From contig JAMPIJ010000008.1 of the NCBI GenBank assembly GCA_023662905.1, positions 1 through 61,170 on the forward strand: DNA of 61,170 bases, given 5' to 3'. The notes under the pieces were generated by a model. It saw only the letters and a list, made by a program, of their open reading frames with translations, was not told where the DNA came from and did not search any database. Made by a program: the position numbers and the translations under genes. Every line of letters starts with the position of its first letter. Within the stretch, counting starts at the first letter, position 1. Positions 1-61,170 of this stretch are shown piece after piece. The stretch is from Fusobacterium sp. (GTDB lineage: Bacteria; Cyanobacteriota; Vampirovibrionia; Gastranaerophilales; Gastranaerophilaceae).

Positions 1-52
1 GCTCAGCAGGCCCCCCCCCCCCTGCATAACTTAATACTTTTTTCTTGTTCAT
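1..52 (-). CDS. prepilin-like protein, 5' end only (partial)
   Basis: Only the first 17 codons lie inside the window; the gene continues past base 1. The start at 52 is set by an AAAGG ribosome site about 11 nt upstream. The readable N-terminus is MNKKKVLSYAGGGGPAE, where the four glycines are a pure run of 12 G on the coding strand (11-22). The other two prepilin genes here (42484-43449 and 60163-61156) have the same layout: a basic start, a G run, then the FTMAE pilin motif. The upstream AAAGGATGGAAAA also matches the one before the 61156 start. Prepilin identity is inferred from that likeness, because the pilin helix lies outside. Whether G12 is in frame cannot be judged. Confidence 0.55.
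   Translation of the reverse strand, partial: MNKKKVLSYAGGGGPAE
11..22 (-). repeat. homopolymer tract G12 (coding strand)
   Basis: Twelve uninterrupted C on the + strand, G on the coding strand, inside the start of a prepilin-like gene. The 3' flank on the coding strand is CCTGCTGAGC. The tract is a candidate slipped-strand contingency locus; its phase cannot be judged because the gene leaves the window. Confidence 0.9.
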
Positions 53-76
53 AGTTTTTCCATCCTTTCTGAATAT

Positions 77-105
77 AGTTTAAATTATTTTCGATACTTA
101 GTCAA
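77..105 (-). promoter_or_regulatory. promoter of the prepilin-like gene at the left edge
   Basis: On the minus strand a TTGACT -35 (100-105) is followed by 17 nt and a TAAACT -10 (77-82). It overlaps the 3' end of the formyltransferase gene. The sequence between the boxes (AAAATAAT) and the following ATATTCA and GAAAGGATG are shared with the promoter of the prepilin gene at 43449. Confidence 0.55.
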
Positions 106-966
106 GCCTCGCATAATAATCCCCTTACCGTCACGGCAACGGGCAGTGATTTGAGTTCCATCTAATTTAACGCCGGCAGGGCAATCTTCTACAATCTCCA
201 TTTCATACGGGTTCACAATATAAAAATCTTCTCCTAGCGTTACATAGCATGGAAGCCACGGGTGTAATGCGCGTACACGCGCAGAAATCTCCTCCGCGGT
301 TTCACGTTCAAAATCCAACATCATTTCATCTTCTGTAATATTCGGATAATAAGTAGCATGCGCCTCGCTCTGTTCTTGTGGAATTATATCCCCTTTATCC
401 AGTGCGACCAAAAATTCCGGCAACGATTGACGAACCTCAAAAACAGTCTTTTCACGCAGTTCTTTTGAGGTGTAATACGGCTGAATCTCAATCCTTTTTT
501 GATACAAAATCGCGCCCGAATCAAACTTCTCATCAATCAAATGAAAAGTAAAACCTGAAAATCTTTCGCGATTTTTTATCGTTTGCAAATACGGGTTTGG
601 CCCGCGATATTTCGGCAAAAGCGACGGATGAACATTCACACTCGCAAGCCGCGGAGTTTCAAAAATATCCTTTTTAATCTTTTCCCGCCACGTTCCAACA
701 AGCATTAAGTCAATATTGTTTTCGAGTAAAAACCTTTTAAAATCAGCGCTATTCACAGATTTGAACTTCAAATCGCGCAACCTGTATTTTTTTATAAGCG
801 TATTTTCGACCGACGGCCGCAACAAATCTCTTAACCAAATTCGCCAACCTGGATAAATCAAATTATCATAACGAAAGACACCGGCAATTTCTATACCGCC
901 ACAAGCCATACATCCCTCTATAAGTGCGCATAACATTGGTTCTTTGCCGACAAGAACAACTTTCAT
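85..966 (-). CDS. Fmt-like formyltransferase
   Basis: 293-residue formyltransferase. The signature NVHPSLLPKYRG (about 111-122) and the later FDSGAIL give the family's Asn-His-Asp catalytic set as N111, H113 and D149. A C-terminal segment containing ARVRALHPW resembles the OB-like domain of methionyl-tRNA formyltransferase, which formylates initiator Met-tRNA from 10-formyl-THF. The length fits Fmt (about 310). The N-terminus lacks the usual GTP-x-F motif and the family's IDWS is replaced by LDFE, so this may be a divergent Fmt or a sugar-nucleotide formyltransferase. It overlaps smpB by 4 bp (ATGA), so the two are probably translationally coupled. Whether another fmt exists in the genome is unknown. 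Confidence 0.7.
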   Translation of the reverse strand: MKVVLVGKEPMLCALIEGCMACGGIEIAGVFRYDNLIYPGWRIWLRDLLRPSVENTLIKKYRLRDLKFKSVNSADFKRFLLENNIDLMLVGTWREKIKKDIFETPRLASVNVHPSLLPKYRGPNPYLQTIKNRERFSGFTFHLIDEKFDSGAILYQKRIEIQPYYTSKELREKTVFEVRQSLPEFLVALDKGDIIPQEQSEAHATYYPNITEDEMMLDFERETAEEISARVRALHPWLPCYVTLGEDFYIVNPYEMEIVEDCPAGVKLDGTQITARCRDGKGIIMRGLTKYRK

Positions 967-1415
967 CGTAATTTACTTGCCCTATCCATTTCGCGTTTTT
1001 GGTCTTTTTTCGTCAAATCTTCGCGTTTATCGTGTAATTTTTTACCTTTAACAAGCGCGATTTCAAGTTTAGCAAGCCCCTGAATAAAAAACATCTCCAG
1101 TGGGACTATTGTATACCCCTCTTTTTTCACTTTTTGTGAAATTTTTAATAATTCTTTTTTAGTTAGCAATAACTTACGGTTTCTTTCGGGTTCATGATTA
1201 AACCTATTTCCATGTTCGTAAGGTGAAATATGGCATTTATAAAGAAATAATTCACCCTCACTACTGAAAGAACAAAAACTATCTTTCAAATTAACAGCAT
1301 TTTGTCTTATAGACTTAATCTCTGTTCCGGATAGAACAATGCCAGCTACATATTTTTCAAAAATAGTGTAGTCATGAAAAGCTTTACGATTTGTAGTTAT
1401 AATTTTTCTATCCAT
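963..1415 (-). CDS. smpB: SsrA-binding protein SmpB
   Basis: 150-residue SmpB, the tmRNA partner in rescue of stalled ribosomes. Family motifs are present in order: an N-terminal NRKAFHDY segment, GTEIKSIR (about 30-37), LKDSF, and the basic C-terminal tail with GKKLHDKRED. Full length. It lies 24 bp after gmk and overlaps the formyltransferase by 4 bp. There is no Shine-Dalgarno sequence before the ATG; instead TGA-TACAAT, an extended -10 box, ends 6 nt before it, suggesting a leaderless transcript (see findings). Confidence 0.95.
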   Translation of the reverse strand: MDRKIITTNRKAFHDYTIFEKYVAGIVLSGTEIKSIRQNAVNLKDSFCSFSSEGELFLYKCHISPYEHGNRFNHEPERNRKLLLTKKELLKISQKVKKEGYTIVPLEMFFIQGLAKLEIALVKGKKLHDKREDLTKKDQKREMDRASKLR

Positions 1416-1421
1416 AAGCGA

Positions 1422-1430
1422 ATTGTATCA
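1422..1430 (-). promoter_or_regulatory. extended -10 box for leaderless smpB
   Basis: TGA-TACAAT on the minus strand, then exactly 6 nt (TCGCTT), then the smpB ATG. No convincing -35 box and no ribosome-binding site. The same TGN-TANNNT-N6-ATG layout precedes aroA, folP and the DUF374 gene. Confidence 0.45.
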
Positions 1431-1439
1431 CAAAATCAC

Positions 1440-2156
1440 TTATTTTTTAATATGAAAAACTTCTGCCATCTCATCAACACTTTTATTGAAATCATCATTT
1501 TGTATAATTACATCATATTGATCTTGGAATGATAATTCTTTACGTGCTTTTCCCAGACGTTCAGCAACAGCTTCCATTGTCTCAGTACCACGGCCAATCA
1601 AACGAGCTTCTAATTCTTGCATTGATGGCGGTGTAAAAAACATCATCAAAACATCTGAACGTGATTTTTTAATATTCATCGCACCATCTACATCAATCGC
1701 CATAACTACATTTTTACCTGTAGCGATTGCGTTATCAATATCTGCTTTTCTCGTTCCATAATATCTTCCGGAGAAATTACAAACATATTCAGCAAACTCG
1801 TTATTGGCAACACCTTTTCTAAACTCATCATTGCTTAAAAAATGGTAATTAACACCATTAACTTCACCTGGACGCGGTTCACGTGTTGTACAGGTTACAA
1901 CTCTTGAGAAAAAATCTTTAAATTTTCCTTTAAACGCGTTAAGAACTGTATCTTTTCCAACGCCTGACGGCCCAGAAACCACACAAACAAATCCACGTTT
2001 CATCTCATCCCCAGCTTTAAGCGCTTCAGGAATTGCATTTTTGATAATCGTACCGAATGCAACATTATTTCTTGCCTGTTGCTGCGGGTAAGAATTTTTC
2101 ATATTATTATTTTTATTTCGGCAACTTAAATCTGAGCTTAACAAACTAACTCGCAT
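1440..2156 (-). CDS. gmk: guanylate kinase with N-terminal extension
   Basis: Guanylate kinase (ATP + GMP to ADP + GDP). The P-loop SGPSGVGKD is at about 61-69, followed by the GMP-binding TTREPRPGEVNGVNYHF region and GRYYGT. The catalytic part starting at Met52 (MKRGFVCVVSG) would be 187 residues, the usual length. The annotated start at 2156 has a good AAGGA site 7-8 nt upstream and adds about 51 residues rich in Asn and Gln, including NNVAFG. That motif resembles the N-termini of two unrelated genes at 22.4-23.7 kb. Met52 has a weaker G-rich site and cannot be excluded as a second start. Confidence 0.92.
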   Translation of the reverse strand: MRVSLLSSDLSCRNKNNNMKNSYPQQQARNNVAFGTIIKNAIPEALKAGDEMKRGFVCVVSGPSGVGKDTVLNAFKGKFKDFFSRVVTCTTREPRPGEVNGVNYHFLSNDEFRKGVANNEFAEYVCNFSGRYYGTRKADIDNAIATGKNVVMAIDVDGAMNIKKSRSDVLMMFFTPPSMQELEARLIGRGTETMEAVAERLGKARKELSFQDQYDVIIQNDDFNKSVDEMAEVFHIKK

Positions 2157-2183
2157 AACTTTTTCCTTTTCCCTAATTTCGCG

Positions 2184-2213
2184 TAAAAAAGAGCGCTTAT
2201 GGTGGGGCGCTCT
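2184..2213 (-). terminator. terminator after rplU-rpmA
   Basis: On the minus strand AGAGCGC pairs with GCGCTCT and is followed by a run of six T. It lies just downstream of the rpmA stop. Confidence 0.8.
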
Positions 2214-2242
2214 CTACAATTTTACTAATTTAAAAATATAAA

Positions 2243-2500
2243 CTAGCCAGCTGCATAAACGCTAACTTGTCTTCTATCACGTCTGTATGCTTCGAATTTA
2301 ACAGTACCGTCAATCAAAGCGAATAATGTGTCGTCGCTACCGATGCCAACGTTGTTACCAGGGTGGAATTTAGTACCTCTCTGGCGAACGATGATATTAC
2401 CGGCTTTAACGTTTTCACCACCGAACTTTTTAACACCTAAGCGCTTCGCTTCGGAGTCGCGGCCGTTACGGGTGGATCCCATACCTTTCTTATGTGCCAT
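2243..2500 (-). CDS. rpmA: 50S ribosomal protein L27
   Basis: 85-residue L27. It begins [16 protein letters not shown] and carries the typical [11 protein letters not shown] and [12 protein letters not shown] segments. The N-terminus begins directly with the conserved AHKKG, without the extra leader that Firmicutes L27 carry and cleave. AAAGGAGA lies ahead of the ATG. It is second in the rplU-rpmA operon, with a terminator behind it. Confidence 0.98.
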
Positions 2501-2538
2501 TTTTATATCTCCTTTGTAATTACTTGTTTGTTAGTTAA

Positions 2539-2889
2539 TTATTCTTCTGAAGCTGCTTCTTCAGTCTTTTTTTGAGCAGAAGTTCTGATTTTGTTAATCA
2601 TAACTCTTGTAAAGCCTTGTCTGTGGCCTTGTTTTTTTCTATAACCTTTTTTAGGTCTTTGTTTGAACACGATAACTTTTTTAGATTTGTCGTGAAGCAT
2701 GATAGTACCTTCAGCAGAAGCACCTGCAACGTAAGGTTGCCCTACTTTAGATTTTTTACCGTTAACTACCATAACGATTTTATCAAAAACTACTTTTGAA
2801 TCTTTTTCGCCTTCAAGCAATTCAACGTCTAAATAACGTCCTTCTTCAACTTGGTATTGCTTTCCGCCTGTTTCAACGATTGCGTACAT
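2539..2889 (-). CDS. rplU: 50S ribosomal protein L21
   Basis: 116-residue L21 beginning MYAIVETGGKQY, with the usual KGYRKKQGHRQGFT motif near the C-terminus and a short acidic tail. The GAAAGGA site is well placed. It is first in the rplU-rpmA operon, read from a strong promoter at 2972-3000 through a leader of about 75 nt. Confidence 0.98.
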   Translation of the reverse strand: MYAIVETGGKQYQVEEGRYLDVELLEGEKDSKVVFDKIVMVVNGKKSKVGQPYVAGASAEGTIMLHDKSKKVIVFKQRPKKGYRKKQGHRQGFTRVMINKIRTSAQKKTEEAASEE

Positions 2890-2919
2890 ATTTATATTTC
2901 CTTTCGCTTAGGGTTTCGT

Positions 2920-2936
2920 AACTTGCGGGGCAAGTT
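2920..2936 (-). other. hairpin in the rplU leader
   Basis: AACTTGC and GCAAGTT pair around a three-base loop in the untranslated leader of rplU. L21 operons in other bacteria have structured leaders bound by the protein. I cannot confirm that this is the same element, only that a strong hairpin sits between promoter and start. Confidence 0.4.
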
Positions 2937-2971
2937 TTATTGAACGAGTTACCCACTAATACACTATTATG

Positions 2972-3000
2972 ATTATCGCAAAGAGAAAATTTGTTGTCAA
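2972..3000 (-). promoter_or_regulatory. promoter of rplU-rpmA
   Basis: On the minus strand TTGACA (2995-3000), 17 nt, GATAAT (2972-2977). It is nearly consensus sigma-70 and correctly placed for the L21-L27 operon. Confidence 0.8.
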
Positions 3001-3026
3001 GCGAAATGCAAGAGTTTTAAGAAGTG

Positions 3027-4301
3027 TTACAAACTTGCAAATAATCCCAAAAATTCTGGGAACGAAATATCCACCCACTCAAAATCTTTCACAAGGATTT
3101 CTTTTTCTGCAACAAGTCCTGCCACATACAAACTCATTGCCAAGCGATGGTCGTGATAAGTTTCAACCTCTGCACCGCCCACAATTTTAACCTTGCCGTT
3201 AATAATAAAGCCGTCAGGAGTTTCTTCAATATCAATGCCGATTTTCTTCAACTCACAAACAAGCGCAGAAATCCTGTCAGACTCCTTATTGCGCAAGTCG
3301 CCTGCGTCCTTAACAACAGTTTGCCCCTCTGCTTGAGATGCCAGAACCGCAATAACTGGAAGTTCATCAATAAGCCTTGGGATAATTTCTCCGCTGATTT
3401 CGCATGCTTTTAAGTCAGAATATTTTACTCGCAAATCTCCGACAGCCTCACCCGCGCTTTCATGCGCGTCCAAAACTTCAACCTGACCGCCCATCGCGCT
3501 TATAACGTCTAAAATTCCGGTTCTTGTAGGGTTCAAACCGACATTTTTCAAAATAATATCGCTATTTGGAACAATCAAACCCGCAACAATGAAAAACGCA
3601 GCGGATGAAATATCACCGCAGATATTAATCTCTTTCGCCGTAAGTTCAGAGCAGCGAACAGAAACCTTTTTACCCTCAACAGTCAAATCTGCGCCGAGAT
3701 ATTTAAGCATTAATTCAGTATGGTTTCTAGACACAAATGGTTCTGTAACCGACGTCACGCCATCAGCGAACATGCCGGCAAGCAGAACGCAAGATTTCAC
3801 CTGTGCGGAAGCGATTTTAGAAACATAATCAATCCCGCTTAAATTACGTCCAAAAATTTTCAACGGAGCATGCCCGTCAACGGCTTCAATACATCCCCCC
3901 ATCATCGAAACCGGCTCAATCACACGTTTCATCGGACGTTTTGAAAGACTTGCGTCACCAATCATTTTGCTGTCAAAATTTTGACCTGCCAAAATCCCTG
4001 ACATCAAGCGCATAGTTGTGCCGGAATTGCCACAATCAAGTTCTTTCTGCGGCGCCTGCAGATTTCCATCAGAAAAAATCGCAAGAGTTTTTTCATCAAT
4101 AAATTCATGCCTGATACCAAGCCTTGAAAAAACCTCAAGCGTCGAATGCGGATCTGCACCGGAAGAAAAATTCCGAATTAACGATTTTCCTTTTGCAAGC
4201 GATGAAAACATTACGGCTCTGTGCGAAATCGACTTATCCGCAGGGATTTCAACACTGCCGCGCAAACCTTTTGAATTTTTCGAAACTTTTATATCTGCCA
4301 T
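3027..4301 (-). CDS. aroA: 3-phosphoshikimate 1-carboxyvinyltransferase (EPSP synthase)
   Basis: 424 residues, the normal length. It joins shikimate-3-phosphate and PEP on the way to chorismate. Motifs: PADKSISHRA near the N-terminus, LDCGNSGTTMRL (about 88-99), SKRPM, and KESDRIS near 340. It follows the YidC-sulfatase gene with 4 nt between. There is no clear ribosome site; TGA-TAAAGT ends 6 nt before the ATG, inside the end of the upstream gene, so it may also be read from its own leaderless promoter. Confidence 0.97.
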   Translation of the reverse strand: MADIKVSKNSKGLRGSVEIPADKSISHRAVMFSSLAKGKSLIRNFSSGADPHSTLEVFSRLGIRHEFIDEKTLAIFSDGNLQAPQKELDCGNSGTTMRLMSGILAGQNFDSKMIGDASLSKRPMKRVIEPVSMMGGCIEAVDGHAPLKIFGRNLSGIDYVSKIASAQVKSCVLLAGMFADGVTSVTEPFVSRNHTELMLKYLGADLTVEGKKVSVRCSELTAKEINICGDISSAAFFIVAGLIVPNSDIILKNVGLNPTRTGILDVISAMGGQVEVLDAHESAGEAVGDLRVKYSDLKACEISGEIIPRLIDELPVIAVLASQAEGQTVVKDAGDLRNKESDRISALVCELKKIGIDIEETPDGFIINGKVKIVGGAEVETYHDHRLAMSLYVAGLVAEKEILVKDFEWVDISFPEFLGLFASL

Positions 4302-4305
4302 AAAA

Positions 4306-6975
4306 TTACTTTATCATAAATTTTAGTTTTTTATAAGGGATATCCAACTTCCAGTTATTTTTATCAAAAATATTATCTTTTACGAAATGAAGTTTATCGT
4401 CTTCCTCGAACGGATTAACTTTACCCTCATAAGAAGTTGGCTGCCATGTATGCCCTGTTTTAATATATATACCATTTTTCTTGTCGGTTAAAATTTTCTT
4501 GCCGGTAAACGGATTGCGCGCGTCCTTAATTAAACCTTGAACGGCAACATACGGAACATCTGCATTTGTCATAAATTCATTAGAAGACTTAAATTCACCG
4601 TTAGAATTAAAATCTTTCACCATAAACAGAGGGTTGTAAGGCATGATATATTTGTTTGCGAACGCGGAGAATGTAGGATTCATAACTTCGCGTCCATGGT
4701 CAGAAACAATGATAATTCTTGTGTTATCGTACACATCGTTTTCTTTTAAGAATTGCATATACTTACCGAGCATAATCAAAGACGCTGCATTAACGTGATA
4801 ATGCTTCAACGCATGATCGTTACCATTAAACCCGTTTACGTCCTCCGGAATCGGAAGCGAATCATCAAGCGAATAATCAGGGCCATAAAGCAAATCAGGT
4901 TCGTGCGGCAAATCATTATTAATCACAATTAACGAATTTTTACCTTTTGAAAAACCTGTCAACTGCGGCAAGTAATAAAGTTCCGCGTAATTTTCAAGTA
5001 AATACGAAGAATGATACTCAATTAAATTAGAATTAAGATATCTACCTTTATTATAGATATAATTTCTCATATCCGGTTGTGACACCGCCAGCAAACTATA
5101 GAAAAGAAAATTTCTCGCTGTTAATTTGGTATTTTTTGCGTCCAAATCACTTTTTGTAACGTATTCAGAGCCTAAATCTCCTCTTACAGTTTTATAATTA
5201 ACTCCTCGCTCAGTATAAAGCTTATCCGTTTCAAGCCAATCATAATTCCAGTCGCTGCCAGGGGTATCAGAAACCGTTACCTGCCAACCGTCTTTTGCAA
5301 AAAGTGCAGGAAGCATTCCCAATGCTTCACGATATTTATCCATAACGGTATCTGTCGTATTTTCCGCCATTTTAAACGGTGTATATTCATATCCGCCAAG
5401 TATAGCCTGATATCCGAGGAATGTGTATCCATACATTGAAACCGTGTTTGGATAATAAACGAATCCTGCGAATTCATCTTTAAGCTCAGGCTTTTCATTA
5501 AACACTAATGGCAAATATGAACCCAAAGCCCTATCCAAAAAGATAATCAATACATTTTTATTATCAGTACTTAAATTAAAAGCATTGGCTCTGTCAAAAG
5601 ATTTTTGCGTTGCAACTGACGCCTTATAACTATGGAACTCTTTAAAAATTTTCACATAATTCGCACTTGTTGAAATAACTAAGGCACATACAACAACCAC
5701 AATTAAATTTTTCAAAAATTTTCTTGCGAGTAAAAACAATGCGGTAAACACTATAATCGCCACTGCAATACACAGCGGATAAACGAATCCCTCAGGGCTG
5801 GCAAAATAAACGGATTCCGCGTCGAACTTGAGCGAACTTAATAGATTATGTTCCGGCATCGGGATTAAAAATGCATTTAGAATCCAGTAAAACAAAAGTA
5901 ATCCGCTGACAAATGCCATAAATTTACGCGTTTTCCCAGAAGAAAGAACAAAGAAGCATCCGCCCCAGAATAAAAATAGCCCTAACGCCTGTAACGCAGG
6001 CGCACTCATTATTCCAAACGGAGTAACGCCTGCATTCAAAAATGTGAATTCAACAGGTGAAGTTGCAACAACATTCGACGGGATTAAAACGCCAACCAAC
6101 AACCATAAAGCCGTACATGTTATAAAATAGAGGCTTTTAGGGTCAAAATCTTTTAGGAACTTTTGTACAAAGCCCATCTTCGGCGCCAAAACCATTAAAC
6201 CAAGTATGTAAATAATTATATCCAGATTCAAATAATATCTTTTAGCAATTATATAATAAATAAAAAGCGCAGAAGCCATCACACATTTAACAAACGCCTT
6301 TTCCCCCATTCCTCTCAGCCCGAGGTTTTTGATAAGCGAAAAGAAATTGTTAAAAGTCCAGTACAACACAAGCCCGGATGGTGAATTATACAAAAGCACC
6401 AAAAACACCAAACTCATAATATACAACTGCGAATTTTTCTTAAACGACTTATCTTCCGTGTAAACATAAGCCGCAGCAATATTCACTAAAGTCATTAAAA
6501 TAGGCAGAAAATTTATGGACAAAGCCCCGATTTTAATAAGCCTATCAGGCTCTGCAAGGCTCGGAACCCCTATCAAGGCAGTTTCATTAAATATTTGCAG
6601 GTGCGAAAAGAACAAATACGCACCAAAGAAAAACGGAATCTGTAACAGCAAACTAAAACTTAGCCGCAAAGCCATTACCGGATGATAATTATTCTGTCTG
6701 TAATAAGTCTGCAAAAGCAAATGTTTTTCATCACCGGAAAAATTCTTCTTGATACTATTAACCCTTGCGGCCATTTTCGCCTGAATACTCTCTTCCTCAT
6801 GCTGAAGCCGCGCCGCGTTCAAATACAATGGCAGACAAAATAAAAAGACAATATAGCTTATCAACAATATCGTTAACGCAATATTAGAATTTAACGTCGT
6901 ATACAACGCATAAAAAGAACTTTCAAGCGCTGCATAAATAGGATAAATTATTATCTGAAACAAAGCATCTAACAT
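4306..6975 (-). CDS. YidC/Oxa1-like domain fused to LtaS-type sulfatase domain
   Basis: 889-residue membrane protein with an unusual architecture. Residues 1 to about 215 read as a YidC/Oxa1 insertase domain: an N-terminal membrane segment, a charged cytoplasmic hairpin (QHEEESIQAKMAARVN), then the hydrophobic core ending in SGLVLYWTFNNFFSL. Several membrane helices follow (about 225-455). The C-terminal 400 residues resemble the extracellular alkaline-phosphatase/sulfatase fold of LtaS-type phosphoglycerol transferases: a metal-binding Asp in LIIFLDRALG (about 478), a nucleophile candidate Thr in MYGYTFLGY (about 515), and VSDHG near 755. The start overlaps the end of the TagB-like gene by 7 bp, so they form an operon. 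I infer transfer of a phosphate-linked group to a surface polymer. I know of no characterised protein with this fusion. Confidence 0.75.
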   Translation of the reverse strand: MLDALFQIIIYPIYAALESSFYALYTTLNSNIALTILLISYIVFLFCLPLYLNAARLQHEEESIQAKMAARVNSIKKNFSGDEKHLLLQTYYRQNNYHPVMALRLSFSLLLQIPFFFGAYLFFSHLQIFNETALIGVPSLAEPDRLIKIGALSINFLPILMTLVNIAAAYVYTEDKSFKKNSQLYIMSLVFLVLLYNSPSGLVLYWTFNNFFSLIKNLGLRGMGEKAFVKCVMASALFIYYIIAKRYYLNLDIIIYILGLMVLAPKMGFVQKFLKDFDPKSLYFITCTALWLLVGVLIPSNVVATSPVEFTFLNAGVTPFGIMSAPALQALGLFLFWGGCFFVLSSGKTRKFMAFVSGLLLFYWILNAFLIPMPEHNLLSSLKFDAESVYFASPEGFVYPLCIAVAIIVFTALFLLARKFLKNLIVVVVCALVISTSANYVKIFKEFHSYKASVATQKSFDRANAFNLSTDNKNVLIIFLDRALGSYLPLVFNEKPELKDEFAGFVYYPNTVSMYGYTFLGYQAILGGYEYTPFKMAENTTDTVMDKYREALGMLPALFAKDGWQVTVSDTPGSDWNYDWLETDKLYTERGVNYKTVRGDLGSEYVTKSDLDAKNTKLTARNFLFYSLLAVSQPDMRNYIYNKGRYLNSNLIEYHSSYLLENYAELYYLPQLTGFSKGKNSLIVINNDLPHEPDLLYGPDYSLDDSLPIPEDVNGFNGNDHALKHYHVNAASLIMLGKYMQFLKENDVYDNTRIIIVSDHGREVMNPTFSAFANKYIMPYNPLFMVKDFNSNGEFKSSNEFMTNADVPYVAVQGLIKDARNPFTGKKILTDKKNGIYIKTGHTWQPTSYEGKVNPFEEDDKLHFVKDNIFDKNNWKLDIPYKKLKFMIK
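4308..4316 (-). promoter_or_regulatory. possible extended -10 box for leaderless aroA
   Basis: TGA-TAAAGT on the minus strand followed by AATTTT and the aroA ATG. It is the weakest of the four boxes with this spacing (the fifth base departs from consensus) but the geometry is identical. Confidence 0.3.
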
Positions 6976-8253
6976 TTGCTAACTTCTTTCTGTTTTTCAA
7001 CCAAAAAATCCACAACTCTAACAGCACTTTCGCCCCTGTACTGCCATGCAACATCTTTCGCCGCCTCAATAACCTCCAACGGCACAGAAGTCTTAATTTC
7101 ACTAATAATTTTAACCACATCAGAAAGATTTTCTCTATTTAATTCTTTCCCAATCTCTTTCACAACACGGTAACGCCAAGGGGTTTCGTCTAAATCTGAC
7201 ATATCATATAAATCAATATTCATCTCAGTATCAACAAAAACAAATGGTCTGTTAAACAGAAAAGCGTAATCAAACATTACACACGAAAAATCACTCACCA
7301 TAACATCAGCCCTGCTCATAACCTCAAGGTTATTAGAGTCAAAATTCCAACTGATATTCGCACAATCCTTGAAATCATTCATTAACTTTTCAACGACTTC
7401 TTTTTCTGCGGTCATTGATTGCGGGTGAGGTCTGACGATAATATTAAATGACGATTTTGATAAATATTCTAAAAGTTCCGCGCCGAATTTACGCAACAAT
7501 CCATCCGGCCCCCAACTCGGAGCGACTAGAACGTTAATTGAATTGTTATCCTTTGAAGAGAGGCCCCCCCCCCCCGGCGAGTTTAGACGCAAAGAAGTCC
7601 ATATAAGTACTTCCAACTACCGGCAATTCTTTTGCGGGAAGATTTCTTTTATTCTCAATTTCTCTAATCAAAGGGATTTGGAACTCACCATCGCATAAAA
7701 CAGAATCAAAATAATCAACCCCGAACAAATGATAATCCATAGAAAATCCAACTGAATGGAAAATATGGCTATAATGTTTCACAAATTTTGAACGTTTTAA
7801 TTGCAACACATCTAATTGCGGAGTTGTCATCAAACAAACATCTGCACGCAAAAACGCCAGTTTGAAATAAGCACTATTCCCTGTTCCGATATATTCTCCC
7901 GTTACATACTCATAATTTTCACCGAAAAACGGATCATCTTCGCTTGACGTCAAATAAACAAGCGGAATCTTACGCCGCTCAAACTCATCAATCACCGGCT
8001 TAAAAACTGGAAAATACCTCGTTCCCTCCGAATAAATTACAAACGGTTTATTATCCTTACTCAACCCGCGTGACGCAAAAAGTGAACCTTTAAGCCTTAT
8101 AAACAGCGAATACAACACAAAATAAGCAGTCGCGCACATTCCAAGGACAACCGAAAACAACATACTTCCAGTACCCGGATCAATATACGCCCACGCTGGA
8201 GTAAAAAATCCAACAGCTAAAAATATCAACAAAAATTTGGCCAAAATTCTCAT
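6969..8253 (-). CDS. TagB-like glycerophosphotransferase, frameshifted at a G12 tract (OFF)
   Basis: Two overlapping frames together make one CDP-glycerol glycerophosphotransferase-like protein of about 428 residues. The N-part (from Met at 8253, AGGAG 8 nt ahead) has a hydrophobic start, AYIDPGTGSML and a second membrane segment. The C-part carries VAPSWGPDG, IVRPHPQS and VSDFSCVMFDYAFLFNRP, the family's acceptor and nucleotide region. They are separated by 12 G (7564-7575). As assembled the frame runs through four GGG codons to a stop shortly after (PLFKG then TAA). A tract of 11 or 14 G would join the parts as GGGGLSSKDNN. The 3' end overlaps the YidC-sulfatase gene, so truncation should also reduce its translation. 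This is either phase variation or a homopolymer error. Confidence 0.75.
7564..7575 (-). repeat. homopolymer tract G12 inside the TagB-like gene
   Basis: Twelve G on the coding strand, preceded by ACTCGCC and followed by CCTCTCTT. The same eight bases follow the G13 tract of the prepilin gene at 43408. In this assembly the length puts the downstream half out of frame. Confidence 0.9.
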
Positions 8254-8335
8254 TTCCAGCTCTCCTACCAAGGAGTATCGCATAAAAATTTATGAATAGC
8301 AAAAAATATTTTTCAGGCGTTTATAATAAACAGTA

Positions 8336-10051
8336 ATGGACATGTTCAAAGATTATAACGCATACCTTCAATATCGGCCCCAATATGCCAACTGGAAAAC
8401 AGAACGGCAGAAACAGGAGGCCAAAAGGCTTGCTTATCTAGAAAAACACCCCGAATTAAGAAAAGATGAGGATATTCAACGCGGAAAAACCTTGCTTAAA
8501 GCAATTGATATTCTCGACGAATATTCCCAATCCAGCGCCGAAAACACAGAACTAGCAACCGAAATTGTTTCCCAACAGGTTCTCGGTATTATTTCACTTG
8601 CCGGAAATGCCGTCGGTTATGGTGCAATGTACCTTAAACCTTTCCGCAAATATTTCGACAAAATGGCTAAAACAAGTAAAACGCTTGAAATGGTTGCGTC
8701 CTTAGTTCCAATGACCGTCGGCGGAACAATCGCATCGCTTGCTGCATTCCCGATAATGGCATGGGCCGCAAAAACAGAAGTCGGCGCCTCACGCAAAGGA
8801 CGCCTAGAAGCGATGAAAACAAAACTTCAAAACCCTGCGAACTTCGCCGTCCTCACCGACGAACAACTTAAAACAGCAAAAGAACTGGCTGCCAAAATAG
8901 AATTAACAGAAGAAGAAAAGAAAACTTCAACACCGCAATTCTCATTCAAAGAATCCGTAAACATTATAAAAAACTTCAACAAACAAGAAGAAATCGAACG
9001 ACGTGACCACGAAGAATTCAAAAAATTAATCCAAGCCGAAGATTCCCCACTCAATCGTGAACTCAGCCCCGAAGAATTAGAAAAAGCAAAACGCGACCAA
9101 CAAATTTTAACAAAATTGGTTGAAAAAATAGACCTTGCGTCACAAGACTACGCAGAAAACGTAGAATTTGCGACAAATTCTCTCACCATTCTATCCCCGC
9201 TTTTTGGTGCCGGAGTTGGTTGGGCGGCGTCAAAAATCAACAAACTTTTGAAAGTTAACCCCGACAAAATCGCCACTAAAATCGCTCCTTGGGCCGTCGG
9301 CTTAATCGGAACAATTGCACTTGTTTCTTACTCAACCTCAATACAAAAACAAGCTTCCCGCGTTGGCCGCTTCAACGTAAGACAAGAACTTGCACGCAAC
9401 CCTGAACAACTTATCTATGTTGACGATGAAAAAGTTAACGCAGAAATCAGTGATGATATAGAAGTTAAAGAAGCAAAACGTCCAAATTTCTTTAAATTCC
9501 TCTGGCAGGTATTCAAAGACAATCAAGCCTACAAAAAATATCAAAAAACAGAGGGACTTGCAGACAAAAAACTGAACAAAGCGCTTGAAAAAATAGACTT
9601 AAACGACGAACAACTGGCAGAAGCGAAAGTGTTGCAACGTAATACATTCAAAACATTCAACAAACTCGATGAAATGTCACAAAAATATTCGGAAAATGTT
9701 GAGGCTGTTGGCAATGCACTCAAACAACCCATAGGTTTGGTCTGCGGAACAATTGGCGCACTGGTTGGTTTTAAATATTTAAACAGAATTCCAGACGGCT
9801 TAGGTTCAAAATCAGAGGGAATTAAAAACATTGACGCAATACTAAAAGGCGCGATTAAATACGTAGCAAGCGTATTAATAAGCTATCTACCACTGATAGC
9901 GTTTGATTTTTACATAACAAAGGAACAGAAATCAGCGTCACGTGTCGCAGATATGCAAGCAATAAATGAGCTTGATGATATAAAGAATTTTACGGGTTAT
10001 AAAGCTAATAAACCGGCCGAGCGGATTGACTCGAGGAAATTTTTCGGCTAG
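8336..10051 (+). CDS. unknown membrane protein with three repeats of a two-helix module
   Basis: 571 residues, not recognised as a known family. It contains three divergent copies of one unit: a D-(E/L)-x-S-Q-x-(S/Y)-x-E-N motif (61-70, 266-275, 445-454), two hydrophobic segments about 20-30 residues apart, then an ASR(K/V) motif (151, 340, 534). Charged, coiled-coil-like linkers rich in Glu, Lys and Ala separate the units. There is no signal peptide. TATAAT ends 8 nt before the ATG and no ribosome site is visible, so the message may be nearly leaderless. It stands alone, divergent from the polymer genes and followed by tRNA-Ser. Function is unknown; a membrane scaffold is a guess. Confidence 0.8.
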   Translation: MDMFKDYNAYLQYRPQYANWKTERQKQEAKRLAYLEKHPELRKDEDIQRGKTLLKAIDILDEYSQSSAENTELATEIVSQQVLGIISLAGNAVGYGAMYLKPFRKYFDKMAKTSKTLEMVASLVPMTVGGTIASLAAFPIMAWAAKTEVGASRKGRLEAMKTKLQNPANFAVLTDEQLKTAKELAAKIELTEEEKKTSTPQFSFKESVNIIKNFNKQEEIERRDHEEFKKLIQAEDSPLNRELSPEELEKAKRDQQILTKLVEKIDLASQDYAENVEFATNSLTILSPLFGAGVGWAASKINKLLKVNPDKIATKIAPWAVGLIGTIALVSYSTSIQKQASRVGRFNVRQELARNPEQLIYVDDEKVNAEISDDIEVKEAKRPNFFKFLWQVFKDNQAYKKYQKTEGLADKKLNKALEKIDLNDEQLAEAKVLQRNTFKTFNKLDEMSQKYSENVEAVGNALKQPIGLVCGTIGALVGFKYLNRIPDGLGSKSEGIKNIDAILKGAIKYVASVLISYLPLIAFDFYITKEQKSASRVADMQAINELDDIKNFTGYKANKPAERIDSRKFFG

Positions 10052-10066
10052 AATATAGAGGACTAA

Positions 10067-10153
10067 AGAGAGGTGTCCGAGCGGTTTAAGGTGCAATCTT
10101 GGAAAGGTTGTGTGGGAGCGATTCCACCGTGGGTTCGAATCCCATCCTCTCTG
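10067..10153 (+). tRNA. tRNA-Ser (GGA)
   Basis: 87-nt tRNA. The acceptor stem AGAGAGG pairs with CCTCTCT and the discriminator is G. The anticodon stem CAATC/GGTTG encloses loop TTGGAAA, giving anticodon GGA. A long variable arm (GTGGGA/TTCCAC) and a T-loop TTCGAAT are typical of tRNA-Ser. CCA is not encoded. A terminator follows directly. Confidence 0.96.
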
Positions 10154-10360
10154 GATAAAATACCGACAGGCTTTTGTCCTGTCGGTATTTTATTATGTGT
10201 GATATGGAATGCGAACCCACCACAAGGCTTAAGCCTTGTCTTTTGAGGTTCGAGCGCGAGTGAGCTGAGGCTGGAGCATTTTGCTAGATGACGGAGTCAT
10301 TGAGGCAAAATGCGGAATTGCCGTTACACGCGAACGAGCAAGACAATCCCATCCTCTCTG
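10138..10360 (+). repeat. 16-bp direct repeat of the tRNA-Ser 3' end around a structured insert
   Basis: The last 16 bases of tRNA-Ser (AATCCCATCCTCTCTG, 10138-10153) recur exactly at 10345-10360, with a second terminator-like hairpin right after the copy. Between them are about 190 bp with no gene, holding a perfect 18-bp palindrome (ACAAGGCTT/AAGCCTTGT, 10222-10239) and a hairpin with outer arms GCATTTTGC (10276-10284) and GCAAAATGC (10305-10313) and inner arms ATGAC/GTCAT. This looks like the footprint of a small element inserted at the tRNA 3' end, as integrases do, or a local duplication. Confidence 0.7.
10161..10195 (+). terminator. terminator after tRNA-Ser
   Basis: TACCGACAGG and CCTGTCGGTA pair around CTTTTGT and are followed by TTTTATTAT. 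Confidence 0.85.
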
Positions 10361-10364
10361 TATA

Positions 10365-10397
10365 ACCCTCAGGTAGGCTTTTGCCTTTCCTGAGGTT
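10365..10397 (-). terminator. terminator shared by the acyl-CoA synthetase gene and the tRNA-Ser repeat
   Basis: ACCCTCAGG and CCTGAGGTTTT pair around a TAGGCTTTTGCCTTT loop. It lies just after the stop of the minus-strand acyl-CoA synthetase gene and is T-rich on the + side, so it may act in both directions. Confidence 0.6.
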
Positions 10398-12071
10398 TTA
10401 TATATTTACTAACTTTTGAACTTCTTTTCTTTTAATTTTGCGGGTTGTAGTTCGTTCAAAGGCTTCTTTACGCAGGATTATGTTATTCGGACGTTTGTAT
10501 GCAGTCAATCGCTGACACAAAGTTTTTATATCCGCTCGAACAATCTTTTCGACATCCTCATCTGAATATTCATTATATAAATCTTTGTTCGGAACCACAA
10601 CGGCCGCGACTTCCTCTGTTCCATCTTTCGCACCGAATGTTCGCTGCGAACCAAGAACACAAACTTCTGAGATATACTTACTTTTTTCTAAAACTGATTC
10701 AACTTCTTCAGGAAAAACTTTTTTACCGCCGGAAAGAACTATCATATTTTTTATACGACCAGTGATATAAATATGACCATCTTTATCAAATTTTGCAATA
10801 TCTCCTGTATGCAGCCAGCCCTCAGAATCAATAGTTTCGGCGGTCAATTCGGGTTGATTACGATAGCCCTTCATAACTGACGGACCTCTAAGTTGCAACT
10901 CTCCTGTTTCCTTATCAATCCTCGCCTCAAACTGTTTTAGAGGACGACCGACAGAACTCAAAGTTCCACGTTTATCAGTATTCACAGAAACTACAGGACT
11001 AGTTTCAGAAAGCCCGTAGCCTTGATAAACTTTTATCCCTATCGTTTCAAAAAACTTTCCAACGCTAACATCCAGCGGCGCTCCACCAGAAATACAGCCG
11101 ATAAACCTACCGCCAAACTGATCATGAATCTTTTTGAACATAAGTTTTTTAACAGAATAAAAAGGAACAAATCGAGCTAGAGAATAAAGTACACTAAACG
11201 CATACTGACTAAACTTTGACGAATTTTTCAATTCGTTTTCGATTGCGCACTTCAAAAGTTTTAAAAATGCCGGTACAACTATCATAAATTCAATTTGTTT
11301 TTCTCTCATAACGCTCAAAATATCTTTTGGCTTAAGGCTGTGAGAGTAATAAACAGAGAAGCCAAAATTCAAAAACGCAGAGAAACCGACAGTCATTTCA
11401 AAAAGGTGATTCATCGGTAAAATTGAAAGCGTTTTTATTTTTCTATTCGGCAAAATTGCAGACAATGCAATCTGCAAATCCTCAAGTTGGCTCGTTATAT
11501 TTTTGAAACTGATTTCAACGCCTTTCGGAGAGCCGGTTGTGCCGGAAGTATAGATAATAAATGCCGTAGCCTTAGAACTTCTCTTACGCCATTTTGCGTT
11601 ATAAATATCAGGAAGTTCATAAATGCTGACAGTATTTTTTTCGTGAAAGTGTTCATCAATAACAATAATATGTTTTAGAGATGGAATTTGTGCCTGAATA
11701 TTTTTTGCGATTTCAAGATATTTAGCTGAAACAAGTAATACTACAGGTTCTGCGTCCGTCAATATGGATTTCAACTCATATTCTGTAAGTTTTATGTCCA
11801 ACGGAACGGTTATTGTTCCGGCCAGAATCGAAGCGAAAACACAAGCTCCGTATTCGGGTTTAGATTCTGATAGTATTGCAACCCGTTCGCCTTTTGATAC
11901 AGCCACCTCTTCTATAAGATATCTTCCAAGTTTGCGTGATAAAAGCCCCAGTCCTTTATAGGTAAACTCTTTCCATCCAAAAGCTTCTTTAATACCTAGA
12001 GCTACTCTGTCTTCATAATCACAAGTTTTGTCCTCTAAAAGCGACAAAATATAACGACTTCTTAATCCCAA
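10398..12071 (-). CDS. long-chain acyl-CoA synthetase-like AMP-binding enzyme
   Basis: 557-residue ANL-superfamily ligase that activates a carboxylate as an acyl-adenylate and then a thioester. Core motif YTSGTTGSPKG (near 170-180), then GYGLSETSP, GWLHTGDIAKFDKDG, and GRIKNMIVLSGGKKVFPEE near the C-terminus. These are the A3, A5, A7-A8 and hinge signatures. The best match is fatty acyl-CoA or acyl-ACP synthetases; the substrate cannot be read from sequence. The start is a TTG at 12071 with GGAGG 6-7 nt ahead. It is a single gene, not part of the fab cluster. Confidence 0.85.
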   Translation of the reverse strand: MGLRSRYILSLLEDKTCDYEDRVALGIKEAFGWKEFTYKGLGLLSRKLGRYLIEEVAVSKGERVAILSESKPEYGACVFASILAGTITVPLDIKLTEYELKSILTDAEPVVLLVSAKYLEIAKNIQAQIPSLKHIIVIDEHFHEKNTVSIYELPDIYNAKWRKRSSKATAFIIYTSGTTGSPKGVEISFKNITSQLEDLQIALSAILPNRKIKTLSILPMNHLFEMTVGFSAFLNFGFSVYYSHSLKPKDILSVMREKQIEFMIVVPAFLKLLKCAIENELKNSSKFSQYAFSVLYSLARFVPFYSVKKLMFKKIHDQFGGRFIGCISGGAPLDVSVGKFFETIGIKVYQGYGLSETSPVVSVNTDKRGTLSSVGRPLKQFEARIDKETGELQLRGPSVMKGYRNQPELTAETIDSEGWLHTGDIAKFDKDGHIYITGRIKNMIVLSGGKKVFPEEVESVLEKSKYISEVCVLGSQRTFGAKDGTEEVAAVVVPNKDLYNEYSDEDVEKIVRADIKTLCQRLTAYKRPNNIILRKEAFERTTTRKIKRKEVQKLVNI

Positions 12072-12152
12072 TTTTAACCTCCGAGAAACGACAATAATAT
12101 TTTATAAAAATTGTAGCCAGAAGTCAAAAATGTTTCATTGGATTAAGATAAC

Positions 12153-12410
12153 TTACGTTTTATCTTTTTCACGCCGAATATCATCTACTGCCTTATATAT
12201 TTCCTCTTTGGTAATCCCCAAAAAATTAGCGGCTATAATGGCCGCCTGTAATCTATTAGTTACATTTAATCTAGATATAATTTCCTTAACATGAGCTTTA
12301 ACGGTGGCCTCAGATACAAACAATTTTGCTGCAATTTGTTTATTCGAATACCCTACTGCTACATATTTCAGCACACTAAGTTGACTTGGACTCAATAAAT
12401 CTTCCAACAT
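12153..12410 (-). CDS. stand-alone LuxR-type HTH protein
   Basis: 85 residues consisting almost only of a GerE/LuxR DNA-binding domain: LSPSQLSVLKYVAVGYSNKQ followed by IAAKLFVSEATVKAHV (recognition helix) and RLNVTNRLQAA. There is no receiver or ligand-binding domain, so any signal must act by expression level or a partner. A short C-terminal Lys/Glu-rich helix follows. No neighbouring sensor. Confidence 0.85.
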   Translation of the reverse strand: MLEDLLSPSQLSVLKYVAVGYSNKQIAAKLFVSEATVKAHVKEIISRLNVTNRLQAAIIAANFLGITKEEIYKAVDDIRREKDKT

Positions 12411-12550
12411 TAAAATTCTCTCTTTCTTTTACATAAACTATTTATTACAGGGGATTTGTTATTACCCTCAAACCCCCAAACGACTATATACTCTTACAAA
12501 AGTACTTGTTTGTATATCCCCCGACTGGACAAAAATTCTCACAATAAAAA

Positions 12551-12624
12551 TCGGGATGACAAGATTCGAACTTGCGACCCCCGCGACCCGAACACGGTGC
12601 GCTACCAAACTGCGCTACATCCCG
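12551..12624 (-). tRNA. tRNA-Pro (CGG)
   Basis: 74-nt tRNA on the minus strand. The acceptor stem is CGGGATG/CATCCCG with discriminator A. The anticodon stem CCGTG/CGCGG encloses loop TTCGGGT, giving anticodon CGG. The D arm AGCGCAGTTTGGTAGCGC is typical of tRNA-Pro. CCA is not encoded. Confidence 0.95.
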
Positions 12625-12703
12625 ATGATTATATAACCGGCGCTCCCAAACCTCTCGCAAAACGATACTCAATTGTTTTGCTCGGCAGAGTGCTACATCC
12701 CGA
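12614..12703 (-). repeat. 12-bp copy of the tRNA-Pro 5' end upstream of the gene
   Basis: TCGGGATGTAGC, which is the base before tRNA-Pro plus the first eleven bases of the tRNA (12614-12625), recurs 78 bp upstream at 12692-12703. Between the copies is a hairpin with arms GCAAAAC and GTTTTGC. The first bases of the duplicate fit a tRNA but the rest does not fold into one, so this is a fragment. Together with the tRNA-Ser repeat it gives both tRNAs of this window a partial copy next door. Confidence 0.5.
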
Positions 12704-12819
12704 CTTATATCTCTATTTTACTCTAAAAAAATAAAATGCAATACCTCATAACTAAACTCATGACGAATTTAATTTTTTATCGTTTGAATAATAATCATAC
12801 AACAGAAAGGCGGTAAATA

Positions 12820-13329
12820 ATGATTAGTCAAAGACTTGAAAAAGCTTTAAACAAACAGCTTAACTACGAATTGTATTCTGCATACCTTTATTTTTCAATG
12901 AAAGCATTCTTTTCCAAAAGCGCATGGTGCGGGTTCAGACAATGGATGTGCGTTCAGGCTCACGAAGAGATGGAACATGCAATGGGAATCTATCACTACT
13001 TAATCGAACGCGGCGCAAGCGTCGAACTTGAGACAATCGAAAAACCTGAACACGAATGGACTGACACTCTTGCGGTATTTGAGCATGCTTATAACCACGA
13101 AAAAGGCGTCACGGAACGAATTAACGAACTCTTCACTATTATGGAAGAAGAGAAAGACCGCGCAGCACTTTCATTCCTCGACTGGTACCTCAAAGAACAG
13201 GTTGAAGAAGAACGCAATGCTAAAGTTATCTTAGAAAAATTAAAATTCATCAGTGATGATAAAACGGCCCTGATGATGCTAAACGATAAACTTATGTCAA
13301 GAGAAATTCAAAAACACGACATAAAATAG
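12820..13329 (+). CDS. ferritin (non-haem iron storage)
   Basis: 169-residue bacterial ferritin of the FtnA type. A four-helix bundle is evident, with ferroxidase ligands in the expected places: Glu17 (NYELYSAYLYF), Glu50 and His53 in HEEMEHAMG, Glu94 (NHEKG) and EQVEEE (about 127-132). It oxidises and stores iron as a 24-mer and limits iron-driven oxidative damage, which fits an anaerobe that also has a flavodiiron protein and a Fur/PerR regulator. AAAGGCGG lies 6-7 nt ahead of the ATG. It converges on fabG, with a shared terminator between. Confidence 0.93.
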   Translation: MISQRLEKALNKQLNYELYSAYLYFSMKAFFSKSAWCGFRQWMCVQAHEEMEHAMGIYHYLIERGASVELETIEKPEHEWTDTLAVFEHAYNHEKGVTERINELFTIMEEEKDRAALSFLDWYLKEQVEEERNAKVILEKLKFISDDKTALMMLNDKLMSREIQKHDIK

Positions 13330-13386
13330 GCACTGAGTGCCATCCATATTTATTCAATGGCAAGACTTTTCTGCCAGAATCAAAAT

Positions 13387-13412
13387 AAAAGCGGGTTTAA
13401 AACCCGCTTTTT
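13387..13412 (+). terminator. bidirectional terminator between ferritin and fabG
   Basis: AAAAGCGGGTTT and AAACCCGCTTTTT form a near-perfect palindrome with A and T runs on either side. It serves the two convergent genes. Confidence 0.85.
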
Positions 13413-13416
13413 AAAA

Positions 13417-14142
13417 TTACATAATCAAACCACCGTCGACTTCGATTACTTGACCTGTGATATAATCTGTATCAGCAGCCAAGAATTTAACTGTTTTGGC
13501 GATATCTTCAGGTTCGCCAAGGCGTTTCAACGGAATAAAATCTAAGAATTTAGATGTATCCAAATCTTTTGTCATATCAGTGTTGATGAACCCTGGAGCA
13601 ACTGCGTTAACTCTGATTCCACGAGAACCGAGTTCTTTCGCCAATGTTTTTGTCAAACCAATCAAACCAGCTTTCGCTGCTGCATAGTTTGCTTGACCTG
13701 CGTTTCCGTTTACACCAACAACGCTTGCCATATTAACGATTGCGCCGCTTCTTTGTTTCATCATAACTTTAACAACAGGTTGTGAAACATAGAATGCACT
13801 TGAAAGGTTTGTGTTAATAACAGCATTCCAGTTTTCAGCAGACATTCTCATGAACAAACCGTCACGGGTGATACCAGCGTTGTTTACAAGAACGTCAATT
13901 CTTCCGTGTTTTTCAACGATTTGTGCAACACTTGCTTCAACTTCTTCTTGATTTGAAACGTCGAATTTGTAAGCTTCTGCATTAACGCCCAAAGCTTTGA
14001 TTTCTTCAACAGTTTTATTAGCTGCATCTACGTTTCCAGCATAGTTGATAATGATATCATAACCTGCTTTGGCAAGTTCGATTGCACAAGCTTTACCGAT
14101 ACCGCGTGATGCACCTGTTACTAATGCTAATTTTTCTGACAT
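13417..14142 (-). CDS. fabG: 3-oxoacyl-[ACP] reductase
   Basis: 241-residue SDR enzyme that reduces 3-oxoacyl-ACP with NADPH in fatty-acid elongation. TGASRGIG cofactor motif at the N-terminus, NNAG near 86, and a catalytic Ser-Tyr-Lys set (NMASVVG, then NYAAAKAG). A GTG at 14169 would give nine more residues overlapping fabD, but the ATG at 14142 has GAGGGA about 6 nt ahead and begins MSEKLALVTGASRG, the normal FabG start. Last gene of the plsX-fabH-fabD-fabG run. Confidence 0.96.
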   Translation of the reverse strand: MSEKLALVTGASRGIGKACAIELAKAGYDIIINYAGNVDAANKTVEEIKALGVNAEAYKFDVSNQEEVEASVAQIVEKHGRIDVLVNNAGITRDGLFMRMSAENWNAVINTNLSSAFYVSQPVVKVMMKQRSGAIVNMASVVGVNGNAGQANYAAAKAGLIGLTKTLAKELGSRGIRVNAVAPGFINTDMTKDLDTSKFLDFIPLKRLGEPEDIAKTVKFLAADTDYITGQVIEVDGGLIM

Positions 14143-14158
14143 TTTGTCCCTCTTTCTA

Positions 14159-15109
14159 TTAAACTTCACACATTAATTCTGATTTCAACGCTTCAACAGT
14201 TGCTTCTAATGACGCCATATCTGAAACGTTATAAACTTTTGCTTCCGGTGCAATTTTCTTGTTCAAACCGGCAAGAACTTTACCAGGGCCGATTTCGACG
14301 AAATATTCAACGCCGTCTGCAACCATTTTTTCGATTGTTTGAGTCCAGTAAACTGATGAACAGATTTGTTTAGGCATTTTTGCTCTAAAATCTTCGCTGT
14401 TAGTAGTTGCTTGCGCGTCAACGTTTGTGATTACAGGAACTGACGCGTTGTTGAGTTCTAAGCTTGTTGCGAATTCTGCAAAACCCTCAGACGCTTTTTC
14501 CATAAATTTAGAGTGGAACGCACCTGAAACAGGAAGCGGAACAACTCTTCTTACACCGTTTGCGAGTAAGTGTTCGCCGGCTTTCGCAACAGCATCGTTG
14601 TCGCCTGTTATAACGACTTGTGCAGGTGAGTTGTAGTTTGCAACGTCAACGTAACCAACTTTCGAACCTTCTTCCAACGCAGCTTTCAATTGTTCTTCTG
14701 ACGCATTCAACACCGCAGACATCGCACCGCCTGTAGCTGATTCGTTCATAAGGTCTGCACGTTTTTGAATTGCTTTGAAAGTTGTTTCTAAGCTCATAAC
14801 GCCAGCCGCATACATTGCGCAGTATTCACCCAAAGAGTGGCCTGCAATGTAGCTTGGTGCAACATCTAATTTTGATTTTAATGCTTCCAAAGCCGCGATT
14901 GACATTGTAACGATACAAGGCTGAGTGTTAACTGTTTGTTTAAGGTTTTCTTCCGGCCCTTCAAAACATAAAGTTGAAACGCTTTTGCCCAAAGTGTTGT
15001 TAGCGCTTTCGAAAACATTTTTTGCGCTTTCAAAATTTTCATATAAATCTTTTCCCATACCAACGGCTTGTGAGCCTTGTCCAGGGAATAAAAAAGCAAC
15101 TTTTTTCAT
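14159..15109 (-). CDS. fabD: malonyl-CoA:ACP transacylase
   Basis: 316 residues. It moves malonyl from CoA to acyl carrier protein. FPGQGSQ at the N-terminus, the nucleophile Ser in AGHSLGEY (about 92), and the partner His in SGAFHSKFM. Normal length. AAGGAGTA ahead of the ATG. It is separated from fabH by a hairpin (15136-15155) that could attenuate read-through from fabH. Confidence 0.96.
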   Translation of the reverse strand: MKKVAFLFPGQGSQAVGMGKDLYENFESAKNVFESANNTLGKSVSTLCFEGPEENLKQTVNTQPCIVTMSIAALEALKSKLDVAPSYIAGHSLGEYCAMYAAGVMSLETTFKAIQKRADLMNESATGGAMSAVLNASEEQLKAALEEGSKVGYVDVANYNSPAQVVITGDNDAVAKAGEHLLANGVRRVVPLPVSGAFHSKFMEKASEGFAEFATSLELNNASVPVITNVDAQATTNSEDFRAKMPKQICSSVYWTQTIEKMVADGVEYFVEIGPGKVLAGLNKKIAPEAKVYNVSDMASLEATVEALKSELMCEV

Positions 15110-15135
15110 TAAAAATACTCCTTAAAATTATAAAG

Positions 15136-15155
15136 AGAGGCACTAACGTGCCTCT
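15136..15155 (-). terminator. hairpin between fabH and fabD
   Basis: AGAGGCAC and GTGCCTCT pair around a four-base loop. The fabH stop codon overlaps the stem. The minus-strand sequence after it is T-rich (CTTTATAATTTT), so partial termination or mRNA stabilisation is possible. Confidence 0.55.
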
Positions 15156-16164
15156 AGCAAATACCTTCTCTCAAACGAACGATTGCCGCACCCCATGTCA
15201 TTCCGGCACCAAAGCCGCAAAGAATCGCAGTCGTTCCGAGTTTAATATTACCTTTTTCAACACCCTCAGCCAATGCGATAGGCACTGATGCCGCTGATGT
15301 GTTTCCGTAATATTTAATATTTGAGATAACTTTTTCATCAGGATATTGAAGTCTTTGTTGCATAGCTTCAATAATACGTTGGTTCGCTTGATGCGGAATC
15401 AAGTAATCAACATCTTCCGGAGTCATTCCTGCTTCATCAAGACATTTGTCGATGTATTGCGGAAGAACTTTAACAACGAATTTATAAACTTCTTTACCGT
15501 TCATTTTGATATGACAATCTTTTTGAGTGTTTGGAGCAACAAGCGGGCAAGTTTTTCCAGGGCTGTCCATGTAAATATACTGACCGATTGTTCCATCTGC
15601 GCGGATATCTAAAGCAAGTATATCATCAACGCCGTCTTCTGCTTCTGTAACAACCATTGCACCTGCACCGTCACCGAAAAGAATTGAAACGCTTCTATCT
15701 TCCCAGTCAACGAGTCTTGAGTTGTTGTCAGTTGCAACGATTAAAATATTTTTGTAAAGGCCAGAACCAATAAAGCCTCTAGCGATTTGTAAACCATAAA
15801 TCAAACCTGAGCAAGCCGCAGTGATATCAAACGCCGGAACATAGTTAGGGATTCCGAGAGCCGCTTGAATGTGGCATGCGATAGCAGGGTACAATTGAGG
15901 CGGAGCAGATGAAGCCGCGATAACCAAATCAATATCTTCAGCTTTAAAGCCTGACTTTTCAATAGCATTTTTAGCCGCGCCGATACCTAAATCAATAGCT
16001 GTTTCATCCCCTGAAACCAAACGTCTTTCTTTAATACCTGTTCTTGTATAAATCCATTCGTCAGAAGTTTCATACAATTTAGTCAAATCATCGTTAGTTA
16101 CAACAGTTTCAGGAAGAGAGTAACCAACCCCCGCAATTCTTAACGGTTTAATTTTTTCTGTCAT
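15154..16164 (-). CDS. fabH: 3-oxoacyl-[ACP] synthase III
   Basis: 336 residues. It starts fatty-acid synthesis by condensing acetyl-CoA with malonyl-ACP. The catalytic triad is visible: Cys in ITAACSGLIYG (about 122), His in IPHQANQRI, Asn in YYGNTSAAS. It follows plsX with 5 nt between, so the two are co-translated. The plsX-fabH order is standard in many bacteria. Confidence 0.96.
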   Translation of the reverse strand: MTEKIKPLRIAGVGYSLPETVVTNDDLTKLYETSDEWIYTRTGIKERRLVSGDETAIDLGIGAAKNAIEKSGFKAEDIDLVIAASSAPPQLYPAIACHIQAALGIPNYVPAFDITAACSGLIYGLQIARGFIGSGLYKNILIVATDNNSRLVDWEDRSVSILFGDGAGAMVVTEAEDGVDDILALDIRADGTIGQYIYMDSPGKTCPLVAPNTQKDCHIKMNGKEVYKFVVKVLPQYIDKCLDEAGMTPEDVDYLIPHQANQRIIEAMQQRLQYPDEKVISNIKYYGNTSAASVPIALAEGVEKGNIKLGTTAILCGFGAGMTWGAAIVRLREGIC

Positions 16165-16169
16165 TCTAG

Positions 16170-17225
16170 TTATTCCTCATAAAATTTAGCTATTTTTTCG
16201 TTAACGCCGGATTCAACGGCTTCTTTTGCAACGCGGACAGCGTTTTTGATAGCGTAAGCTTTGCTTCTGCCATGCGAAATAATGGTAATACCTTTAACAC
16301 CTAATAATAAAGCACCGCCAAACTCTTCGTAGTTAATTCTTGAATATATTCTTCTAAAGAAAGGTTTAGCAAGCCAACCCAAAATCATACCGATGAAATC
16401 GCTTTTGAATTCGTGTTTAATCATTTTGAAAAGAACAGAACCTGTACCTTCTGTAACTTTCAACGCAACGTTTCCGACAAAACCGTCACAAACAACGACA
16501 TCGCAAATATTTGAGTAAAGTTCTTTACCCTCGATGTTACCGATAAAGTTAATTCTGTCTTTGCATTCTTCAAGAAGTTTGAAAGTATTTTTAGCAAGTT
16601 CATTGCCTTTTCCTGCTTCTTCACCGATATTCAAAACGCCGATTCTCGGATTTTCAACACCAAGAACGTTTTTAGAGAATGTTGCACCCATAACAGCAAA
16701 CTGATGTAACATTTCAGGAGTTGAATTGCTGTTAGCACCTGCGTCGATAACAACGATAGGTTTATCCATCGTAGGCAAAGTTGCCGCGATTGCAGGTCTG
16801 TCGATTCCTGGTAAGCGGCCAAGACCGAACAAACTTGACGCCATCGCCGCACCTGTAGAACCAGCCGCAACAACAGCATCAGAGCTTCCTGTCGCAACAG
16901 CTTCAACTGATTTTACGATAGATGAATCTTTTTTCTTACGAATAGCCTGACCAACAGCCTCGCCCATTTCAATAACTTCAGAGGCAGGAGTAAGTTTTAC
17001 ATCAAGCTTTGTATAGTCGATTTTTATACGATGTTTTCTGCCGGCTCTACCCTTATCGGTTAAAAAGCCTTTATTTTTAACTTCATCCAAAACATTTTGA
17101 ATTTCGTCAACTTTACCAACTAACTCTAAGCCTACTCCATATTCTTGAGCCGCCCAGACCGCACCTGCTACGATTTCGTAAGGAGCGTGGTCGCCGCCCA
17201 TTGCATCAACTGCTATTCTTGTCAT
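16170..17225 (-). CDS. plsX: phosphate acyltransferase PlsX
   Basis: 351 residues. It makes acyl-phosphate from acyl-ACP for phospholipid synthesis (PlsX/PlsY route). It begins with MTRIAVDAMGGDHAP, the family signature, and continues with VVAAGSTGAAMA, DAGANSNSTPEML and VCDGFVGNVALK. GAGGG ahead of the ATG. It lies downstream of rpmF and a DUF177 gene, the classic yceD-rpmF-plsX-fabH-fabD-fabG cluster, which couples ribosome and lipid supply. Confidence 0.97.
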   Translation of the reverse strand: MTRIAVDAMGGDHAPYEIVAGAVWAAQEYGVGLELVGKVDEIQNVLDEVKNKGFLTDKGRAGRKHRIKIDYTKLDVKLTPASEVIEMGEAVGQAIRKKKDSSIVKSVEAVATGSSDAVVAAGSTGAAMASSLFGLGRLPGIDRPAIAATLPTMDKPIVVIDAGANSNSTPEMLHQFAVMGATFSKNVLGVENPRIGVLNIGEEAGKGNELAKNTFKLLEECKDRINFIGNIEGKELYSNICDVVVCDGFVGNVALKVTEGTGSVLFKMIKHEFKSDFIGMILGWLAKPFFRRIYSRINYEEFGGALLLGVKGITIISHGRSKAYAIKNAVRVAKEAVESGVNEKIAKFYEE

Positions 17226-17252
17226 CTTTCCCTCTCAACAAATTTGTTATAT

Positions 17253-17280
17253 AACGCAAAGGGATTATTCCCTTTGCGTT
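17253..17280 (-). other. hairpin between rpmF and plsX
   Basis: AACGCAAAGGG and CCCTTTGCGTT pair around six bases: an 11-bp stem. There is no T run after it on the minus strand, so mRNA processing or attenuation is more likely than full termination. Confidence 0.5.
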
Positions 17281-17292
17281 TATCTAATCAAG

Positions 17293-17544
17293 TTATTCTT
17301 CTGTTTTTTCTTCTTCAACAACTTCTGCTTTAACTTCTTCAGCTTTAGGGGCTTCAACAACTGCTGTAGCGCCTTTTTTGCTAACTACTTTACCTTTGTA
17401 AGTGCCGCAGCTTGTGCAAACTGTGTGAGTTAAAACTGTTTCGCCGCAATTAGGGCAAACTGTAGTTGCAGGTGTTGTAGCTTTCCAGTTTGATCTTCTG
17501 TGTCCTTGTGCGGAATGTCCTGTTCTTTTCTTTGGTACTGCCAT
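17293..17544 (-). CDS. rpmF: 50S ribosomal protein L32 with acidic tail
   Basis: 83 residues; the usual length is about 57-60. MAVPKKRTGHSAQGHRRSNW start, then a zinc site made of CPNCG and CTSCG. The extra 20-25 residues at the C-terminus are nearly all Glu, Val, Ala and Lys, ending EEEKTEE. It sits between DUF177 and plsX, as in many bacteria. Confidence 0.96.
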   Translation of the reverse strand: MAVPKKRTGHSAQGHRRSNWKATTPATTVCPNCGETVLTHTVCTSCGTYKGKVVSKKGATAVVEAPKAEEVKAEVVEEEKTEE

Positions 17545-17573
17545 TTTTCTTTTCCTTTTTTATTTATTACTAC

Positions 17574-18062
17574 TTATTTCGGGTTAATATTGAGGTTTTT
17601 GAAAACCTCCAAGCGCGGGTCAGCCACATCCTCTTCGGAAGCAAAACTTCCCCTATTACAATTTATACCACAAACTTTTTGATTTGGAATATTTAATATT
17701 ACAGATTGATACAATAAGTCACAAATATCAATCTCATCTTCGCCGCATAAATCAGTTACAAACTGGTCGCTTTTGAGTTCGATTTCCTGTCCGTAACTGT
17801 CTAATAGCGAGTTTTTGGCAAACATTTCATCAACATCAAAATCAAGATTGTACTCAAATTCTTTCAAACAAAAGTCGCAAACTAACTTAACAATTCCCTT
17901 AACATTTCCACTGATTTCGATAAAATCACCCATTGATTTCACCTCTAACTCAGCGTCTAAGGGTTGAACCAAATCAAGTCCCTCGATAAAATCGTGGAAC
18001 TTAACGCTCATATATTTATCTTTGGTATTTTCTAATTCCTGAATACTTATTGAGTTAGACAT
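17574..18062 (-). CDS. DUF177 (YceD-like) protein
   Basis: 162 residues. The pattern of the DUF177 family is present: VKLVCDFCLKEF (a C-x2-C pair), a later NPNQ-like NIPNQKVCGINC segment and a C-terminal DPRLEVFKNL. It always neighbours rpmF; in other bacteria and plants it affects 23S rRNA accumulation. It overlaps the upstream 82-residue gene by 8 bp. Confidence 0.85.
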   Translation of the reverse strand: MSNSISIQELENTKDKYMSVKFHDFIEGLDLVQPLDAELEVKSMGDFIEISGNVKGIVKLVCDFCLKEFEYNLDFDVDEMFAKNSLLDSYGQEIELKSDQFVTDLCGEDEIDICDLLYQSVILNIPNQKVCGINCNRGSFASEEDVADPRLEVFKNLNINPK

Positions 18063-18303
18063 ATTGTTCTTCTTGTAATGCTAAAGCTGCGATTTGATTT
18101 GAGTAGAAACAAACTTTTTTCAACGGGCCTGTTGTTTCTTTTTCGACCAGAACGACCTGATTAGTCTTCAACAAAGCGTTCAATTCTTCGTACAATGCCG
18201 GAGTGTCTTCTGAATAAAGAACCAGCGGCGCGGTTGAACCTTTAATAAAAACTAATAAAGAAAGTCTTTTTTTGATGTTTTGAGCATTGAATTGTTGTGC
18301 CAT
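18055..18303 (-). CDS. small protein of unknown function upstream of DUF177
   Basis: 82 residues, soluble, no signal peptide. I do not recognise a family. It has an alternating strand and helix pattern (LSLLVFIKGSTAPLVLYS, then a helix, then VVLVEKETTGPLKKVCFYS). AAAGGAGA ahead of the ATG and an 8-bp overlap with the DUF177 gene show it is expressed as part of the rpmF operon. Confidence 0.75.
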   Translation of the reverse strand: MAQQFNAQNIKKRLSLLVFIKGSTAPLVLYSEDTPALYEELNALLKTNQVVLVEKETTGPLKKVCFYSNQIAALALQEEQYV

Positions 18304-18322
18304 CGTAATCTCCTTTTGGGAA

Positions 18323-18348
18323 ATGGTTTAGGCGTGAGCCTAAACCAT
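18323..18348 (-). terminator. hairpin after tpiA
   Basis: ATGGTTTAGGC and GCCTAAACCAT pair around four bases and include the tpiA stop codon. A short T stretch follows on the minus strand. Confidence 0.55.
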
Positions 18349-19134
18349 AACTGTCATTGTGTTTTCAATAATTTTGTTGAAGCTGTCAGCTTTCAAGCTA
18401 GCGCCGCCAACAAGTGCGCCGTCGATATCTGATTTAGACATTTGTTCAGCGATTGTTTCAGGTTTTACAGAACCACCATAAAGGATTCTGATTGAATCAG
18501 CCGCTTCAGCGCCTGCAACTTCTTTAACAACGCTTCTAATCATAGCGATTACTCTGTTCGCTTCGTCAGAATCACAAGTTTTGCCAGTTCCGATAGCCCA
18601 GATTGGTTCGTAAGCGATAACTGATTTAGCAACATCTTCAGAAGAAATACCTTCTAATGCAGCTTTGATTTGACCAGCGATCCAAGAATCTGTAACGCCT
18701 TCTTCTCTTTGTTCAAGAGTTTCGCCGCAGCAGATGATTGGGATTAAGCCTTTTGCAAGGATTGATTTAGCTTTTTTGTTAATCATTTCGTCTGTTTCTG
18801 AGAAGTATTGTCTTCTTTCAGAGTGGCCGATGATAACATAAGAGCAGCCAGCGTCAGCTAACATTTCAACAGAAATTTCGCCTGTGAATGCGCCAGAAGT
18901 TTCCCAGTGGCAGTTTTGGCCAGCAACAGCGATTTTGTCGCAACCGCAGCCGCAAGTGCATTTTTCAGCGTTAACAACAGCTAAAGAAGTGAAAGTTGGT
19001 GCAACAACGATAGTTGGCAATACTTGTGCTGTTTTATCTGCGCAGAATGCTTTAATGCCTTCATATAAAGCTTTAGCATCAGCTTGTAATAAGTTCATTT
19101 TCCAGTTTCCTGCAATAATAGGTTTTCTTGACAT
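18340..19134 (-). CDS. tpiA: triosephosphate isomerase with a Cys-rich insertion
   Basis: 264 residues. It interconverts DHAP and glyceraldehyde-3-phosphate. AGNWKMN at the start, catalytic His in IIGHSERR, catalytic Glu in AYEPIWAIGTG, and the phosphate site LYGGSVK. Unusual: residues 59-65 read CTCGCGC, four alternating cysteines inserted in a surface loop just before AGQNCHW. Typical TPI has no such motif; it could bind metal or respond to redox. AAGGAGAA ahead of the ATG. Confidence 0.96.
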   Translation of the reverse strand: MSRKPIIAGNWKMNLLQADAKALYEGIKAFCADKTAQVLPTIVVAPTFTSLAVVNAEKCTCGCGCDKIAVAGQNCHWETSGAFTGEISVEMLADAGCSYVIIGHSERRQYFSETDEMINKKAKSILAKGLIPIICCGETLEQREEGVTDSWIAGQIKAALEGISSEDVAKSVIAYEPIWAIGTGKTCDSDEANRVIAMIRSVVKEVAGAEAADSIRILYGGSVKPETIAEQMSKSDIDGALVGGASLKADSFNKIIENTMTVMV

Positions 19135-19206
19135 AATTAATTCTCCTTATTTTAACACGTCTGGGAATATTATATAAAGAAAACATTAAAAAGGCAACAA
19201 AAATAA

Positions 19207-19227
19207 AAGGCGGTCTTTGACCGCCTT
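19207..19227 (-). terminator. terminator after sepF
   Basis: AAGGCGGTC and GACCGCCTT pair around TTT, with A/T-rich flanks on both sides. Confidence 0.8.
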
Positions 19228-19311
19228 AAAATATTCCAAAATCTCTCTTTCTTATCGAATGACTCAATATAAAGTCACGCCAATGTCCAAATATGGAACC
19301 GGCTCAGCCGG

Positions 19312-19818
19312 CTACTGTAGAGGCGCTCTCCACAATGAGTCGTCAAATTTACCGTCGATTTGGTGTGCATCCAATGACAATGTTACGTTGCTAGGGGTGA
19401 ACACGAATACCAAATCGCCAACTTTTTGCGGTTTGCCGTTCAATGCGTGTGCTGCACCGCAAACAAAATCGATTGTTCTTTGTGATTGTTCTTTATCTAA
19501 AAGGTGGAGGTTCAAAACAACAGTTTTTCTTTCCATCAAGTGTTGAACAACTTGAGCTGAATCTTTGAAAGAACGTGGTTCCAAAATCATCACTTCGTGA
19601 GATTTATAACCTGAATGAGGAACGACTTTCAAGCCCTCATTTCTATCATTTCTTTCTCTGTAAGAAAAGCTTGGCTCTAATGCCAAATTGTTTTGAGTAG
19701 GGTATTCCATATAATCGTTTGCGTCATTACCCATTTCTTCAAAAACGTCTTCTCTTTGATCAAAGCCTCTTACCAATACGTCAACCATTGATCTGATTTT
19801 CTCTGTTACTGCTACCAC
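19312..19818 (-). CDS. sepF: SepF-like cell-division protein
   Basis: 168 residues. The C-terminal half is a SepF domain: LEPRSFKDSAQVVQHLMERK, VVLNLHLLDKEQSQRTIDF and GGAAHAL-like CGAAHALNG, then VFVFTPSNV. SepF links FtsZ to the membrane and occurs in cyanobacteria and Gram-positives. The start is GTG at 19818 with GGAGG 8 nt ahead. It follows a YggS-type gene, the usual partner of sepF. Confidence 0.9.
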   Translation of the reverse strand: MVAVTEKIRSMVDVLVRGFDQREDVFEEMGNDANDYMEYPTQNNLALEPSFSYRERNDRNEGLKVVPHSGYKSHEVMILEPRSFKDSAQVVQHLMERKTVVLNLHLLDKEQSQRTIDFVCGAAHALNGKPQKVGDLVFVFTPSNVTLSLDAHQIDGKFDDSLWRAPLQ

Positions 19819-19839
19819 CTGTTTATCCTCCGTTTATCT

Positions 19840-20502
19840 TTATGTAAATAATTTTCTTCCGATTCTTAATTTTGTAGCCCCGCACTTAACCGCGACCATA
19901 TAATCCTGACTCATCCCCATGGATGTTTCTTTCATTTGTAAACCATATTTTTTTGCCAAACTTTCCTGAACTCCCTTGACTTCGCTAAAAAGTTCCGATA
20001 AAAACTTTTGCTCTGCGCCAAGCGGCGACATACTCATTAACCCCTGAATATCGAGATTTTCAAGCTTCACAATTTGTTCAAACTCAGCTTCCAGCCCTAA
20101 TTTTGAGAACCCGAACTTCTGTTCTTCTTCTGCAAAATTCACTTCAAGAAAAATTTTCTGAACTTTCCCGAGCTTAGCGGCTTCAAGCGAAATTTTTTCC
20201 GCGAGGTGAAGACTGTCAACCGAGTGAATATAGTCGAAATACTTGACGACTTTAGCGACTTTATTCGTTTGAAGATGCCCGATGAAATGAAACGTTGAAT
20301 TTTCTCTCACCTCAGCCGGCAAAGCCTCAATCTTTTCGATTGCGTCATTAACCCTTGCTTCTGCAAAATCTCTCAAGCCGGCGTTGTATGCACAAACTAT
20401 TGCCTGACCGTCAAAATATTTTGTCACAGCGATTATATTAGGTTTACAAGGTGCTATCTCTTCTTGTATTTGTAAAAGGTTTTGCCTGACTATATTTTCC
20501 AC
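19840..20502 (-). CDS. YggS-family PLP-binding protein
   Basis: 220-residue alanine-racemase-fold protein that binds pyridoxal phosphate and keeps PLP homeostasis. The PLP lysine is in IIAVTKYF; FHFIGHLQTNK and LMSMSPLG are family landmarks, and MSMGMSQDY near the C-terminus is the signature. The start is GTG at 20502. The promoter at 20552-20580 drives this gene and sepF. Confidence 0.93.
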   Translation of the reverse strand: MENIVRQNLLQIQEEIAPCKPNIIAVTKYFDGQAIVCAYNAGLRDFAEARVNDAIEKIEALPAEVRENSTFHFIGHLQTNKVAKVVKYFDYIHSVDSLHLAEKISLEAAKLGKVQKIFLEVNFAEEEQKFGFSKLGLEAEFEQIVKLENLDIQGLMSMSPLGAEQKFLSELFSEVKGVQESLAKKYGLQMKETSMGMSQDYMVAVKCGATKLRIGRKLFT

Positions 20503-20551
20503 GATAATTCTCTTACTCCTACAAGGGCGCGAAAATACGCTTATATTTTTA

Positions 20552-20580
20552 ATTGTATCTTAACAAATTTAAGAGTACAA
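20552..20580 (-). promoter_or_regulatory. promoter of the YggS-sepF operon
   Basis: On the minus strand TTGTAC (20575-20580), 17 nt, TACAAT (20552-20557). Confidence 0.6.
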
Positions 20581-20624
20581 CTTTTTGTTTTTGAGGTGTT
20601 TTTTTGCCTGCTTTAGGAACCCTG

Positions 20625-20646
20625 AAACCATGTCATGACATGGTTT
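20625..20646. repeat. perfect 22-bp palindrome
   Basis: AAACCATGTCA followed at once by its reverse complement TGACATGGTTT. There is no T run after it, so it is unlikely to be a terminator. It lies about 45 bp upstream of the YggS promoter and may be an operator or a protein-binding site. Confidence 0.6.
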
Positions 20647-20783
20647 GCGCCGAATTTAACATTTCTTAAAATTTTGTTAAAATTCATGGTGGGGCATGCC
20701 CGCAACTGACAAGAATTTCCCTACTTTTTTATAGTACTCCTTTTTAGTGTCAAATTAATCCTTTGTTTAGATGAGATTTTCAT

Positions 20784-20816
20784 AAAAAAAGAGTCCGTTT
20801 TTCGCGGACTCTTTTT
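20784..20816 (-). terminator. terminator after gltX
   Basis: GAGTCCG and CGGACTC pair around TTTTTCG, flanked by seven A and five T, so it works strongly in both directions. It is 3 nt past the gltX stop. Confidence 0.9.
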
Positions 20817-20818
20817 AG

Positions 20819-22282
20819 TTATTTAATTGCTTTTTCAACTCTTTTTAGAACTTTGTCTTTGCCGAGGATTGCAAGTGTTGCTGTCATATCAGCACCGCGG
20901 GTTCTGCCCGTTACTGCCGCACGGATTGCCCACATTGTTTGTTTCGGCTTGATTCCTTTTTCTTTGAATTCACCGCGGAAAACTTCCAATTTTTCGTGGA
21001 GATTTTCTTCTTCGAATTCCCAGTCTTTCGCTTGTGCCGCAAAAGCTTTCAATACATCTTGCGAAACTTCTGTATCAAGAACTTCTGTTTGAACTTCCGG
21101 TTCAACCTCAACTGTTTCGCCAAAGAAGTAAGGAACAGCGTCAGTGATATCAGATAGAATTGTCAACGGTTCGCGTGTAATTTCAACCATTCTTGTGTAT
21201 TGAGCGTCATTAAGTTCTGACAGGTCGTATTTTGCAAGGAACGGTTTGAGTTTTTCTTTCAAAGTTTCGATATCAAGCATTTTTATATAGTGGCTGTTCA
21301 TCCAGTTCAATTTGTCGTATTCAAAAATTGAGTTTGAAGATGAGATTTCGCCGATTCTGAAATCTTGAGCGATTGCGTCAACCGGTTTAATTTCTTCACC
21401 GTCAGATGGTGACCAGCCAAGAAGTGCAACGAAGTTAATCAACGCATCTGTCAAATAACCTTTTTCAACGAATTCGCTGACTGCAGTTGCGCCGTGACGT
21501 TTTGAAAGTTTGCTTCTGTCCGGAGCCAAAATCATACCGAGGTGGCCGAATTTTGGAACTTCAGCGCCTAATGCTTCATAGATTAAAATTTGTTTGAAAG
21601 TGTTTGAAATATGGTCTTCGCCACGGATGATGTGTGAAATTTTCATCAACATATCGTCGATTACAACCGCGAAGTTGTAAGTTGGCGCGCCGTTAGATTT
21701 CATAATAACAAAATCGCCAAAGAGGTCTGTATTTTGTTTCAATTCGCCTTTAACCAAATCATCGAACGCGAGTTCGCTTGTCGGGTGGAAAGCTTTTTGA
21801 GCTTTAGCGATGTTGAATCTGATAGCAGGTTTTCTGCCTTCTGCTCTTAATTGTGCTTTTTCTTCTTCTGTAAGATTTTCGCACTTTTTAGAATAAACAT
21901 AAGCTTGTTTGTTCGCAGTAGCTTCTTCTTTTTCCTGTTCCAATTCTTCAGGTGTGCAGAAGCATTCGTAAGCAAAGCCTTTTTCGAGGAGGATTTGCGC
22001 ATATTTAGGATAAATATCAAATCTTTCTGATTGTGTGTAAGGGCCGTATTCGCCGCCTACATCAGGGCCTTCATCCCAGTTTAAGCCTAAAGCTTTCAAA
22101 CTGTCAAAAATATTATCAATATAAGCCTGAGAAGTTCTCTCAGCGTCGGTATCCTCAATTCTTAAAACGAATTTACCGTTATTTTTCTTTGCAAATAAAT
22201 AGTTAAATAACGCAGTTCTTGCAGTCCCAACGTGTAAATTTCCGCTTGGTGACGGTGCAATTCTAACTCTAACTTCTGACAT
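20819..22282 (-). CDS. gltX: glutamyl-tRNA synthetase
   Basis: 487 residues, class I aminoacyl-tRNA synthetase. The HIGH-type motif is SGNLHVG (about 13-19) and the KMSKS-type motif is KLSKRHG (about 260). FIRFAPSPTG-like VRIAPSPSG start. Normal length and full C-terminal anticodon-binding region. The promoter at 22326-22354 precedes it. Confidence 0.97.
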   Translation of the reverse strand: MSEVRVRIAPSPSGNLHVGTARTALFNYLFAKKNNGKFVLRIEDTDAERTSQAYIDNIFDSLKALGLNWDEGPDVGGEYGPYTQSERFDIYPKYAQILLEKGFAYECFCTPEELEQEKEEATANKQAYVYSKKCENLTEEEKAQLRAEGRKPAIRFNIAKAQKAFHPTSELAFDDLVKGELKQNTDLFGDFVIMKSNGAPTYNFAVVIDDMLMKISHIIRGEDHISNTFKQILIYEALGAEVPKFGHLGMILAPDRSKLSKRHGATAVSEFVEKGYLTDALINFVALLGWSPSDGEEIKPVDAIAQDFRIGEISSSNSIFEYDKLNWMNSHYIKMLDIETLKEKLKPFLAKYDLSELNDAQYTRMVEITREPLTILSDITDAVPYFFGETVEVEPEVQTEVLDTEVSQDVLKAFAAQAKDWEFEEENLHEKLEVFRGEFKEKGIKPKQTMWAIRAAVTGRTRGADMTATLAILGKDKVLKRVEKAIK

Positions 22283-22325
22283 TTTATAACCTTCTTTCTC
22301 TTATTTTGTTAATTTCGGCACATAT

Positions 22326-22354
22326 AAAATATCATGATAACATTCATTTTTCAA
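22326..22354 (-). promoter_or_regulatory. promoter of gltX
   Basis: On the minus strand TTGAAA (22349-22354), 17 nt, TATTTT (22326-22331). Confidence 0.5.
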
Positions 22355-22447
22355 GGAAAAAGATTAAATTTTGTAAATTTTTCGCACAGACTAGCAAAAA
22401 AAAACATTTCTTGTCGTTGATATGTTATCATCAAATTGGAGGCTAGT

Positions 22448-23227
22448 GTGGTCGTATCAGGCATCAATAACTACAATACCGCAATAAACTTCGGCGCAAA
22501 AACCCGTTCCGAACGTGAAGCCGAACAAAAGAAATCATACACCCGTATGGTTAACGTTGTAATGCCGGAAGAAGATTTACAGATTCTCGAGATGGCAAAA
22601 AAACGCGCACACGAAAAGGCTCTTGAAGAACAAAGAAAAAAAGCCGAAGCCGCTAACAAACAAAGAACCGAAAAACAATACCGCGAAGATGTTAAAGAAC
22701 TACGTGAAACTCAGTCTATTATCAAAGACATCACAGGCGCGGGAAAAGACAAAAATTTATTCAGCGGCGGAACTTTAAAAACGATTGGTAACGTTGCAGA
22801 TGTCGTTATCACAGGCGTTTTAAGCGGTATGGCACTCCACTGGAGTACCGGCAAAGCCTTTATGATGATTCATAAATTCATTAACAAGCCAAAAGTTGCA
22901 AACTTCTTAGGCAACGTTAAAAAACCTTTCTCAATCGTAGGTTCAGGGATTAAAAAAGGCGCTTCAACAGCGTGGTCAACAATGGCCAGAGAAGTTAAAG
23001 CCACCGAAAAAGGCAAAAAACTTCTCGAAACAAAACCAATGCAATTCCTCAACAAATGTCTGAATGACGCAAGCAAATCTTATAATAATTTAAAAACCGA
23101 CGCTAAAAACCTTACCGCAGAAAATATTAAAAGCACTATTTCAACGATATTTGGTGTAAGCGGTTTCGTTGCAGGCGCAGTAGAAAAACTCGATAAAAAC
23201 CCGCAATCTCAAAAAAAGGATAACTAA
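22448..23227 (+). CDS. unknown protein with INFGAK N-terminal motif
   Basis: 259 residues from a GTG at 22448 with GGAGG 5 nt ahead; a TTG four codons earlier overlaps that site and is less likely. Not a family I know. The N-terminus reads NNYNTAINFGAKTRS, then a long Lys/Glu/Ala-rich helix (about 20-90), a hydrophobic segment around VVITGVLSGMAL, a basic middle and a second hydrophobic segment near the C-terminus (STIFGVSGFVAGAVE). It shares the N-terminal motif with the next gene, which starts on its last base (TAATG). Confidence 0.8.
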   Translation: MVVSGINNYNTAINFGAKTRSEREAEQKKSYTRMVNVVMPEEDLQILEMAKKRAHEKALEEQRKKAEAANKQRTEKQYREDVKELRETQSIIKDITGAGKDKNLFSGGTLKTIGNVADVVITGVLSGMALHWSTGKAFMMIHKFINKPKVANFLGNVKKPFSIVGSGIKKGASTAWSTMAREVKATEKGKKLLETKPMQFLNKCLNDASKSYNNLKTDAKNLTAENIKSTISTIFGVSGFVAGAVEKLDKNPQSQKKDN

Positions 23228-23706
23228 TGCACATAACACCTGTAAATAATGTTATATATTTTCGTGCAAAAACTACCGAAAACGACAAGGAAAAAAGAAA
23301 TGTTTCTCCTAAAGACGCAGCGGTAGCAACAGGTGCTGCGGGTGCAACAGGTTCCGCTATTGCAGGCAAGGGAACTATGAAATCTTTCTCAGAGTTCAAC
23401 AAAAAAGCCAATACAGCGGCAAAAAATATAAAAACCGGCGTTGAAATGGCTAGCGAAACAACCACCAAGTCAAAAACAATTTTAGGCAAAATCCCTGAAC
23501 AGTTCCAACATTACCGTAAAGGCCTAATCGAGTTCGGCCAAAACCTCAAAAATTCAAACCTTTTAAAACCAATACTGACGAGTAAACCTTATAAAGGCGC
23601 GGCCACTGCCGTAGGTGGCGTAACGGCCGGGTTCGTAGCGCTTAACGGAATCGGTGAGATGTTCTCAACTATCACCAAAAGATTGCCGCAATTTACGCAA
23701 GAATAA
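23227..23706 (+). CDS. unknown protein with IYFRAKT N-terminal motif
   Basis: 159 residues, coupled to the previous gene by a one-base overlap. The N-terminus is MHITPVNNVIYFRAKTTEN, which matches NNYNTAINFGAKTRSE of its neighbour at N, I, F, A, K and T. Then an Ala/Gly-rich hydrophobic segment (VATGAAGATGSAIAG), a basic helical part and a second hydrophobic stretch (AVGGVTAGFVALNG). Unknown function. The pair may form one complex. Confidence 0.8.
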   Translation: MHITPVNNVIYFRAKTTENDKEKRNVSPKDAAVATGAAGATGSAIAGKGTMKSFSEFNKKANTAAKNIKTGVEMASETTTKSKTILGKIPEQFQHYRKGLIEFGQNLKNSNLLKPILTSKPYKGAATAVGGVTAGFVALNGIGEMFSTITKRLPQFTQE

Positions 23707-23713
23707 AATTTTA

Positions 23714-23722
23714 TGCTAAAAT
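23714..23722 (+). promoter_or_regulatory. extended -10 box for leaderless folP
   Basis: TGC-TAAAAT, then TCTTTT, then the folP ATG. No ribosome site is present. Same spacing as at smpB, aroA and the DUF374 gene. Confidence 0.45.
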
Positions 23723-23728
23723 TCTTTT

Positions 23729-24859
23729 ATGAAAGATTTTCTCGTAAAAGAAATTATTAACGCGGATTTAGAAAACGAAATCAAAGCCATCGGCTTTGAG
23801 TCGACTTATGCTGCGCGTGTCGTTGACAAATACGAATACAAAAACCTGAAAATCTTTGCTCTTAACGCGCCGCAGGCAAATATTCTAAAACAAACCGCGC
23901 TTTCACTCGGCGCTGATTGCGCTACGCACCGCGAGGTTATCACCGGCAAAATCGACACCGCCGATTGCATTCTGGGCGGAAGCGTTTCAACGCTCAGAAA
24001 AATTGCCGCAAAACTTGAAAACCAACCGTTCGGACTAAAATTTTTGAAAGACGCGATTCTTGCACAACTTGACAAAAAGCCAATGCACACTCAGTTGGTC
24101 GGAATCCTGAACCTTACACAAAATTCGTTCTCTGACGGCGGGCTTTACTATGATTTTGATGCGGCAAAAGAAAAATTCTTATCGCTAATTGAGGATGGCG
24201 CGGACATTATAGACATCGGCGCAGAATCGACAAAACCTTTCGCGCAGGCCGTCAGCGCCGAAGCCCAACTTGAAAAACTAATGCCGATTTTGGATTTTGC
24301 ACATGGCTACGACATAAAAATAAGTATCGACACCCGCTCAGCCGTTGTAGCCGATGAAGTTTTGCGCCACGGCAACTATATTATCAACGATGTTTCCGGC
24401 CTTGACTACGATGAAAAAATGGTAGAAACTATTGCGCGACACAGCGCAACAGTAATCATTCAGCATTCAAAAGGTACCCCTGAAACAATGCAAATTGCAC
24501 CGGCTTACGAAAACCTTATGGATGAAATATTTCTATCGTTATCGCAAAAAATCAAAACCGCACGCGCGGCAGGGATTCAAAACATCATCCTCGACCCCGG
24601 AATAGGTTTTGGCAAAACCGCTGAACACAACGTAGAAATCATCAACCGAATCGCCGAACTCAAAAGCCTCGGCTGTCCTATTATGCTTGGAGCATCACGC
24701 AAATCATTCCTTGGCGTTTCAACTGACGACAACGAATTGAAAGACACACTAACCCTTGCCTATAACGCAATCGCCATCCAATCCGGCGTTGATTTCCTAC
24801 GCGTTCACAATGTAAAACTTCACAAAGAATTCCTAAAAACTTATTCTCCATTTTGCTAA
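23729..24859 (+). CDS. folP: dihydropteroate synthase with N-terminal domain
   Basis: 376 residues, longer than the usual 270-290. The catalytic TIM barrel starts near 120: VGILNLTQNSFSDGG, then DIGAESTKP, SIDTRSA, NDVSGL, and LDPGIGFGK. It joins p-aminobenzoate and hydroxymethyl-dihydropterin diphosphate. The first 115 residues form an extra region (from MKDFLVKEI to LKDAILAQL), similar in size to the extension of epsilon-proteobacterial FolP as I recall it; the role is unknown. It is 22 bp after the previous gene and may have its own leaderless promoter. Confidence 0.93.
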   Translation: MKDFLVKEIINADLENEIKAIGFESTYAARVVDKYEYKNLKIFALNAPQANILKQTALSLGADCATHREVITGKIDTADCILGGSVSTLRKIAAKLENQPFGLKFLKDAILAQLDKKPMHTQLVGILNLTQNSFSDGGLYYDFDAAKEKFLSLIEDGADIIDIGAESTKPFAQAVSAEAQLEKLMPILDFAHGYDIKISIDTRSAVVADEVLRHGNYIINDVSGLDYDEKMVETIARHSATVIIQHSKGTPETMQIAPAYENLMDEIFLSLSQKIKTARAAGIQNIILDPGIGFGKTAEHNVEIINRIAELKSLGCPIMLGASRKSFLGVSTDDNELKDTLTLAYNAIAIQSGVDFLRVHNVKLHKEFLKTYSPFC

Positions 24860-24976
24860 TTCACTTTTTAACCTGCACCGGCTACTATGTATAATCAGTA
24901 TCACATAGTTCACGCAGAAACATTTCATCGTTTATAAATCAATCTATAAACGCTAAAATAAATGCAGGTAGTAATT

Positions 24977-25294
24977 ATGCATAGTATAAAGGAACTTTTA
25001 GGCAAAAGAATACGCGAACTCAGGCTAGCCAACCGTCTTTCCCAGCAAGATCTTGCTGAAAAAATCGGGATTGACCAACGCAACCTGAGTAACATTGAAT
25101 GCGGAAATTCTTTTCCGTCTAAATCCTTAACCAGACTTGCAAAAGCCTTAAACATTGATTTGCAAGAACTTTTTGATTTTGAACCTTACGCGGCGGATGA
25201 AGCAAATATGATTGAATATATTCAAAAGAATCTCACATCACTCTCACCGTCTGATCTCAGAACGATTTACCGACTTATTAAATCTATGCACTGA
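24977..25294 (+). CDS. XRE-family HTH regulator
   Basis: 105 residues. The HTH is at about 10-60: RIRELRLANRLSQQDLAEKI, then GIDQRNLSNIECG and PSKSLTRLAKAL. The C-terminal helical tail ends with LSPSDLRTIYRLIKSM. An ATG at 24962 adds five residues, but AGGTAG stands 7 nt before the ATG at 24977, so I chose the latter. It ends one base before the stop of the convergent MFS gene. Confidence 0.88.
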   Translation: MHSIKELLGKRIRELRLANRLSQQDLAEKIGIDQRNLSNIECGNSFPSKSLTRLAKALNIDLQELFDFEPYAADEANMIEYIQKNLTSLSPSDLRTIYRLIKSMH

Positions 25295-26656
25295 TTATTT
25301 TTCTTCAATAGAGTTTGTTATCAATACGGCAATCATCAGACAGAGAGCGCCGATTAAGAACGCGTCTTCCCAGCGGTAATTGATTAAGCCGTCCGTTAGC
25401 GCAAATCCGGTTTTTGAAATCATCCACGCAACGAGCGTGCAGACAAACACCTGCGGCCCTGCAATAAAGATATTGAAGATTCCCATCACAGAACCCTCTG
25501 TGCCTTTTTTGATGTATTTAGAAAGCATTGCAAACGGAAGCGCACAAATACTTGCCCAACCAATACCTGCAATACCCATCAAAATCGCAACTTCGGCAAC
25601 ATTCTTGCTGAAATACATTCCAATATACGCAAAAATCATAGTAATAATTGAGATTATATGAATCTTCTTGTTACCGAATTTTTCCGATAAAATTCCGATA
25701 GGAATCGCTACAATAAAACATACAAAGTTAAATATAGCAAAGCAAACAGACGCAAAATTTGTTCCAGCAAGTGTGTCGGCACCATAAAGAAGTTTCATAC
25801 CCTCTGTCATTTCCGTGAAATCAGGCACCTTATAAATTGTATGCACCGCGTACTGTGTAAAGAAAATCATCATACACATTGTGCCAATCCACGTAAAAAA
25901 TTGCATTGTACAAATTTTTCCAACCTCTGGCGACATCGCAAAAAACTCTTTTACAGAAGTCACGAAAGACTTTTCTTCAACTTTATCTTCTTCAACCTTT
26001 GGAAGCTGATGTTCTTTAATTTTAAGGCAAGTCCAAATCATTGCGAGCGAAAACGCCAATGCGCCCATAATAAATTGCGCATTAATAGACATTTGATATC
26101 CAAAAGCCCATTTCAAAAATGGAGCAGCGCCTGCCGCAACAACAGAACCTAAGCCTATCGCAAGGCTTATATAAGAATTTGCGAGTGAATACTGTTCTTC
26201 CGGCACGACATCAGGAACAAGCGCGCGATACGGGCCTTGCGCAACGTTAACACACGCGTCTATAACCCAAATCATTACAGCCGCAATCAAAAGCCCCGTC
26301 CAGACCGGAAATTCTGTATTAAAAAGGTTTTGTAAAAGTATAGCAACTTTACCAGAATTAGGGAAAACCAACAAGGCCAGTGACGCAATCAATGCACCTG
26401 CGAGAAGATAAGGACGACGACGTCCGAACGGCGAAACCGTTTTATCACTCATTGCACCGATTAGCGGCTGAACAACCATTCCTGTAAAAGGCCCAGCAAG
26501 CCAGATTAAACCGTACAAAAGCGGTGAAGCGCCAAGGTTTTCAGTAACGGGGCCAGAAAGAATAATACGCATTTGCCACGCGAATTGAAGCCCGAAAAAC
26601 CCTAATGCAAAATTCAAAAACTGGACTGTAGAAAACTTTTTTAATTGATTATCCAT
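25295..26656 (-). CDS. MFS transporter, sugar-type (GPH/SLC45-like)
   Basis: 453 residues with about 12 membrane segments. The N-terminus has LSGPVTENLGASPLLYGLIW and the signature GAMSDKTVSPFGRRRPYLLAG after helix 2, as in sucrose/maltose-type (SLC45-like) and GPH carriers. A charged loop (KVEEDKVEEKS) separates the two halves. A sugar substrate is likely; which one cannot be told. GGGAGAGG ahead of the ATG. Convergent with the XRE regulator. Confidence 0.85.
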   Translation of the reverse strand: MDNQLKKFSTVQFLNFALGFFGLQFAWQMRIILSGPVTENLGASPLLYGLIWLAGPFTGMVVQPLIGAMSDKTVSPFGRRRPYLLAGALIASLALLVFPNSGKVAILLQNLFNTEFPVWTGLLIAAVMIWVIDACVNVAQGPYRALVPDVVPEEQYSLANSYISLAIGLGSVVAAGAAPFLKWAFGYQMSINAQFIMGALAFSLAMIWTCLKIKEHQLPKVEEDKVEEKSFVTSVKEFFAMSPEVGKICTMQFFTWIGTMCMMIFFTQYAVHTIYKVPDFTEMTEGMKLLYGADTLAGTNFASVCFAIFNFVCFIVAIPIGILSEKFGNKKIHIISIITMIFAYIGMYFSKNVAEVAILMGIAGIGWASICALPFAMLSKYIKKGTEGSVMGIFNIFIAGPQVFVCTLVAWMISKTGFALTDGLINYRWEDAFLIGALCLMIAVLITNSIEEK

Positions 26657-26677
26657 AACCTCTCCCTAAACTAGTAA

Positions 26678-26705
26678 AAAGAGCTGACAAGCTGCCAGCT
26701 CTTCT
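26678..26705 (-). terminator. terminator after rpsO
   Basis: AAGAGCTG and CAGCTCTT pair around a ten-base loop, with five T on the minus strand. Confidence 0.75.
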
Positions 26706-26727
26706 TATAAATAAAAATATTACTGAA

Positions 26728-26997
26728 TTATCCGCGGATACCGAGTTTTTTAACGAGTTCTCTGTATTCTTCAAGGTTAGTGTCTTTCAAGTAAGACAAT
26801 AATCTTTTTCTGCGGCCTACCATCATCAAAAGACCTCTTTTTGTAGCGAAATCTTTTTTATTTGATTTAAGGTGTTCTGTTAATTCAGAAATTTTCTTGC
26901 TCATCAAAGCGATTTGAACTGCTGCTGAACCTGTATCTTTTTCGTTAGCACCAAATTCTTTAATGACTTCTTGTTTGTTTTTCAAATTAATTGGCAT
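26728..26997 (-). CDS. rpsO: 30S ribosomal protein S15
   Basis: 89 residues with [45 protein letters not shown] and a final [12 protein letters not shown]. Normal length. It is alone, with its own promoter (27078-27106) and terminator. The leader (about 75 nt) may bind S15 as in other bacteria; I cannot show a fold. Confidence 0.98.
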
Positions 26998-27077
26998 TTT
27001 TCTTTTCCTTTTCTTATTTTGTCGTCAGGGAACACAAATCCGCTGACACACGCTGAGTCACAATACTCTACATTACG

Positions 27078-27106
27078 AATATAATATAAGAGTATTCAAA
27101 AATCAA
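27078..27106 (-). promoter_or_regulatory. promoter of rpsO
   Basis: On the minus strand TTGATT (27101-27106), 17 nt, TATATT (27078-27083). An inverted repeat AATACTCT/AGAGTATT (27062-27096) overlaps it. Confidence 0.65.
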
Positions 27107-27121
27107 TACACATGTTGAGAA

Positions 27122-28321
27122 TTATAAAGATTCTACGATTTTTTCTGCAAGCGCTTGAATCTCACACATTCTGTCAGCCTTGAGTGTTGATTTTATGCTT
27201 ACAGGAGCGTCCAAAAGCGTAATATTCTTCATTTTTTCAAACTCTTCTGTCATAAGTTTTCCGGAAGCCAATGCCCAGGAACCGTTTTCAATCAGGGCAA
27301 CCGTTCTGTTTTGGAAGTTGTGTGTTGAAAGTTCGTGGATCAAATGGTGCATTGTTGAGAAAATTCCCATATTGTAAGTCACTGACGCAAACACACAGTG
27401 AGAACATCTGAACGCTTCTGCCAGAATTACAGACGGGTGAGTTGATGAGGTGTTATAAATTTTGATATTTTTAACGCCGCGTTTTGCAAGTTCCGCCGCC
27501 AACAAATCAACCGCGTTTTCGGTTCCGCCGTAGACTGACGCGTACGCAATCATTACAGCGTTATCTTCCGGCGTATAGCTTGACCATTTGTCGTATTTAT
27601 CGATGTACCAAGCTAAGTTTTCACGCCAGATTAAACCGTGAAGCGGGCAAAGCATTTTAATATCCAACGCTGCGGCTTTTTTCAATAACGCCTGAACCTG
27701 CGGGCCATATTTTCCCACGATATTGCAATAATATCTTCTTGCCTCATCAAGATAATCTTTTTCAAAATCAACTTCATCAGCAAAAATGTTTCCGTTGATA
27801 GCGCCGAATGTTCCGAACGCATCTGCCGAGAAAAGAATCTTATCAGTCATATCGTAAGTAACCATAACTTCCGGCCAGTGAACCATCGGAGCCATAACAA
27901 ATGTGAATTTGTGGCGACCGGTTTCAAGCACATCGCCCTCTTTTACAACCTGAAGTCTTCCATCAAGGTCAAAATCAAAGAATTGCGAAAGCATTTGTGA
28001 AGTTTTTGCACTGCAAACAATTTTAACTTCTGAATGTTCACGTACGACATCGCCAATCAGCGCGCAATGATCGGGTTCCATGTGGTTTACAACGAGGTAA
28101 TCCAAACTTCTACCGCCCAACACGTGGCGTAAATTAGCAAAAAACTGTTCTGAACATCTTTTATCAACAGTATCAAAAAGCACTGTTTTTTCATCGTTCA
28201 AGAAATATGAGTTATAAGCAACCCCGTTTGAAATAGGATAAACATTCTCAAACAGGTTCAAACGTCTGTCGGAACAGCCGATATAATATAAATCATCAGT
28301 TATGTTTCGTACGTTATACAT
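27122..28321 (-). CDS. flavodiiron protein (oxygen/NO reductase)
   Basis: 399 residues from the ATG at 28321 (GGAGT 7-8 nt ahead; the longer frame lies within pflA). The N-terminal part is a metallo-beta-lactamase-type diiron domain: NHMEPDHCALIGD (H-x-E-x-D-H) and APMVHWPEVMVTYD, with an acidic ligand region SADAFGTFG. The C-terminal part is flavodoxin-like: ASVYGGTENAVD binds FMN. These enzymes reduce O2 or NO to protect anaerobes, here beside the oxygen-sensitive PFL system. It overlaps pflA by 8 bp. Confidence 0.93.
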   Translation of the reverse strand: MYNVRNITDDLYYIGCSDRRLNLFENVYPISNGVAYNSYFLNDEKTVLFDTVDKRCSEQFFANLRHVLGGRSLDYLVVNHMEPDHCALIGDVVREHSEVKIVCSAKTSQMLSQFFDFDLDGRLQVVKEGDVLETGRHKFTFVMAPMVHWPEVMVTYDMTDKILFSADAFGTFGAINGNIFADEVDFEKDYLDEARRYYCNIVGKYGPQVQALLKKAAALDIKMLCPLHGLIWRENLAWYIDKYDKWSSYTPEDNAVMIAYASVYGGTENAVDLLAAELAKRGVKNIKIYNTSSTHPSVILAEAFRCSHCVFASVTYNMGIFSTMHHLIHELSTHNFQNRTVALIENGSWALASGKLMTEEFEKMKNITLLDAPVSIKSTLKADRMCEIQALAEKIVESL

Positions 28322-29072
28322 TTTCTTTACTCCTTTTTTCCATCCTTGCTTCAAGAATAATACGTCTTGCTTCAAGCGCCTGTTCTTTCGTAAGCGGCGG
28401 CACACCCTCAAGCGGGTACTTAATCCCTAAATTTTCGTATTTCGGAACCGCCATATCGTGATACGGCAAAACGTCCAATGCCTGAACATTATGCAATTCC
28501 GCAAGAAAATAACCTAAACGCGTCAAATATTCCTTATTAAAAGTTATCTCAGGAACTACAACGTGGCGAACCCACATAGGCTTTTTGTTTTCAGACAAAT
28601 AGCGCGCAAAGTCTAAAATATTTTTATTTGAATGTTTTGTAAGTTTTTTGTGTTCTTCATCATCAATATGCTTGATATCAAGTAAAACAAGGCTTGTGTA
28701 CTTCAACAACTCATCGATTTTTGCGGTGTTTTCTTTATTAAACAACAAACCTGATGTATCAAGCGCGGTGTGAATCCCTTTTGCACTAGCAGCCTTAAAA
28801 AGTTCGGTGACAAAATCAATCTGAACGAGTGGTTCTCCGCCGGTGACAGTAATTCCGCCGCCGCAAAATTCTTTTACGCCATCGTACTGAGCCAAAACTT
28901 CATCGACAGACATTTTGTTAGCTTCGCCGGTGTAATCCCACGTATCAGGATTGTGACAGTACTGACATCTCAAAGGACAACCTTGAGTAAAAACAACAAA
29001 TCTCAACCCCGGCCCGTCAACCGTACCACAGGTTTCGATAGAATGTATATTCCCGTAGACTTTCTCTTGCAT
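28314..29072 (-). CDS. pflA: pyruvate formate-lyase activating enzyme
   Basis: 252-residue radical-SAM enzyme. TCGTVDGPGLRFVVFTQGC, then CQYCHNP give the C-x3-C-x2-C cluster (GCPLRCQYC). GGITVTGGEP is the SAM-binding GGE motif. It makes the glycyl radical on PFL; here its target is the separate small subunit encoded just upstream (29158-29412). GAGGTG ahead of the ATG. Confidence 0.96.
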   Translation of the reverse strand: MQEKVYGNIHSIETCGTVDGPGLRFVVFTQGCPLRCQYCHNPDTWDYTGEANKMSVDEVLAQYDGVKEFCGGGITVTGGEPLVQIDFVTELFKAASAKGIHTALDTSGLLFNKENTAKIDELLKYTSLVLLDIKHIDDEEHKKLTKHSNKNILDFARYLSENKKPMWVRHVVVPEITFNKEYLTRLGYFLAELHNVQALDVLPYHDMAVPKYENLGIKYPLEGVPPLTKEQALEARRIILEARMEKRSKENV

Positions 29073-29103
29073 TTTTCACCTCTATATATAATTATTTTAT
29101 AAC

Positions 29104-29138
29104 AAAAAAAGGGTACAGCAATCACCGCACCCTTTTTT
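29104..29138 (-). terminator. terminator after the glycyl-radical subunit gene
   Basis: AAAAAAGGGT and ACCCTTTTTT form a 10-bp stem with A and T runs. It separates the pfl structural genes from pflA. Confidence 0.75.
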
Positions 29139-29157
29139 GTTTACATATTTAATTTTA

Positions 29158-29412
29158 CTAGCAACCGCAGTTTCCGCTGATTGAAGAGTGGAAAGTTCTT
29201 GAAATAACGTCATCTTGTTGTTCTTTTGTCAATTTGATGAAGTTTACAGCGTAACCTGATACTCTAACTGTCAATTGTGGGTATTTTTCAGGGTGTGCTT
29301 GTGCGTCCAACAAAGTGTCACGGTTGAAAACGTTAACGTTCAAGTGGTGGCCGCCTTTTTCAACGTAACCGTCTAAAAGGTTGATGAGGTTTTCTTCTTG
29401 TTGAGTTGTCAT
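29158..29412 (-). CDS. glycyl-radical subunit of split pyruvate formate-lyase (GrcA-like)
   Basis: 84 residues, start ATG at 29412 with GAAAGGA ahead; a longer frame to 29505 overlaps the pflB end and has no ribosome site. It corresponds to the last part of a full [21 protein letters not shown], then [14 protein letters not shown] and the radical loop RVSGYAVNF (Gly53), then [14 protein letters not shown]. The upstream pflB lacks exactly this part. It ends GNCGC. It resembles the spare-part protein GrcA but here is probably an obligate subunit. Confidence 0.92.
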
Positions 29413-29442
29413 AATATATGTCCTTTCGTTTCTTGAACCCTC

Positions 29443-29462
29443 GGGGAAACACTTGTTTCCCC
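29443..29462 (-). other. stem-loop between pflB and the glycyl-radical gene
   Basis: GGGGAAAC and GTTTCCCC pair around a four-base loop in the gap between the two PFL genes. There is no T run, and the downstream gene has its own ribosome site. It may set the ratio of the two subunits by partial termination, or protect the upstream message. Confidence 0.6.
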
Positions 29463-29480
29463 TAAAGTTCAAAGTATTTA

Positions 29481-31562
29481 CTACTGAATGTTTCCTTCGC
29501 AGCATCCGCAGTCAAGTTGGATATCAAGGTCGCCCATAAATACTTCATCTTTACCCAATGCGTTAGGGATGATAGAGAAAGTATTTGAGATACCGTCTTG
29601 AGCGTCACTGAATGGAAGTTTTGCAACTGAAGCTAATGAAGCAACAGCACCGTGAGTGTCACGGCCGTGCATTGGGTTAGCACCAGGAGCCAATGGAACA
29701 CCTGCTTTTCTACCGTCAGGTGTGTTACCTGTTTTCTTACCGTAAACAACGTTTGAAGTGATTGTAAGAATTGACATTGTAGGGATTGAGTTTCTGTAAG
29801 TGTAGTGTTTTCTAATCATGTTCATGAACTTCTTAACCAAATCTACAGCCAATTGGTCAACTCTGTCATCGTTGTTACCGTATTTAGGGAAATCGCCTTC
29901 AACTTCGTAATCAACTACGATACCGTTTTCGTCACGGATAGTTTTAACTTTAGCGTATTTGATTGCAGAAAGTGAGTCAGCTACAACAGACAAACCTGCG
30001 ATACCTGTTGCGAAATAACGTTTTACATCTCTATCGTGAAGAGCCATTTGTGATCTTTCGTAGCAGTATTTGTCGTGCATATAGTGAATTACGTTCAATG
30101 TGTTAACGTAAAGACCTGCCAACCATTCCATCATATCTTCGTATCTTTCCATAACTTCGTCGAAGTTGAGGTATTCAGAAGTGATAGGTCTGAATTTAGG
30201 GCCGATTTGTTCTTTCAATCTTTCGTCAACACCACCGTTGATAGCGTAAAGTAAGCATTTTGCTAAGTTAGCGCGTGCGCCGAAGAATTGCATTTCTTTA
30301 CCAACAACCATTGAAGATACACAGCAAGCGATAGCGTAATCGTCACCGTGAGTAACTCTCATCATATCGTCGTTTTCGTATTGGATAGATGAAGTTGTGA
30401 TAGAAATGTGTGCAGCGTATTGTTTGAAACCGTGAGGTAATCTTTTTGACCACAATACAGTTAAGTTTGGCTCAGGAGAAGTACCGAGGTTTTCAAGAGT
30501 GTGGAGGTAACGGAAAGAGTTTTTAGTAACCAACGGACGACCGTCAATACCAACACCCGCGATAGATTCAGTAACCCAAGTAGGGTCGCCAGAGAACAAT
30601 GAATTGTATTCTGGAGTTCTAGCGAATTTAACTAATCTTAACTTCATGATGAAGTGGTCGATCATTTCTTGAGCTTGTTCTTCAGTGATAACGCCGTTTT
30701 TCAAATCTCTTTCGATGTAGATGTCTAAGAAAGTAGAAGTTCTACCGATAGACATAGCAGCACCGTTTTGTTCTTTAACAGCTGACAAGTAACCGAAGTA
30801 TAACCATTGAATAGCTTCTTTAGCGCAAGAAGCAGGTTTTCTGATATCGAAACCGTAAGCGTCACCCAATTGAGCCATTTCTTGTAAAGCTCTAATTTGT
30901 TCAGCGATTTCTTCTTTCAACTGAATTTTTTCAGCAGTCATTTCGCCGTCTAATGAAGCGTGTTGTTCTTTTTTGTCTTGGATCAATCTGTCGATACCGT
31001 AAAGAGCAACTCTTCTGTAGTCACCGATGATACGTCCGCGGCCATAAGCGTCAGGAAGCCCTGTCAAGATTGCAGAGTGACGTGCAGCTCTCATTTCTGG
31101 AGTGTAAGCATCGAAAACACCTTGGTTGTGAGTTTTTCTGTATTTAGTGAAGATTTCAGAAACTTCAGGATCAACTTCATAACCATAAGATTTGCAAGAA
31201 GTTTCAGCCATTCTGATACCGCCGAACGGTTGCAATGAACGTTTCAAAGGAGCATCTGTTTGAAGCCCAACGATAGTTTCAAGGTCTTTATCAATATAAC
31301 CAGCGCCGTGTGAAGTGATAGTAGAAACGATTTTAGTATCCATATCAACAACGCCGTTTTCACGTTCTTTTTTGAATAATTCGCAGCATTCTTCCCACAA
31401 TTTAGTAGTAGCAGCTGTAGGGCCAGCTAAGAAGCTTGAATCACCTTCGTACAAAGTATAGTTTTTTTGAATAAAATCTCTAACGTTGATTTCTGACTGC
31501 CATTTGCCGCCAACGAAACCTGCTGTAGCGTTAGTTTCTTTTTCTAATGTTAATTCTGACAT
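29481..31562 (-). CDS. pflB: pyruvate formate-lyase large subunit, lacking the glycyl-radical domain
   Basis: 693 residues; single-chain PFL has about 760. Pyruvate + CoA gives acetyl-CoA + formate. The catalytic Cys-Cys is in [11 protein letters not shown] (about 413-414). The chain follows PFL up to [18 protein letters not shown] and then ends with a new tail [11 protein letters not shown] and two stop codons, instead of running into the radical loop, which is encoded by the next gene. There is no frameshift; both parts have proper stops, starts and ribosome sites. AAGGAGAT ahead of the ATG. High expression is likely. Confidence 0.95.
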
Positions 31563-31605
31563 GTTTATCTCCTTGTTTAAATTGCCAATCTTTTTACTTA
31601 AAAAT

Positions 31606-31611
31606 ATTATA
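31606..31611 (-). promoter_or_regulatory. -10 box of pflB
   Basis: TATAAT on the minus strand, about 45 nt upstream of the pflB ATG. There is no recognisable -35 box at 17 nt, which suggests help from an activator. No FNR-type site is seen. Confidence 0.35.
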
Positions 31612-31660
31612 TCGCAAATATAAAAATAAATATAATAATTTTATTAAGATTTTTTTAAAA

Positions 31661-32050
31661 TCATGCCGATTTTAAATGCTCCTGACATTCCTTGCAAAGC
31701 CCGCGGAAAGTGATTTCGAGTGACTGAATCTTACAATCCGTGACGCATTCGGCTCTAGCGATTAAGTCAGGTGCGATTGCATAGGTAATATCGTGGATTT
31801 TACCGCAGCAGTTGCAGATGAAATGATAATGCGGCTCAACATTCCAATCGTAGTGGAACGAACCATCAAGGCCGGAAACTTTTCTTATTTCGCCCTTTTC
31901 GGCAAGTTTGTTGAGGTTACGATAAACAGTGGCGACTCCGATTTCAGCATGCTCTTCGTGAATATATTGATATAACTCGTCTGCGCTCGGGTGGGTATTG
32001 AGCGAGCGAAGAGAATTTAAAACGATGTCTTTTTGTTTTGTGTTACGCAT
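31661..32050 (-). CDS. Fur/PerR-family metalloregulator
   Basis: 129 residues from the ATG at 32050 (AAGGA 5 nt ahead; a TTG at 32071 is possible). The winged helix includes VATVYRNLNKLAEKGEI, the Fur recognition helix. Metal-binding residues follow in PHYHFIC, CNCCGKIHDI and CKECQEH (two C-x2-C pairs for structural zinc). PerR-like by size and HYHF motif; Fur cannot be ruled out. Its promoter overlaps a Fur-box-like inverted repeat, so it probably represses itself. Confidence 0.92.
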   Translation of the reverse strand: MRNTKQKDIVLNSLRSLNTHPSADELYQYIHEEHAEIGVATVYRNLNKLAEKGEIRKVSGLDGSFHYDWNVEPHYHFICNCCGKIHDITYAIAPDLIARAECVTDCKIQSLEITFRGLCKECQEHLKSA

Positions 32051-32083
32051 TGCATTCCTTATTGATATCAATTATTAATATCA

Positions 32084-32106
32084 TTGATAACTATTATCAT
32101 TATCAA
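32084..32106 (-). promoter_or_regulatory. Fur/PerR-like operator
   Basis: On the minus strand TTGATAA-TGATAATAG-TTATCAA, a 7-9-7 inverted repeat close to the classical Fur box (GATAATGATAATCATTATC). The -10 box of the promoter is inside it. A second palindrome, ATTGATATCAAT (32061-32072), lies nearer the start. Confidence 0.65.
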
Positions 32107-32127
32107 CTAAAGAAAATCAAATGTCAA
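32099..32127 (-). promoter_or_regulatory. promoter of the Fur/PerR gene
   Basis: On the minus strand TTGACA (32122-32127), 17 nt, GATAAT (32099-32104). The -10 box is the left arm of the Fur-like operator, so bound repressor would block RNA polymerase. Confidence 0.75.
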
Positions 32128-32156
32128 CCCATGGTTTTACAAATATTAATAATAAA

Positions 32157-32174
32157 GGCGGCAAATTTGCCGCC
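32157..32174 (-). terminator. terminator after the 275-residue gene
   Basis: GGCGGCAAATTTGCCGCC is a perfect 18-bp palindrome, followed by TTTATTATT on the minus strand. Confidence 0.75.
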
Positions 32175-32180
32175 CGCATA

Positions 32181-33008
32181 TTATTCATAAATCTTATTGC
32201 CTACTTGAAGCTTTGTTACGTACATAATTTCGCGTAAGCCCCCGTTGCGTGCAGTTGGGTTCACAAACTCACGCGAAGTTGTTGTACGCATCCAGCGGAC
32301 ACCGTCAACAAACATATCAACAAGATAGCCGTCGAGTTTTACATTTTTATTCTTACGCGCATAAATCAAACCTGACATAATAGACGCATTTGCTGGAACA
32401 ATATGCAAATGTGACATGTGGGTTCCAACGTATTCCCACGGAAGCGGCAATGCTTTTGCTTTTAATTTTAATGTAGGGTAAAGAGTTCTAGCCGAAGTCG
32501 CATCTTTGGCACTGTAGAACGTATAATTTTCAAGAATTTCGGGTTTTGCTAAATCACCCCAGACCAGCCCCAAATCAAAGAGAGCCGCAGATTGGAATGT
32601 ACGCTTGCCCCCAGGGAGATAGTTGCCCCAGAAAAGGAAATTTTTCGCAACAACCTTGCCTGAAACAGAAACTTCGGCTCTTTTGCGAAGTTTAACGGTG
32701 TCTTTGTCTTCAAGCGTCACATAATCAATTATTTCTTGTTCATCATCATACAAATTTGTTTGAAGCGGATCTTCAACGATATCAATAACTTCCGCCGTAT
32801 TGCGTGAACTGTGCGGGATACCGAACTTAACCCAGAACCCTGCAATATCATGGAACAAAAATATTAAAATAACCGCAGCGATTGCGATTTTAATATTTCG
32901 TTTCTTCATTTCTTCGCCATAAGCTGCGTCTACTTCGCGCTCAAGTTCGGCGTAGGTTTTTTGTCTAAAATCTCTGTATTCTGGCTCTGGTGTCTTCTTT
33001 CCAAACAT
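32181..33008 (-). CDS. membrane-anchored protein of unknown function
   Basis: 275 residues. The N-terminal 37 residues are charged (cytoplasmic), then one membrane helix (IKIAIAAVILIFLFHDIAGF, about 39-58), then a C-terminal domain outside, rich in beta-strand pattern. That domain contains VSVSGKVVAKNFLFWGNY and VGTHMSHLHIVPAN. No family is recognised. AAAAGGGA ahead of the ATG, with a terminator on each side, so it is a single gene. Confidence 0.75.
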   Translation of the reverse strand: MFGKKTPEPEYRDFRQKTYAELEREVDAAYGEEMKKRNIKIAIAAVILIFLFHDIAGFWVKFGIPHSSRNTAEVIDIVEDPLQTNLYDDEQEIIDYVTLEDKDTVKLRKRAEVSVSGKVVAKNFLFWGNYLPGGKRTFQSAALFDLGLVWGDLAKPEILENYTFYSAKDATSARTLYPTLKLKAKALPLPWEYVGTHMSHLHIVPANASIMSGLIYARKNKNVKLDGYLVDMFVDGVRWMRTTTSREFVNPTARNGGLREIMYVTKLQVGNKIYE

Positions 33009-33024
33009 TTTAATTCCCTTTTTT

Positions 33025-33060
33025 AAAAAGGTAATATACTAAAAAGCATATTACCTTTTT
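33025..33060 (-). terminator. terminator after the zinc-ribbon gene
   Basis: AAAAAGGTAATAT and ATATTACCTTTTT pair around a ten-base loop, with T runs on both strands. Confidence 0.8.
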
Positions 33061-33090
33061 GTCTAATCTAAAGCGTATTTGACGTTGTTA

Positions 33091-33369
33091 CTACTGAGTA
33101 GTAACTTGAGAAAAACAATCTTTACAATAAACTTCTTTGCCCGGAGTTGGTTTGAACGGGACTTGAGTTTGCGCGCCGCATTTTGTACAAACTGCGTCAT
33201 ACATTTTTCTTTTTTTGCCGCGGTTGTTTTGGCGTCTTTGTTTTCTGCATTCCGGACATCTTTTTGGTTTGTTTACGAGACCTTTTTCAGCGTAGAACTC
33301 TTGTTCACCGGCTGTAAAAGTAAATTCGCTTCCGCAATCTTCGCAGATAAGTTTTTCATCTTGGTACAT
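33091..33369 (-). CDS. small zinc-ribbon protein
   Basis: 92 residues from the ATG at 33369 (CAGGAGAA ahead). Three C-x2-C pairs: CEDCG, CPECRK and CTKCG, plus CKDC near the end, consistent with two zinc ribbons. EFTFTAGEQEFYAEKG between the first two pairs is a conserved stretch of a family of small zinc-binding proteins of unknown role. A basic linker (RRQNNRGKKRK) could contact nucleic acid. Divergent from the tolC-like gene, with its own strong promoter. Confidence 0.88.
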   Translation of the reverse strand: MYQDEKLICEDCGSEFTFTAGEQEFYAEKGLVNKPKRCPECRKQRRQNNRGKKRKMYDAVCTKCGAQTQVPFKPTPGKEVYCKDCFSQVTTQ

Positions 33370-33421
33370 TGTTTTTCTCCTGGTTAAAATTTGTAAGTGG
33401 AAACCTCTTGTTTCCAGCCCG

Positions 33422-33450
33422 ATTATATCACATCTTTTGCAGTTGTGCAA
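33422..33450 (-). promoter_or_regulatory. promoter of the zinc-ribbon gene
   Basis: On the minus strand TTGCAC (33445-33450), 17 nt, TATAAT (33422-33427). Confidence 0.7.
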
Positions 33451-33546
33451 GCAAAATGAACTTTTTATTTTCTCAATCGTTATAAATACAGTAGTCAAAT
33501 GATTAAATTTGCGCGCGAAAATAGTATTATTAGGCTGGAGCAATAC

Positions 33547-35016
33547 ATGAAAAAGTTTATAAGTTTTATAATTATAATAAGTCTTTTAAGCCCATCTGCA
33601 CTAGCGTTGGAAGATATTAAGATTGAAAAAGGTGCGATGTTGAACCTGAACGATTGCATAAACATTTCGCTCAGTAACAGTCCGCTGGTAAAACGTACGA
33701 TTTACAACCTGCGCACGGCAAAGAATAATATTTCGATAGCAAAATCGGCATACACTCCGACGGTAAGCGCAGGCGTAGGGTACAACCAGACATTCAATTC
33801 TATGAGTGGTAACGGATATACAATGCAGACGAACCGAAACACACGTACATTCCCGAGTGTGAGCGCATCTATCAATCAAATGCTTTTCAACTTCGGCAAA
33901 ACTCTGGCGTCTGTAAAAATGCAAAAATACAATAAAATTGCTGCCGAATACGAATTTGATTATTCTGTTTTAACCACAACATTTGACGTAAAACTCAAAT
34001 ATTACGCTGTTCTAGCGGCAAAATCGGTTATGGATATTGAGCGTTCAAACGTACAGATTACGGAGCGCAACTACATCAGAACTCAGGCGTATTTTGACGA
34101 GGGAATCCGCTCACGTATCGACCTTGTTAATGCTGAAGTTAACCTGAGTGACGCAAAAGTAGCGCTTGTTCAGGCAGAAAACAACTACAAAAACGCACTC
34201 GTTGCGCTCAACAACTCAATGTACGTAGCTTATGCTCCTGAATACGAAATCACAAACACTGAAACTTTCAATCTTCCAAACCCTTATGTGCCTGTTAGCC
34301 TCACAAGAATCGCAAACGACAGAGATTTAAGCGAAGTTCCCGAAGCTGTCCAAGACGCGGTTTTGACATCAAGCGTTGAAAAAAGCAGGGTTCTGGAAGA
34401 TTATAAATTCCAAAAATACCCGTTCACATTTGAGGAATCCGTTGACCTTGCGATGAAAAACAGACCTGATTTAAAAGCGCTTTCATCAACCGTTAAAGCA
34501 ATGGAACAATCATTACTTTTCGTAAAACGCCAATACTTTCCGACGCTTTCCGCAAATGTCGGCTACGGGCTTGCAAACACTCAGCGCTATACAAACAACA
34601 GCATGAGTATTTCCGTAAACCTCAGCACTTCATTCAATATATTCCAGCTTCAAAAAGAAATCGACAACGCTAAAATTCAGGTCGAATCCGCTAAAAACGA
34701 AGTCAAACTTCTGAGCGAAAACCTATATTTTGACGTTCAAGGCGCATATATTGATATGATTCAACTGGAAAAACAAATCCCGCTTCTTGAAACAAAAGTC
34801 CGCCAAACTTTAGAAAACCTTGAACTTGCAGACGGCAGATACGAAGTAGGTTTGGGCGACTATATTCAGCTTCAAGACGCCCGCGTAAACTACAACAACG
34901 CACAGAACACCTACGTTCAAACGATTTATAAATACAACGTTGCACGCGCAACCCTCGAACAGGCAATCGCGCTCAACGAAGATGTAAAATTGACAGTAAA
35001 AGATTTAAAACTTTAA
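33547..35016 (+). CDS. TolC-family outer-membrane efflux protein
   Basis: 489 residues from the ATG at 33547 (GGAG 7 nt ahead), giving a clean signal peptide that ends PSALA. Two repeats of the outer-membrane efflux family are visible: LNDCINISLSNSPLVK and a second FEESVDLAMKNRPDLKAL, each followed by long coiled helices rich in Ala, Asn and Glu. It forms the outer-membrane channel of the tripartite pump with the next three genes. Promoter elements are not clear. Confidence 0.92.
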   Translation: MKKFISFIIIISLLSPSALALEDIKIEKGAMLNLNDCINISLSNSPLVKRTIYNLRTAKNNISIAKSAYTPTVSAGVGYNQTFNSMSGNGYTMQTNRNTRTFPSVSASINQMLFNFGKTLASVKMQKYNKIAAEYEFDYSVLTTTFDVKLKYYAVLAAKSVMDIERSNVQITERNYIRTQAYFDEGIRSRIDLVNAEVNLSDAKVALVQAENNYKNALVALNNSMYVAYAPEYEITNTETFNLPNPYVPVSLTRIANDRDLSEVPEAVQDAVLTSSVEKSRVLEDYKFQKYPFTFEESVDLAMKNRPDLKALSSTVKAMEQSLLFVKRQYFPTLSANVGYGLANTQRYTNNSMSISVNLSTSFNIFQLQKEIDNAKIQVESAKNEVKLLSENLYFDVQGAYIDMIQLEKQIPLLETKVRQTLENLELADGRYEVGLGDYIQLQDARVNYNNAQNTYVQTIYKYNVARATLEQAIALNEDVKLTVKDLKL

Positions 35017-35026
35017 GGATGAAAAA

Positions 35027-36193
35027 ATGAAAATCAAAAACTTTGAAATTTCGAATAAACAACTTGCGCTAATCGGCGTAATCCTTGCGGTTGTAGCGGC
35101 AAGCGGTGCGATGGTTAAGGCAAAATCCGCGCCTAAATACATCACCGAACCCGTTACAAAACGCACGATTACGCAAATAGTCGAAGCCTCAGGCACAATT
35201 AACCCTGTAAACACCGTCAGCGTAGGTTCAACGGTTTCAGGGCTTATCAGCGCGATTTATGTGGATTTCAACTCGGTCGTAAAAAAAGGCGAATTACTTG
35301 CCGAAATCGACCCGAGAACTTTCCAAGCGACAGTTGACCAAAACTTAGCGGCAATGAACAGCGCAGAAGCAACACTTGCAGAAGCTCAGGCAAAACTCGT
35401 AATGAGTACAAAAACTTACAACCGTTACAAAAATCTTTACGCGCGAAACTTTATTCCGCGCTGCGACCTTGATCAGGCTGAAAGTGACTACAAAGCAGGA
35501 TTAGCACAGGTTAACGCAGCAAAATTCAAAATTGCACAAACAAAAGCGCAATATGAACAATCACTCGTAAACCTCAACTATACAAAAATCATTGCGCCGG
35601 TTGATGGAATGATTATCTCCAGAGAAATCGACTTAGGTCAGCCTGTTGCCGCGACCTTGCAGGCTCCGCAATTGTTCACAATCGCGCAGGATTTAGAAGA
35701 AATGCAGATTGAAGTAAATGTTTCAGAAGCAGACATCGGCGACGTTAAAGAAGGTCAGGAAGTTATCTACACCCTAGATGGTTACCCGAACAGCGAATTT
35801 GAAGGCAAAGTCACACAGGTTCGTATTTCCCCAACAACGGTTTCAAACGTCGTAACCTATTCCGTAATCGTCAAAGTTGGAAACGAAGACCTAAAACTCA
35901 AACCCGGTATGACCGCAAACGTTTCAATCATAACCTCAGAAGAAAAAGACGCGCTTTGCGTTTCAAATAAAGCGTTAAAATTCACGCCGGAAAACAATCA
36001 ACAACGCTACGAACAACAAGGACTCTGGGTATCAGAACGCGGAAAACTTCATCGTGTAAACATCAAAACCGGTGCAAGCGACGACAATTTCACCCAGATA
36101 ATTTCTGACGAAATAACCGAGGGAACCCAAATTGCAACAGGTTCTACAAAAGCAAAACAGAAAAAACGTGGAGGAATGAGACCACCGCTATGA
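35027..36193 (+). CDS. MacA-like periplasmic adaptor (HlyD family)
   Basis: 388 residues. An N-terminal membrane anchor (QLALIGVILAVVAASGAMV), a lipoyl-type half (VSVGSTVSGLISAIYVDFNSVVKKGELLAEIDP), a helical hairpin (about 90-165), the second lipoyl half (KIIAPVDGMIISREIDLGQPV) and beta-barrel domains. It links the inner-membrane ABC transporter to the TolC-like channel. A basic tail ends the protein. AAGGATG ahead of the ATG. It overlaps the ATPase gene by 4 bp. Confidence 0.93.
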   Translation: MKIKNFEISNKQLALIGVILAVVAASGAMVKAKSAPKYITEPVTKRTITQIVEASGTINPVNTVSVGSTVSGLISAIYVDFNSVVKKGELLAEIDPRTFQATVDQNLAAMNSAEATLAEAQAKLVMSTKTYNRYKNLYARNFIPRCDLDQAESDYKAGLAQVNAAKFKIAQTKAQYEQSLVNLNYTKIIAPVDGMIISREIDLGQPVAATLQAPQLFTIAQDLEEMQIEVNVSEADIGDVKEGQEVIYTLDGYPNSEFEGKVTQVRISPTTVSNVVTYSVIVKVGNEDLKLKPGMTANVSIITSEEKDALCVSNKALKFTPENNQQRYEQQGLWVSERGKLHRVNIKTGASDDNFTQIISDEITEGTQIATGSTKAKQKKRGGMRPPL

Positions 36194-36882
36194 GCCTAAT
36201 CGAAGTCAAAAATCTTATAAAAACATACCAGACAGGTGAAGAATATTTTAACGCGCTGGACAATGTTTCGTTGAGCGTTGAACAAGGTGAATTCGTCGCG
36301 ATTATGGGAACATCGGGTTCCGGAAAATCCACGATGATGAACACGCTCGGAACCCTTGACCGTCCTAATTCAGGAAGTTATCACCTTGATGGCGTTGATG
36401 TTTTCTCGCTCTCGCCTGATGAACTTTCCGAAATCCGCAACGTCAAACTCGGCTTCGTTTTTCAAGGTTTCAATTTAATTTCGCGTACAACCGCACTGGA
36501 TAACGTGCAACTGCCTATGATTTATAAAGGGATTCCGGAAGAAGAAAGAATTGAACGCGCCCGCCACGCACTGAAAATCGTCGGGCTTGAAAAGCGCGAA
36601 ACCCACATGCCAAACCAGATGTCAGGCGGTCAACAGCAGCGTGTTGCAATCGCGCGCGCAATCGTCAACGATGCGCCGCTAATCCTTGCCGACGAACCGA
36701 CAGGGAACCTCGACACAAAAACAAGTATCGACGTAATGAATTTTTTCGTGGAACTCAACGAAGTTTATAAAAAAACGATTATTCTTGTAACCCACGAACC
36801 CGATATCGCAGAATACTGCAAACGCGTCGTTCGATTCAAAGACGGAAAAATCGTTTCCGACACAGTAAAGGTCAAAAAATGA
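36190..36882 (+). CDS. ABC transporter ATPase (MacB/LolD type)
   Basis: 230 residues. Walker A GTSGSGKSTMMN, Q-loop FVFQGFNLI, signature MSGGQQQRVAIARA, Walker B LILADEPTGNLD, and switch His in LVTHEPD. It powers the permease encoded next; in MacB the two parts are fused, here they are separate genes. 4-bp overlaps on both sides show tight coupling. Confidence 0.95.
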   Translation: MSLIEVKNLIKTYQTGEEYFNALDNVSLSVEQGEFVAIMGTSGSGKSTMMNTLGTLDRPNSGSYHLDGVDVFSLSPDELSEIRNVKLGFVFQGFNLISRTTALDNVQLPMIYKGIPEEERIERARHALKIVGLEKRETHMPNQMSGGQQQRVAIARAIVNDAPLILADEPTGNLDTKTSIDVMNFFVELNEVYKKTIILVTHEPDIAEYCKRVVRFKDGKIVSDTVKVKK

Positions 36883-38108
36883 TAGATTTCAAATCAACGT
36901 TAAAAATTTCAATAAATTCGCTAAAAGTTAACAAAATGCGCTCAGCACTGACGAGTTTGGGTATCATTATCGGCGTAAGTGCCGTAATCATAATGCTTGC
37001 AGTCGGAAACGGGGCGAGTAAAAATGTTCAGAAAAACATCGAATCAATGGGCAGTAACCTGCTTACAATCCGCTCCGCTTCTGCAAAATCCGGCGGTGTA
37101 AGTATGGGAATGGGGTCAAAGCCAACTTTAACCCTCAAAGACGCCGACGCAATCAAAAAGAACGCCCGCGGAATAGAAGCCGTCGCCTCCGCCAGCACCG
37201 AATCCAAACAACTTACCTACGGAAACCAGAACTGGTCAACCACAGTTTACGGCATTGAGCCTGAATATTTATATATAAAAAATTACGAAATCGAACTCGG
37301 CCGCCGCTTCAACCGCGATGAAGTCAAAAACGGTTCTAAAGTTGCGATTTTGGGAAGCACCGTCGTCACAGAACTTTTCGGCGACGTCAATCCGATAGAC
37401 AAAACCATTCGTGTTGGCGGAACCCCGTTCAAAGTCATCGGCGTAATGAAAGAAAAAGGCTCAATGGGGCCGATGGATCAAGATGATTTAATTTTTATCC
37501 CGATTTTGACCGCACAGAAAAAAGTTTTCGGAACAAGCTTCCCTGGAACGGTAAAAATGATTGTCGTAAAATGCGAAGACGCTGACACCGTTTCACAGGC
37601 TGAAAAAGATATCAACGAACTTCTTGTCCTGCGCCACAGAATAGGTAAAAATCAGGACAACGACTTTGAAATCCGAAATTCAGCGGAATTTCAGGAAAAA
37701 ATCAAAGCCACAACCGCAACGTTTTCAATTCTTCTATTCTCAATCGCTTCTGTTTCGCTGCTTGTGGGCGGAATCGGGATTATGAACATTATGCTTGTAT
37801 CCGTCACCGAGCGAACAAAAGAAATCGGAATCCGTATGGCAATCGGCGCACGCGCTTCAGACATCCGCTGGCAATTCTTGATAGAATCGCTTCTTCTCTC
37901 AATCATCGGCGGGCTGATAGGCGTTGTTGTCGGCGTTGTAGGTGCAAAATCGGTTCAAATCTTTTCTACAGATTTAAGCATTTCGATTTCAGCGTTTTCA
38001 ATAATTCTTTCACTGGGATTTTCAGGGCTTGTCGGAATGGCATTCGGGTATTACCCCGCCCACAAAGCGTCACTCCTTAAACCTATCGACGCGCTTCGCT
38101 ACGAATAA
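36879..38108 (+). CDS. ABC transporter permease (MacB/FtsX type)
   Basis: 409 residues. One membrane helix near the N-terminus (ALTSLGIIIGVSAVIIMLAV), a large periplasmic domain (about 55-285) and three C-terminal helices, including VGGIGIMNIMLVSVTERTKE followed by IGIRMAIGARASDI, the FtsX/MacB coupling motif. Exports a peptide, lipid or macrolide-like compound; the substrate is unknown. Last gene of the four-gene efflux operon. Confidence 0.93.
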   Translation: MIDFKSTLKISINSLKVNKMRSALTSLGIIIGVSAVIIMLAVGNGASKNVQKNIESMGSNLLTIRSASAKSGGVSMGMGSKPTLTLKDADAIKKNARGIEAVASASTESKQLTYGNQNWSTTVYGIEPEYLYIKNYEIELGRRFNRDEVKNGSKVAILGSTVVTELFGDVNPIDKTIRVGGTPFKVIGVMKEKGSMGPMDQDDLIFIPILTAQKKVFGTSFPGTVKMIVVKCEDADTVSQAEKDINELLVLRHRIGKNQDNDFEIRNSAEFQEKIKATTATFSILLFSIASVSLLVGGIGIMNIMLVSVTERTKEIGIRMAIGARASDIRWQFLIESLLLSIIGGLIGVVVGVVGAKSVQIFSTDLSISISAFSIILSLGFSGLVGMAFGYYPAHKASLLKPIDALRYE

Positions 38109-38152
38109 CGATTTCGTAGCAATTTTTTATACTTTCATGTTTTTATAATAAT

Positions 38153-38533
38153 ATGGCAGTAGAATTAGAAGTAGGAAAACCAATTGATAACAACCGCGTA
38201 GAAGTTCGCGCGACATATAACGGCGCAAGCCGCAGGAATTTTAGCGTTCAACAGGACAAAAGCGACGAGTTTGTTTCCAGTTATAAAAAGTTGTACAACA
38301 AGGCGTCAATTATTTCAACGCTTGGAATGTGTGTTCTGGGCGGCTTAGGTGGTGTTGCAGGTGGTCAACTCGCAAAAAATGCAAGCAACAGCTGGGTACG
38401 CTGGGGCGCTGTAATAGCCGGTGGTCTTGCCGGTTATATTTCAGCAATTTTTGCGTCTGCAAAACCAATTCAAAACGCAGAGAAAAATATGCTTAACAAA
38501 TTCGGCGCCGAAGAGATTACTAAGACTTCTTAA
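38153..38533 (+). CDS. small membrane protein of unknown function
   Basis: 126 residues. A polar N-terminal half, then two adjacent hydrophobic Gly/Ala-rich segments (TLGMCVLGGLGGVAGGQLA and WGAVIAGGLAGYISAIFASA). Glycine-zipper-like spacing could let it pack in membranes. No family is recognised. No ribosome site; TATAAT is only 3 nt before the ATG, so start and promoter are uncertain. Its end overlaps the convergent trkH gene by 14 bp. Confidence 0.7.
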   Translation: MAVELEVGKPIDNNRVEVRATYNGASRRNFSVQQDKSDEFVSSYKKLYNKASIISTLGMCVLGGLGGVAGGQLAKNASNSWVRWGAVIAGGLAGYISAIFASAKPIQNAEKNMLNKFGAEEITKTS

Positions 38534-39980
38534 AGTTCCAGAAATCGCCCTGCAGCATAACAAGGAACGGGATTAATTCTAAACGGCCGATGTACATGTT
38601 GAAAATTAATATAACTTTTGACACAGGGTGCATTGCGTCAAAGCTTCCCAATGGCCCGATAAGTTCAGGGTAAGCAGGCCCGACGTTTCCAATTGATGAA
38701 ACCGCTGAGGCAAAGCCTAACAACAAATTCTGTTCTAAAATTGACAACACAATCGCTGACACAAGGATTATCAAGAAATAAAACATCACAAAGACGATAA
38801 TTTGCATTATAACGTCTTTTGGTACGATATTATTATCCATTTTTACATTTATAACAGCGTTCGGGTGGAGAATTTTTTGCAATTCAGTTTTCATCAATTT
38901 AAAGACGAGGCACCATCTTGTAATTTTGATACCGCCACTGGCTGAACTTGCGCAGCCTCCGACAAAAAACGCTAAGCCAAGGAGTAATTGGGATGTAAAA
39001 TTCCAACTCGCAAAATCAGAACTTGTGCTTCCGGTTGACGTCATCACGGAAATCACCTGATAATATCCGTGCAAAAGCGCTTCCTTAATATCAGTAAACC
39101 CGCCAGTAAAATAGAGCGATGCAGCAACAATTCCGCCCAACACAAGAAATACGCCAGTATAAACTCGAACTTCTTCACTTTTAAAAATATTCCACGGTCT
39201 GAGTTTTGATAGCGCCATATACTGAACGTTAAAACTCACGCCGGAAATAAAAATAAACGCCATTATAATCAAAGTTATTATGTTAGAATTATAGCCCATC
39301 GTGCTTTCAGGATTCGGCGAAAATCCACCTGCCGAAAGCGTTGAAAGTGAATTACAAAGCGCATCAAACGGGTGCATTCCAGCCCAGATTAAAAGCAAGG
39401 TTTCCAAAAGTGTGAACGCAACATAAATTTTCCACAAAGCGGACGCCGTGTTGCGAATACGCGGTGTAATTTTATCCTCTGTCGGCCCTGGGGCTTCTGC
39501 AAAAAACATCTGACGACCTGCAACGGCGAACTGCGGCAAAATCGCAATAAACAGGACGATAATCCCCATACCGCCAAGCCACTGGGTAAACGAACGCCAG
39601 AAGAAAAACGCGTGCGGATAATCAAAATGGGTCAAAATTGTTCCACCCGTCGTCGTAATTCCGGACGCCGCTTCAAAAAATGCATTCAGCGGGCTTAACC
39701 CCATCATCATAAACGGTGCCGCCGCGATTCCGCCCATCAAAAGCCACGAAAGAACAACAATAAAAAGCCCCTCGGACTTTTTAATATCGTTAAAATTGGA
39801 ATTACCTGCCACTGTTTTCAATATAAGCCCTAACAGCATACAAACAACCGCAGGGATTAAAAACGCGCTAATACTGGAAATTTCGCCGTAAAGAAGCGCA
39901 ACCACAATCGGCACCAGCATTACAAACCCGATGTAAATAATAACTAATCCGACTGCACCCAGTAAATAATTAAATCTCAT
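38520..39980 (-). CDS. trkH: TrkH-family potassium uptake channel
   Basis: 486 residues with about ten membrane segments. Four selectivity-filter-like loops are visible, for example GITTTGGTIL, STLSAGGFSP, MTSTGSTSS and SSIGNVGP. Potassium-transporting subunit, working with TrkA at the membrane. It shares one base with trkA (TAATG), so the pair is co-translated. Confidence 0.94.
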   Translation of the reverse strand: MRFNYLLGAVGLVIIYIGFVMLVPIVVALLYGEISSISAFLIPAVVCMLLGLILKTVAGNSNFNDIKKSEGLFIVVLSWLLMGGIAAAPFMMMGLSPLNAFFEAASGITTTGGTILTHFDYPHAFFFWRSFTQWLGGMGIIVLFIAILPQFAVAGRQMFFAEAPGPTEDKITPRIRNTASALWKIYVAFTLLETLLLIWAGMHPFDALCNSLSTLSAGGFSPNPESTMGYNSNIITLIIMAFIFISGVSFNVQYMALSKLRPWNIFKSEEVRVYTGVFLVLGGIVAASLYFTGGFTDIKEALLHGYYQVISVMTSTGSTSSDFASWNFTSQLLLGLAFFVGGCASSASGGIKITRWCLVFKLMKTELQKILHPNAVINVKMDNNIVPKDVIMQIIVFVMFYFLIILVSAIVLSILEQNLLLGFASAVSSIGNVGPAYPELIGPLGSFDAMHPVSKVILIFNMYIGRLELIPFLVMLQGDFWNFKKS

Positions 39981-41326
39981 TATTTATCCGTCCTATGGAA
40001 AAATTCCTTAATAACATCAGCATCCTCAGCTTTAGTGAAGATTATGAGCGTATCGCCGGTGTGAAGTTCCGTGTCGCCTTTCGGGATTAAAACCCCGTTT
40101 CCGCGCTGAACAACGCCAACAATCGCAGGTTTAGGGAAACGCATTTCCATAATTTTTTTGTTATTAAATTCAATTCCTAAATCAATCTCAAGAACCTCGC
40201 CTTGTCCCTGTTCAACAGTAGCCAGAATGCCGATATCGGACTCTTCAACGGCGTTCTTAACCTCGTTGAGTGCAGAGTTTTTCGCAGAAATCGCGATATC
40301 AACGCCGACTTTTTCAAACAACGGAATATTCAAAACCTTTGAAACCCGAGTAATCGTACGCTTTGTACCGAGTTGTTTCGCAAGAAGTGACGTCAAAAGG
40401 TTTCTCTCGTCATTGTTTGTAACGCTTATTGTAACATCGCTTGCGCCGATTTCTTCTTCATCAAGAAGTTTCAAATCCGTACCGTCGCCGTTGATGACGA
40501 GCGTGTTTTTGAGAATTTGCGACAAATAATCGCAGCGTTCGTATTTCTTTTCGATAATCTTAGTCTTAATCTTAACGGCTTCAAGGCTCTGCGCCAACAT
40601 CATTCCGACGTTTCCACCGCCGATAATCGTCACGGACTTAACGCTTTCCTTATCGTGGAAAAATGTTCCGGCAAGAATATCAAGCGAATGAGAAGTTCCC
40701 ATAAAAATAAGTTTGTCGTCAGCCAAAAGCGTCGTGTCACCGTTCGGGATAGAAAGTTCACCATTACGCGTAATCCCCACAATCAGCGTGTTTTTGGTGA
40801 AATTACACTCTTTAACCTTTTTATCAACAAGCGGCATACCCTCTTTGAGTTTGTATTCCAATAAACGCGCGCGGCCGTTTGCAAAAAATTCAACGTCCAG
40901 TGCCTGAGCAACCGTTACAATTCTGAAAATTTCCTGCGTCAAAAGCTCTTCCGGCCAAACGATTTCGTCAATAAAAAACTCGCAAAGACACATATCAGAA
41001 CGATCAACGTTCAAAACATTTCGATATTCTTCCTTTGAAACAAACGAAACAGTTCTCACACCGCTCATTTTCTTCGCAGTCAGACACGCAACAATATTCG
41101 CCTCGTCAACCGGTGTACAAGCGATAAAAACATCCGCGTTTCTGATATCAGCTTTTTTCAAAACCTCAACGTCAGACGCGTTGCCCTGAACAAAACCGAT
41201 ATCAAGTTTCTTAAACTCTTCGGTTTTATTTTCCTCTTTATCAATAACAGTGATATCATGGTCTTCAAAAAATTCTGTCGCAAGCAGACAGCCGATTTCC
41301 GTAGCACCATAGATTATAATCTTCAT
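39980..41326 (-). CDS. trkA: TrkA potassium-uptake regulator
   Basis: 448 residues made of two RCK units: MKIIIYGATEIGCLLA (nucleotide fold, about 1-130), an RCK_C domain (about 140-220), a second fold starting VTIIGGGNVGMMLAQ (about 232) and a second RCK_C. It gates TrkH by NAD(H)/ATP binding. The first glycine motif is GATEIG rather than GxGxxG; the second is regular. GGGGCGC ahead of the ATG. Confidence 0.94.
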   Translation of the reverse strand: MKIIIYGATEIGCLLATEFFEDHDITVIDKEENKTEEFKKLDIGFVQGNASDVEVLKKADIRNADVFIACTPVDEANIVACLTAKKMSGVRTVSFVSKEEYRNVLNVDRSDMCLCEFFIDEIVWPEELLTQEIFRIVTVAQALDVEFFANGRARLLEYKLKEGMPLVDKKVKECNFTKNTLIVGITRNGELSIPNGDTTLLADDKLIFMGTSHSLDILAGTFFHDKESVKSVTIIGGGNVGMMLAQSLEAVKIKTKIIEKKYERCDYLSQILKNTLVINGDGTDLKLLDEEEIGASDVTISVTNNDERNLLTSLLAKQLGTKRTITRVSKVLNIPLFEKVGVDIAISAKNSALNEVKNAVEESDIGILATVEQGQGEVLEIDLGIEFNNKKIMEMRFPKPAIVGVVQRGNGVLIPKGDTELHTGDTLIIFTKAEDADVIKEFFHRTDK

Positions 41327-41338
41327 GTGCGCCCCTCG

Positions 41339-41596
41339 CTAAAAGACAATATCCAGCGCCGAACAAACAAGCACTTGCAGAATTTGCAGAACAATCACCG
41401 CAACAATCGGCGAAAAGTCCAGACCGTTCACAGGCGGAATAAATCTTCTAAAAATATCCAGATACGGATCAGTAATATCTCTGATAAACTTCACCGGCTG
41501 TTTATAAATATCGATTCTCGGGAAGAACGACAGAAAACATCTGAGGATTATCACGAGGAAATAAAGTTCGAAAAGTTTTGAAACTGCGCTAACCAT
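41339..41596 (-). CDS. YggT-family membrane protein
   Basis: 85 residues with two membrane helices; between them FIRDITDPYLDIFRRFIP matches the YggT signature. It has been linked to osmotic tolerance and, in cyanobacteria and plastids, to membrane or nucleoid organisation. It sits directly upstream of trkA-trkH and may serve ion homeostasis with them. AAGGACT ahead of the ATG. Confidence 0.85.
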   Translation of the reverse strand: MVSAVSKLFELYFLVIILRCFLSFFPRIDIYKQPVKFIRDITDPYLDIFRRFIPPVNGLDFSPIVAVIVLQILQVLVCSALDIVF

Positions 41597-41608
41597 AATT
41601 AGTCCTTT

Positions 41609-42412
41609 CTACAGTTGTGAGTTCTTTTTAGTAAAAGCGCATTCACAATTGTTTTGTTCAACAGGTATTTTCTCTATCATACTGAATAATAGAGATTTCA
41701 AATTAGCGACATTGTTATTAAACACTTCTATAACAGCGTGGTGTGAAACCGGCGGAACATCGCCAACCAAACCAGCATCGTAGTCGGTAATAAGTGAAAT
41801 GTTCAACGGACACATATCCATTTCTTTAACAAGATAAGCTTCCGGAAACGCTGTCATATTGATAACTTCCCACCCCTGGTTTGTGAAGAATTTAGATTCA
41901 GATTTAGTTGAGAATCTAGGGCCGTTGATAACAACAACAGTACCGTTTTCGTGAACAGTAATTCCTAAATCCTTAGCGGTTTCGATAGCAAGTTTTCTGA
42001 GTTCAGGACAATAAGTTTCGGCCGCAGACGGATGAGTAACGATTGGCCCTTCAAAGAACGTTGATTTTCTGCCGTCAGTCCAGTCAACGAACTGATCGCA
42101 GATTACAAAATGCCCTGGTTCAACGTGTTTTTGTAAACTTCCTGCAGCGCAAGGAGAAATAACGCGTTTAACGCCTAAAGACTTCATCGCCCAAACGTTA
42201 GCGCGGTAGTTGATAAGGTGCGGCAAAATAGTATGGTTTCTGCCGTGACGCGGAATAAACGCAACTTTATGCGAGCCAATTTTACCGACAAAAGCACTGT
42301 CACTAGGCATTCCGTACGGGGTTTCAATTCTGATTTCTTCTACATCGTCGAGGAATTTATAAAATCCTGATCCGCCGAAAACACCGATTGTTGCAATTTG
42401 TTTATTCTCCAT
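41609..42412 (-). CDS. S-methyl-5'-thioadenosine phosphorylase-like enzyme
   Basis: 267 residues of the PNP/MTAP family: GVFGGSGFYKF start, IPRHGRNHTILPHLINYRAN, SPCAAGSL and INMTAFPEAYLVKEM. Cleaves methylthioadenosine (or inosine analogue) to recover methionine and purine. The MNTxxPE-type motif has Ala-Phe where Thr-Val/Gly-Met is more common, so substrate preference is uncertain. AAAAGGAG ahead of the ATG. Confidence 0.88.
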   Translation of the reverse strand: MENKQIATIGVFGGSGFYKFLDDVEEIRIETPYGMPSDSAFVGKIGSHKVAFIPRHGRNHTILPHLINYRANVWAMKSLGVKRVISPCAAGSLQKHVEPGHFVICDQFVDWTDGRKSTFFEGPIVTHPSAAETYCPELRKLAIETAKDLGITVHENGTVVVINGPRFSTKSESKFFTNQGWEVINMTAFPEAYLVKEMDMCPLNISLITDYDAGLVGDVPPVSHHAVIEVFNNNVANLKSLLFSMIEKIPVEQNNCECAFTKKNSQL

Positions 42413-42455
42413 CTTTTTCTCCTTTTGTTATTGATGGGAATATTTTATCACAAAG

Positions 42456-42483
42456 AATAAGGCGGGGCAAGCCCCGCCTTATT
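42456..42483 (-). terminator. terminator after the prepilin gene
   Basis: AATAAGGCGGGGC and GCCCCGCCTTATT form a 13-bp stem with a two-base loop, just past the prepilin stop. The core GGCGGGGCAAGCCCCGCC is used again at 43552-43573. Confidence 0.75.
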
Positions 42484-43449
42484 CTAACGTTTAACACATC
42501 GGACGCTCATGGCCTCAGTTCTCAATCTATCACTATTTGCATAACCTGATTCTAACCAGAAATACCACGCCTTAGTCGATGATATAACACTGGTTGTCCA
42601 ATACAACGCGTCGGTTACAGTTTGTGTTCCATCTTCAATCAAAAAAGTATTAACGAACAACGACGCCATCTCTTCCTTATTTGGCAAACGATATTCAGGA
42701 TCTGATTTTGTGCAGGCAGCGCCGGCCTCCGCCTGCTTATACTGCTCAGGAAGACTTCTGATTTGAGGGAACGGCCCTACTATCACCGAATCCGTAGGAT
42801 AAAATATTGAAATATATCCCATATCTTTACCAACAGTATTTGGCCCCTTTGAACCATTTAAGTCATAAACCAGATTCACACAAAGTTTTGTTTGATAATA
42901 AGTTTTACCTGTTTCGTTCATATCAGGAACGCATTTCCCATTATAAAAAACAATAATACTCTCACCATTAACCGTTTCAAAAGCAGCGGCATCAGAATCT
43001 TCTTGAGAATAAGAGTACCCCTCCCCGCCCTGACCAATAGCGGACATGTTGACAATTCTCGGGTTCAATTCTGACATTTTGGTCGGTGTCGAAATAGTAC
43101 CGCCATTTAATTTAACCATTTTGGACGCAATACTGCAATCTGAAATTTTGTCAGTAGAGCAAATATTATTTATCTTTAAAACCTTTGCAAGTCCTGCAGT
43201 CACAAATGTTTCCGCGTTAGCGTATCCGTTAACGCTTCCCATCAACGGAACCGCTTGAGAAATTCTCGCGAATAAAGCTTTTCGTTGTGTATTCCATGTA
43301 CGCTCATTAATGTTACCTGTCAGCGACGGCAATGTTATCGCAGCAACCACGCCAATAATTGTTAGAGATAAGAGTATCTCTGCCATAGTAAAAGCACCTA
43401 AGAGAGGCCCCCCCCCCCCCTCTAACATGTTTACAAGTTTTTTTTTCAT
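42484..43449 (-). CDS. prepilin-like protein with G13 tract, in frame
   Basis: 321 residues from the ATG at 43449 (AAGGATT 6-8 nt ahead). The leader KKKLVNMLEGGGGPLLGA is followed by FTMAEILLSLTIIGVVAA, the type IV prepilin helix with Glu at +5; the residue before cleavage would be Ala instead of Gly. The rest is a globular pseudopilin domain with several Cys and a C-terminus ending RCVKR, like the gene at 60163. The four glycines come from 13 G (43408-43420), the last 12 of them as GGG codons, in frame here. A second ATG at 43507 lies in another frame and would join the pilin at G12 (see findings). Confidence 0.88.
   Translation of the reverse strand: MKKKLVNMLEGGGGPLLGAFTMAEILLSLTIIGVVAAITLPSLTGNINERTWNTQRKALFARISQAVPLMGSVNGYANAETFVTAGLAKVLKINNICSTDKISDCSIASKMVKLNGGTISTPTKMSELNPRIVNMSAIGQGGEGYSYSQEDSDAAAFETVNGESIIVFYNGKCVPDMNETGKTYYQTKLCVNLVYDLNGSKGPNTVGKDMGYISIFYPTDSVIVGPFPQIRSLPEQYKQAEAGAACTKSDPEYRLPNKEEMASLFVNTFLIEDGTQTVTDALYWTTSVISSTKAWYFWLESGYANSDRLRTEAMSVRCVKR
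43408..43420 (-). repeat. homopolymer tract G13 in the prepilin leader
   Basis: Thirteen G on the coding strand between ATGTTAGA and CCTCTCTT. In frame with the start at 43449. The eight bases after it equal those after the tract in the TagB-like gene. Confidence 0.9.
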
Positions 43450-43522
43450 AATAATCCTTTCTTGGCGTCTTGCCATTGTCTAAGTATAGAACAGGCTCAG
43501 CCTGCATCCTTTCTTTGAATAT

Positions 43523-43551
43523 ATTATGTATTATTTTTCATCATTAGTCAA
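43523..43551 (-). promoter_or_regulatory. promoter of the prepilin gene
   Basis: On the minus strand TTGACT (43546-43551), 17 nt, CATAAT (43523-43528). AAAATAAT between the boxes and ATATTCA plus GAAAGGATG after them are shared with the promoter at 77-105. Confidence 0.6.
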
Positions 43552-43573
43552 GAGGCGGGGCAAGCCCCGCCTC
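43552..43573 (-). terminator. terminator after the BadF/BcrD ATPase gene
   Basis: GAGGCGGGGC and GCCCCGCCTC pair with a two-base loop. The -35 box of the next gene's promoter begins at its end. Confidence 0.7.
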
Positions 43574-43578
43574 AACCA

Positions 43579-44583
43579 TTATGCTATTTCCCAACGTCCG
43601 CAGGTGCCGCCCCAACGCGCAATGATATTTCCTTTAATATCTTTGATGTTTTCTACACGCTGAAGTTCGTCTGTACCCTCGACAATTGTGATAACTTCGC
43701 AGTTGTTTGAGCAGCCGTTACATTCGCAGGTAATTGATGTAAAGTGCATATCGCCGACTTCCCAACCTTTGAATTTCGTCGCAACTTCTGTATACTGGTG
43801 GTTTTCCATCGCAAGAAGCGCCGCACCGATTGCACCCATTGTTTGGTGGTGGTTAGGAACAACAATTTTTGTACCTAAAGCTTCTTCAAACGCTTTAACC
43901 ATGCCGGTATTAGTAGCAACACCGCCTTGGAATGTGATTGTTGGAAGAAGTTCTTTACCCAACGCAAGGTTGCTTAAATAGTTTCTAACAAGCGCCTGAC
44001 ACAAACCGTAGAGCAAATCTTCTACAGGGTAGCCGAGTTGTTGTTTGTGAATAAGGTCACTTTCTGCGAAAACGCCGCAACGTCCTGCGATACGCGCAGG
44101 GTTTGTTGATTTTAAAGCTGTTTCGCCGAATTTTTCGATAGGAACATTAAGTCTTTGGGCTTGGTGATCGAGGAAGCTTCCTGTACCCGCCGCACAAACT
44201 GTGTTCATCGCGAAGTCTGTTACGATACCGTCGCGAAGAATAATAATTTTACTATCTTGTCCGCCGATTTCAAGAATTGTTTGAACCCCAGGAACATTAA
44301 TACTTGCAGCAACTGCGTGCGCTGTAATTTCGTTTTTCACGACATCTGCGCCAACAAGTGCGCCGGCAAGGTTACGGCCTGAACCCGTTGTACCTACGCC
44401 TTTTACATCGTATTCGGTAAGCTTCTTTTCATAAAGCATTTTTAAACCGTTTTGGACAGCCATAACAGGTTTACCTGCGGTTCTAAGCATTACGCTGTCT
44501 ACATATTTTCCACTTTCGTCAACCAACGCCAATTTTGTCGTTACAGAACCGACGTCAATCCCTAAATATACTGTTAAACTCAT
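43579..44583 (-). CDS. BadF/BadG/BcrA/BcrD-type ATPase (2-hydroxyacyl-CoA dehydratase activase-like)
   Basis: 334 residues of the ASKHA fold: GIDVGSVTTKLALVD, GTTGSGRNLAG, EIGGQDSKII, and VCAAGTGSFLDHQ. The cluster-binding cysteines of these activases appear in NTVCAAGTG and GRCGVFAESD. An extra C-terminal segment CECNGCSNNC holds four more cysteines. These enzymes use ATP to pass an electron to a partner dehydratase or reductase. No dehydratase gene is in the window, so the partner is unknown. AAAGGAAA ahead of the ATG. Confidence 0.87.
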   Translation of the reverse strand: MSLTVYLGIDVGSVTTKLALVDESGKYVDSVMLRTAGKPVMAVQNGLKMLYEKKLTEYDVKGVGTTGSGRNLAGALVGADVVKNEITAHAVAASINVPGVQTILEIGGQDSKIIILRDGIVTDFAMNTVCAAGTGSFLDHQAQRLNVPIEKFGETALKSTNPARIAGRCGVFAESDLIHKQQLGYPVEDLLYGLCQALVRNYLSNLALGKELLPTITFQGGVATNTGMVKAFEEALGTKIVVPNHHQTMGAIGAALLAMENHQYTEVATKFKGWEVGDMHFTSITCECNGCSNNCEVITIVEGTDELQRVENIKDIKGNIIARWGGTCGRWEIA

Positions 44584-44598
44584 TGTATTTTTCCTTTA

Positions 44599-45867
44599 CT
44601 AAATATTTGGCAGGTCACCTTTGACCTCTGCGATTTCGTTGCAATTAAGTTCAAAGACATCGTGAAGAACTTTTATTGCTTTTTTTGTATCTTCTTTATT
44701 TACTAAACAACTGATTTTAATTTCGCTGGTTGCAATCATTCTGATGTTAATGTTCGCGTCCGCAAGCGCCTGAAACATTTTAGACGCAATCCCCGGTCTT
44801 CCAATCATGCCTGCACCGACAGCGGAAACTTTTGCGATATCAGTGTTTGCTTCGACTTTTGAAATATTCCATTTAGCTTTCAAGCCGTTAAGAACTTCAA
44901 GAGCTTTGTCGGTATCATCAGCACAGATGGTGAACGCGATGTCGTTAGTGTTAGCGACTTTATCTGCGTAAGATTGGATAATCATATCAACTGAGATTTT
45001 GTTATCAGCGAGCGCTGTGAAAACTGCGGCTGCCGCACCTGGTTTGTCAGGAACATCGCAAACAACGATTCTTGCCTGTGACAAATCTGCCGCTATACCT
45101 GTAACCGCTCTATTTATTTCCATTTTGTCTACTCCTAAAATTAAAGTACCTAAATTATCAAGCTTGAAGCTGCTTCTGACGCGCAGCGGAACATTATGAA
45201 CCTTAGCGGCTTCAACGCTTCTAGGGTGAAGAACATTTGCGCCTGCCTGCGCAAGTTCGAGCATTTCTTCGTAAGAAACCTCTTCCAGACGAGAGGCTGT
45301 CGGAACGATTCTAGGGTCTGTTGTATAAACGCCCTCAACATCGGTGTAAATATCGCAACGTTTAGCTTTGAGCGCCGCTGCAAGTGCAACAGCCGAAATA
45401 TCAGAGCCGCCGCGTCCGAGTGTTGTAATTTCGTTTCCGTCAGTAACACCTTGGAACCCTGCAACGACTAGAATTTTGCCATCGGCCAAACCTTTTTCTA
45501 AACGTACGGTATCAATATCAGTAATTCTGGCTTTCATGTGAATATTTTCGGTATGAATCCCGATTTGCATAGCGTTCAGGCTTTCAGCCTCATAGCCTTG
45601 CGCTTGGATTGCCATTGCAAGAAGCGCAATAGAAACGCCCTCACCGGTAGATAAAAGCATATCCATTTCGCGGCCTGACGGGTTCGGGTTCAAATCTTTT
45701 GCCATTTTGACCAGATAATCCGTTGTATGCCCCATAGCCGAAACTACGACTACAACATCATTTCCGTTTTCTTTTTCACGGATTACCGCGCGGGCAACAT
45801 TTTTAATTTTTTCAACGTCCGCAACGGAAGTTCCGCCAAACTTTTGGACTATTATATCTTTTCTCAA
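44599..45867 (-). CDS. lysC: aspartate kinase
   Basis: 422 residues. VQKFGGTSVADVEKI at the N-terminus, LLSTGEGVS and GRGGSDISAVALAA in the kinase domain (to about 245), then two ACT domains, with SAVGAGMIGRPGI in the regulatory part. First step of lysine, threonine and methionine synthesis; feedback by end products through the ACT domains is expected. The start is TTG at 45867 with AGAGGA about 10 nt ahead, one base after the TPR gene's stop. Confidence 0.95.
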   Translation of the reverse strand: MRKDIIVQKFGGTSVADVEKIKNVARAVIREKENGNDVVVVVSAMGHTTDYLVKMAKDLNPNPSGREMDMLLSTGEGVSIALLAMAIQAQGYEAESLNAMQIGIHTENIHMKARITDIDTVRLEKGLADGKILVVAGFQGVTDGNEITTLGRGGSDISAVALAAALKAKRCDIYTDVEGVYTTDPRIVPTASRLEEVSYEEMLELAQAGANVLHPRSVEAAKVHNVPLRVRSSFKLDNLGTLILGVDKMEINRAVTGIAADLSQARIVVCDVPDKPGAAAAVFTALADNKISVDMIIQSYADKVANTNDIAFTICADDTDKALEVLNGLKAKWNISKVEANTDIAKVSAVGAGMIGRPGIASKMFQALADANINIRMIATSEIKISCLVNKEDTKKAIKVLHDVFELNCNEIAEVKGDLPNI

Positions 45868-45868
45868 C

Positions 45869-47353
45869 TTATTCTAATCCTCTTGTCTTCTCTATAAGAA
45901 TATTCTTCTCATCAGCATACAAAAAAGTTGAATTTTTCTCAAGTTTTTCAGCCAATTTTAAAAGTTCCTTAACATTATAGCCGGAAGTTTTTTCATCGAC
46001 AAGGCGGAAACCTGCGTAAAACAAGAGGTTTTCAAGTTCTGCGTTTTTAGGAAAAAGTTTAAGCGCATTTTTAATTTTGAACCGTGCGTCCTCAAAATTT
46101 CCTTTATTCATCAAATATTCGATAAAATCTTTGTGGGCTTTAAAGTGGTAAGGATTTTTTTCGATTTCGAGTTTGAAATATTTATCAGTTTTGTAATCCT
46201 CACCCTGCGCTTGATAAATTTTTGCAAGCCGATAATAAACGACAGGAAGTTTCAACGTAATTTGCAGGGCTTTTTTGAAAAACTCTTCTGCGGCGGTAAG
46301 GTTTCCGCTCTTGTAATTCCAGACCCCGAGAAGCATATAAGCGGCCTCGTTATCTTCACCATCAGTCATAGTTTTAACGACATCTTCTTTGCCCTCAAGG
46401 TTATCAAGAAGAACTTCACAGATAAGAATTTTCATATCAGTGTTTTTGCTCTGTTCGTATTCAAGAACTTTTCTGTAAGCCGCAAGCGCTGATTCAAAAT
46501 CCTCTTTATACATATAAATATTAGCACGCGCCATATAGAGCGCCGCAGAGTCAAGTTCGTTTTCTTCTGCCGCCTGCAGCCATTCAAGCGCCTTATCTAA
46601 ATCAAAACGAATCTGATAAATTTCTGCAAGCAAAATATATGCCGGAAGAAACTGTTTGTTTGATTCAACCGCGCGCACAGCCAATTTTTCAGCCGCATCG
46701 TAATCGCCTTTAAGTTTTTTAAGCTTTGCATACTCATACAAGTGCGCCGTACTCGGTGCAAGTTTTACAAGCAGAGAAAGTCTTGTTTCTGCGCGCTCAT
46801 AATCACCCACCATCGTGTCAATCGTCGCGGTAAGAAAAAGTGCGTTAAGATTACGCCCGTCAATAGAAAAAGCTTTTACAAACTGTTTGCGCGCCTCTTC
46901 AAACTGTTCAAGTCTATAAAGCGCCATTCCGTGAGCGGTAATGACTTCCGCATCCAACGGAAAAACTTTAAGCGCACGCTCGAAAGTTTTGCACGCCGCC
47001 TCATTTAGCCTTGCTGAAAGCTGAGCATAGCCAAGACGTATAAACAAATCTTTCTTGATAGGATTGTGATTGAGCGCTTTTTGAAAATATTGCGCCGCTT
47101 TTTCAAACTCTTTACGCGATTCGTAAACATAACCTAAAGTTCTAAACACGGCTTCGCTTGCAGGATAAAGCTCTTCGGCCTCTAAAAGCAAGGCTTCCGC
47201 TTCCTCAATCTTATTTTTTTTGAGAAGTTTCAACGCGGTGTTAACCTGTGCAACAGCAGGCATAGCACCAGATGGCGACAATTTTTTATAATCATCGACG
47301 CTTTCGCTAATCTGTCTTACCTGTTCTAAAATCTTTTTTAAGTAGTCAAACAA
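45869..47353 (-). CDS. TPR-repeat protein
   Basis: 494 residues, almost entirely tetratricopeptide repeats of about 34 residues, for example AEAVFRTLGYVYESRKEFEKAA-type units with the W/L-G-Y/F-A-P spacing, roughly ten to eleven copies. No signal peptide or membrane helix; probably a cytoplasmic scaffold. The start is TTG at 47353 with AGAGG 7 nt ahead, overlapping kdsC by 16 bp. Confidence 0.85.
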   Translation of the reverse strand: MFDYLKKILEQVRQISESVDDYKKLSPSGAMPAVAQVNTALKLLKKNKIEEAEALLLEAEELYPASEAVFRTLGYVYESRKEFEKAAQYFQKALNHNPIKKDLFIRLGYAQLSARLNEAACKTFERALKVFPLDAEVITAHGMALYRLEQFEEARKQFVKAFSIDGRNLNALFLTATIDTMVGDYERAETRLSLLVKLAPSTAHLYEYAKLKKLKGDYDAAEKLAVRAVESNKQFLPAYILLAEIYQIRFDLDKALEWLQAAEENELDSAALYMARANIYMYKEDFESALAAYRKVLEYEQSKNTDMKILICEVLLDNLEGKEDVVKTMTDGEDNEAAYMLLGVWNYKSGNLTAAEEFFKKALQITLKLPVVYYRLAKIYQAQGEDYKTDKYFKLEIEKNPYHFKAHKDFIEYLMNKGNFEDARFKIKNALKLFPKNAELENLLFYAGFRLVDEKTSGYNVKELLKLAEKLEKNSTFLYADEKNILIEKTRGLE

Positions 47354-47820
47354 TCCGCAACCTCTCTAAACGCCCCGTTTCCGCAGGTTTTCTCAGTAAC
47401 CTGTATTCCCTCAACGGCTTTAACACGTGCCGGCGCGTGCGGAATAGTTATTTTATACTTCGCATATTCCAAACAAGCCAAATCGTTAACGTCATCGCCG
47501 ATGTAAACATATTCTTCCTGCGTCAAATTATGGCGTTCAATAATCCCTTTCAAAACATCAATTTTAACTCTTATAGACTGGTGAACCTCTTCAATCTGAA
47601 ACTTTTTTGCCAGCATTTCGATAGCCTTATTACCCTCGCCGGAGATAATCCCGAGTTTGAACCCTGCTTTTTTAAGCAAAGACATTCCCATTACGTCCTG
47701 AAAATTTACTTTACGGGTAAATTCTCCGCTATCTGAAATGTAAACACATCCGTCAGTCATAACCCCGTCAAAATCAGTGATTACCATCTTTATCGTTTTC
47801 GGAAGACATATTTTTGACAT
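47338..47820 (-). CDS. kdsC: KdsC-like HAD phosphatase
   Basis: 160 residues from the ATG at 47820. HAD motif I DFDGVMTDG, motif II LGIISGEGN, and motif IV YIGDDVNDL. No cap domain, as in KdsC, which removes phosphate from Kdo-8-phosphate for LPS core; related sugar-acid phosphatases are possible. Its presence supports a Gram-negative surface. It overlaps the TPR gene by 16 bp. Confidence 0.85.
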   Translation of the reverse strand: MSKICLPKTIKMVITDFDGVMTDGCVYISDSGEFTRKVNFQDVMGMSLLKKAGFKLGIISGEGNKAIEMLAKKFQIEEVHQSIRVKIDVLKGIIERHNLTQEEYVYIGDDVNDLACLEYAKYKITIPHAPARVKAVEGIQVTEKTCGNGAFREVADCLTT

Positions 47821-47878
47821 AATTCCAAATTCCTTATATGCTAGACAATAATAGCACAAATTTCCGGAGTTGTAAAAA

Positions 47879-49156
47879 ATGTTTCTATTCTACATAAATC
47901 TGAGTATCATAATTATTTTGCTGATTTGTTTTTACCTGACGAGAAAAACCAACACACGCTGGGCAAAGATTAACGATTACTTAGGAATAGTAACGAACAC
48001 AATCGACTCGGTTCGCTACGGGAACCTTACGACAAAAATCGAGCCGCTTCGCCACTCCAACAACCCGAGTTACCAAAACGTAACCGAAAGTATTAACCGG
48101 ATGGTCGAAACCCTTAACGACCGCGAAAAGATGATTGTCGAATACCAAACCGAACTCATGCGCCAGAACACTCTGCTTGAAACAGTTATCAACTCGCTGT
48201 CAGACGGAATCCTAATCGTTAACGAAAAAAATTCTATCCTAAAAACCACCCCCAAAATTGATGGCTGGTTTGGACAAAAACACCACGACTTAGTAGGCAA
48301 AAGCGTTTTCGATTTCCTCGAAATAGAAGAGGGCAAAGATCTTCACAAGGCCGAAAACATAAGCGCATTCATCAAACATAACCCGAACAAAAACTATCAG
48401 TTGAGTTCAATTCAATTGTCAGTTGACGAGAAAAAACGCTACGTTCTGCTCATCACCGACATCACCAACGAAAAACAACTCGAAAACCTCAAAGAAGACT
48501 TCATCGCAACCCTAACCCACGACCTTAAAGTTCCAATCGTTGCGGAAAGCAATATGCTTAACTTCTTTTTAGAGGGAAAATTCGGCGATATAAACGAAAA
48601 ACAAAAATTCGCGCTTGAGGGAATGAAAAAATCTAACCGCGAACTCGTTGACCTTGTTCAAATAATCCTCGACACGTACAAAGTTAAAGAAACAGGTATA
48701 AAACTTTATAAAGAAAACATAATGCTTAACGAGTTTCTAAACGACATAATCTCAGAAATGCAACCAATCGCGGCGGATTCAAAAATCAAAATCAACTTCA
48801 ACTCAAACCACAACATCAGAATCTACGCAGACAGACTCCAACTCGGTCGTGTCGTCAAAAACCTTATTTCAAACGCGATTATTCATAGCACCTCGAGCGA
48901 AACAATCGACCTTGCAACAGGCGAAATCCCAGGGTTTGTGACGATTTCTGTCATCGACTACGGACAAGGAATCTCAAAAGAAGAAATTCCGTTAATATTT
49001 AATAAATATTATTCATCAACGAAAAAATTCCGCAAAATCGGCACAGGCTTGGGGCTATATCTTTCACAGGAAATCATCAACTCTCACAAAGGTGAAATCA
49101 ACGTTTCCAGCACCGAAAATGTCCGCACGGAATTCTGTATTAAGCTGCCTGTCTAA
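47879..49156 (+). CDS. sensor histidine kinase
   Basis: 425 residues. One N-terminal membrane helix (about 1-20), a HAMP-like helix (about 25-85), a PAS-type domain (about 95-195), the H-box in TLTHDLKVP (His about 215), N-box NLISNAI, and G-boxes DYGQGIS and GTGLGLYLS. The lack of a periplasmic loop suggests it senses a cytoplasmic or membrane cue. No response regulator is adjacent. GGAG ahead of the ATG. Divergent from kdsC. Confidence 0.92.
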   Translation: MFLFYINLSIIIILLICFYLTRKTNTRWAKINDYLGIVTNTIDSVRYGNLTTKIEPLRHSNNPSYQNVTESINRMVETLNDREKMIVEYQTELMRQNTLLETVINSLSDGILIVNEKNSILKTTPKIDGWFGQKHHDLVGKSVFDFLEIEEGKDLHKAENISAFIKHNPNKNYQLSSIQLSVDEKKRYVLLITDITNEKQLENLKEDFIATLTHDLKVPIVAESNMLNFFLEGKFGDINEKQKFALEGMKKSNRELVDLVQIILDTYKVKETGIKLYKENIMLNEFLNDIISEMQPIAADSKIKINFNSNHNIRIYADRLQLGRVVKNLISNAIIHSTSSETIDLATGEIPGFVTISVIDYGQGISKEEIPLIFNKYYSSTKKFRKIGTGLGLYLSQEIINSHKGEINVSSTENVRTEFCIKLPV

Positions 49157-49234
49157 GGCTATTTAGCCCAACCGTCGAATTATAAAACTCTTACTTCTTC
49201 ATTAATCTAAGTCCATAATAAGGAGTAAGAGAAT

Positions 49235-49702
49235 ATGAAAACAAAAATTTTAGCCGTTACAGGTTTGCTGGCTGTTGTAATTTTAGGGGTATCAATCAAC
49301 AACATCGCGTTTTCAAGCGCTAACACAGACATGAAAGTCGCAACAGTTGATTTAACACAATTAATCACAAACTCTGCGTCAGTCAAAGCGCTCAAAAGCA
49401 CTCACGAAAAACAACTTGCCGACATCGAAAAAACACTTGAACAGGCGCGCCTCGAGATTTCCAACGAAACTAACCCTGACAAAATCGCGAAACTTGAAGA
49501 AAAATACAGAAAAGATGTCAGCGACAAAAAGTTTCAGATGGACAAAAACTACAACGACAAGCTTCTTGAACTCGACAAAAGCATAAAAGCTCAAGTTGCA
49601 CAAAAAGCCAAAGAACTAAACTACACCGTAGTTTTACCTAAAAACATGGTTCTTTTCGGCGGCGAAGACATCACAAACTTAATAGCAAAAGATATTAAGT
49701 AG
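49235..49702 (+). CDS. OmpH/Skp-like periplasmic chaperone
   Basis: 155 residues. N-terminal hydrophobic signal (ILAVTGLLAVVILGVSI), then KVATVDLTQLITNSASVKAL, a long charged coiled coil (about 50-120) and a C-terminal YTVVLPKNMVLFGGEDIT. This is the layout of OmpH/Skp, which helps outer-membrane proteins cross the periplasm. AAGGAGTAAG ahead of the ATG. Confidence 0.85.
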   Translation: MKTKILAVTGLLAVVILGVSINNIAFSSANTDMKVATVDLTQLITNSASVKALKSTHEKQLADIEKTLEQARLEISNETNPDKIAKLEEKYRKDVSDKKFQMDKNYNDKLLELDKSIKAQVAQKAKELNYTVVLPKNMVLFGGEDITNLIAKDIK

Positions 49703-50579
49703 TTGGGTTCTCTGGTTTGAAAACAACGTCAGTACAAGCGTAGCGGTAAATCATAAATATCGCAACAGCTGTCATTAAGTAAGATGAGAGTAAATAAATC
49801 GGCGACGACTGTGTAACAGTCCAGCCGATTGCATCTTTAAAATCCGCACTGAACAATGCAGCGGGCAGAAGTTCTATCACAATGCACACCGGCAGAGAAA
49901 CTCTCCAGAAAATAGGGTTCAAAACCTCGATATTGAACGCATAAGCCCCCACGCCAAGCGCAATATAAATGCTTGATAACGTTGAGAGGCAATCGAAAAT
50001 GTTAAAGTTTACAATCTCGCCTGAAAGCCCGAAGAATAATGACAGAAAAATAAACATATAAGAAAATACAACATAAACCGCAAAACATTTTCTACCCGAA
50101 TGCTTTGCCACACCGAGTTCTGTCATACGTTTTCTGTAGTGATAATAAGCCAGATAGAACGGCACAAAAATTATAAACTGCGCAAGCAATACAAAAATCA
50201 AAACTTCAACTCTGGTCATTGCAAGCAGCATCTGGAAATCCCAATGACGCGGAACCATACCGTTTTTCATCGCTGAAAGCAGCATATCCGAATACATCGG
50301 CGCGTAAGTGTGTTGATACAAAAACACACCAACAAACACAAACGCGATTACAGAAAAAATAAAGAAAATTTTATTAAATCTTTCGCTAACTAATCTTTTC
50401 TGCCATCCAAGCGCAAACGTATAAACCATAGCCAACACAAGCATAATTTCTACACACGTATTAACCACCGCCTCACCGAATCTAACACCCGTTTCCGGCT
50501 CTATTCCAAGCCCTAAAAACCCGAGGCCAATCATTATTAACGAATATATTACAAATAAAATCTTCCAAATCATAATCAT
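49695..50579 (-). CDS. polytopic membrane protein of unknown function
   Basis: 294 residues with about eight membrane segments and short loops. No family is recognised. A conserved-looking loop HRKRMTELGVAKHSGRKC-like stretch is basic, on the inner side. GGAG ahead of the ATG. It converges on the OmpH/Skp gene with an 8-bp overlap at the 3' ends. Confidence 0.75.
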   Translation of the reverse strand: MIMIWKILFVIYSLIMIGLGFLGLGIEPETGVRFGEAVVNTCVEIMLVLAMVYTFALGWQKRLVSERFNKIFFIFSVIAFVFVGVFLYQHTYAPMYSDMLLSAMKNGMVPRHWDFQMLLAMTRVEVLIFVLLAQFIIFVPFYLAYYHYRKRMTELGVAKHSGRKCFAVYVVFSYMFIFLSLFFGLSGEIVNFNIFDCLSTLSSIYIALGVGAYAFNIEVLNPIFWRVSLPVCIVIELLPAALFSADFKDAIGWTVTQSSPIYLLSSYLMTAVAIFMIYRYACTDVVFKPENPTT

Positions 50580-50648
50580 AATTCTCCAGTATTCATTATA
50601 ATCCTAATGCCTGAATTTCAAGTCATTTAAAAGATGTAATTTACATAC

Positions 50649-50677
50649 TTGCATTTAGAATTTCATCACAGTATAAT
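50649..50677 (+). promoter_or_regulatory. promoter of the 55-codon gene
   Basis: TTGCAT (50649-50654), 17 nt, TATAAT (50672-50677). Correctly placed for the start at 50701. Confidence 0.7.
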
Positions 50678-50700
50678 AATTTTCGAAAAGGGGTCATTTC

Positions 50701-50868
50701 ATGTTAGTATCGTCAATAGTAGGTTTTAGTTTTGGTCGCCCGACCAGCACGCAGAATTCTCAAAACACATCTGCGCAATCACAACCTGCACAGCACAACT
50801 GCCATTGTCCTAAAGGTCAAAAATCTACCCCGAACAATCAACAACAAAAATTATCAATTCTCGCTTAG
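50701..50868 (+). CDS. small Asn/Gln-rich protein, 55 residues
   Basis: The protein begins MLVSSIVGFSFGRPTS and then is almost all polar (Gln, Asn, Ser, Thr, Pro), with a CHC pair in HNCHCPKGQK and the end KLSILA. A near-consensus promoter and an AAGGGG site support it. Not recognised. The start VGFSFGR resembles the N-terminal F-x-G motif of Gmk and the genes at 22.4-23.7 kb. It overlaps the 3' end of the convergent MFS gene by 15 bp. Confidence 0.6.
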   Translation: MLVSSIVGFSFGRPTSTQNSQNTSAQSQPAQHNCHCPKGQKSTPNNQQQKLSILA

Positions 50869-52029
50869 CTTTATAAATTTAATTGATAATGACGCAAACA
50901 CTGGAATAATCGAAATCCAGAAGAGTAAATTTGTTATGCCGAGATTTTGAGCTATAAAGCCCAAACCAGACATCAGAACCGCAATTATTCCCCACGCAAA
51001 CCCGTTTACAAAGCCTGAAATAATACTTTTATATTGCGGCGCCAGATTTTGCGCAAGAACCATAATCACAGGCGATGCCATCATCGTAATAGCACCGGTC
51101 AGAATAAACATTGACATCGCAACCCACGGCATTGTCCGGTATGTCATAATAAAAATTATCAACAGCGGGCAGGTCGAAATCATCGAAAAATACAAAATCG
51201 CTTTTGTCCCAAACTTGCGCTCTATCATAGGGCTGATAGTCGCTGCGATTCCACCGACAAACGTGAACGCAAACAGCGCACAGCCGATATAAAACTTGCT
51301 GTATCCCATATCTTTCCATAAAAACGGCAAAAATATCGAACACGAAGTCGTAATAAGAGTTTTCACCATCGCGATAAAGAATAAAATATTCAAATCTTTA
51401 TTCGTCAAAATATCGCAAAACGCTTTTTTAAACCCGAATTTCGGAGCAGTTTCGCCAAACTGAGAAATTTTTGGCACGAATTTGAACATCAATAACGCCC
51501 AGATTACGCCGGCGACGCAAACCCACGCGATTTTCTCCAATCCCCAAAACTGCGCGATAGAGGATGAAACCAACGGCCCAAGCGAAAAACCAAGAGCGCC
51601 GACACCGATAAAAATTCCCATCCATTTCGCTACATCTTTCTGGCCAGTTTGCAGGAATTTTGACACAACACCGAGCGCCTGCGGGTGAAAAAGGCTTGAA
51701 CCTAAGCTTCCAAGCGCAACAAAAAGAATGAAAAGCCACTTATACGGCAGCCCCGGGGCAAATGAAATGAACACAGACGACATCAACAATCCCCAGAAAA
51801 TAAACCCGCGGCGTTGAATATTATCTGCAAAATACCCGATTAACGGCTGTAAGACTGACGAAAACACATGCGAAATACTGATAATAATCGTCGCAAACGC
51901 CATCGAAAAACTCAATTTTGCGGCAATAAACGGCATCAACGGGTTCAACATGCCGGTGTAAATGTCGTTTATGAAATGCGCCGTAGAAAGCCACATTACT
52001 GCTGATTTTGAGTTCTTTTCGTTAATCAT
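50854..52029 (-). CDS. MFS transporter (Fsr-like)
   Basis: 391 residues with 12 membrane segments. HFINDIYTGMLNPLMPF in helix 1 and GYFADNIQRRGF between helices 2 and 3 are typical of the fosmidomycin-resistance-type efflux proteins, as is LGSLGSSLFHPQALGVVS. The substrate is unknown. It starts one base after the PBP4 gene ends, so they are in one transcript. Confidence 0.85.
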   Translation of the reverse strand: MINEKNSKSAVMWLSTAHFINDIYTGMLNPLMPFIAAKLSFSMAFATIIISISHVFSSVLQPLIGYFADNIQRRGFIFWGLLMSSVFISFAPGLPYKWLFILFVALGSLGSSLFHPQALGVVSKFLQTGQKDVAKWMGIFIGVGALGFSLGPLVSSSIAQFWGLEKIAWVCVAGVIWALLMFKFVPKISQFGETAPKFGFKKAFCDILTNKDLNILFFIAMVKTLITTSCSIFLPFLWKDMGYSKFYIGCALFAFTFVGGIAATISPMIERKFGTKAILYFSMISTCPLLIIFIMTYRTMPWVAMSMFILTGAITMMASPVIMVLAQNLAPQYKSIISGFVNGFAWGIIAVLMSGLGFIAQNLGITNLLFWISIIPVFASLSIKFIKLSEN

Positions 52030-52030
52030 T

Positions 52031-53386
52031 TTAATAATTTACGTATATAGTTCTAAGAATTTCTTCTTCTAATATTTTCATTTTTTTGCCGGTAAATTTA
52101 TGGTTATTAACCATAATGTCAAACGCGACCATATTACCTTTTTGTGTTGTGAGATAACCGGCGATTGCGCTGACATCACTTAGAGAACCTGTTTTAGCGC
52201 GTAAGTTGTCGCTAAAATAGAGCATTCTGTTTTTTAATGTTCCCTCGGTCGGCTTTGCCATTGTTTCGTAATAACTTTGGAAATCATCTTTTTTCGCCTC
52301 GTTTATGAGAAACGTGGTTACGAAATCAGACGTCATAATATTATTCTTTGAAACCCCGCTTCCGTCAACTACGCGAATGTCTGATGTATCGAGGCCGTTT
52401 TTAGCGCAGTAGTCCATAAACATTTCGTTTGCAGCGTCAACGGTTCCGACAGAATTTTTATACTTGCCGCCTGCGATTTTGTAGACAGTTTCTGCGGCAT
52501 AGTTACTGCTGTTTTTCAAAATATCAGCACCCGCACGCTCAAGAGAATGCGAAACCTCCTTTAATAAAACAGCGTTTGCCTCAAGGGCTTTAGACGGATA
52601 AGCGCCGTAATAATCAAATTTCTGGTCTTTTACGAGTTCATCAAGCCTCATCATAAAATAGCGCTTAGGGTTATTGACCGGAAAACTTCTTGTAACCTGC
52701 CTTTTAACGGTTCCCTCGAGAGTCAAAATATCCGGTGAAATATTATTTTTTCTGGACATCTTAACGTTATCAACGTCACCCGTTTGAACAAGGTTCATAA
52801 AAGTTACAGGATAAAATTCAGTCAATCTGACATCAGCCTGAGAGCCTTTGATTGTCGGACGAATAATCAAAGTAAGTAGGTTTTTATCTATATTATAAAC
52901 GCTGTAGCGCGGCATAAGCGGGTTCAAATCGTTATCCCACTGCCAGCCTTCGCCCCATTCCTCTGAGTCAATAATCGTGTCATCGATATAAAATTCACGG
53001 CAGGTAATAAGCGATTTTTCTCCGAGAGATTTAACAAGAGTTTTCAAATCAGCCGTTGTAAAATACGGATCGGCAGAGAGTTTCAAATAGATATCACCAT
53101 TTTTTGTTTTATAAAGTCCTGTCGTAAAAAGGTAATCCGCACCGAGAGTTTCCCTAATAGCCGGAAACGTAAGCATTTTTTGAGTGGATGCCGGAATCAT
53201 CGGCTGTTTTTGACGAATTTGTGCGACGGCTTCGCCGGTTTTAACATCTTTTACAGAAACAGTGACAGCAGAGGAATTTATGCCTGACGCGCCGATCACG
53301 CGTTCAATTTTGCCGTTCAAACTTGCAAACGCACCGTTGCATGTTAACGCTAAACCTAACACAACTGCCGCAAATTTATTACACAT
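52031..53386 (-). CDS. dacB: D-alanyl-D-alanine carboxypeptidase/endopeptidase (PBP4 type)
   Basis: 451 residues from the ATG at 53386 with GAGGG ahead; a GTG at 53401 abuts the previous stop. Signal peptide ending GAFA. Penicillin-binding motifs: S-x-x-K in PASTQKML (about 68-75), S-x-N in NSSNYAAE, and K-T-G in RAKTGSL. The large insert between the first two motifs is typical of class C PBP4. Trims or cleaves peptidoglycan. It follows the acyltransferase gene directly. Confidence 0.92.
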   Translation of the reverse strand: MCNKFAAVVLGLALTCNGAFASLNGKIERVIGASGINSSAVTVSVKDVKTGEAVAQIRQKQPMIPASTQKMLTFPAIRETLGADYLFTTGLYKTKNGDIYLKLSADPYFTTADLKTLVKSLGEKSLITCREFYIDDTIIDSEEWGEGWQWDNDLNPLMPRYSVYNIDKNLLTLIIRPTIKGSQADVRLTEFYPVTFMNLVQTGDVDNVKMSRKNNISPDILTLEGTVKRQVTRSFPVNNPKRYFMMRLDELVKDQKFDYYGAYPSKALEANAVLLKEVSHSLERAGADILKNSSNYAAETVYKIAGGKYKNSVGTVDAANEMFMDYCAKNGLDTSDIRVVDGSGVSKNNIMTSDFVTTFLINEAKKDDFQSYYETMAKPTEGTLKNRMLYFSDNLRAKTGSLSDVSAIAGYLTTQKGNMVAFDIMVNNHKFTGKKMKILEEEILRTIYVNY

Positions 53387-53401
53387 ATCCAACGCCCTCA
53401 C

Positions 53402-54082
53402 TTATTTCTTTTTCTTCCAGAGTTTTTCTTTTTTGGCCTTTTTAAATTCTTCAGGAATCCGCGCCTGCAAATCCAATAATGAAGTTTCAATTTGAGTGCG
53501 AATTGCCTCAAACTGTTCATCCGTAAGCTCTTCCGGCACATAAATAGGTTCGCCATAAAGGTTCAACAATTTGCACTCACCAATCGGCGAGGTCATTTTG
53601 TCCCACGACGGAAGCTTAATAAATGTCGGGTCTGCAGAATACCAGCAAACCGGCACAATCGGCGCACCAGATTTTTGGGCAATCTTTATAACACCGTTTT
53701 TAACCTTATGTAAAGGCCCGTTAGGCCCATCAACCGTAAGCGCAACACATTCGCCGGCTTTCAATGCATTAATCATCTGCATAGTCGCTTCAATCGCGCC
53801 TCTTTTATTAGACGAACCACGAACAGTTTTGAACCCTAAAGATTCTGTCGCATAAGAAACGATTTCGCCATCAGCGGATTTGCTAATCAGCATACTAAGA
53901 TGAGTTTTGTCCTCAATTCCGTAAATACAAAACTGATCAGAGTGCCACATTGCATAAATACAAGGCTTCAACTCTTTATTATTAATCTCTACAATATGCG
54001 TAAAATATTTCTGAATCTGCATAAAAGATTTAGCCAGAAACTTAAATAACCATAAATTTTTCTTAATAAAATCACTTGCCAT
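53402..54082 (-). CDS. DUF374 lysophospholipid acyltransferase-like protein
   Basis: 226 residues. AMWHSDQF near the N-terminus, LISKSADGEIVSYATESLGF followed by KTVRGSSNKRGAIEA, then TVDGPNGPLHKVKNG, are DUF374 landmarks. Members are often found beside Kdo-transfer and lipid A genes, suggesting acylation of LPS. Ends with a basic tail WKKKK. No ribosome site; TGA-TAGAAT is 6 nt before the ATG. Confidence 0.88.
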   Translation of the reverse strand: MASDFIKKNLWLFKFLAKSFMQIQKYFTHIVEINNKELKPCIYAMWHSDQFCIYGIEDKTHLSMLISKSADGEIVSYATESLGFKTVRGSSNKRGAIEATMQMINALKAGECVALTVDGPNGPLHKVKNGVIKIAQKSGAPIVPVCWYSADPTFIKLPSWDKMTSPIGECKLLNLYGEPIYVPEELTDEQFEAIRTQIETSLLDLQARIPEEFKKAKKEKLWKKKK

Positions 54083-54088
54083 AGGTTA

Positions 54089-54097
54089 ATTCTATCA
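54089..54097 (-). promoter_or_regulatory. extended -10 box for leaderless DUF374 gene
   Basis: TGA-TAGAAT on the minus strand, then TAACCT, then the ATG. No -35 box matching consensus. Same geometry as smpB, folP and aroA. Confidence 0.45.
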
Positions 54098-54144
54098 TAA
54101 ACAAAAATTTTCGTGTATAATATTAACAAAGGCCGGTTATTAAG

Positions 54145-54966
54145 ATGTACAGAATAATTTTTTATGTTATTGCGTTAATAATTTCACTGCTTATACCTGA
54201 CAGCAGATATAATCGCTATTCAAATATGTATGGCAGAAGACGTTATAACAGGGTTTTCAATTATTTTGAAGACGATATCGGCGAACAGGAAAGCGACGGA
54301 TTAGCAGGAAGAATACGGGCCTTTATGCGCCGCCGCAAAGCTTTAAAGCAAGCAAAAAAGTTCGTCACCAGAGATAAATATATTATTACGCTAAGGAATC
54401 AAAACGTAATTTTCGTTATGGACACCGAAAACAAAACAATGAGTTGCGTGGACAACAAGGTTAAAGGCCGCGCAGCGACAGTTGTTTGGGCAGAACAGGT
54501 TAACGCGGCTGTAAACTTATTTTTCAATAATAACGACAATATTTTTGAACAAACCTTTGACACAATCTGTATATCGTTTAACGAAAGAGCGAATTATAGC
54601 GGGATTGTTGATATATTAAAAGCCAGATTCAATATTCACGAATCTAATCCTGCACCAAAACCCGTTCCTCAAAAAACGGTCAAAACCAAAGACGAAGCGC
54701 CAATAAAACTTACAAACGTTAAAAGAATAGACATCAACGCTGCGTCAGAACACGAAATTGCAAAGCTTCCGGGGATAAGTATTATTATCGCCAAAAAGAT
54801 TATCAAATACCGCACACTTCACAACGGGTTCAAAACTCTTGACGAATTTTACCGCGAAATGAAAATCAAACCGCATTTTCAAGAGCAATTAAACGATCTT
54901 ATTTGTATTTATAGAGCGAAAAACGCGCAAAAAACGTCAGAAGACGAAAGGATTATAGACTTCTAA
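54145..54966 (+). CDS. membrane-anchored protein with helix-hairpin-helix domain
   Basis: 273 residues. N-terminal hydrophobic anchor (IIFYVIALIISLLIP), a basic linker (RRRKALKQAKK), a middle domain (about 75-170) of unknown type, and a C-terminal ComEA-like HhH: RIDINAASEHEIAKLPGIS, then AKKIIKYR and LDEF. The HhH could bind DNA; it might serve DNA uptake, but the middle domain is unfamiliar. TATAAT lies about 23 nt before the start. It overlaps the next gene by one base (TAATG). Confidence 0.75.
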   Translation: MYRIIFYVIALIISLLIPDSRYNRYSNMYGRRRYNRVFNYFEDDIGEQESDGLAGRIRAFMRRRKALKQAKKFVTRDKYIITLRNQNVIFVMDTENKTMSCVDNKVKGRAATVVWAEQVNAAVNLFFNNNDNIFEQTFDTICISFNERANYSGIVDILKARFNIHESNPAPKPVPQKTVKTKDEAPIKLTNVKRIDINAASEHEIAKLPGISIIIAKKIIKYRTLHNGFKTLDEFYREMKIKPHFQEQLNDLICIYRAKNAQKTSEDERIIDF

Positions 54967-55544
54967 TGAAAGTCCGCGTCTATCAAATCATCAAACAGAC
55001 AAAAGTTGAGGGGCCAGAAACCCGTTACTGTATCTGGTTTCAGGGCTGTTCCCGTCACTGCAAAGGCTGTTGGGCCGAAGCAACATGGCCGCACGACGGC
55101 GGACAGGAGCTAGAGGCCGAAGAAATTCTCAACGATATTCTTGCGACTCCTAACATTCAGGGGGTAACTTTCCTTGGCGGCGAACCCTTTGAACAGCCTG
55201 AAGCGCTCGAATTTCTTGCCCGCAGTGCAAAAGAAGCCGGACTTTCTGTTCTATGCTTTACAGGCGGAAAAATCGAGGATATTAAAAACCGCGAAATTCT
55301 CAACTACATTGACCTTTTAATAGACGGTGAATTTCGTGAAGCTGAAAAAGACTTCTCGCGCCCGTGGGTCGGCTCAAAAAACCAGCGTTACCACTTTCTG
55401 ACAGACCGCTACGACGAAAAAATTCTCACCGAATACAAAAACAAAATCGAAGTTAATATTCAAAAAAACGGCCTAATCTTCATCAACGGAATGGGAGATT
55501 TTGACAAACTGGCCAAAAACCTTGATATGATTACGCGCCATTAG
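54966..55544 (+). CDS. radical-SAM activase-like protein (NrdG-like)
   Basis: 192 residues. The cluster motif is C-x3-C-x2-C in CSRHCKGC (about 29-36), followed by TFLGGEPFEQP (SAM binding) and LLIDGEF. It is similar to 4Fe-4S single-domain activators such as anaerobic ribonucleotide reductase activase, but no nrdD is nearby. It is coupled to the HhH gene by a one-base overlap and followed by the Ycf46 cluster. Confidence 0.82.
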   Translation: MKVRVYQIIKQTKVEGPETRYCIWFQGCSRHCKGCWAEATWPHDGGQELEAEEILNDILATPNIQGVTFLGGEPFEQPEALEFLARSAKEAGLSVLCFTGGKIEDIKNREILNYIDLLIDGEFREAEKDFSRPWVGSKNQRYHFLTDRYDEKILTEYKNKIEVNIQKNGLIFINGMGDFDKLAKNLDMITRH

Positions 55545-55612
55545 ATTATGCTTGCAGAAGCGCAAAAAATATGCTACTATTAAAAAGTCAACAGATAGTA
55601 TGAAAGAAAATG

Positions 55613-57244
55613 ATGAGCGATAATACTAAAAAACTTTCGCATCTTTTAAGAGCGCGATTTCCGTATATTTACATCTCAAGTTACGAAGAAGATAGAGCCA
55701 CTAAATTTATCAAAAGTATAGTCACAGACGAAACACAGATAAAATTCCCGCGTGAAGTTCTTATCTGGACGCAGGCAAGCGGGCTGAAAAATGACGAAAA
55801 AACTTTCCCGAACACAACCTGCCCTAATAAGTTAATCGAATTTATCGAAAAACACGACAAGGATTCCGTATTTATCCTTTATGATTTTCACGTATTTTTC
55901 GGAACAAAACAACGTCCGGCGGACCCTCAAATCGTGCGTTCTCTGCGCGATTTAATCCCGACGTTAAAAACAAGCAACGTCAGAAAAAACATCATTTTAG
56001 TTTCTCCTGACCTTAATATTCCGGAAACACTTCAAAAAGACATCGTAATCTACGACTTTCCGCTTCCGAAAATGGAAGATATTAAAGAGCGTTTAAACAA
56101 GATGATTACGACAAACAAAAGAATTGATACCTCTTCGCTTACGGAAGAGGACAAAGACAAACTCTGTAAAGCCGCGCTCGGCCTCACAATGCAGGAGGCT
56201 GAAAACGCTTTTGCCCTCGCGATGGTCAACGACGGAAAACTTGATAAAAACGATATCAATATTATTTTGGAAGAAAAAATGCAGGTTATCCGCAAAACCG
56301 GTATGCTTGAATATATTCAAAGTGACCTTGGAATCGATGACATCGGAGGTTTGGACAACCTCAAACGCTGGCTTTTAAAACGCAACAATTCATGGTCAGA
56401 ACGCGCGAAAAAATACTGTATTCCTGCGCCAAAAGGCGTTCTCGTTACAGGCGTTCCGGGCTGCGGTAAAAGTTTGACCGCAAAAGCTATGAGTACAATC
56501 TGGCAATTGCCACTTCTCCGCCTTGATTTAGGTAAAATTTTCTCAGGCATTGTCGGAAGTTCAGAAGAAAATATGCGCAAAGCCATCGCAACAGTCGAAG
56601 CCGTTGCACCCGCAATTCTCTGGGTTGACGAAATCGAAAAAGGCTTAAACGGCGTTTCATCAAGCAATGACAGCGGCGTTTCATCAAGAATTTTCGGAAC
56701 ATTCCTAACGTGGATGCAGGAAAAAACTGCACCTGTTTTTGTCATTGCAACCGCAAACAACATCGATAAGCTTCCGCCAGAACTCTTACGTAAAGGCCGT
56801 TTTGACGAAATCTTCTTTGTAGACTTGCCAACAATCAAAGAACGCAAAGAAATTTTCAAAGTCCACCTTGCAAAACGACTTAAAGACGCGGAAGTCTGCG
56901 CCGAAATCAAACCGAATGACACAAAAGTTATCACAACTCTTGCAAAAATGACCGAGGGTTTCATCGGTTCAGAAATCGAACAGGTTGTAATCTCAGCGCT
57001 TTGCGACGCGTTCTTTGAAAACCGCGCGTTAAAATTCAACGACTTTGAAAAAGCAATCGCGAACACCGTTCCGCTTTCACAAACGCAGAAAGAACAAATC
57101 CTTGCGATTCGTGAATGGGCGAACGTCAGAGCGGTTTGCGCATCATCAAAAGAAAGCATTGAAAAATACACCGAAACCACCCCTGATCCGGCTGCACCAC
57201 AGGACGTTAACGCAAGCCGCGGCGGCAGACGATTAGACGTTTAA
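55613..57244 (+). CDS. ycf46: Ycf46-type AAA ATPase
   Basis: 543 residues (an ATG three bases earlier is equally possible). The N-terminal half (1-240) begins KLSHLLRARFPYIYISSYEE and includes SVFILYDFHVFFG and LRDLIP, as in cyanobacterial and plastid Ycf46. The AAA module has Walker A GVPGCGKSLTAKA, Walker B AILWVDEIEKGL, sensor 1 ATANN and arginine-finger GRFDEIF. In cyanobacteria it is linked to CO2 use in photosynthesis, which cannot be its role here. It heads a conserved cluster with the next two genes. Confidence 0.9.
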   Translation: MSDNTKKLSHLLRARFPYIYISSYEEDRATKFIKSIVTDETQIKFPREVLIWTQASGLKNDEKTFPNTTCPNKLIEFIEKHDKDSVFILYDFHVFFGTKQRPADPQIVRSLRDLIPTLKTSNVRKNIILVSPDLNIPETLQKDIVIYDFPLPKMEDIKERLNKMITTNKRIDTSSLTEEDKDKLCKAALGLTMQEAENAFALAMVNDGKLDKNDINIILEEKMQVIRKTGMLEYIQSDLGIDDIGGLDNLKRWLLKRNNSWSERAKKYCIPAPKGVLVTGVPGCGKSLTAKAMSTIWQLPLLRLDLGKIFSGIVGSSEENMRKAIATVEAVAPAILWVDEIEKGLNGVSSSNDSGVSSRIFGTFLTWMQEKTAPVFVIATANNIDKLPPELLRKGRFDEIFFVDLPTIKERKEIFKVHLAKRLKDAEVCAEIKPNDTKVITTLAKMTEGFIGSEIEQVVISALCDAFFENRALKFNDFEKAIANTVPLSQTQKEQILAIREWANVRAVCASSKESIEKYTETTPDPAAPQDVNASRGGRRLDV

Positions 57245-57322
57245 TTTAAGTGCCTGAGGGTGCCTGAGGCACATCTATATTGGGTCAATTGGCTAACGGT
57301 AACAATTAATGAAAGGAATAAC

Positions 57323-57829
57323 ATGTCAGTATCAATATCAGCAGCACCTATATTTTTGCTATATGCAGTTGGCGCTGGAATTATAAACACAACAGGTGCC
57401 ATAGTCCAAGGGTTAGCGACAGCTAAAACCGGCGAGCGCTTGCACCTTGAGGGCAAAGACATCGAAGAGTTTTTCAATAAAGCATTTGAAACTGTCATTA
57501 TGGATAGAAACGCGCTTATGAAAACCCTTTCAGAACACGGTGCGAAAAATATTCAAGAAGAAAACGGCGTCATAACCTGTACGTGCGAAGCTTTTCATTT
57601 AAGTTTTGAAAAAACAAAAGCAGACGGGCCTTACACAATGACCGCGACGTATAACAAGGATTACGGACTTAACGAACTTGTTGAGAACATAGGTTCTGAA
57701 TACGCGATGAACGCACAGGAAATTTCTTACAACAAAATCAAAGAACGTTTAGAGGCACAGAATCTTTCCATCACGGAAGAAGAAGTTTTCGACGACAACA
57801 CAATCGTTTTAACGGTAGATTTGGATTAA
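57323..57829 (+). CDS. Ycf35-like (DUF1257) protein with membrane segment
   Basis: 168 residues from the ATG at 57323 (GAAAGGAA ahead). An N-terminal hydrophobic segment (APIFLLYAVGAGIINTTGAI) that plain Ycf35 does not have, to my knowledge. Then a DUF1257-like domain: LMKTLSEHGAKNIQEENG, and the C-terminal ERLEAQNLSITEEEVFDDNT, IVLTVDL. Gene order after Ycf46 and before DUF2997 supports the call; sequence likeness alone is moderate. Confidence 0.7.
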   Translation: MSVSISAAPIFLLYAVGAGIINTTGAIVQGLATAKTGERLHLEGKDIEEFFNKAFETVIMDRNALMKTLSEHGAKNIQEENGVITCTCEAFHLSFEKTKADGPYTMTATYNKDYGLNELVENIGSEYAMNAQEISYNKIKERLEAQNLSITEEEVFDDNTIVLTVDLD

Positions 57830-57842
57830 AGAGGAGCGAACG

Positions 57843-58052
57843 ATGGCAAAAAAACAATTAAAGATTAAACTTCTTCCAAACGGTGAAATTCAAATGCAAA
57901 CAGTTGGCGTCAAAGGCAAAAAATGCCTTGATTACGTTGAAATGCTAAAAGTTCTTGCCGACGCCCGAATTGAAAAACAAGAGTTCACAAGCGAATACTA
58001 CGAGCAGGAAGAACTCGCTTATAACAACGAGATTGAGGATATTCAATATTAA
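57843..58052 (+). CDS. DUF2997 protein
   Basis: 69 residues: KIKLLPNGEIQMQTVGVKG, then KKCLDYVEMLK, and EFTSEYYEQEE near the end. These are the pattern I associate with DUF2997, a small protein encoded with Ycf35 and Ycf46 in cyanobacteria. GAGGAGCG ahead of the ATG. Function unknown; probably a partner or substrate of the AAA ATPase. Confidence 0.78.
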   Translation: MAKKQLKIKLLPNGEIQMQTVGVKGKKCLDYVEMLKVLADARIEKQEFTSEYYEQEELAYNNEIEDIQY

Positions 58053-58140
58053 TATCTACATCAAACGAACCATTAATTTTCATAAAACTGTTTAAAAAGT
58101 TGATGTAAATTTTAGCGAAATTTGTAATAATAACCATGTT

Positions 58141-58302
58141 ATGAATTTACACGAAGAATGCTTGCTAAAATACCTTAAATCTCCTGATGGAATTTCAACA
58201 ACCACCGAAATTCTAAAACTTAACAACCACATTTTAGAACAGAAGTTTTTATTCAAGAACTTTGTTGCCAAAATCCCTCAATTCCACTATACTAAACAGT
58301 AG
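58141..58302 (+). CDS. small protein, 53 residues, before the cyclase gene
   Basis: It reads MNLHEECLLKYLKSPDGIST and onward to FHYTKQ: a helical, slightly basic protein. No ribosome site. A TTGATG (58100-58105), 17 nt, TGTAAT element lies upstream, about 12 nt before the ATG, so a near-leaderless message is possible. It ends 15 bp before the cyclase start, so it could be its partner. Not recognised. Confidence 0.45.
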   Translation: MNLHEECLLKYLKSPDGISTTTEILKLNNHILEQKFLFKNFVAKIPQFHYTKQ

Positions 58303-58317
58303 GAAAAGAGAGAGATT

Positions 58318-60090
58318 ATGTTAAAAAAGCTTTTGTACGTTTTACTTTCGATATTCGCGGCATTATTATTTTTCTACGGATTCACACACGCGGGTCTTGA
58401 CGCATTTGTCGAGGGAATCGAGAATAAAACTTTTGATTTGCGCCAGAGTGTAACAGCAAAACACCGCCAACCTTGCAACAAAATTGTTTTGATTACGATT
58501 GACGACGCGAGCTACGAATACGCGCTTGATAATATCGGTGAATGGCCGCTTCCACGCGGACTCTACGCAGATTTGGTAAACTTTGTCGAAAAACAAAACC
58601 CGAGAATCATCGCGTTCGATATGCTGTTTGTTAAATCAGCGAAAAACAACGCAGCAGAAGACAAAAAGCTTGCGGCCGTTTTCAAAAAATACAATAATGT
58701 TATAACGGCAATGAATTTCGATTACCAGCCGGAAGACTTGCGCAAAGCTGTTGATTTGCCGGAAAAACTCGAAATAAAATTACAAAACGCTTCTTTAAAT
58801 ACCCACTTTGAGGGTAATACATTCACAAACTACCGACCTATTGTTGAAGATATTATTCAAAATACATCAAATGTCGGCTCTGTAAACATAGGGCGTTCAA
58901 ACGACGGAATTTTGCGTAAAGCACCAGCGCTTGTTAAATACCACGACAAATACTATCCACAGATGGCGTTTCTAGCGGCGTATTCAGCATTAGAACCTAA
59001 TCCTGCGCGCCAACTAACGCTTGATTCGCATTCAAACCTGTTTTTTGCGGATAAACGTATCCCACTAGACGAAGACGGCAACGCGATTTTGAACTGGTAC
59101 GGCCCGCGCGGAAGTTATGAAGAGGTTCCACTATATAAAATCATCAAAAAAATGAAAGGCGAACAGGTTGATTTAAACGCCGACTTCAACGACAAAATTG
59201 TGTTCGTAGGAATGACAGCAAACAGCCTCTTTGACCTAAAAACAACACCGACAGATAAACTCTTCCCGGGGGTGGAAGTCCTTGCGACTTATGTCAATAA
59301 TGTTCTTGACAACAACTTTATCACTAAAACCGGAACGCTTTGCACAATCCTTTTAAGCATCTTAATTTCGCTCATAATCGGGTTTATAACACTTAAATTC
59401 GTATCTGTCAGCGCAATGGTATTCCTAACATTTTTGACTTATATGGGTTACACAATTTTCACGTTCCAGATGATGAAACATTTCAACCTCTGGGTGGAAC
59501 TCGTTTCCCCATTGCTATTTGCGACAATTGTTTTCATCGCAATGTTAATCGTAAAATACCTGATTAAATCAAAAGACTTTGAACAGCAATATAAACTTGC
59601 GACAACAGACGGTCTGACAGGGCTTTACAACCACAGATATTTTCAGGAACAAATGACGTCTGCAATGGAACACGCTAAACGTTACCAGACAGAATTCTCA
59701 TTGATTATTATTGATATCGACTTTTTCAAAAAGTTCAACGATAATTTCGGCCACCAATGCGGCGACAGAGTTCTCAGAGCCGTTGCGCAAACATTAAAAA
59801 AGAATGTCCGCGCAACAGACATCGTTTGCCGTTACGGGGGAGAAGAGATGAGTATAATTCTGCCAAACATTGGCCACGAAGACGCCGTTTTCACGGCACA
59901 AAAGCTTTGTAAAATGGTTTCAGAACAAGAAGTCCGCACCAACGCAGACAAAACAACAAACGTAACAATAAGCCTTGGTGTTGCGACATTCCCGCAAGAT
60001 GCTGAAACCGTTCAAGATATGATTAAATCAGCGGACGAACGCCTTTATCACGCAAAAGAAAACGGCAGAAATCAAGTCTTCGGCGGCTAA
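58318..60090 (+). CDS. CHASE2-GGDEF diguanylate cyclase
   Basis: 590 residues. One N-terminal helix, an extracellular CHASE2 domain (about 35-340, with VLITIDDASYEY and FVGMTANSLFDLKTTP), three close membrane helices (about 345-420), then a GGDEF domain (about 425-590) with active-site RYGGEEM and TDGLTGLYNHRYF at its start. GGEEM is an active type. Makes c-di-GMP in response to an outside signal. GAGAGAG ahead of the ATG. Confidence 0.93.
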   Translation: MLKKLLYVLLSIFAALLFFYGFTHAGLDAFVEGIENKTFDLRQSVTAKHRQPCNKIVLITIDDASYEYALDNIGEWPLPRGLYADLVNFVEKQNPRIIAFDMLFVKSAKNNAAEDKKLAAVFKKYNNVITAMNFDYQPEDLRKAVDLPEKLEIKLQNASLNTHFEGNTFTNYRPIVEDIIQNTSNVGSVNIGRSNDGILRKAPALVKYHDKYYPQMAFLAAYSALEPNPARQLTLDSHSNLFFADKRIPLDEDGNAILNWYGPRGSYEEVPLYKIIKKMKGEQVDLNADFNDKIVFVGMTANSLFDLKTTPTDKLFPGVEVLATYVNNVLDNNFITKTGTLCTILLSILISLIIGFITLKFVSVSAMVFLTFLTYMGYTIFTFQMMKHFNLWVELVSPLLFATIVFIAMLIVKYLIKSKDFEQQYKLATTDGLTGLYNHRYFQEQMTSAMEHAKRYQTEFSLIIIDIDFFKKFNDNFGHQCGDRVLRAVAQTLKKNVRATDIVCRYGGEEMSIILPNIGHEDAVFTAQKLCKMVSEQEVRTNADKTTNVTISLGVATFPQDAETVQDMIKSADERLYHAKENGRNQVFGG

Positions 60091-60096
60091 AAAACA

Positions 60097-60116
60097 GCCC
60101 CTGCGAATGCAGGGGC
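60097..60116 (+). terminator. terminator after the cyclase gene
   Basis: GCCCCTGC and GCAGGGGC pair around GAAT. A short A run precedes it and no strong T run follows on the + strand; it may serve the convergent prepilin gene as well. Confidence 0.6.
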
Positions 60117-60162
60117 ATAAATGGTATTATTTATAACGCTTGCCGTTATAAAAAGCTGAATT

Positions 60163-61156
60163 TTAACGTTTTACGCAACGGGTTGAGTTTGCAAGCGCAG
60201 ATCCTGTAGTTTTAGCGGTTTTAACTTTATTACCCATAACGTAATAAATATACGTATCAGAGCTATCTGCACCTTTGGAAGAAGTTGCTAAATTAGGCGC
60301 ACCGGTTGTTATTTTAGTTGCATTAACAAATAAATTATTCAACGCCATAGATATTGCTTCAAATTTGTTCGGAACACGATATTCTGTGTCAGTACATGCT
60401 GTCGTTTGATTACCAATATTAGGAACAGTTGAAACTACAACTGAGTCAGTTGGATAGAATACTGTCATAAAGCCGATATCTTTACCAACTGTGTTTGGCC
60501 CTTTGTTGTTGTTCAAGTCATAAACCATGTTTACGCAAACATATTTGAACCATTCTTCATCAAGGTCTTTAGGTGCCATTTCTTGATCTGGAACGCAATC
60601 AGGATTGTAGAACAGTACGATTGATTCGCCGTTACCGGTTTCAAACGCTGCTGTGAACTTGCCAAATCCAGTTTTATTTGCTGCTGCTTGTGCAGAAGTT
60701 TTCTGTTCTTCAGTCATACCAGTATCGTCAAAGGATGCCGAACCAATACCTAAATCCGGCCAAAGGCTAGGGAATGAATTCAATGCACCACCGTTAAGCG
60801 TACCAACCATATCTTTATTGATACCACAGTCCTCAATATTCTCCTGTGAACATACGTTGTTGATTTTTGTTACTGTATTCAAAGCCCCGGCAATGAAAGA
60901 TTCTGCATCATCATACGTGTTGATTGAATCTAACAACGGGAATGCTTGTGACATACGAGCATATAACGCCTTTTTCTGAGTCGCCCACGTTCTTTCGTTA
61001 ATGTTACCTGTCAATGATGGTAACGTAATTGCGGCTACAACACCGATAATTGTTAATGACAGCAATATTTCCGCCATGGTGAACGCCGGTGCTGCAATAA
61101 TGCGGTTAAGGAAACTCCCCCCCCCCTGTGCAAGGGAATACAGTTCTGTTTTTCAT
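60163..61156 (-). CDS. prepilin-like protein, frameshifted at a G10 tract (OFF)
   Basis: The start at 61156 has AGGATGG 8-11 nt ahead and reads MKNRTVFPCT, then G10, then FP and a stop (TAA) in the assembled frame. With 9 or 12 G it would run on as GGGSFLNRIIAAPA into FTMAEILLSLTIIGVVAA and a 300-residue pseudopilin domain like that of the 42484 gene (NINERTW, GPNTVGKD, ending RCVKR). No other start exists in the pilin frame between the tract and the internal Met at 61077, which lies within the cleavage motif and would lack the leader. So the gene is OFF as assembled, by phase variation or sequencing error. Confidence 0.8.
61117..61126 (-). repeat. homopolymer tract G10 in the prepilin leader
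   Basis: Ten G on the coding strand between TTGCACA and AGTTTCC. Only multiples of three keep the pilin in frame, so the assembled length is one too many. Confidence 0.9.
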
Positions 61157-61170
61157 ATATTTTCCATCCT

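Follow-up and report, generated by a model that had tools for sequence, protein, structure and literature searches.

Why would a bacterium make a YidC/Oxa1-type membrane insertase domain and an LtaS-type sulfatase domain as a single polypeptide? Such a fusion was proposed in an initial annotation of the window, which is the whole 61,170-nucleotide stretch of DNA analyzed here. It was found that the 889-residue ORF is intact, with an ATG start codon and no internal stop codons, and that it recurs in other genomes (Table 1). A protein with 81% identity and the same architecture is encoded in a Candidatus Melainabacteria genome (G006, locus L046), and the architecture of a YidC domain followed by a sulfatase domain was found at 30–41% identity in several phyla. 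Thus, the fusion is no assembly chimera, an explanation which was ruled out by the many genomes sharing the architecture. I found no published description of YidC-sulfatase or YidC-LtaS fusions in a search that reached a minority of the subscription journals. The parts themselves are known. Their combination, as well as the neutral-groove YidC clade and the TagB swap described below, appears to be undescribed in the literature, which is considered here apart from architecture annotation in databases.

Table 1. Coordinates and strands of the features discussed (window positions unless a locus is named)
Feature	Coordinates	Strand	Basis
YidC-like/LtaS-like fusion gene	4306..6975	minus	ORF, Pfam, AlphaFold2 model, homologues
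YidC/Oxa1 domain, residues 1-225	6301..6975	minus	PF02096, 3wo7 fold match, groove column
Membrane spacer, residues 226-462, several predicted transmembrane helices	5590..6300	minus	hydropathy, model helices
LtaS/sulfatase-fold catalytic domain, residues 463-889	4309..5589	minus	invariant residues, profile, fold
TagB-like (PF04464) partner gene, two ORFs (7546-8283 and 6969-7616)	6969..8283	minus	frameshift, profile, homologues
12-G run	7564..7575	minus	breaks the TagB-like frame
Poly-G runs in the window	11-22, 7564-7575, 43408-43420, 61117-61126		
YidC-TagB fusion, L128	3467-5425	minus	
YidC-TagB fusion, L129	3265-5403	minus	
YidC-TagB fusions, L144-L151			

Domains and distribution of the fusion protein

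The whole protein was modeled by AlphaFold2 with a 22-sequence alignment (pLDDT 82.9). The N-terminal part of the window protein matches the Pfam YidC profile (PF02096) at residues 33–218 well above the cut-off (E = 4.9e-19; 69.3 bits against 35), and all of the 22 family members match it. The N-terminal model superposes on Bacillus halodurans YidC (3wo7_A) with a Z value of 16.9 and an rmsd of 3.0 over 207 residues, and the YidC fold in the model includes the cytoplasmic helical hairpin (helices 32–78 and 81–94). The window protein misses the cut-off of the NCBIfam YidC model TIGR03592 (66.7 bits against 84.3). The domain is a member of the YidC/Oxa1 superfamily, sharing the five-helix fold, the cytoplasmic hairpin, and the family profile with the YidC/Oxa1/Alb3 insertases (PF02096, TIGR03592). 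For the membrane spacer, no fold relative was prominent in a structure search with the N-terminal half, which was dominated by YidC matches.

The C-terminal part of the window protein matches the Pfam Sulfatase profile (PF00884) at residues 474–766 under the cut-off (E = 0.0014; 18.5 bits against 25), and 21 of the 22 family members match it at E ≤ 0.01, the best with 3.9e-11. Profile searches therefore find YidC in the N-terminal part and a sulfatase-type domain in the C-terminal part, as first proposed. The C-terminal model resembles many members of the alkaline-phosphatase superfamily, with Z values of about 20–22 over 280–340 residues. However, the scores of LtaS, LtaP, PbgA, choline sulfatase, and phosphonate monoester hydrolase are tied, and the choice among LtaS, sulfatase, and phosphonate monoesterase on the basis of the fold was dropped because of this tie. 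The NCBIfam LtaS model did not match the window protein and matched two of the 22 members weakly. Thus, the LtaS-type half of the initial annotation holds as a superfamily fold, LtaS being one of several members of the superfamily which it may be.

Which chemistry would this domain perform? D481, T518, H691, D759, and H760 are invariant in the family alignment. By analogy, T518 would be the nucleophile and the Asp and His residues would be metal ligands, a set which would also fit other superfamily members. The nucleophile column has a Thr in every row, and the formylglycine-type motif (Cys/Ser-x-Pro/Ala-x-Arg) was not found there. A Thr nucleophile is typical of LtaS/EptA-type phosphotransferases. 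Thus, this residue is in keeping with a phosphotransferase of the LtaS/EptA type and argues against a formylglycine sulfatase. In LtaS, LtaP, and the LtaS/EptA/PbgA group, too, a membrane part precedes an outer domain of the alkaline-phosphatase fold, which is equipped with a Thr nucleophile and metal ligands. The fusion differs from LtaS and LtaP in its extra YidC-like domain, as well as in the scarcity of LtaS model matches and in the fold tie with sulfatases and phosphonate monoester hydrolase. Alternatively, the outer domain might be a hydrolase, cutting back or modifying the phosphodiester, phosphonate, or sulfate ester groups of glycans. The tied fold scores are compatible with this, as are the PDB sequence-profile matches, which are chiefly sulfatases and phosphonate monoester hydrolases. 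However, the Thr in all rows, the lack of a formylglycine-type motif at that column, and the biosynthetic company of TagB-like and nucleotidyltransferase neighbors (see below) make a hydrolase decidedly improbable.

Is the fusion common? Full-length fusions were found in four of the 58 other genomes of the relatives set and in six of the 292 genomes of the phylum sample, the own genome of the window (G000) included. Outside the phylum, they occur in Treponema, Breznakiella, Brachyspira, Lachnospiraceae, Ruminococcaceae, and Riflebacteria. Thus, the search for other fusions that the initial annotation had proposed found full-length homologues in Melainabacteria, spirochaetes, Clostridia, and Riflebacteria. 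Several copies per genome were found in many cases, some of them in tandem. L052 (5374-13498), L062 (5326-10688; from the cultured Breznakiella homolactica RmG30), L047, and L131 hold two to four YidC-sulfatase genes that are clustered or in tandem, and one genome (G064) has about nine or more copies. Plasmid or phage carriage was considered for the patchy distribution and rejected, since no full-length match was found in PLSDB or INPHARED; the single plasmid match covers the YidC part only. The own genome has LpxC (E = 1.5e-60), in agreement with the LPS-type gene content noted at the outset. Taken with the kinship to the G006 genome, this makes a diderm melainabacterium of the gut the most likely host. 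LpxC was not found in the four non-melainabacterial fusion genomes tested, which argues that the fusion system is not tied to LPS.

Loss of the groove charge in the YidC-like domain

A positive charge in the hydrophilic groove is described as strictly conserved across YidC homologues (PMC8920935). In the window protein, the position of the groove Arg is occupied by Phe44 (6844-6846). None of the 25 fused YidC domains has an Arg or Lys there, compared with 17 of the 19 canonical YidCs from fusion genomes; the residue is Asn, Ser, Thr, Gln, or Phe. This neutral-groove clade of the YidC superfamily breaks the charged-groove rule stated in PMC8920935. In a tree of these 25 fused domains and 19 canonical sequences, the fused domains form one clade (100/100) on a long stem of 1.9 changes per column. 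Near-invariant residues specific to the clade are S40, Y51, N155, T162, Y172, S198, N209, and K216, among which the polar residues S40, N155, T162, and N209 lie in predicted membrane helices. Thus, the fused domain differs from the YidC/Oxa1/Alb3 insertases in its groove, in its own invariant residues, and in its stem branch, besides being joined to a catalytic domain and coexisting with a canonical YidC. The mean column identity is 62% for the YidC half and 44% for the catalytic half. A domain that is decaying or merely tethers would not be expected to show the higher conservation of the two.

Does the fusion replace the canonical YidC? A separate and stronger YidC is present in the own genome and in all of the 19 other fusion genomes searched, and this possibility was ruled out. 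The canonical yidC gene of the own genome, whose presence the initial annotation had asked about, is located on contig C33 and retains the groove Arg. It is still conceivable that the fused domain works as an insertase or chaperone for its own multi-spanning protein or for a dedicated partner, the fusion only ensuring co-expression. The YidC fold and the cytoplasmic hairpin are retained, and the groove Lys is retained in the second fusion type described below. Moreover, E. coli YidC tolerates the loss of the groove charge as long as another residue close by in the groove is suitable (PMC8920935), and two stand-alone Lachnospiraceae YidCs (L087 and L089) have Tyr and Asn instead of a positive groove residue. 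Thus, the loss of the groove Arg does not prove the loss of insertase function. On the other hand, a canonical YidC accompanies the fusion in all genomes searched, and a particular set of invariant residues marks the fused clade. It is also hard to see why surface-polymer enzymes alone should need a private insertase, as homologous stand-alone sulfatase-type proteins (L147, L148, L150, and L151) lack the domain. An insertase role is therefore rather unlikely.

Lipid scrambling in vitro has been shown for E. coli YidC and for other members of the Oxa1 family (PMC10491306), and thus the needed activity for moving a lipid-linked intermediate already exists within the family. The initial annotation had proposed that the YidC part was co-opted to translocate a lipid or polymer. 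This has become the best-supported reading; the loss of the groove charge, the conservation, the TagB swap, and the scrambling activity (PMC10491306) all point to it, although it stays an inference.

TagB-like partners, the swapped module, and phosphonate genes

The end of the TagB-like gene overlaps the start of the fusion gene by seven bases in the window. Its C-terminal piece matches PF04464 with 41.8 bits against a cut-off of 22.1, and the intact G006 copy with 40.3 bits; an intact homologue lies at L041 (11475-12872). Thus, the TagB-like neighbor reported in the initial annotation is real as a family member but not as an intact gene, since it is out of frame in the window. At 15 of the 20 sampled homologue loci, in addition to the window, a TagB-like gene touches the fusion gene, either overlapping it or lying within 35 bases. 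No adjacent TagB-like gene was found at the other five, which include both Brachyspira loci. The neighbors share PF04464 with the TagB/TagF/TarF CDP-glycerol glycerophosphotransferases, as does the YidC-TagB partner described next. However, they have a distinct N-terminal membrane segment (YIDPGTGS) and score far under the NCBIfam TarF and TarL cut-offs.

Is the YidC-like module always joined to the sulfatase-type enzyme? It was revealed that two further YidC-bearing proteins of a Lachnospiraceae genome (G061) consist of a YidC domain and a PF04464 domain. Such YidC-TagB fusions were found in 10 of the 250 genomes sampled from Lachnospiraceae. In four of these 10 loci (L147, L148, L150, and L151), the gene adjoins a stand-alone sulfatase-type membrane protein gene with no YidC match. 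The stand-alone protein aligns with the catalytic half of the fusion (hhalign probability 99.6, E = 3.8e-24), and its Thr aligns with T518. Thus, the window's arrangement of a TagB-like protein and a YidC-sulfatase fusion has a counterpart in a YidC-TagB fusion and a separate sulfatase-type protein, the YidC module being joined to either enzyme. The YidC domains of the two fusion types form separate clades (100/100 each), and the YidC-TagB fusion arose independently of the YidC-sulfatase fusion. The groove Lys is kept in the YidC-TagB domains, so the neutralization of the groove is not required for the pathway link. By the Rosetta-stone argument, the module swap indicates that the TagB-like enzyme, the YidC-like module, and the LtaS-like enzyme act in one process.

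The swap could also be explained if the YidC-like domain serves for docking only, as a platform that keeps the TagB-like enzyme and the catalytic domain together at the membrane but transports nothing. The adjacency of the TagB-like gene at most loci would fit this, as would the predicted cytoplasmic hairpin, which could bind a partner. However, the strongest clade-specific conservation extends beyond the hairpin to the polar residues in membrane helices, and at the Brachyspira loci the TagB-like neighbor is missing. Mere docking is thus unlikely.

Which group may be transferred? Eight of the 10 YidC-TagB loci have nucleotidyltransferase genes or phosphonate genes as neighbors. At L149 and L151, a full aminoethylphosphonate gene set lies beside the fusion, and the genes of L149 (PepM, Ppd, and AEP aminotransferase) all exceed the NCBIfam equivalog cut-offs. 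The L128 and L129 loci have other PepM, Ppd, or aminotransferase genes, and L144-L146 and L150 have genes for MobA-like nucleotidyltransferases. Phosphonate genes also adjoin YidC-sulfatase fusions at L044, L058, and L059. In the phosphonate clusters of L044 (7938-9038, minus strand) and L128 (5361-6491, minus strand), an iron-type alcohol dehydrogenase gene replaces the aminotransferase gene, which suggests hydroxyethylphosphonate rather than aminoethylphosphonate. As a separate observation, L151 encodes a 732-residue protein with no Pfam match (8768-10966, minus strand) upstream of the YidC-TagB gene and the aminoethylphosphonate cluster.

A strong PepM is present in 17 of the 24 fusion genomes and in four of the 54 non-fusion relatives, counts which are uncorrected for relatedness. 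Within the relatives set alone, the numbers are three of five and four of 54 (Fisher p = 0.0096, likewise uncorrected). PepM is lacking in many fusion genomes, however, and a strong PepM was found neither in the own genome of the window nor in G030; phosphonate is therefore not universal. The own genome has a TagD-like cytidylyltransferase under the family cut-off (E = 1.1e-31), and none of the genomes tested reached the TagD cut-off for dedicated CDP-glycerol synthesis. A TagD-like gene (E < 1e-15) or a PepM-cytidylyltransferase was found in 13 of the 14 fusion genomes tested, a count which covers fusion genomes alone and is only suggestive. The simplest account of this gene content is that the substrates would be various phospho- or phosphono-alcohols in nucleotide-activated form.

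Several fusions thus lie near genes of the Pnt pathway, namely PepM-cytidylyltransferase, Ppd, AEP aminotransferase, and LicD genes, by which surfaces are decorated with 2-aminoethylphosphonate through nucleotidyl activation (PMC6697681). In contrast to that pathway, PepM is missing from many fusion genomes including that of the window, and neither YidC nor a sulfatase is mentioned in the text of PMC6697681, where the later steps of the phosphonate decoration of glycans are called enigmatic. No link between YidC and phosphonates was found in the literature searched, which again comprised a minority of the subscription journals.

Taken with the domain make-up, the TagB linkage, the conservation, the loss of groove charge, the invariant catalytic residues, and the module swap, all of which are observed directly, the fusion may be a bipartite membrane enzyme of surface-glycan decoration or polymerization, whose YidC-like module brings a membrane-bound intermediate to the outer face. 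I consider this plausible, with about an even chance of being right; transport, its direction, the substrate, and the product are what I infer here. First, the cytoplasmic TagB-like enzyme would load a nucleotide-activated group onto a membrane lipid or a lipid-linked glycan. The group is possibly a CDP-glycerol-like phospho-alcohol in the genome of the window, and probably CMP-aminoethyl- or CMP-hydroxyethylphosphonate in many other genomes. Second, the head group would cross the membrane, or be handed over there, by means of the YidC-like module, in which the groove is neutral and not charged. Third, by means of its Thr nucleophile and a bound metal, the LtaS-like domain would pass the phospho- or phosphono-alcohol on to a glycan acceptor on the outer side.

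MprF, a synthase-flippase, and the AT3-SGNH acyltransferases also have a membrane translocation part and a transfer enzyme in a single protein. They are only working analogues of the fusion; the folds are unrelated, and the likeness is drawn from function and not from sequence comparison.

A wider reading, tentative and somewhat doubtful, is that YidC modules have been recruited at least twice as translocators of lipid-linked phospho- or phosphono-glycan intermediates, once with an outer LtaS-like transferase and a neutralized groove and once with a cytoplasmic TagB-like transferase. If true, this would be a new biological role for the YidC/Oxa1 superfamily, and a three-part surface-polymer machine would be common to diderm and monoderm gut bacteria. 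For several surface polymers, an explanation is still wanted of how their polar lipid-linked building blocks get through the inner membrane, and the fusion system is a candidate for the export and transfer step of phosphonate-decorated surface glycans. A conserved gene pair with the YidC module on either glycan phosphotransferase would offer a direct test of the biological use of YidC-type scramblase activity.

Poly-G runs in the partner gene and in the genome

Why is the TagB-like gene of the window out of frame? The frame is broken by the 12-G run, which lies in the linker between the two halves of the protein. In G006, the same site has 14 G residues and the gene reads through. Thus, the length of a tract inside the ORF sets the reading frame and differs between the window and G006, as in a poly-G contingency tract. 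No G run was found at this site in the homologues of other genera. Judging from these sequences, the poly-G frameshift seems to have turned off the TagB-like step in the window strain.

Poly-G runs are also abundant elsewhere in the genome. Runs of at least 10 G residues number about 108 in the 1.74-Mb own genome and 87–127 in five of the six other members of the genus; none was found in the sixth (G005), and such runs are rare outside the family. Sixteen of the 30 runs sampled in the own genome are flanked by a short start on one side and a prepilin-type motif (FTMAEILLS) on the other, some in frame and some out of frame. This looks like a candidate for a large phase-variable pseudopilin repertoire, on which no paper was found. 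Twelve other contigs of the own genome (C4, C15, C20, C22, C26, C27, C31, C32, C37, C43, C44, and C45), as well as the window itself, start within about 60 bases of a poly-G run. Thus, the assembly is probably interrupted by the pilin repeats or by the poly-G runs as such.
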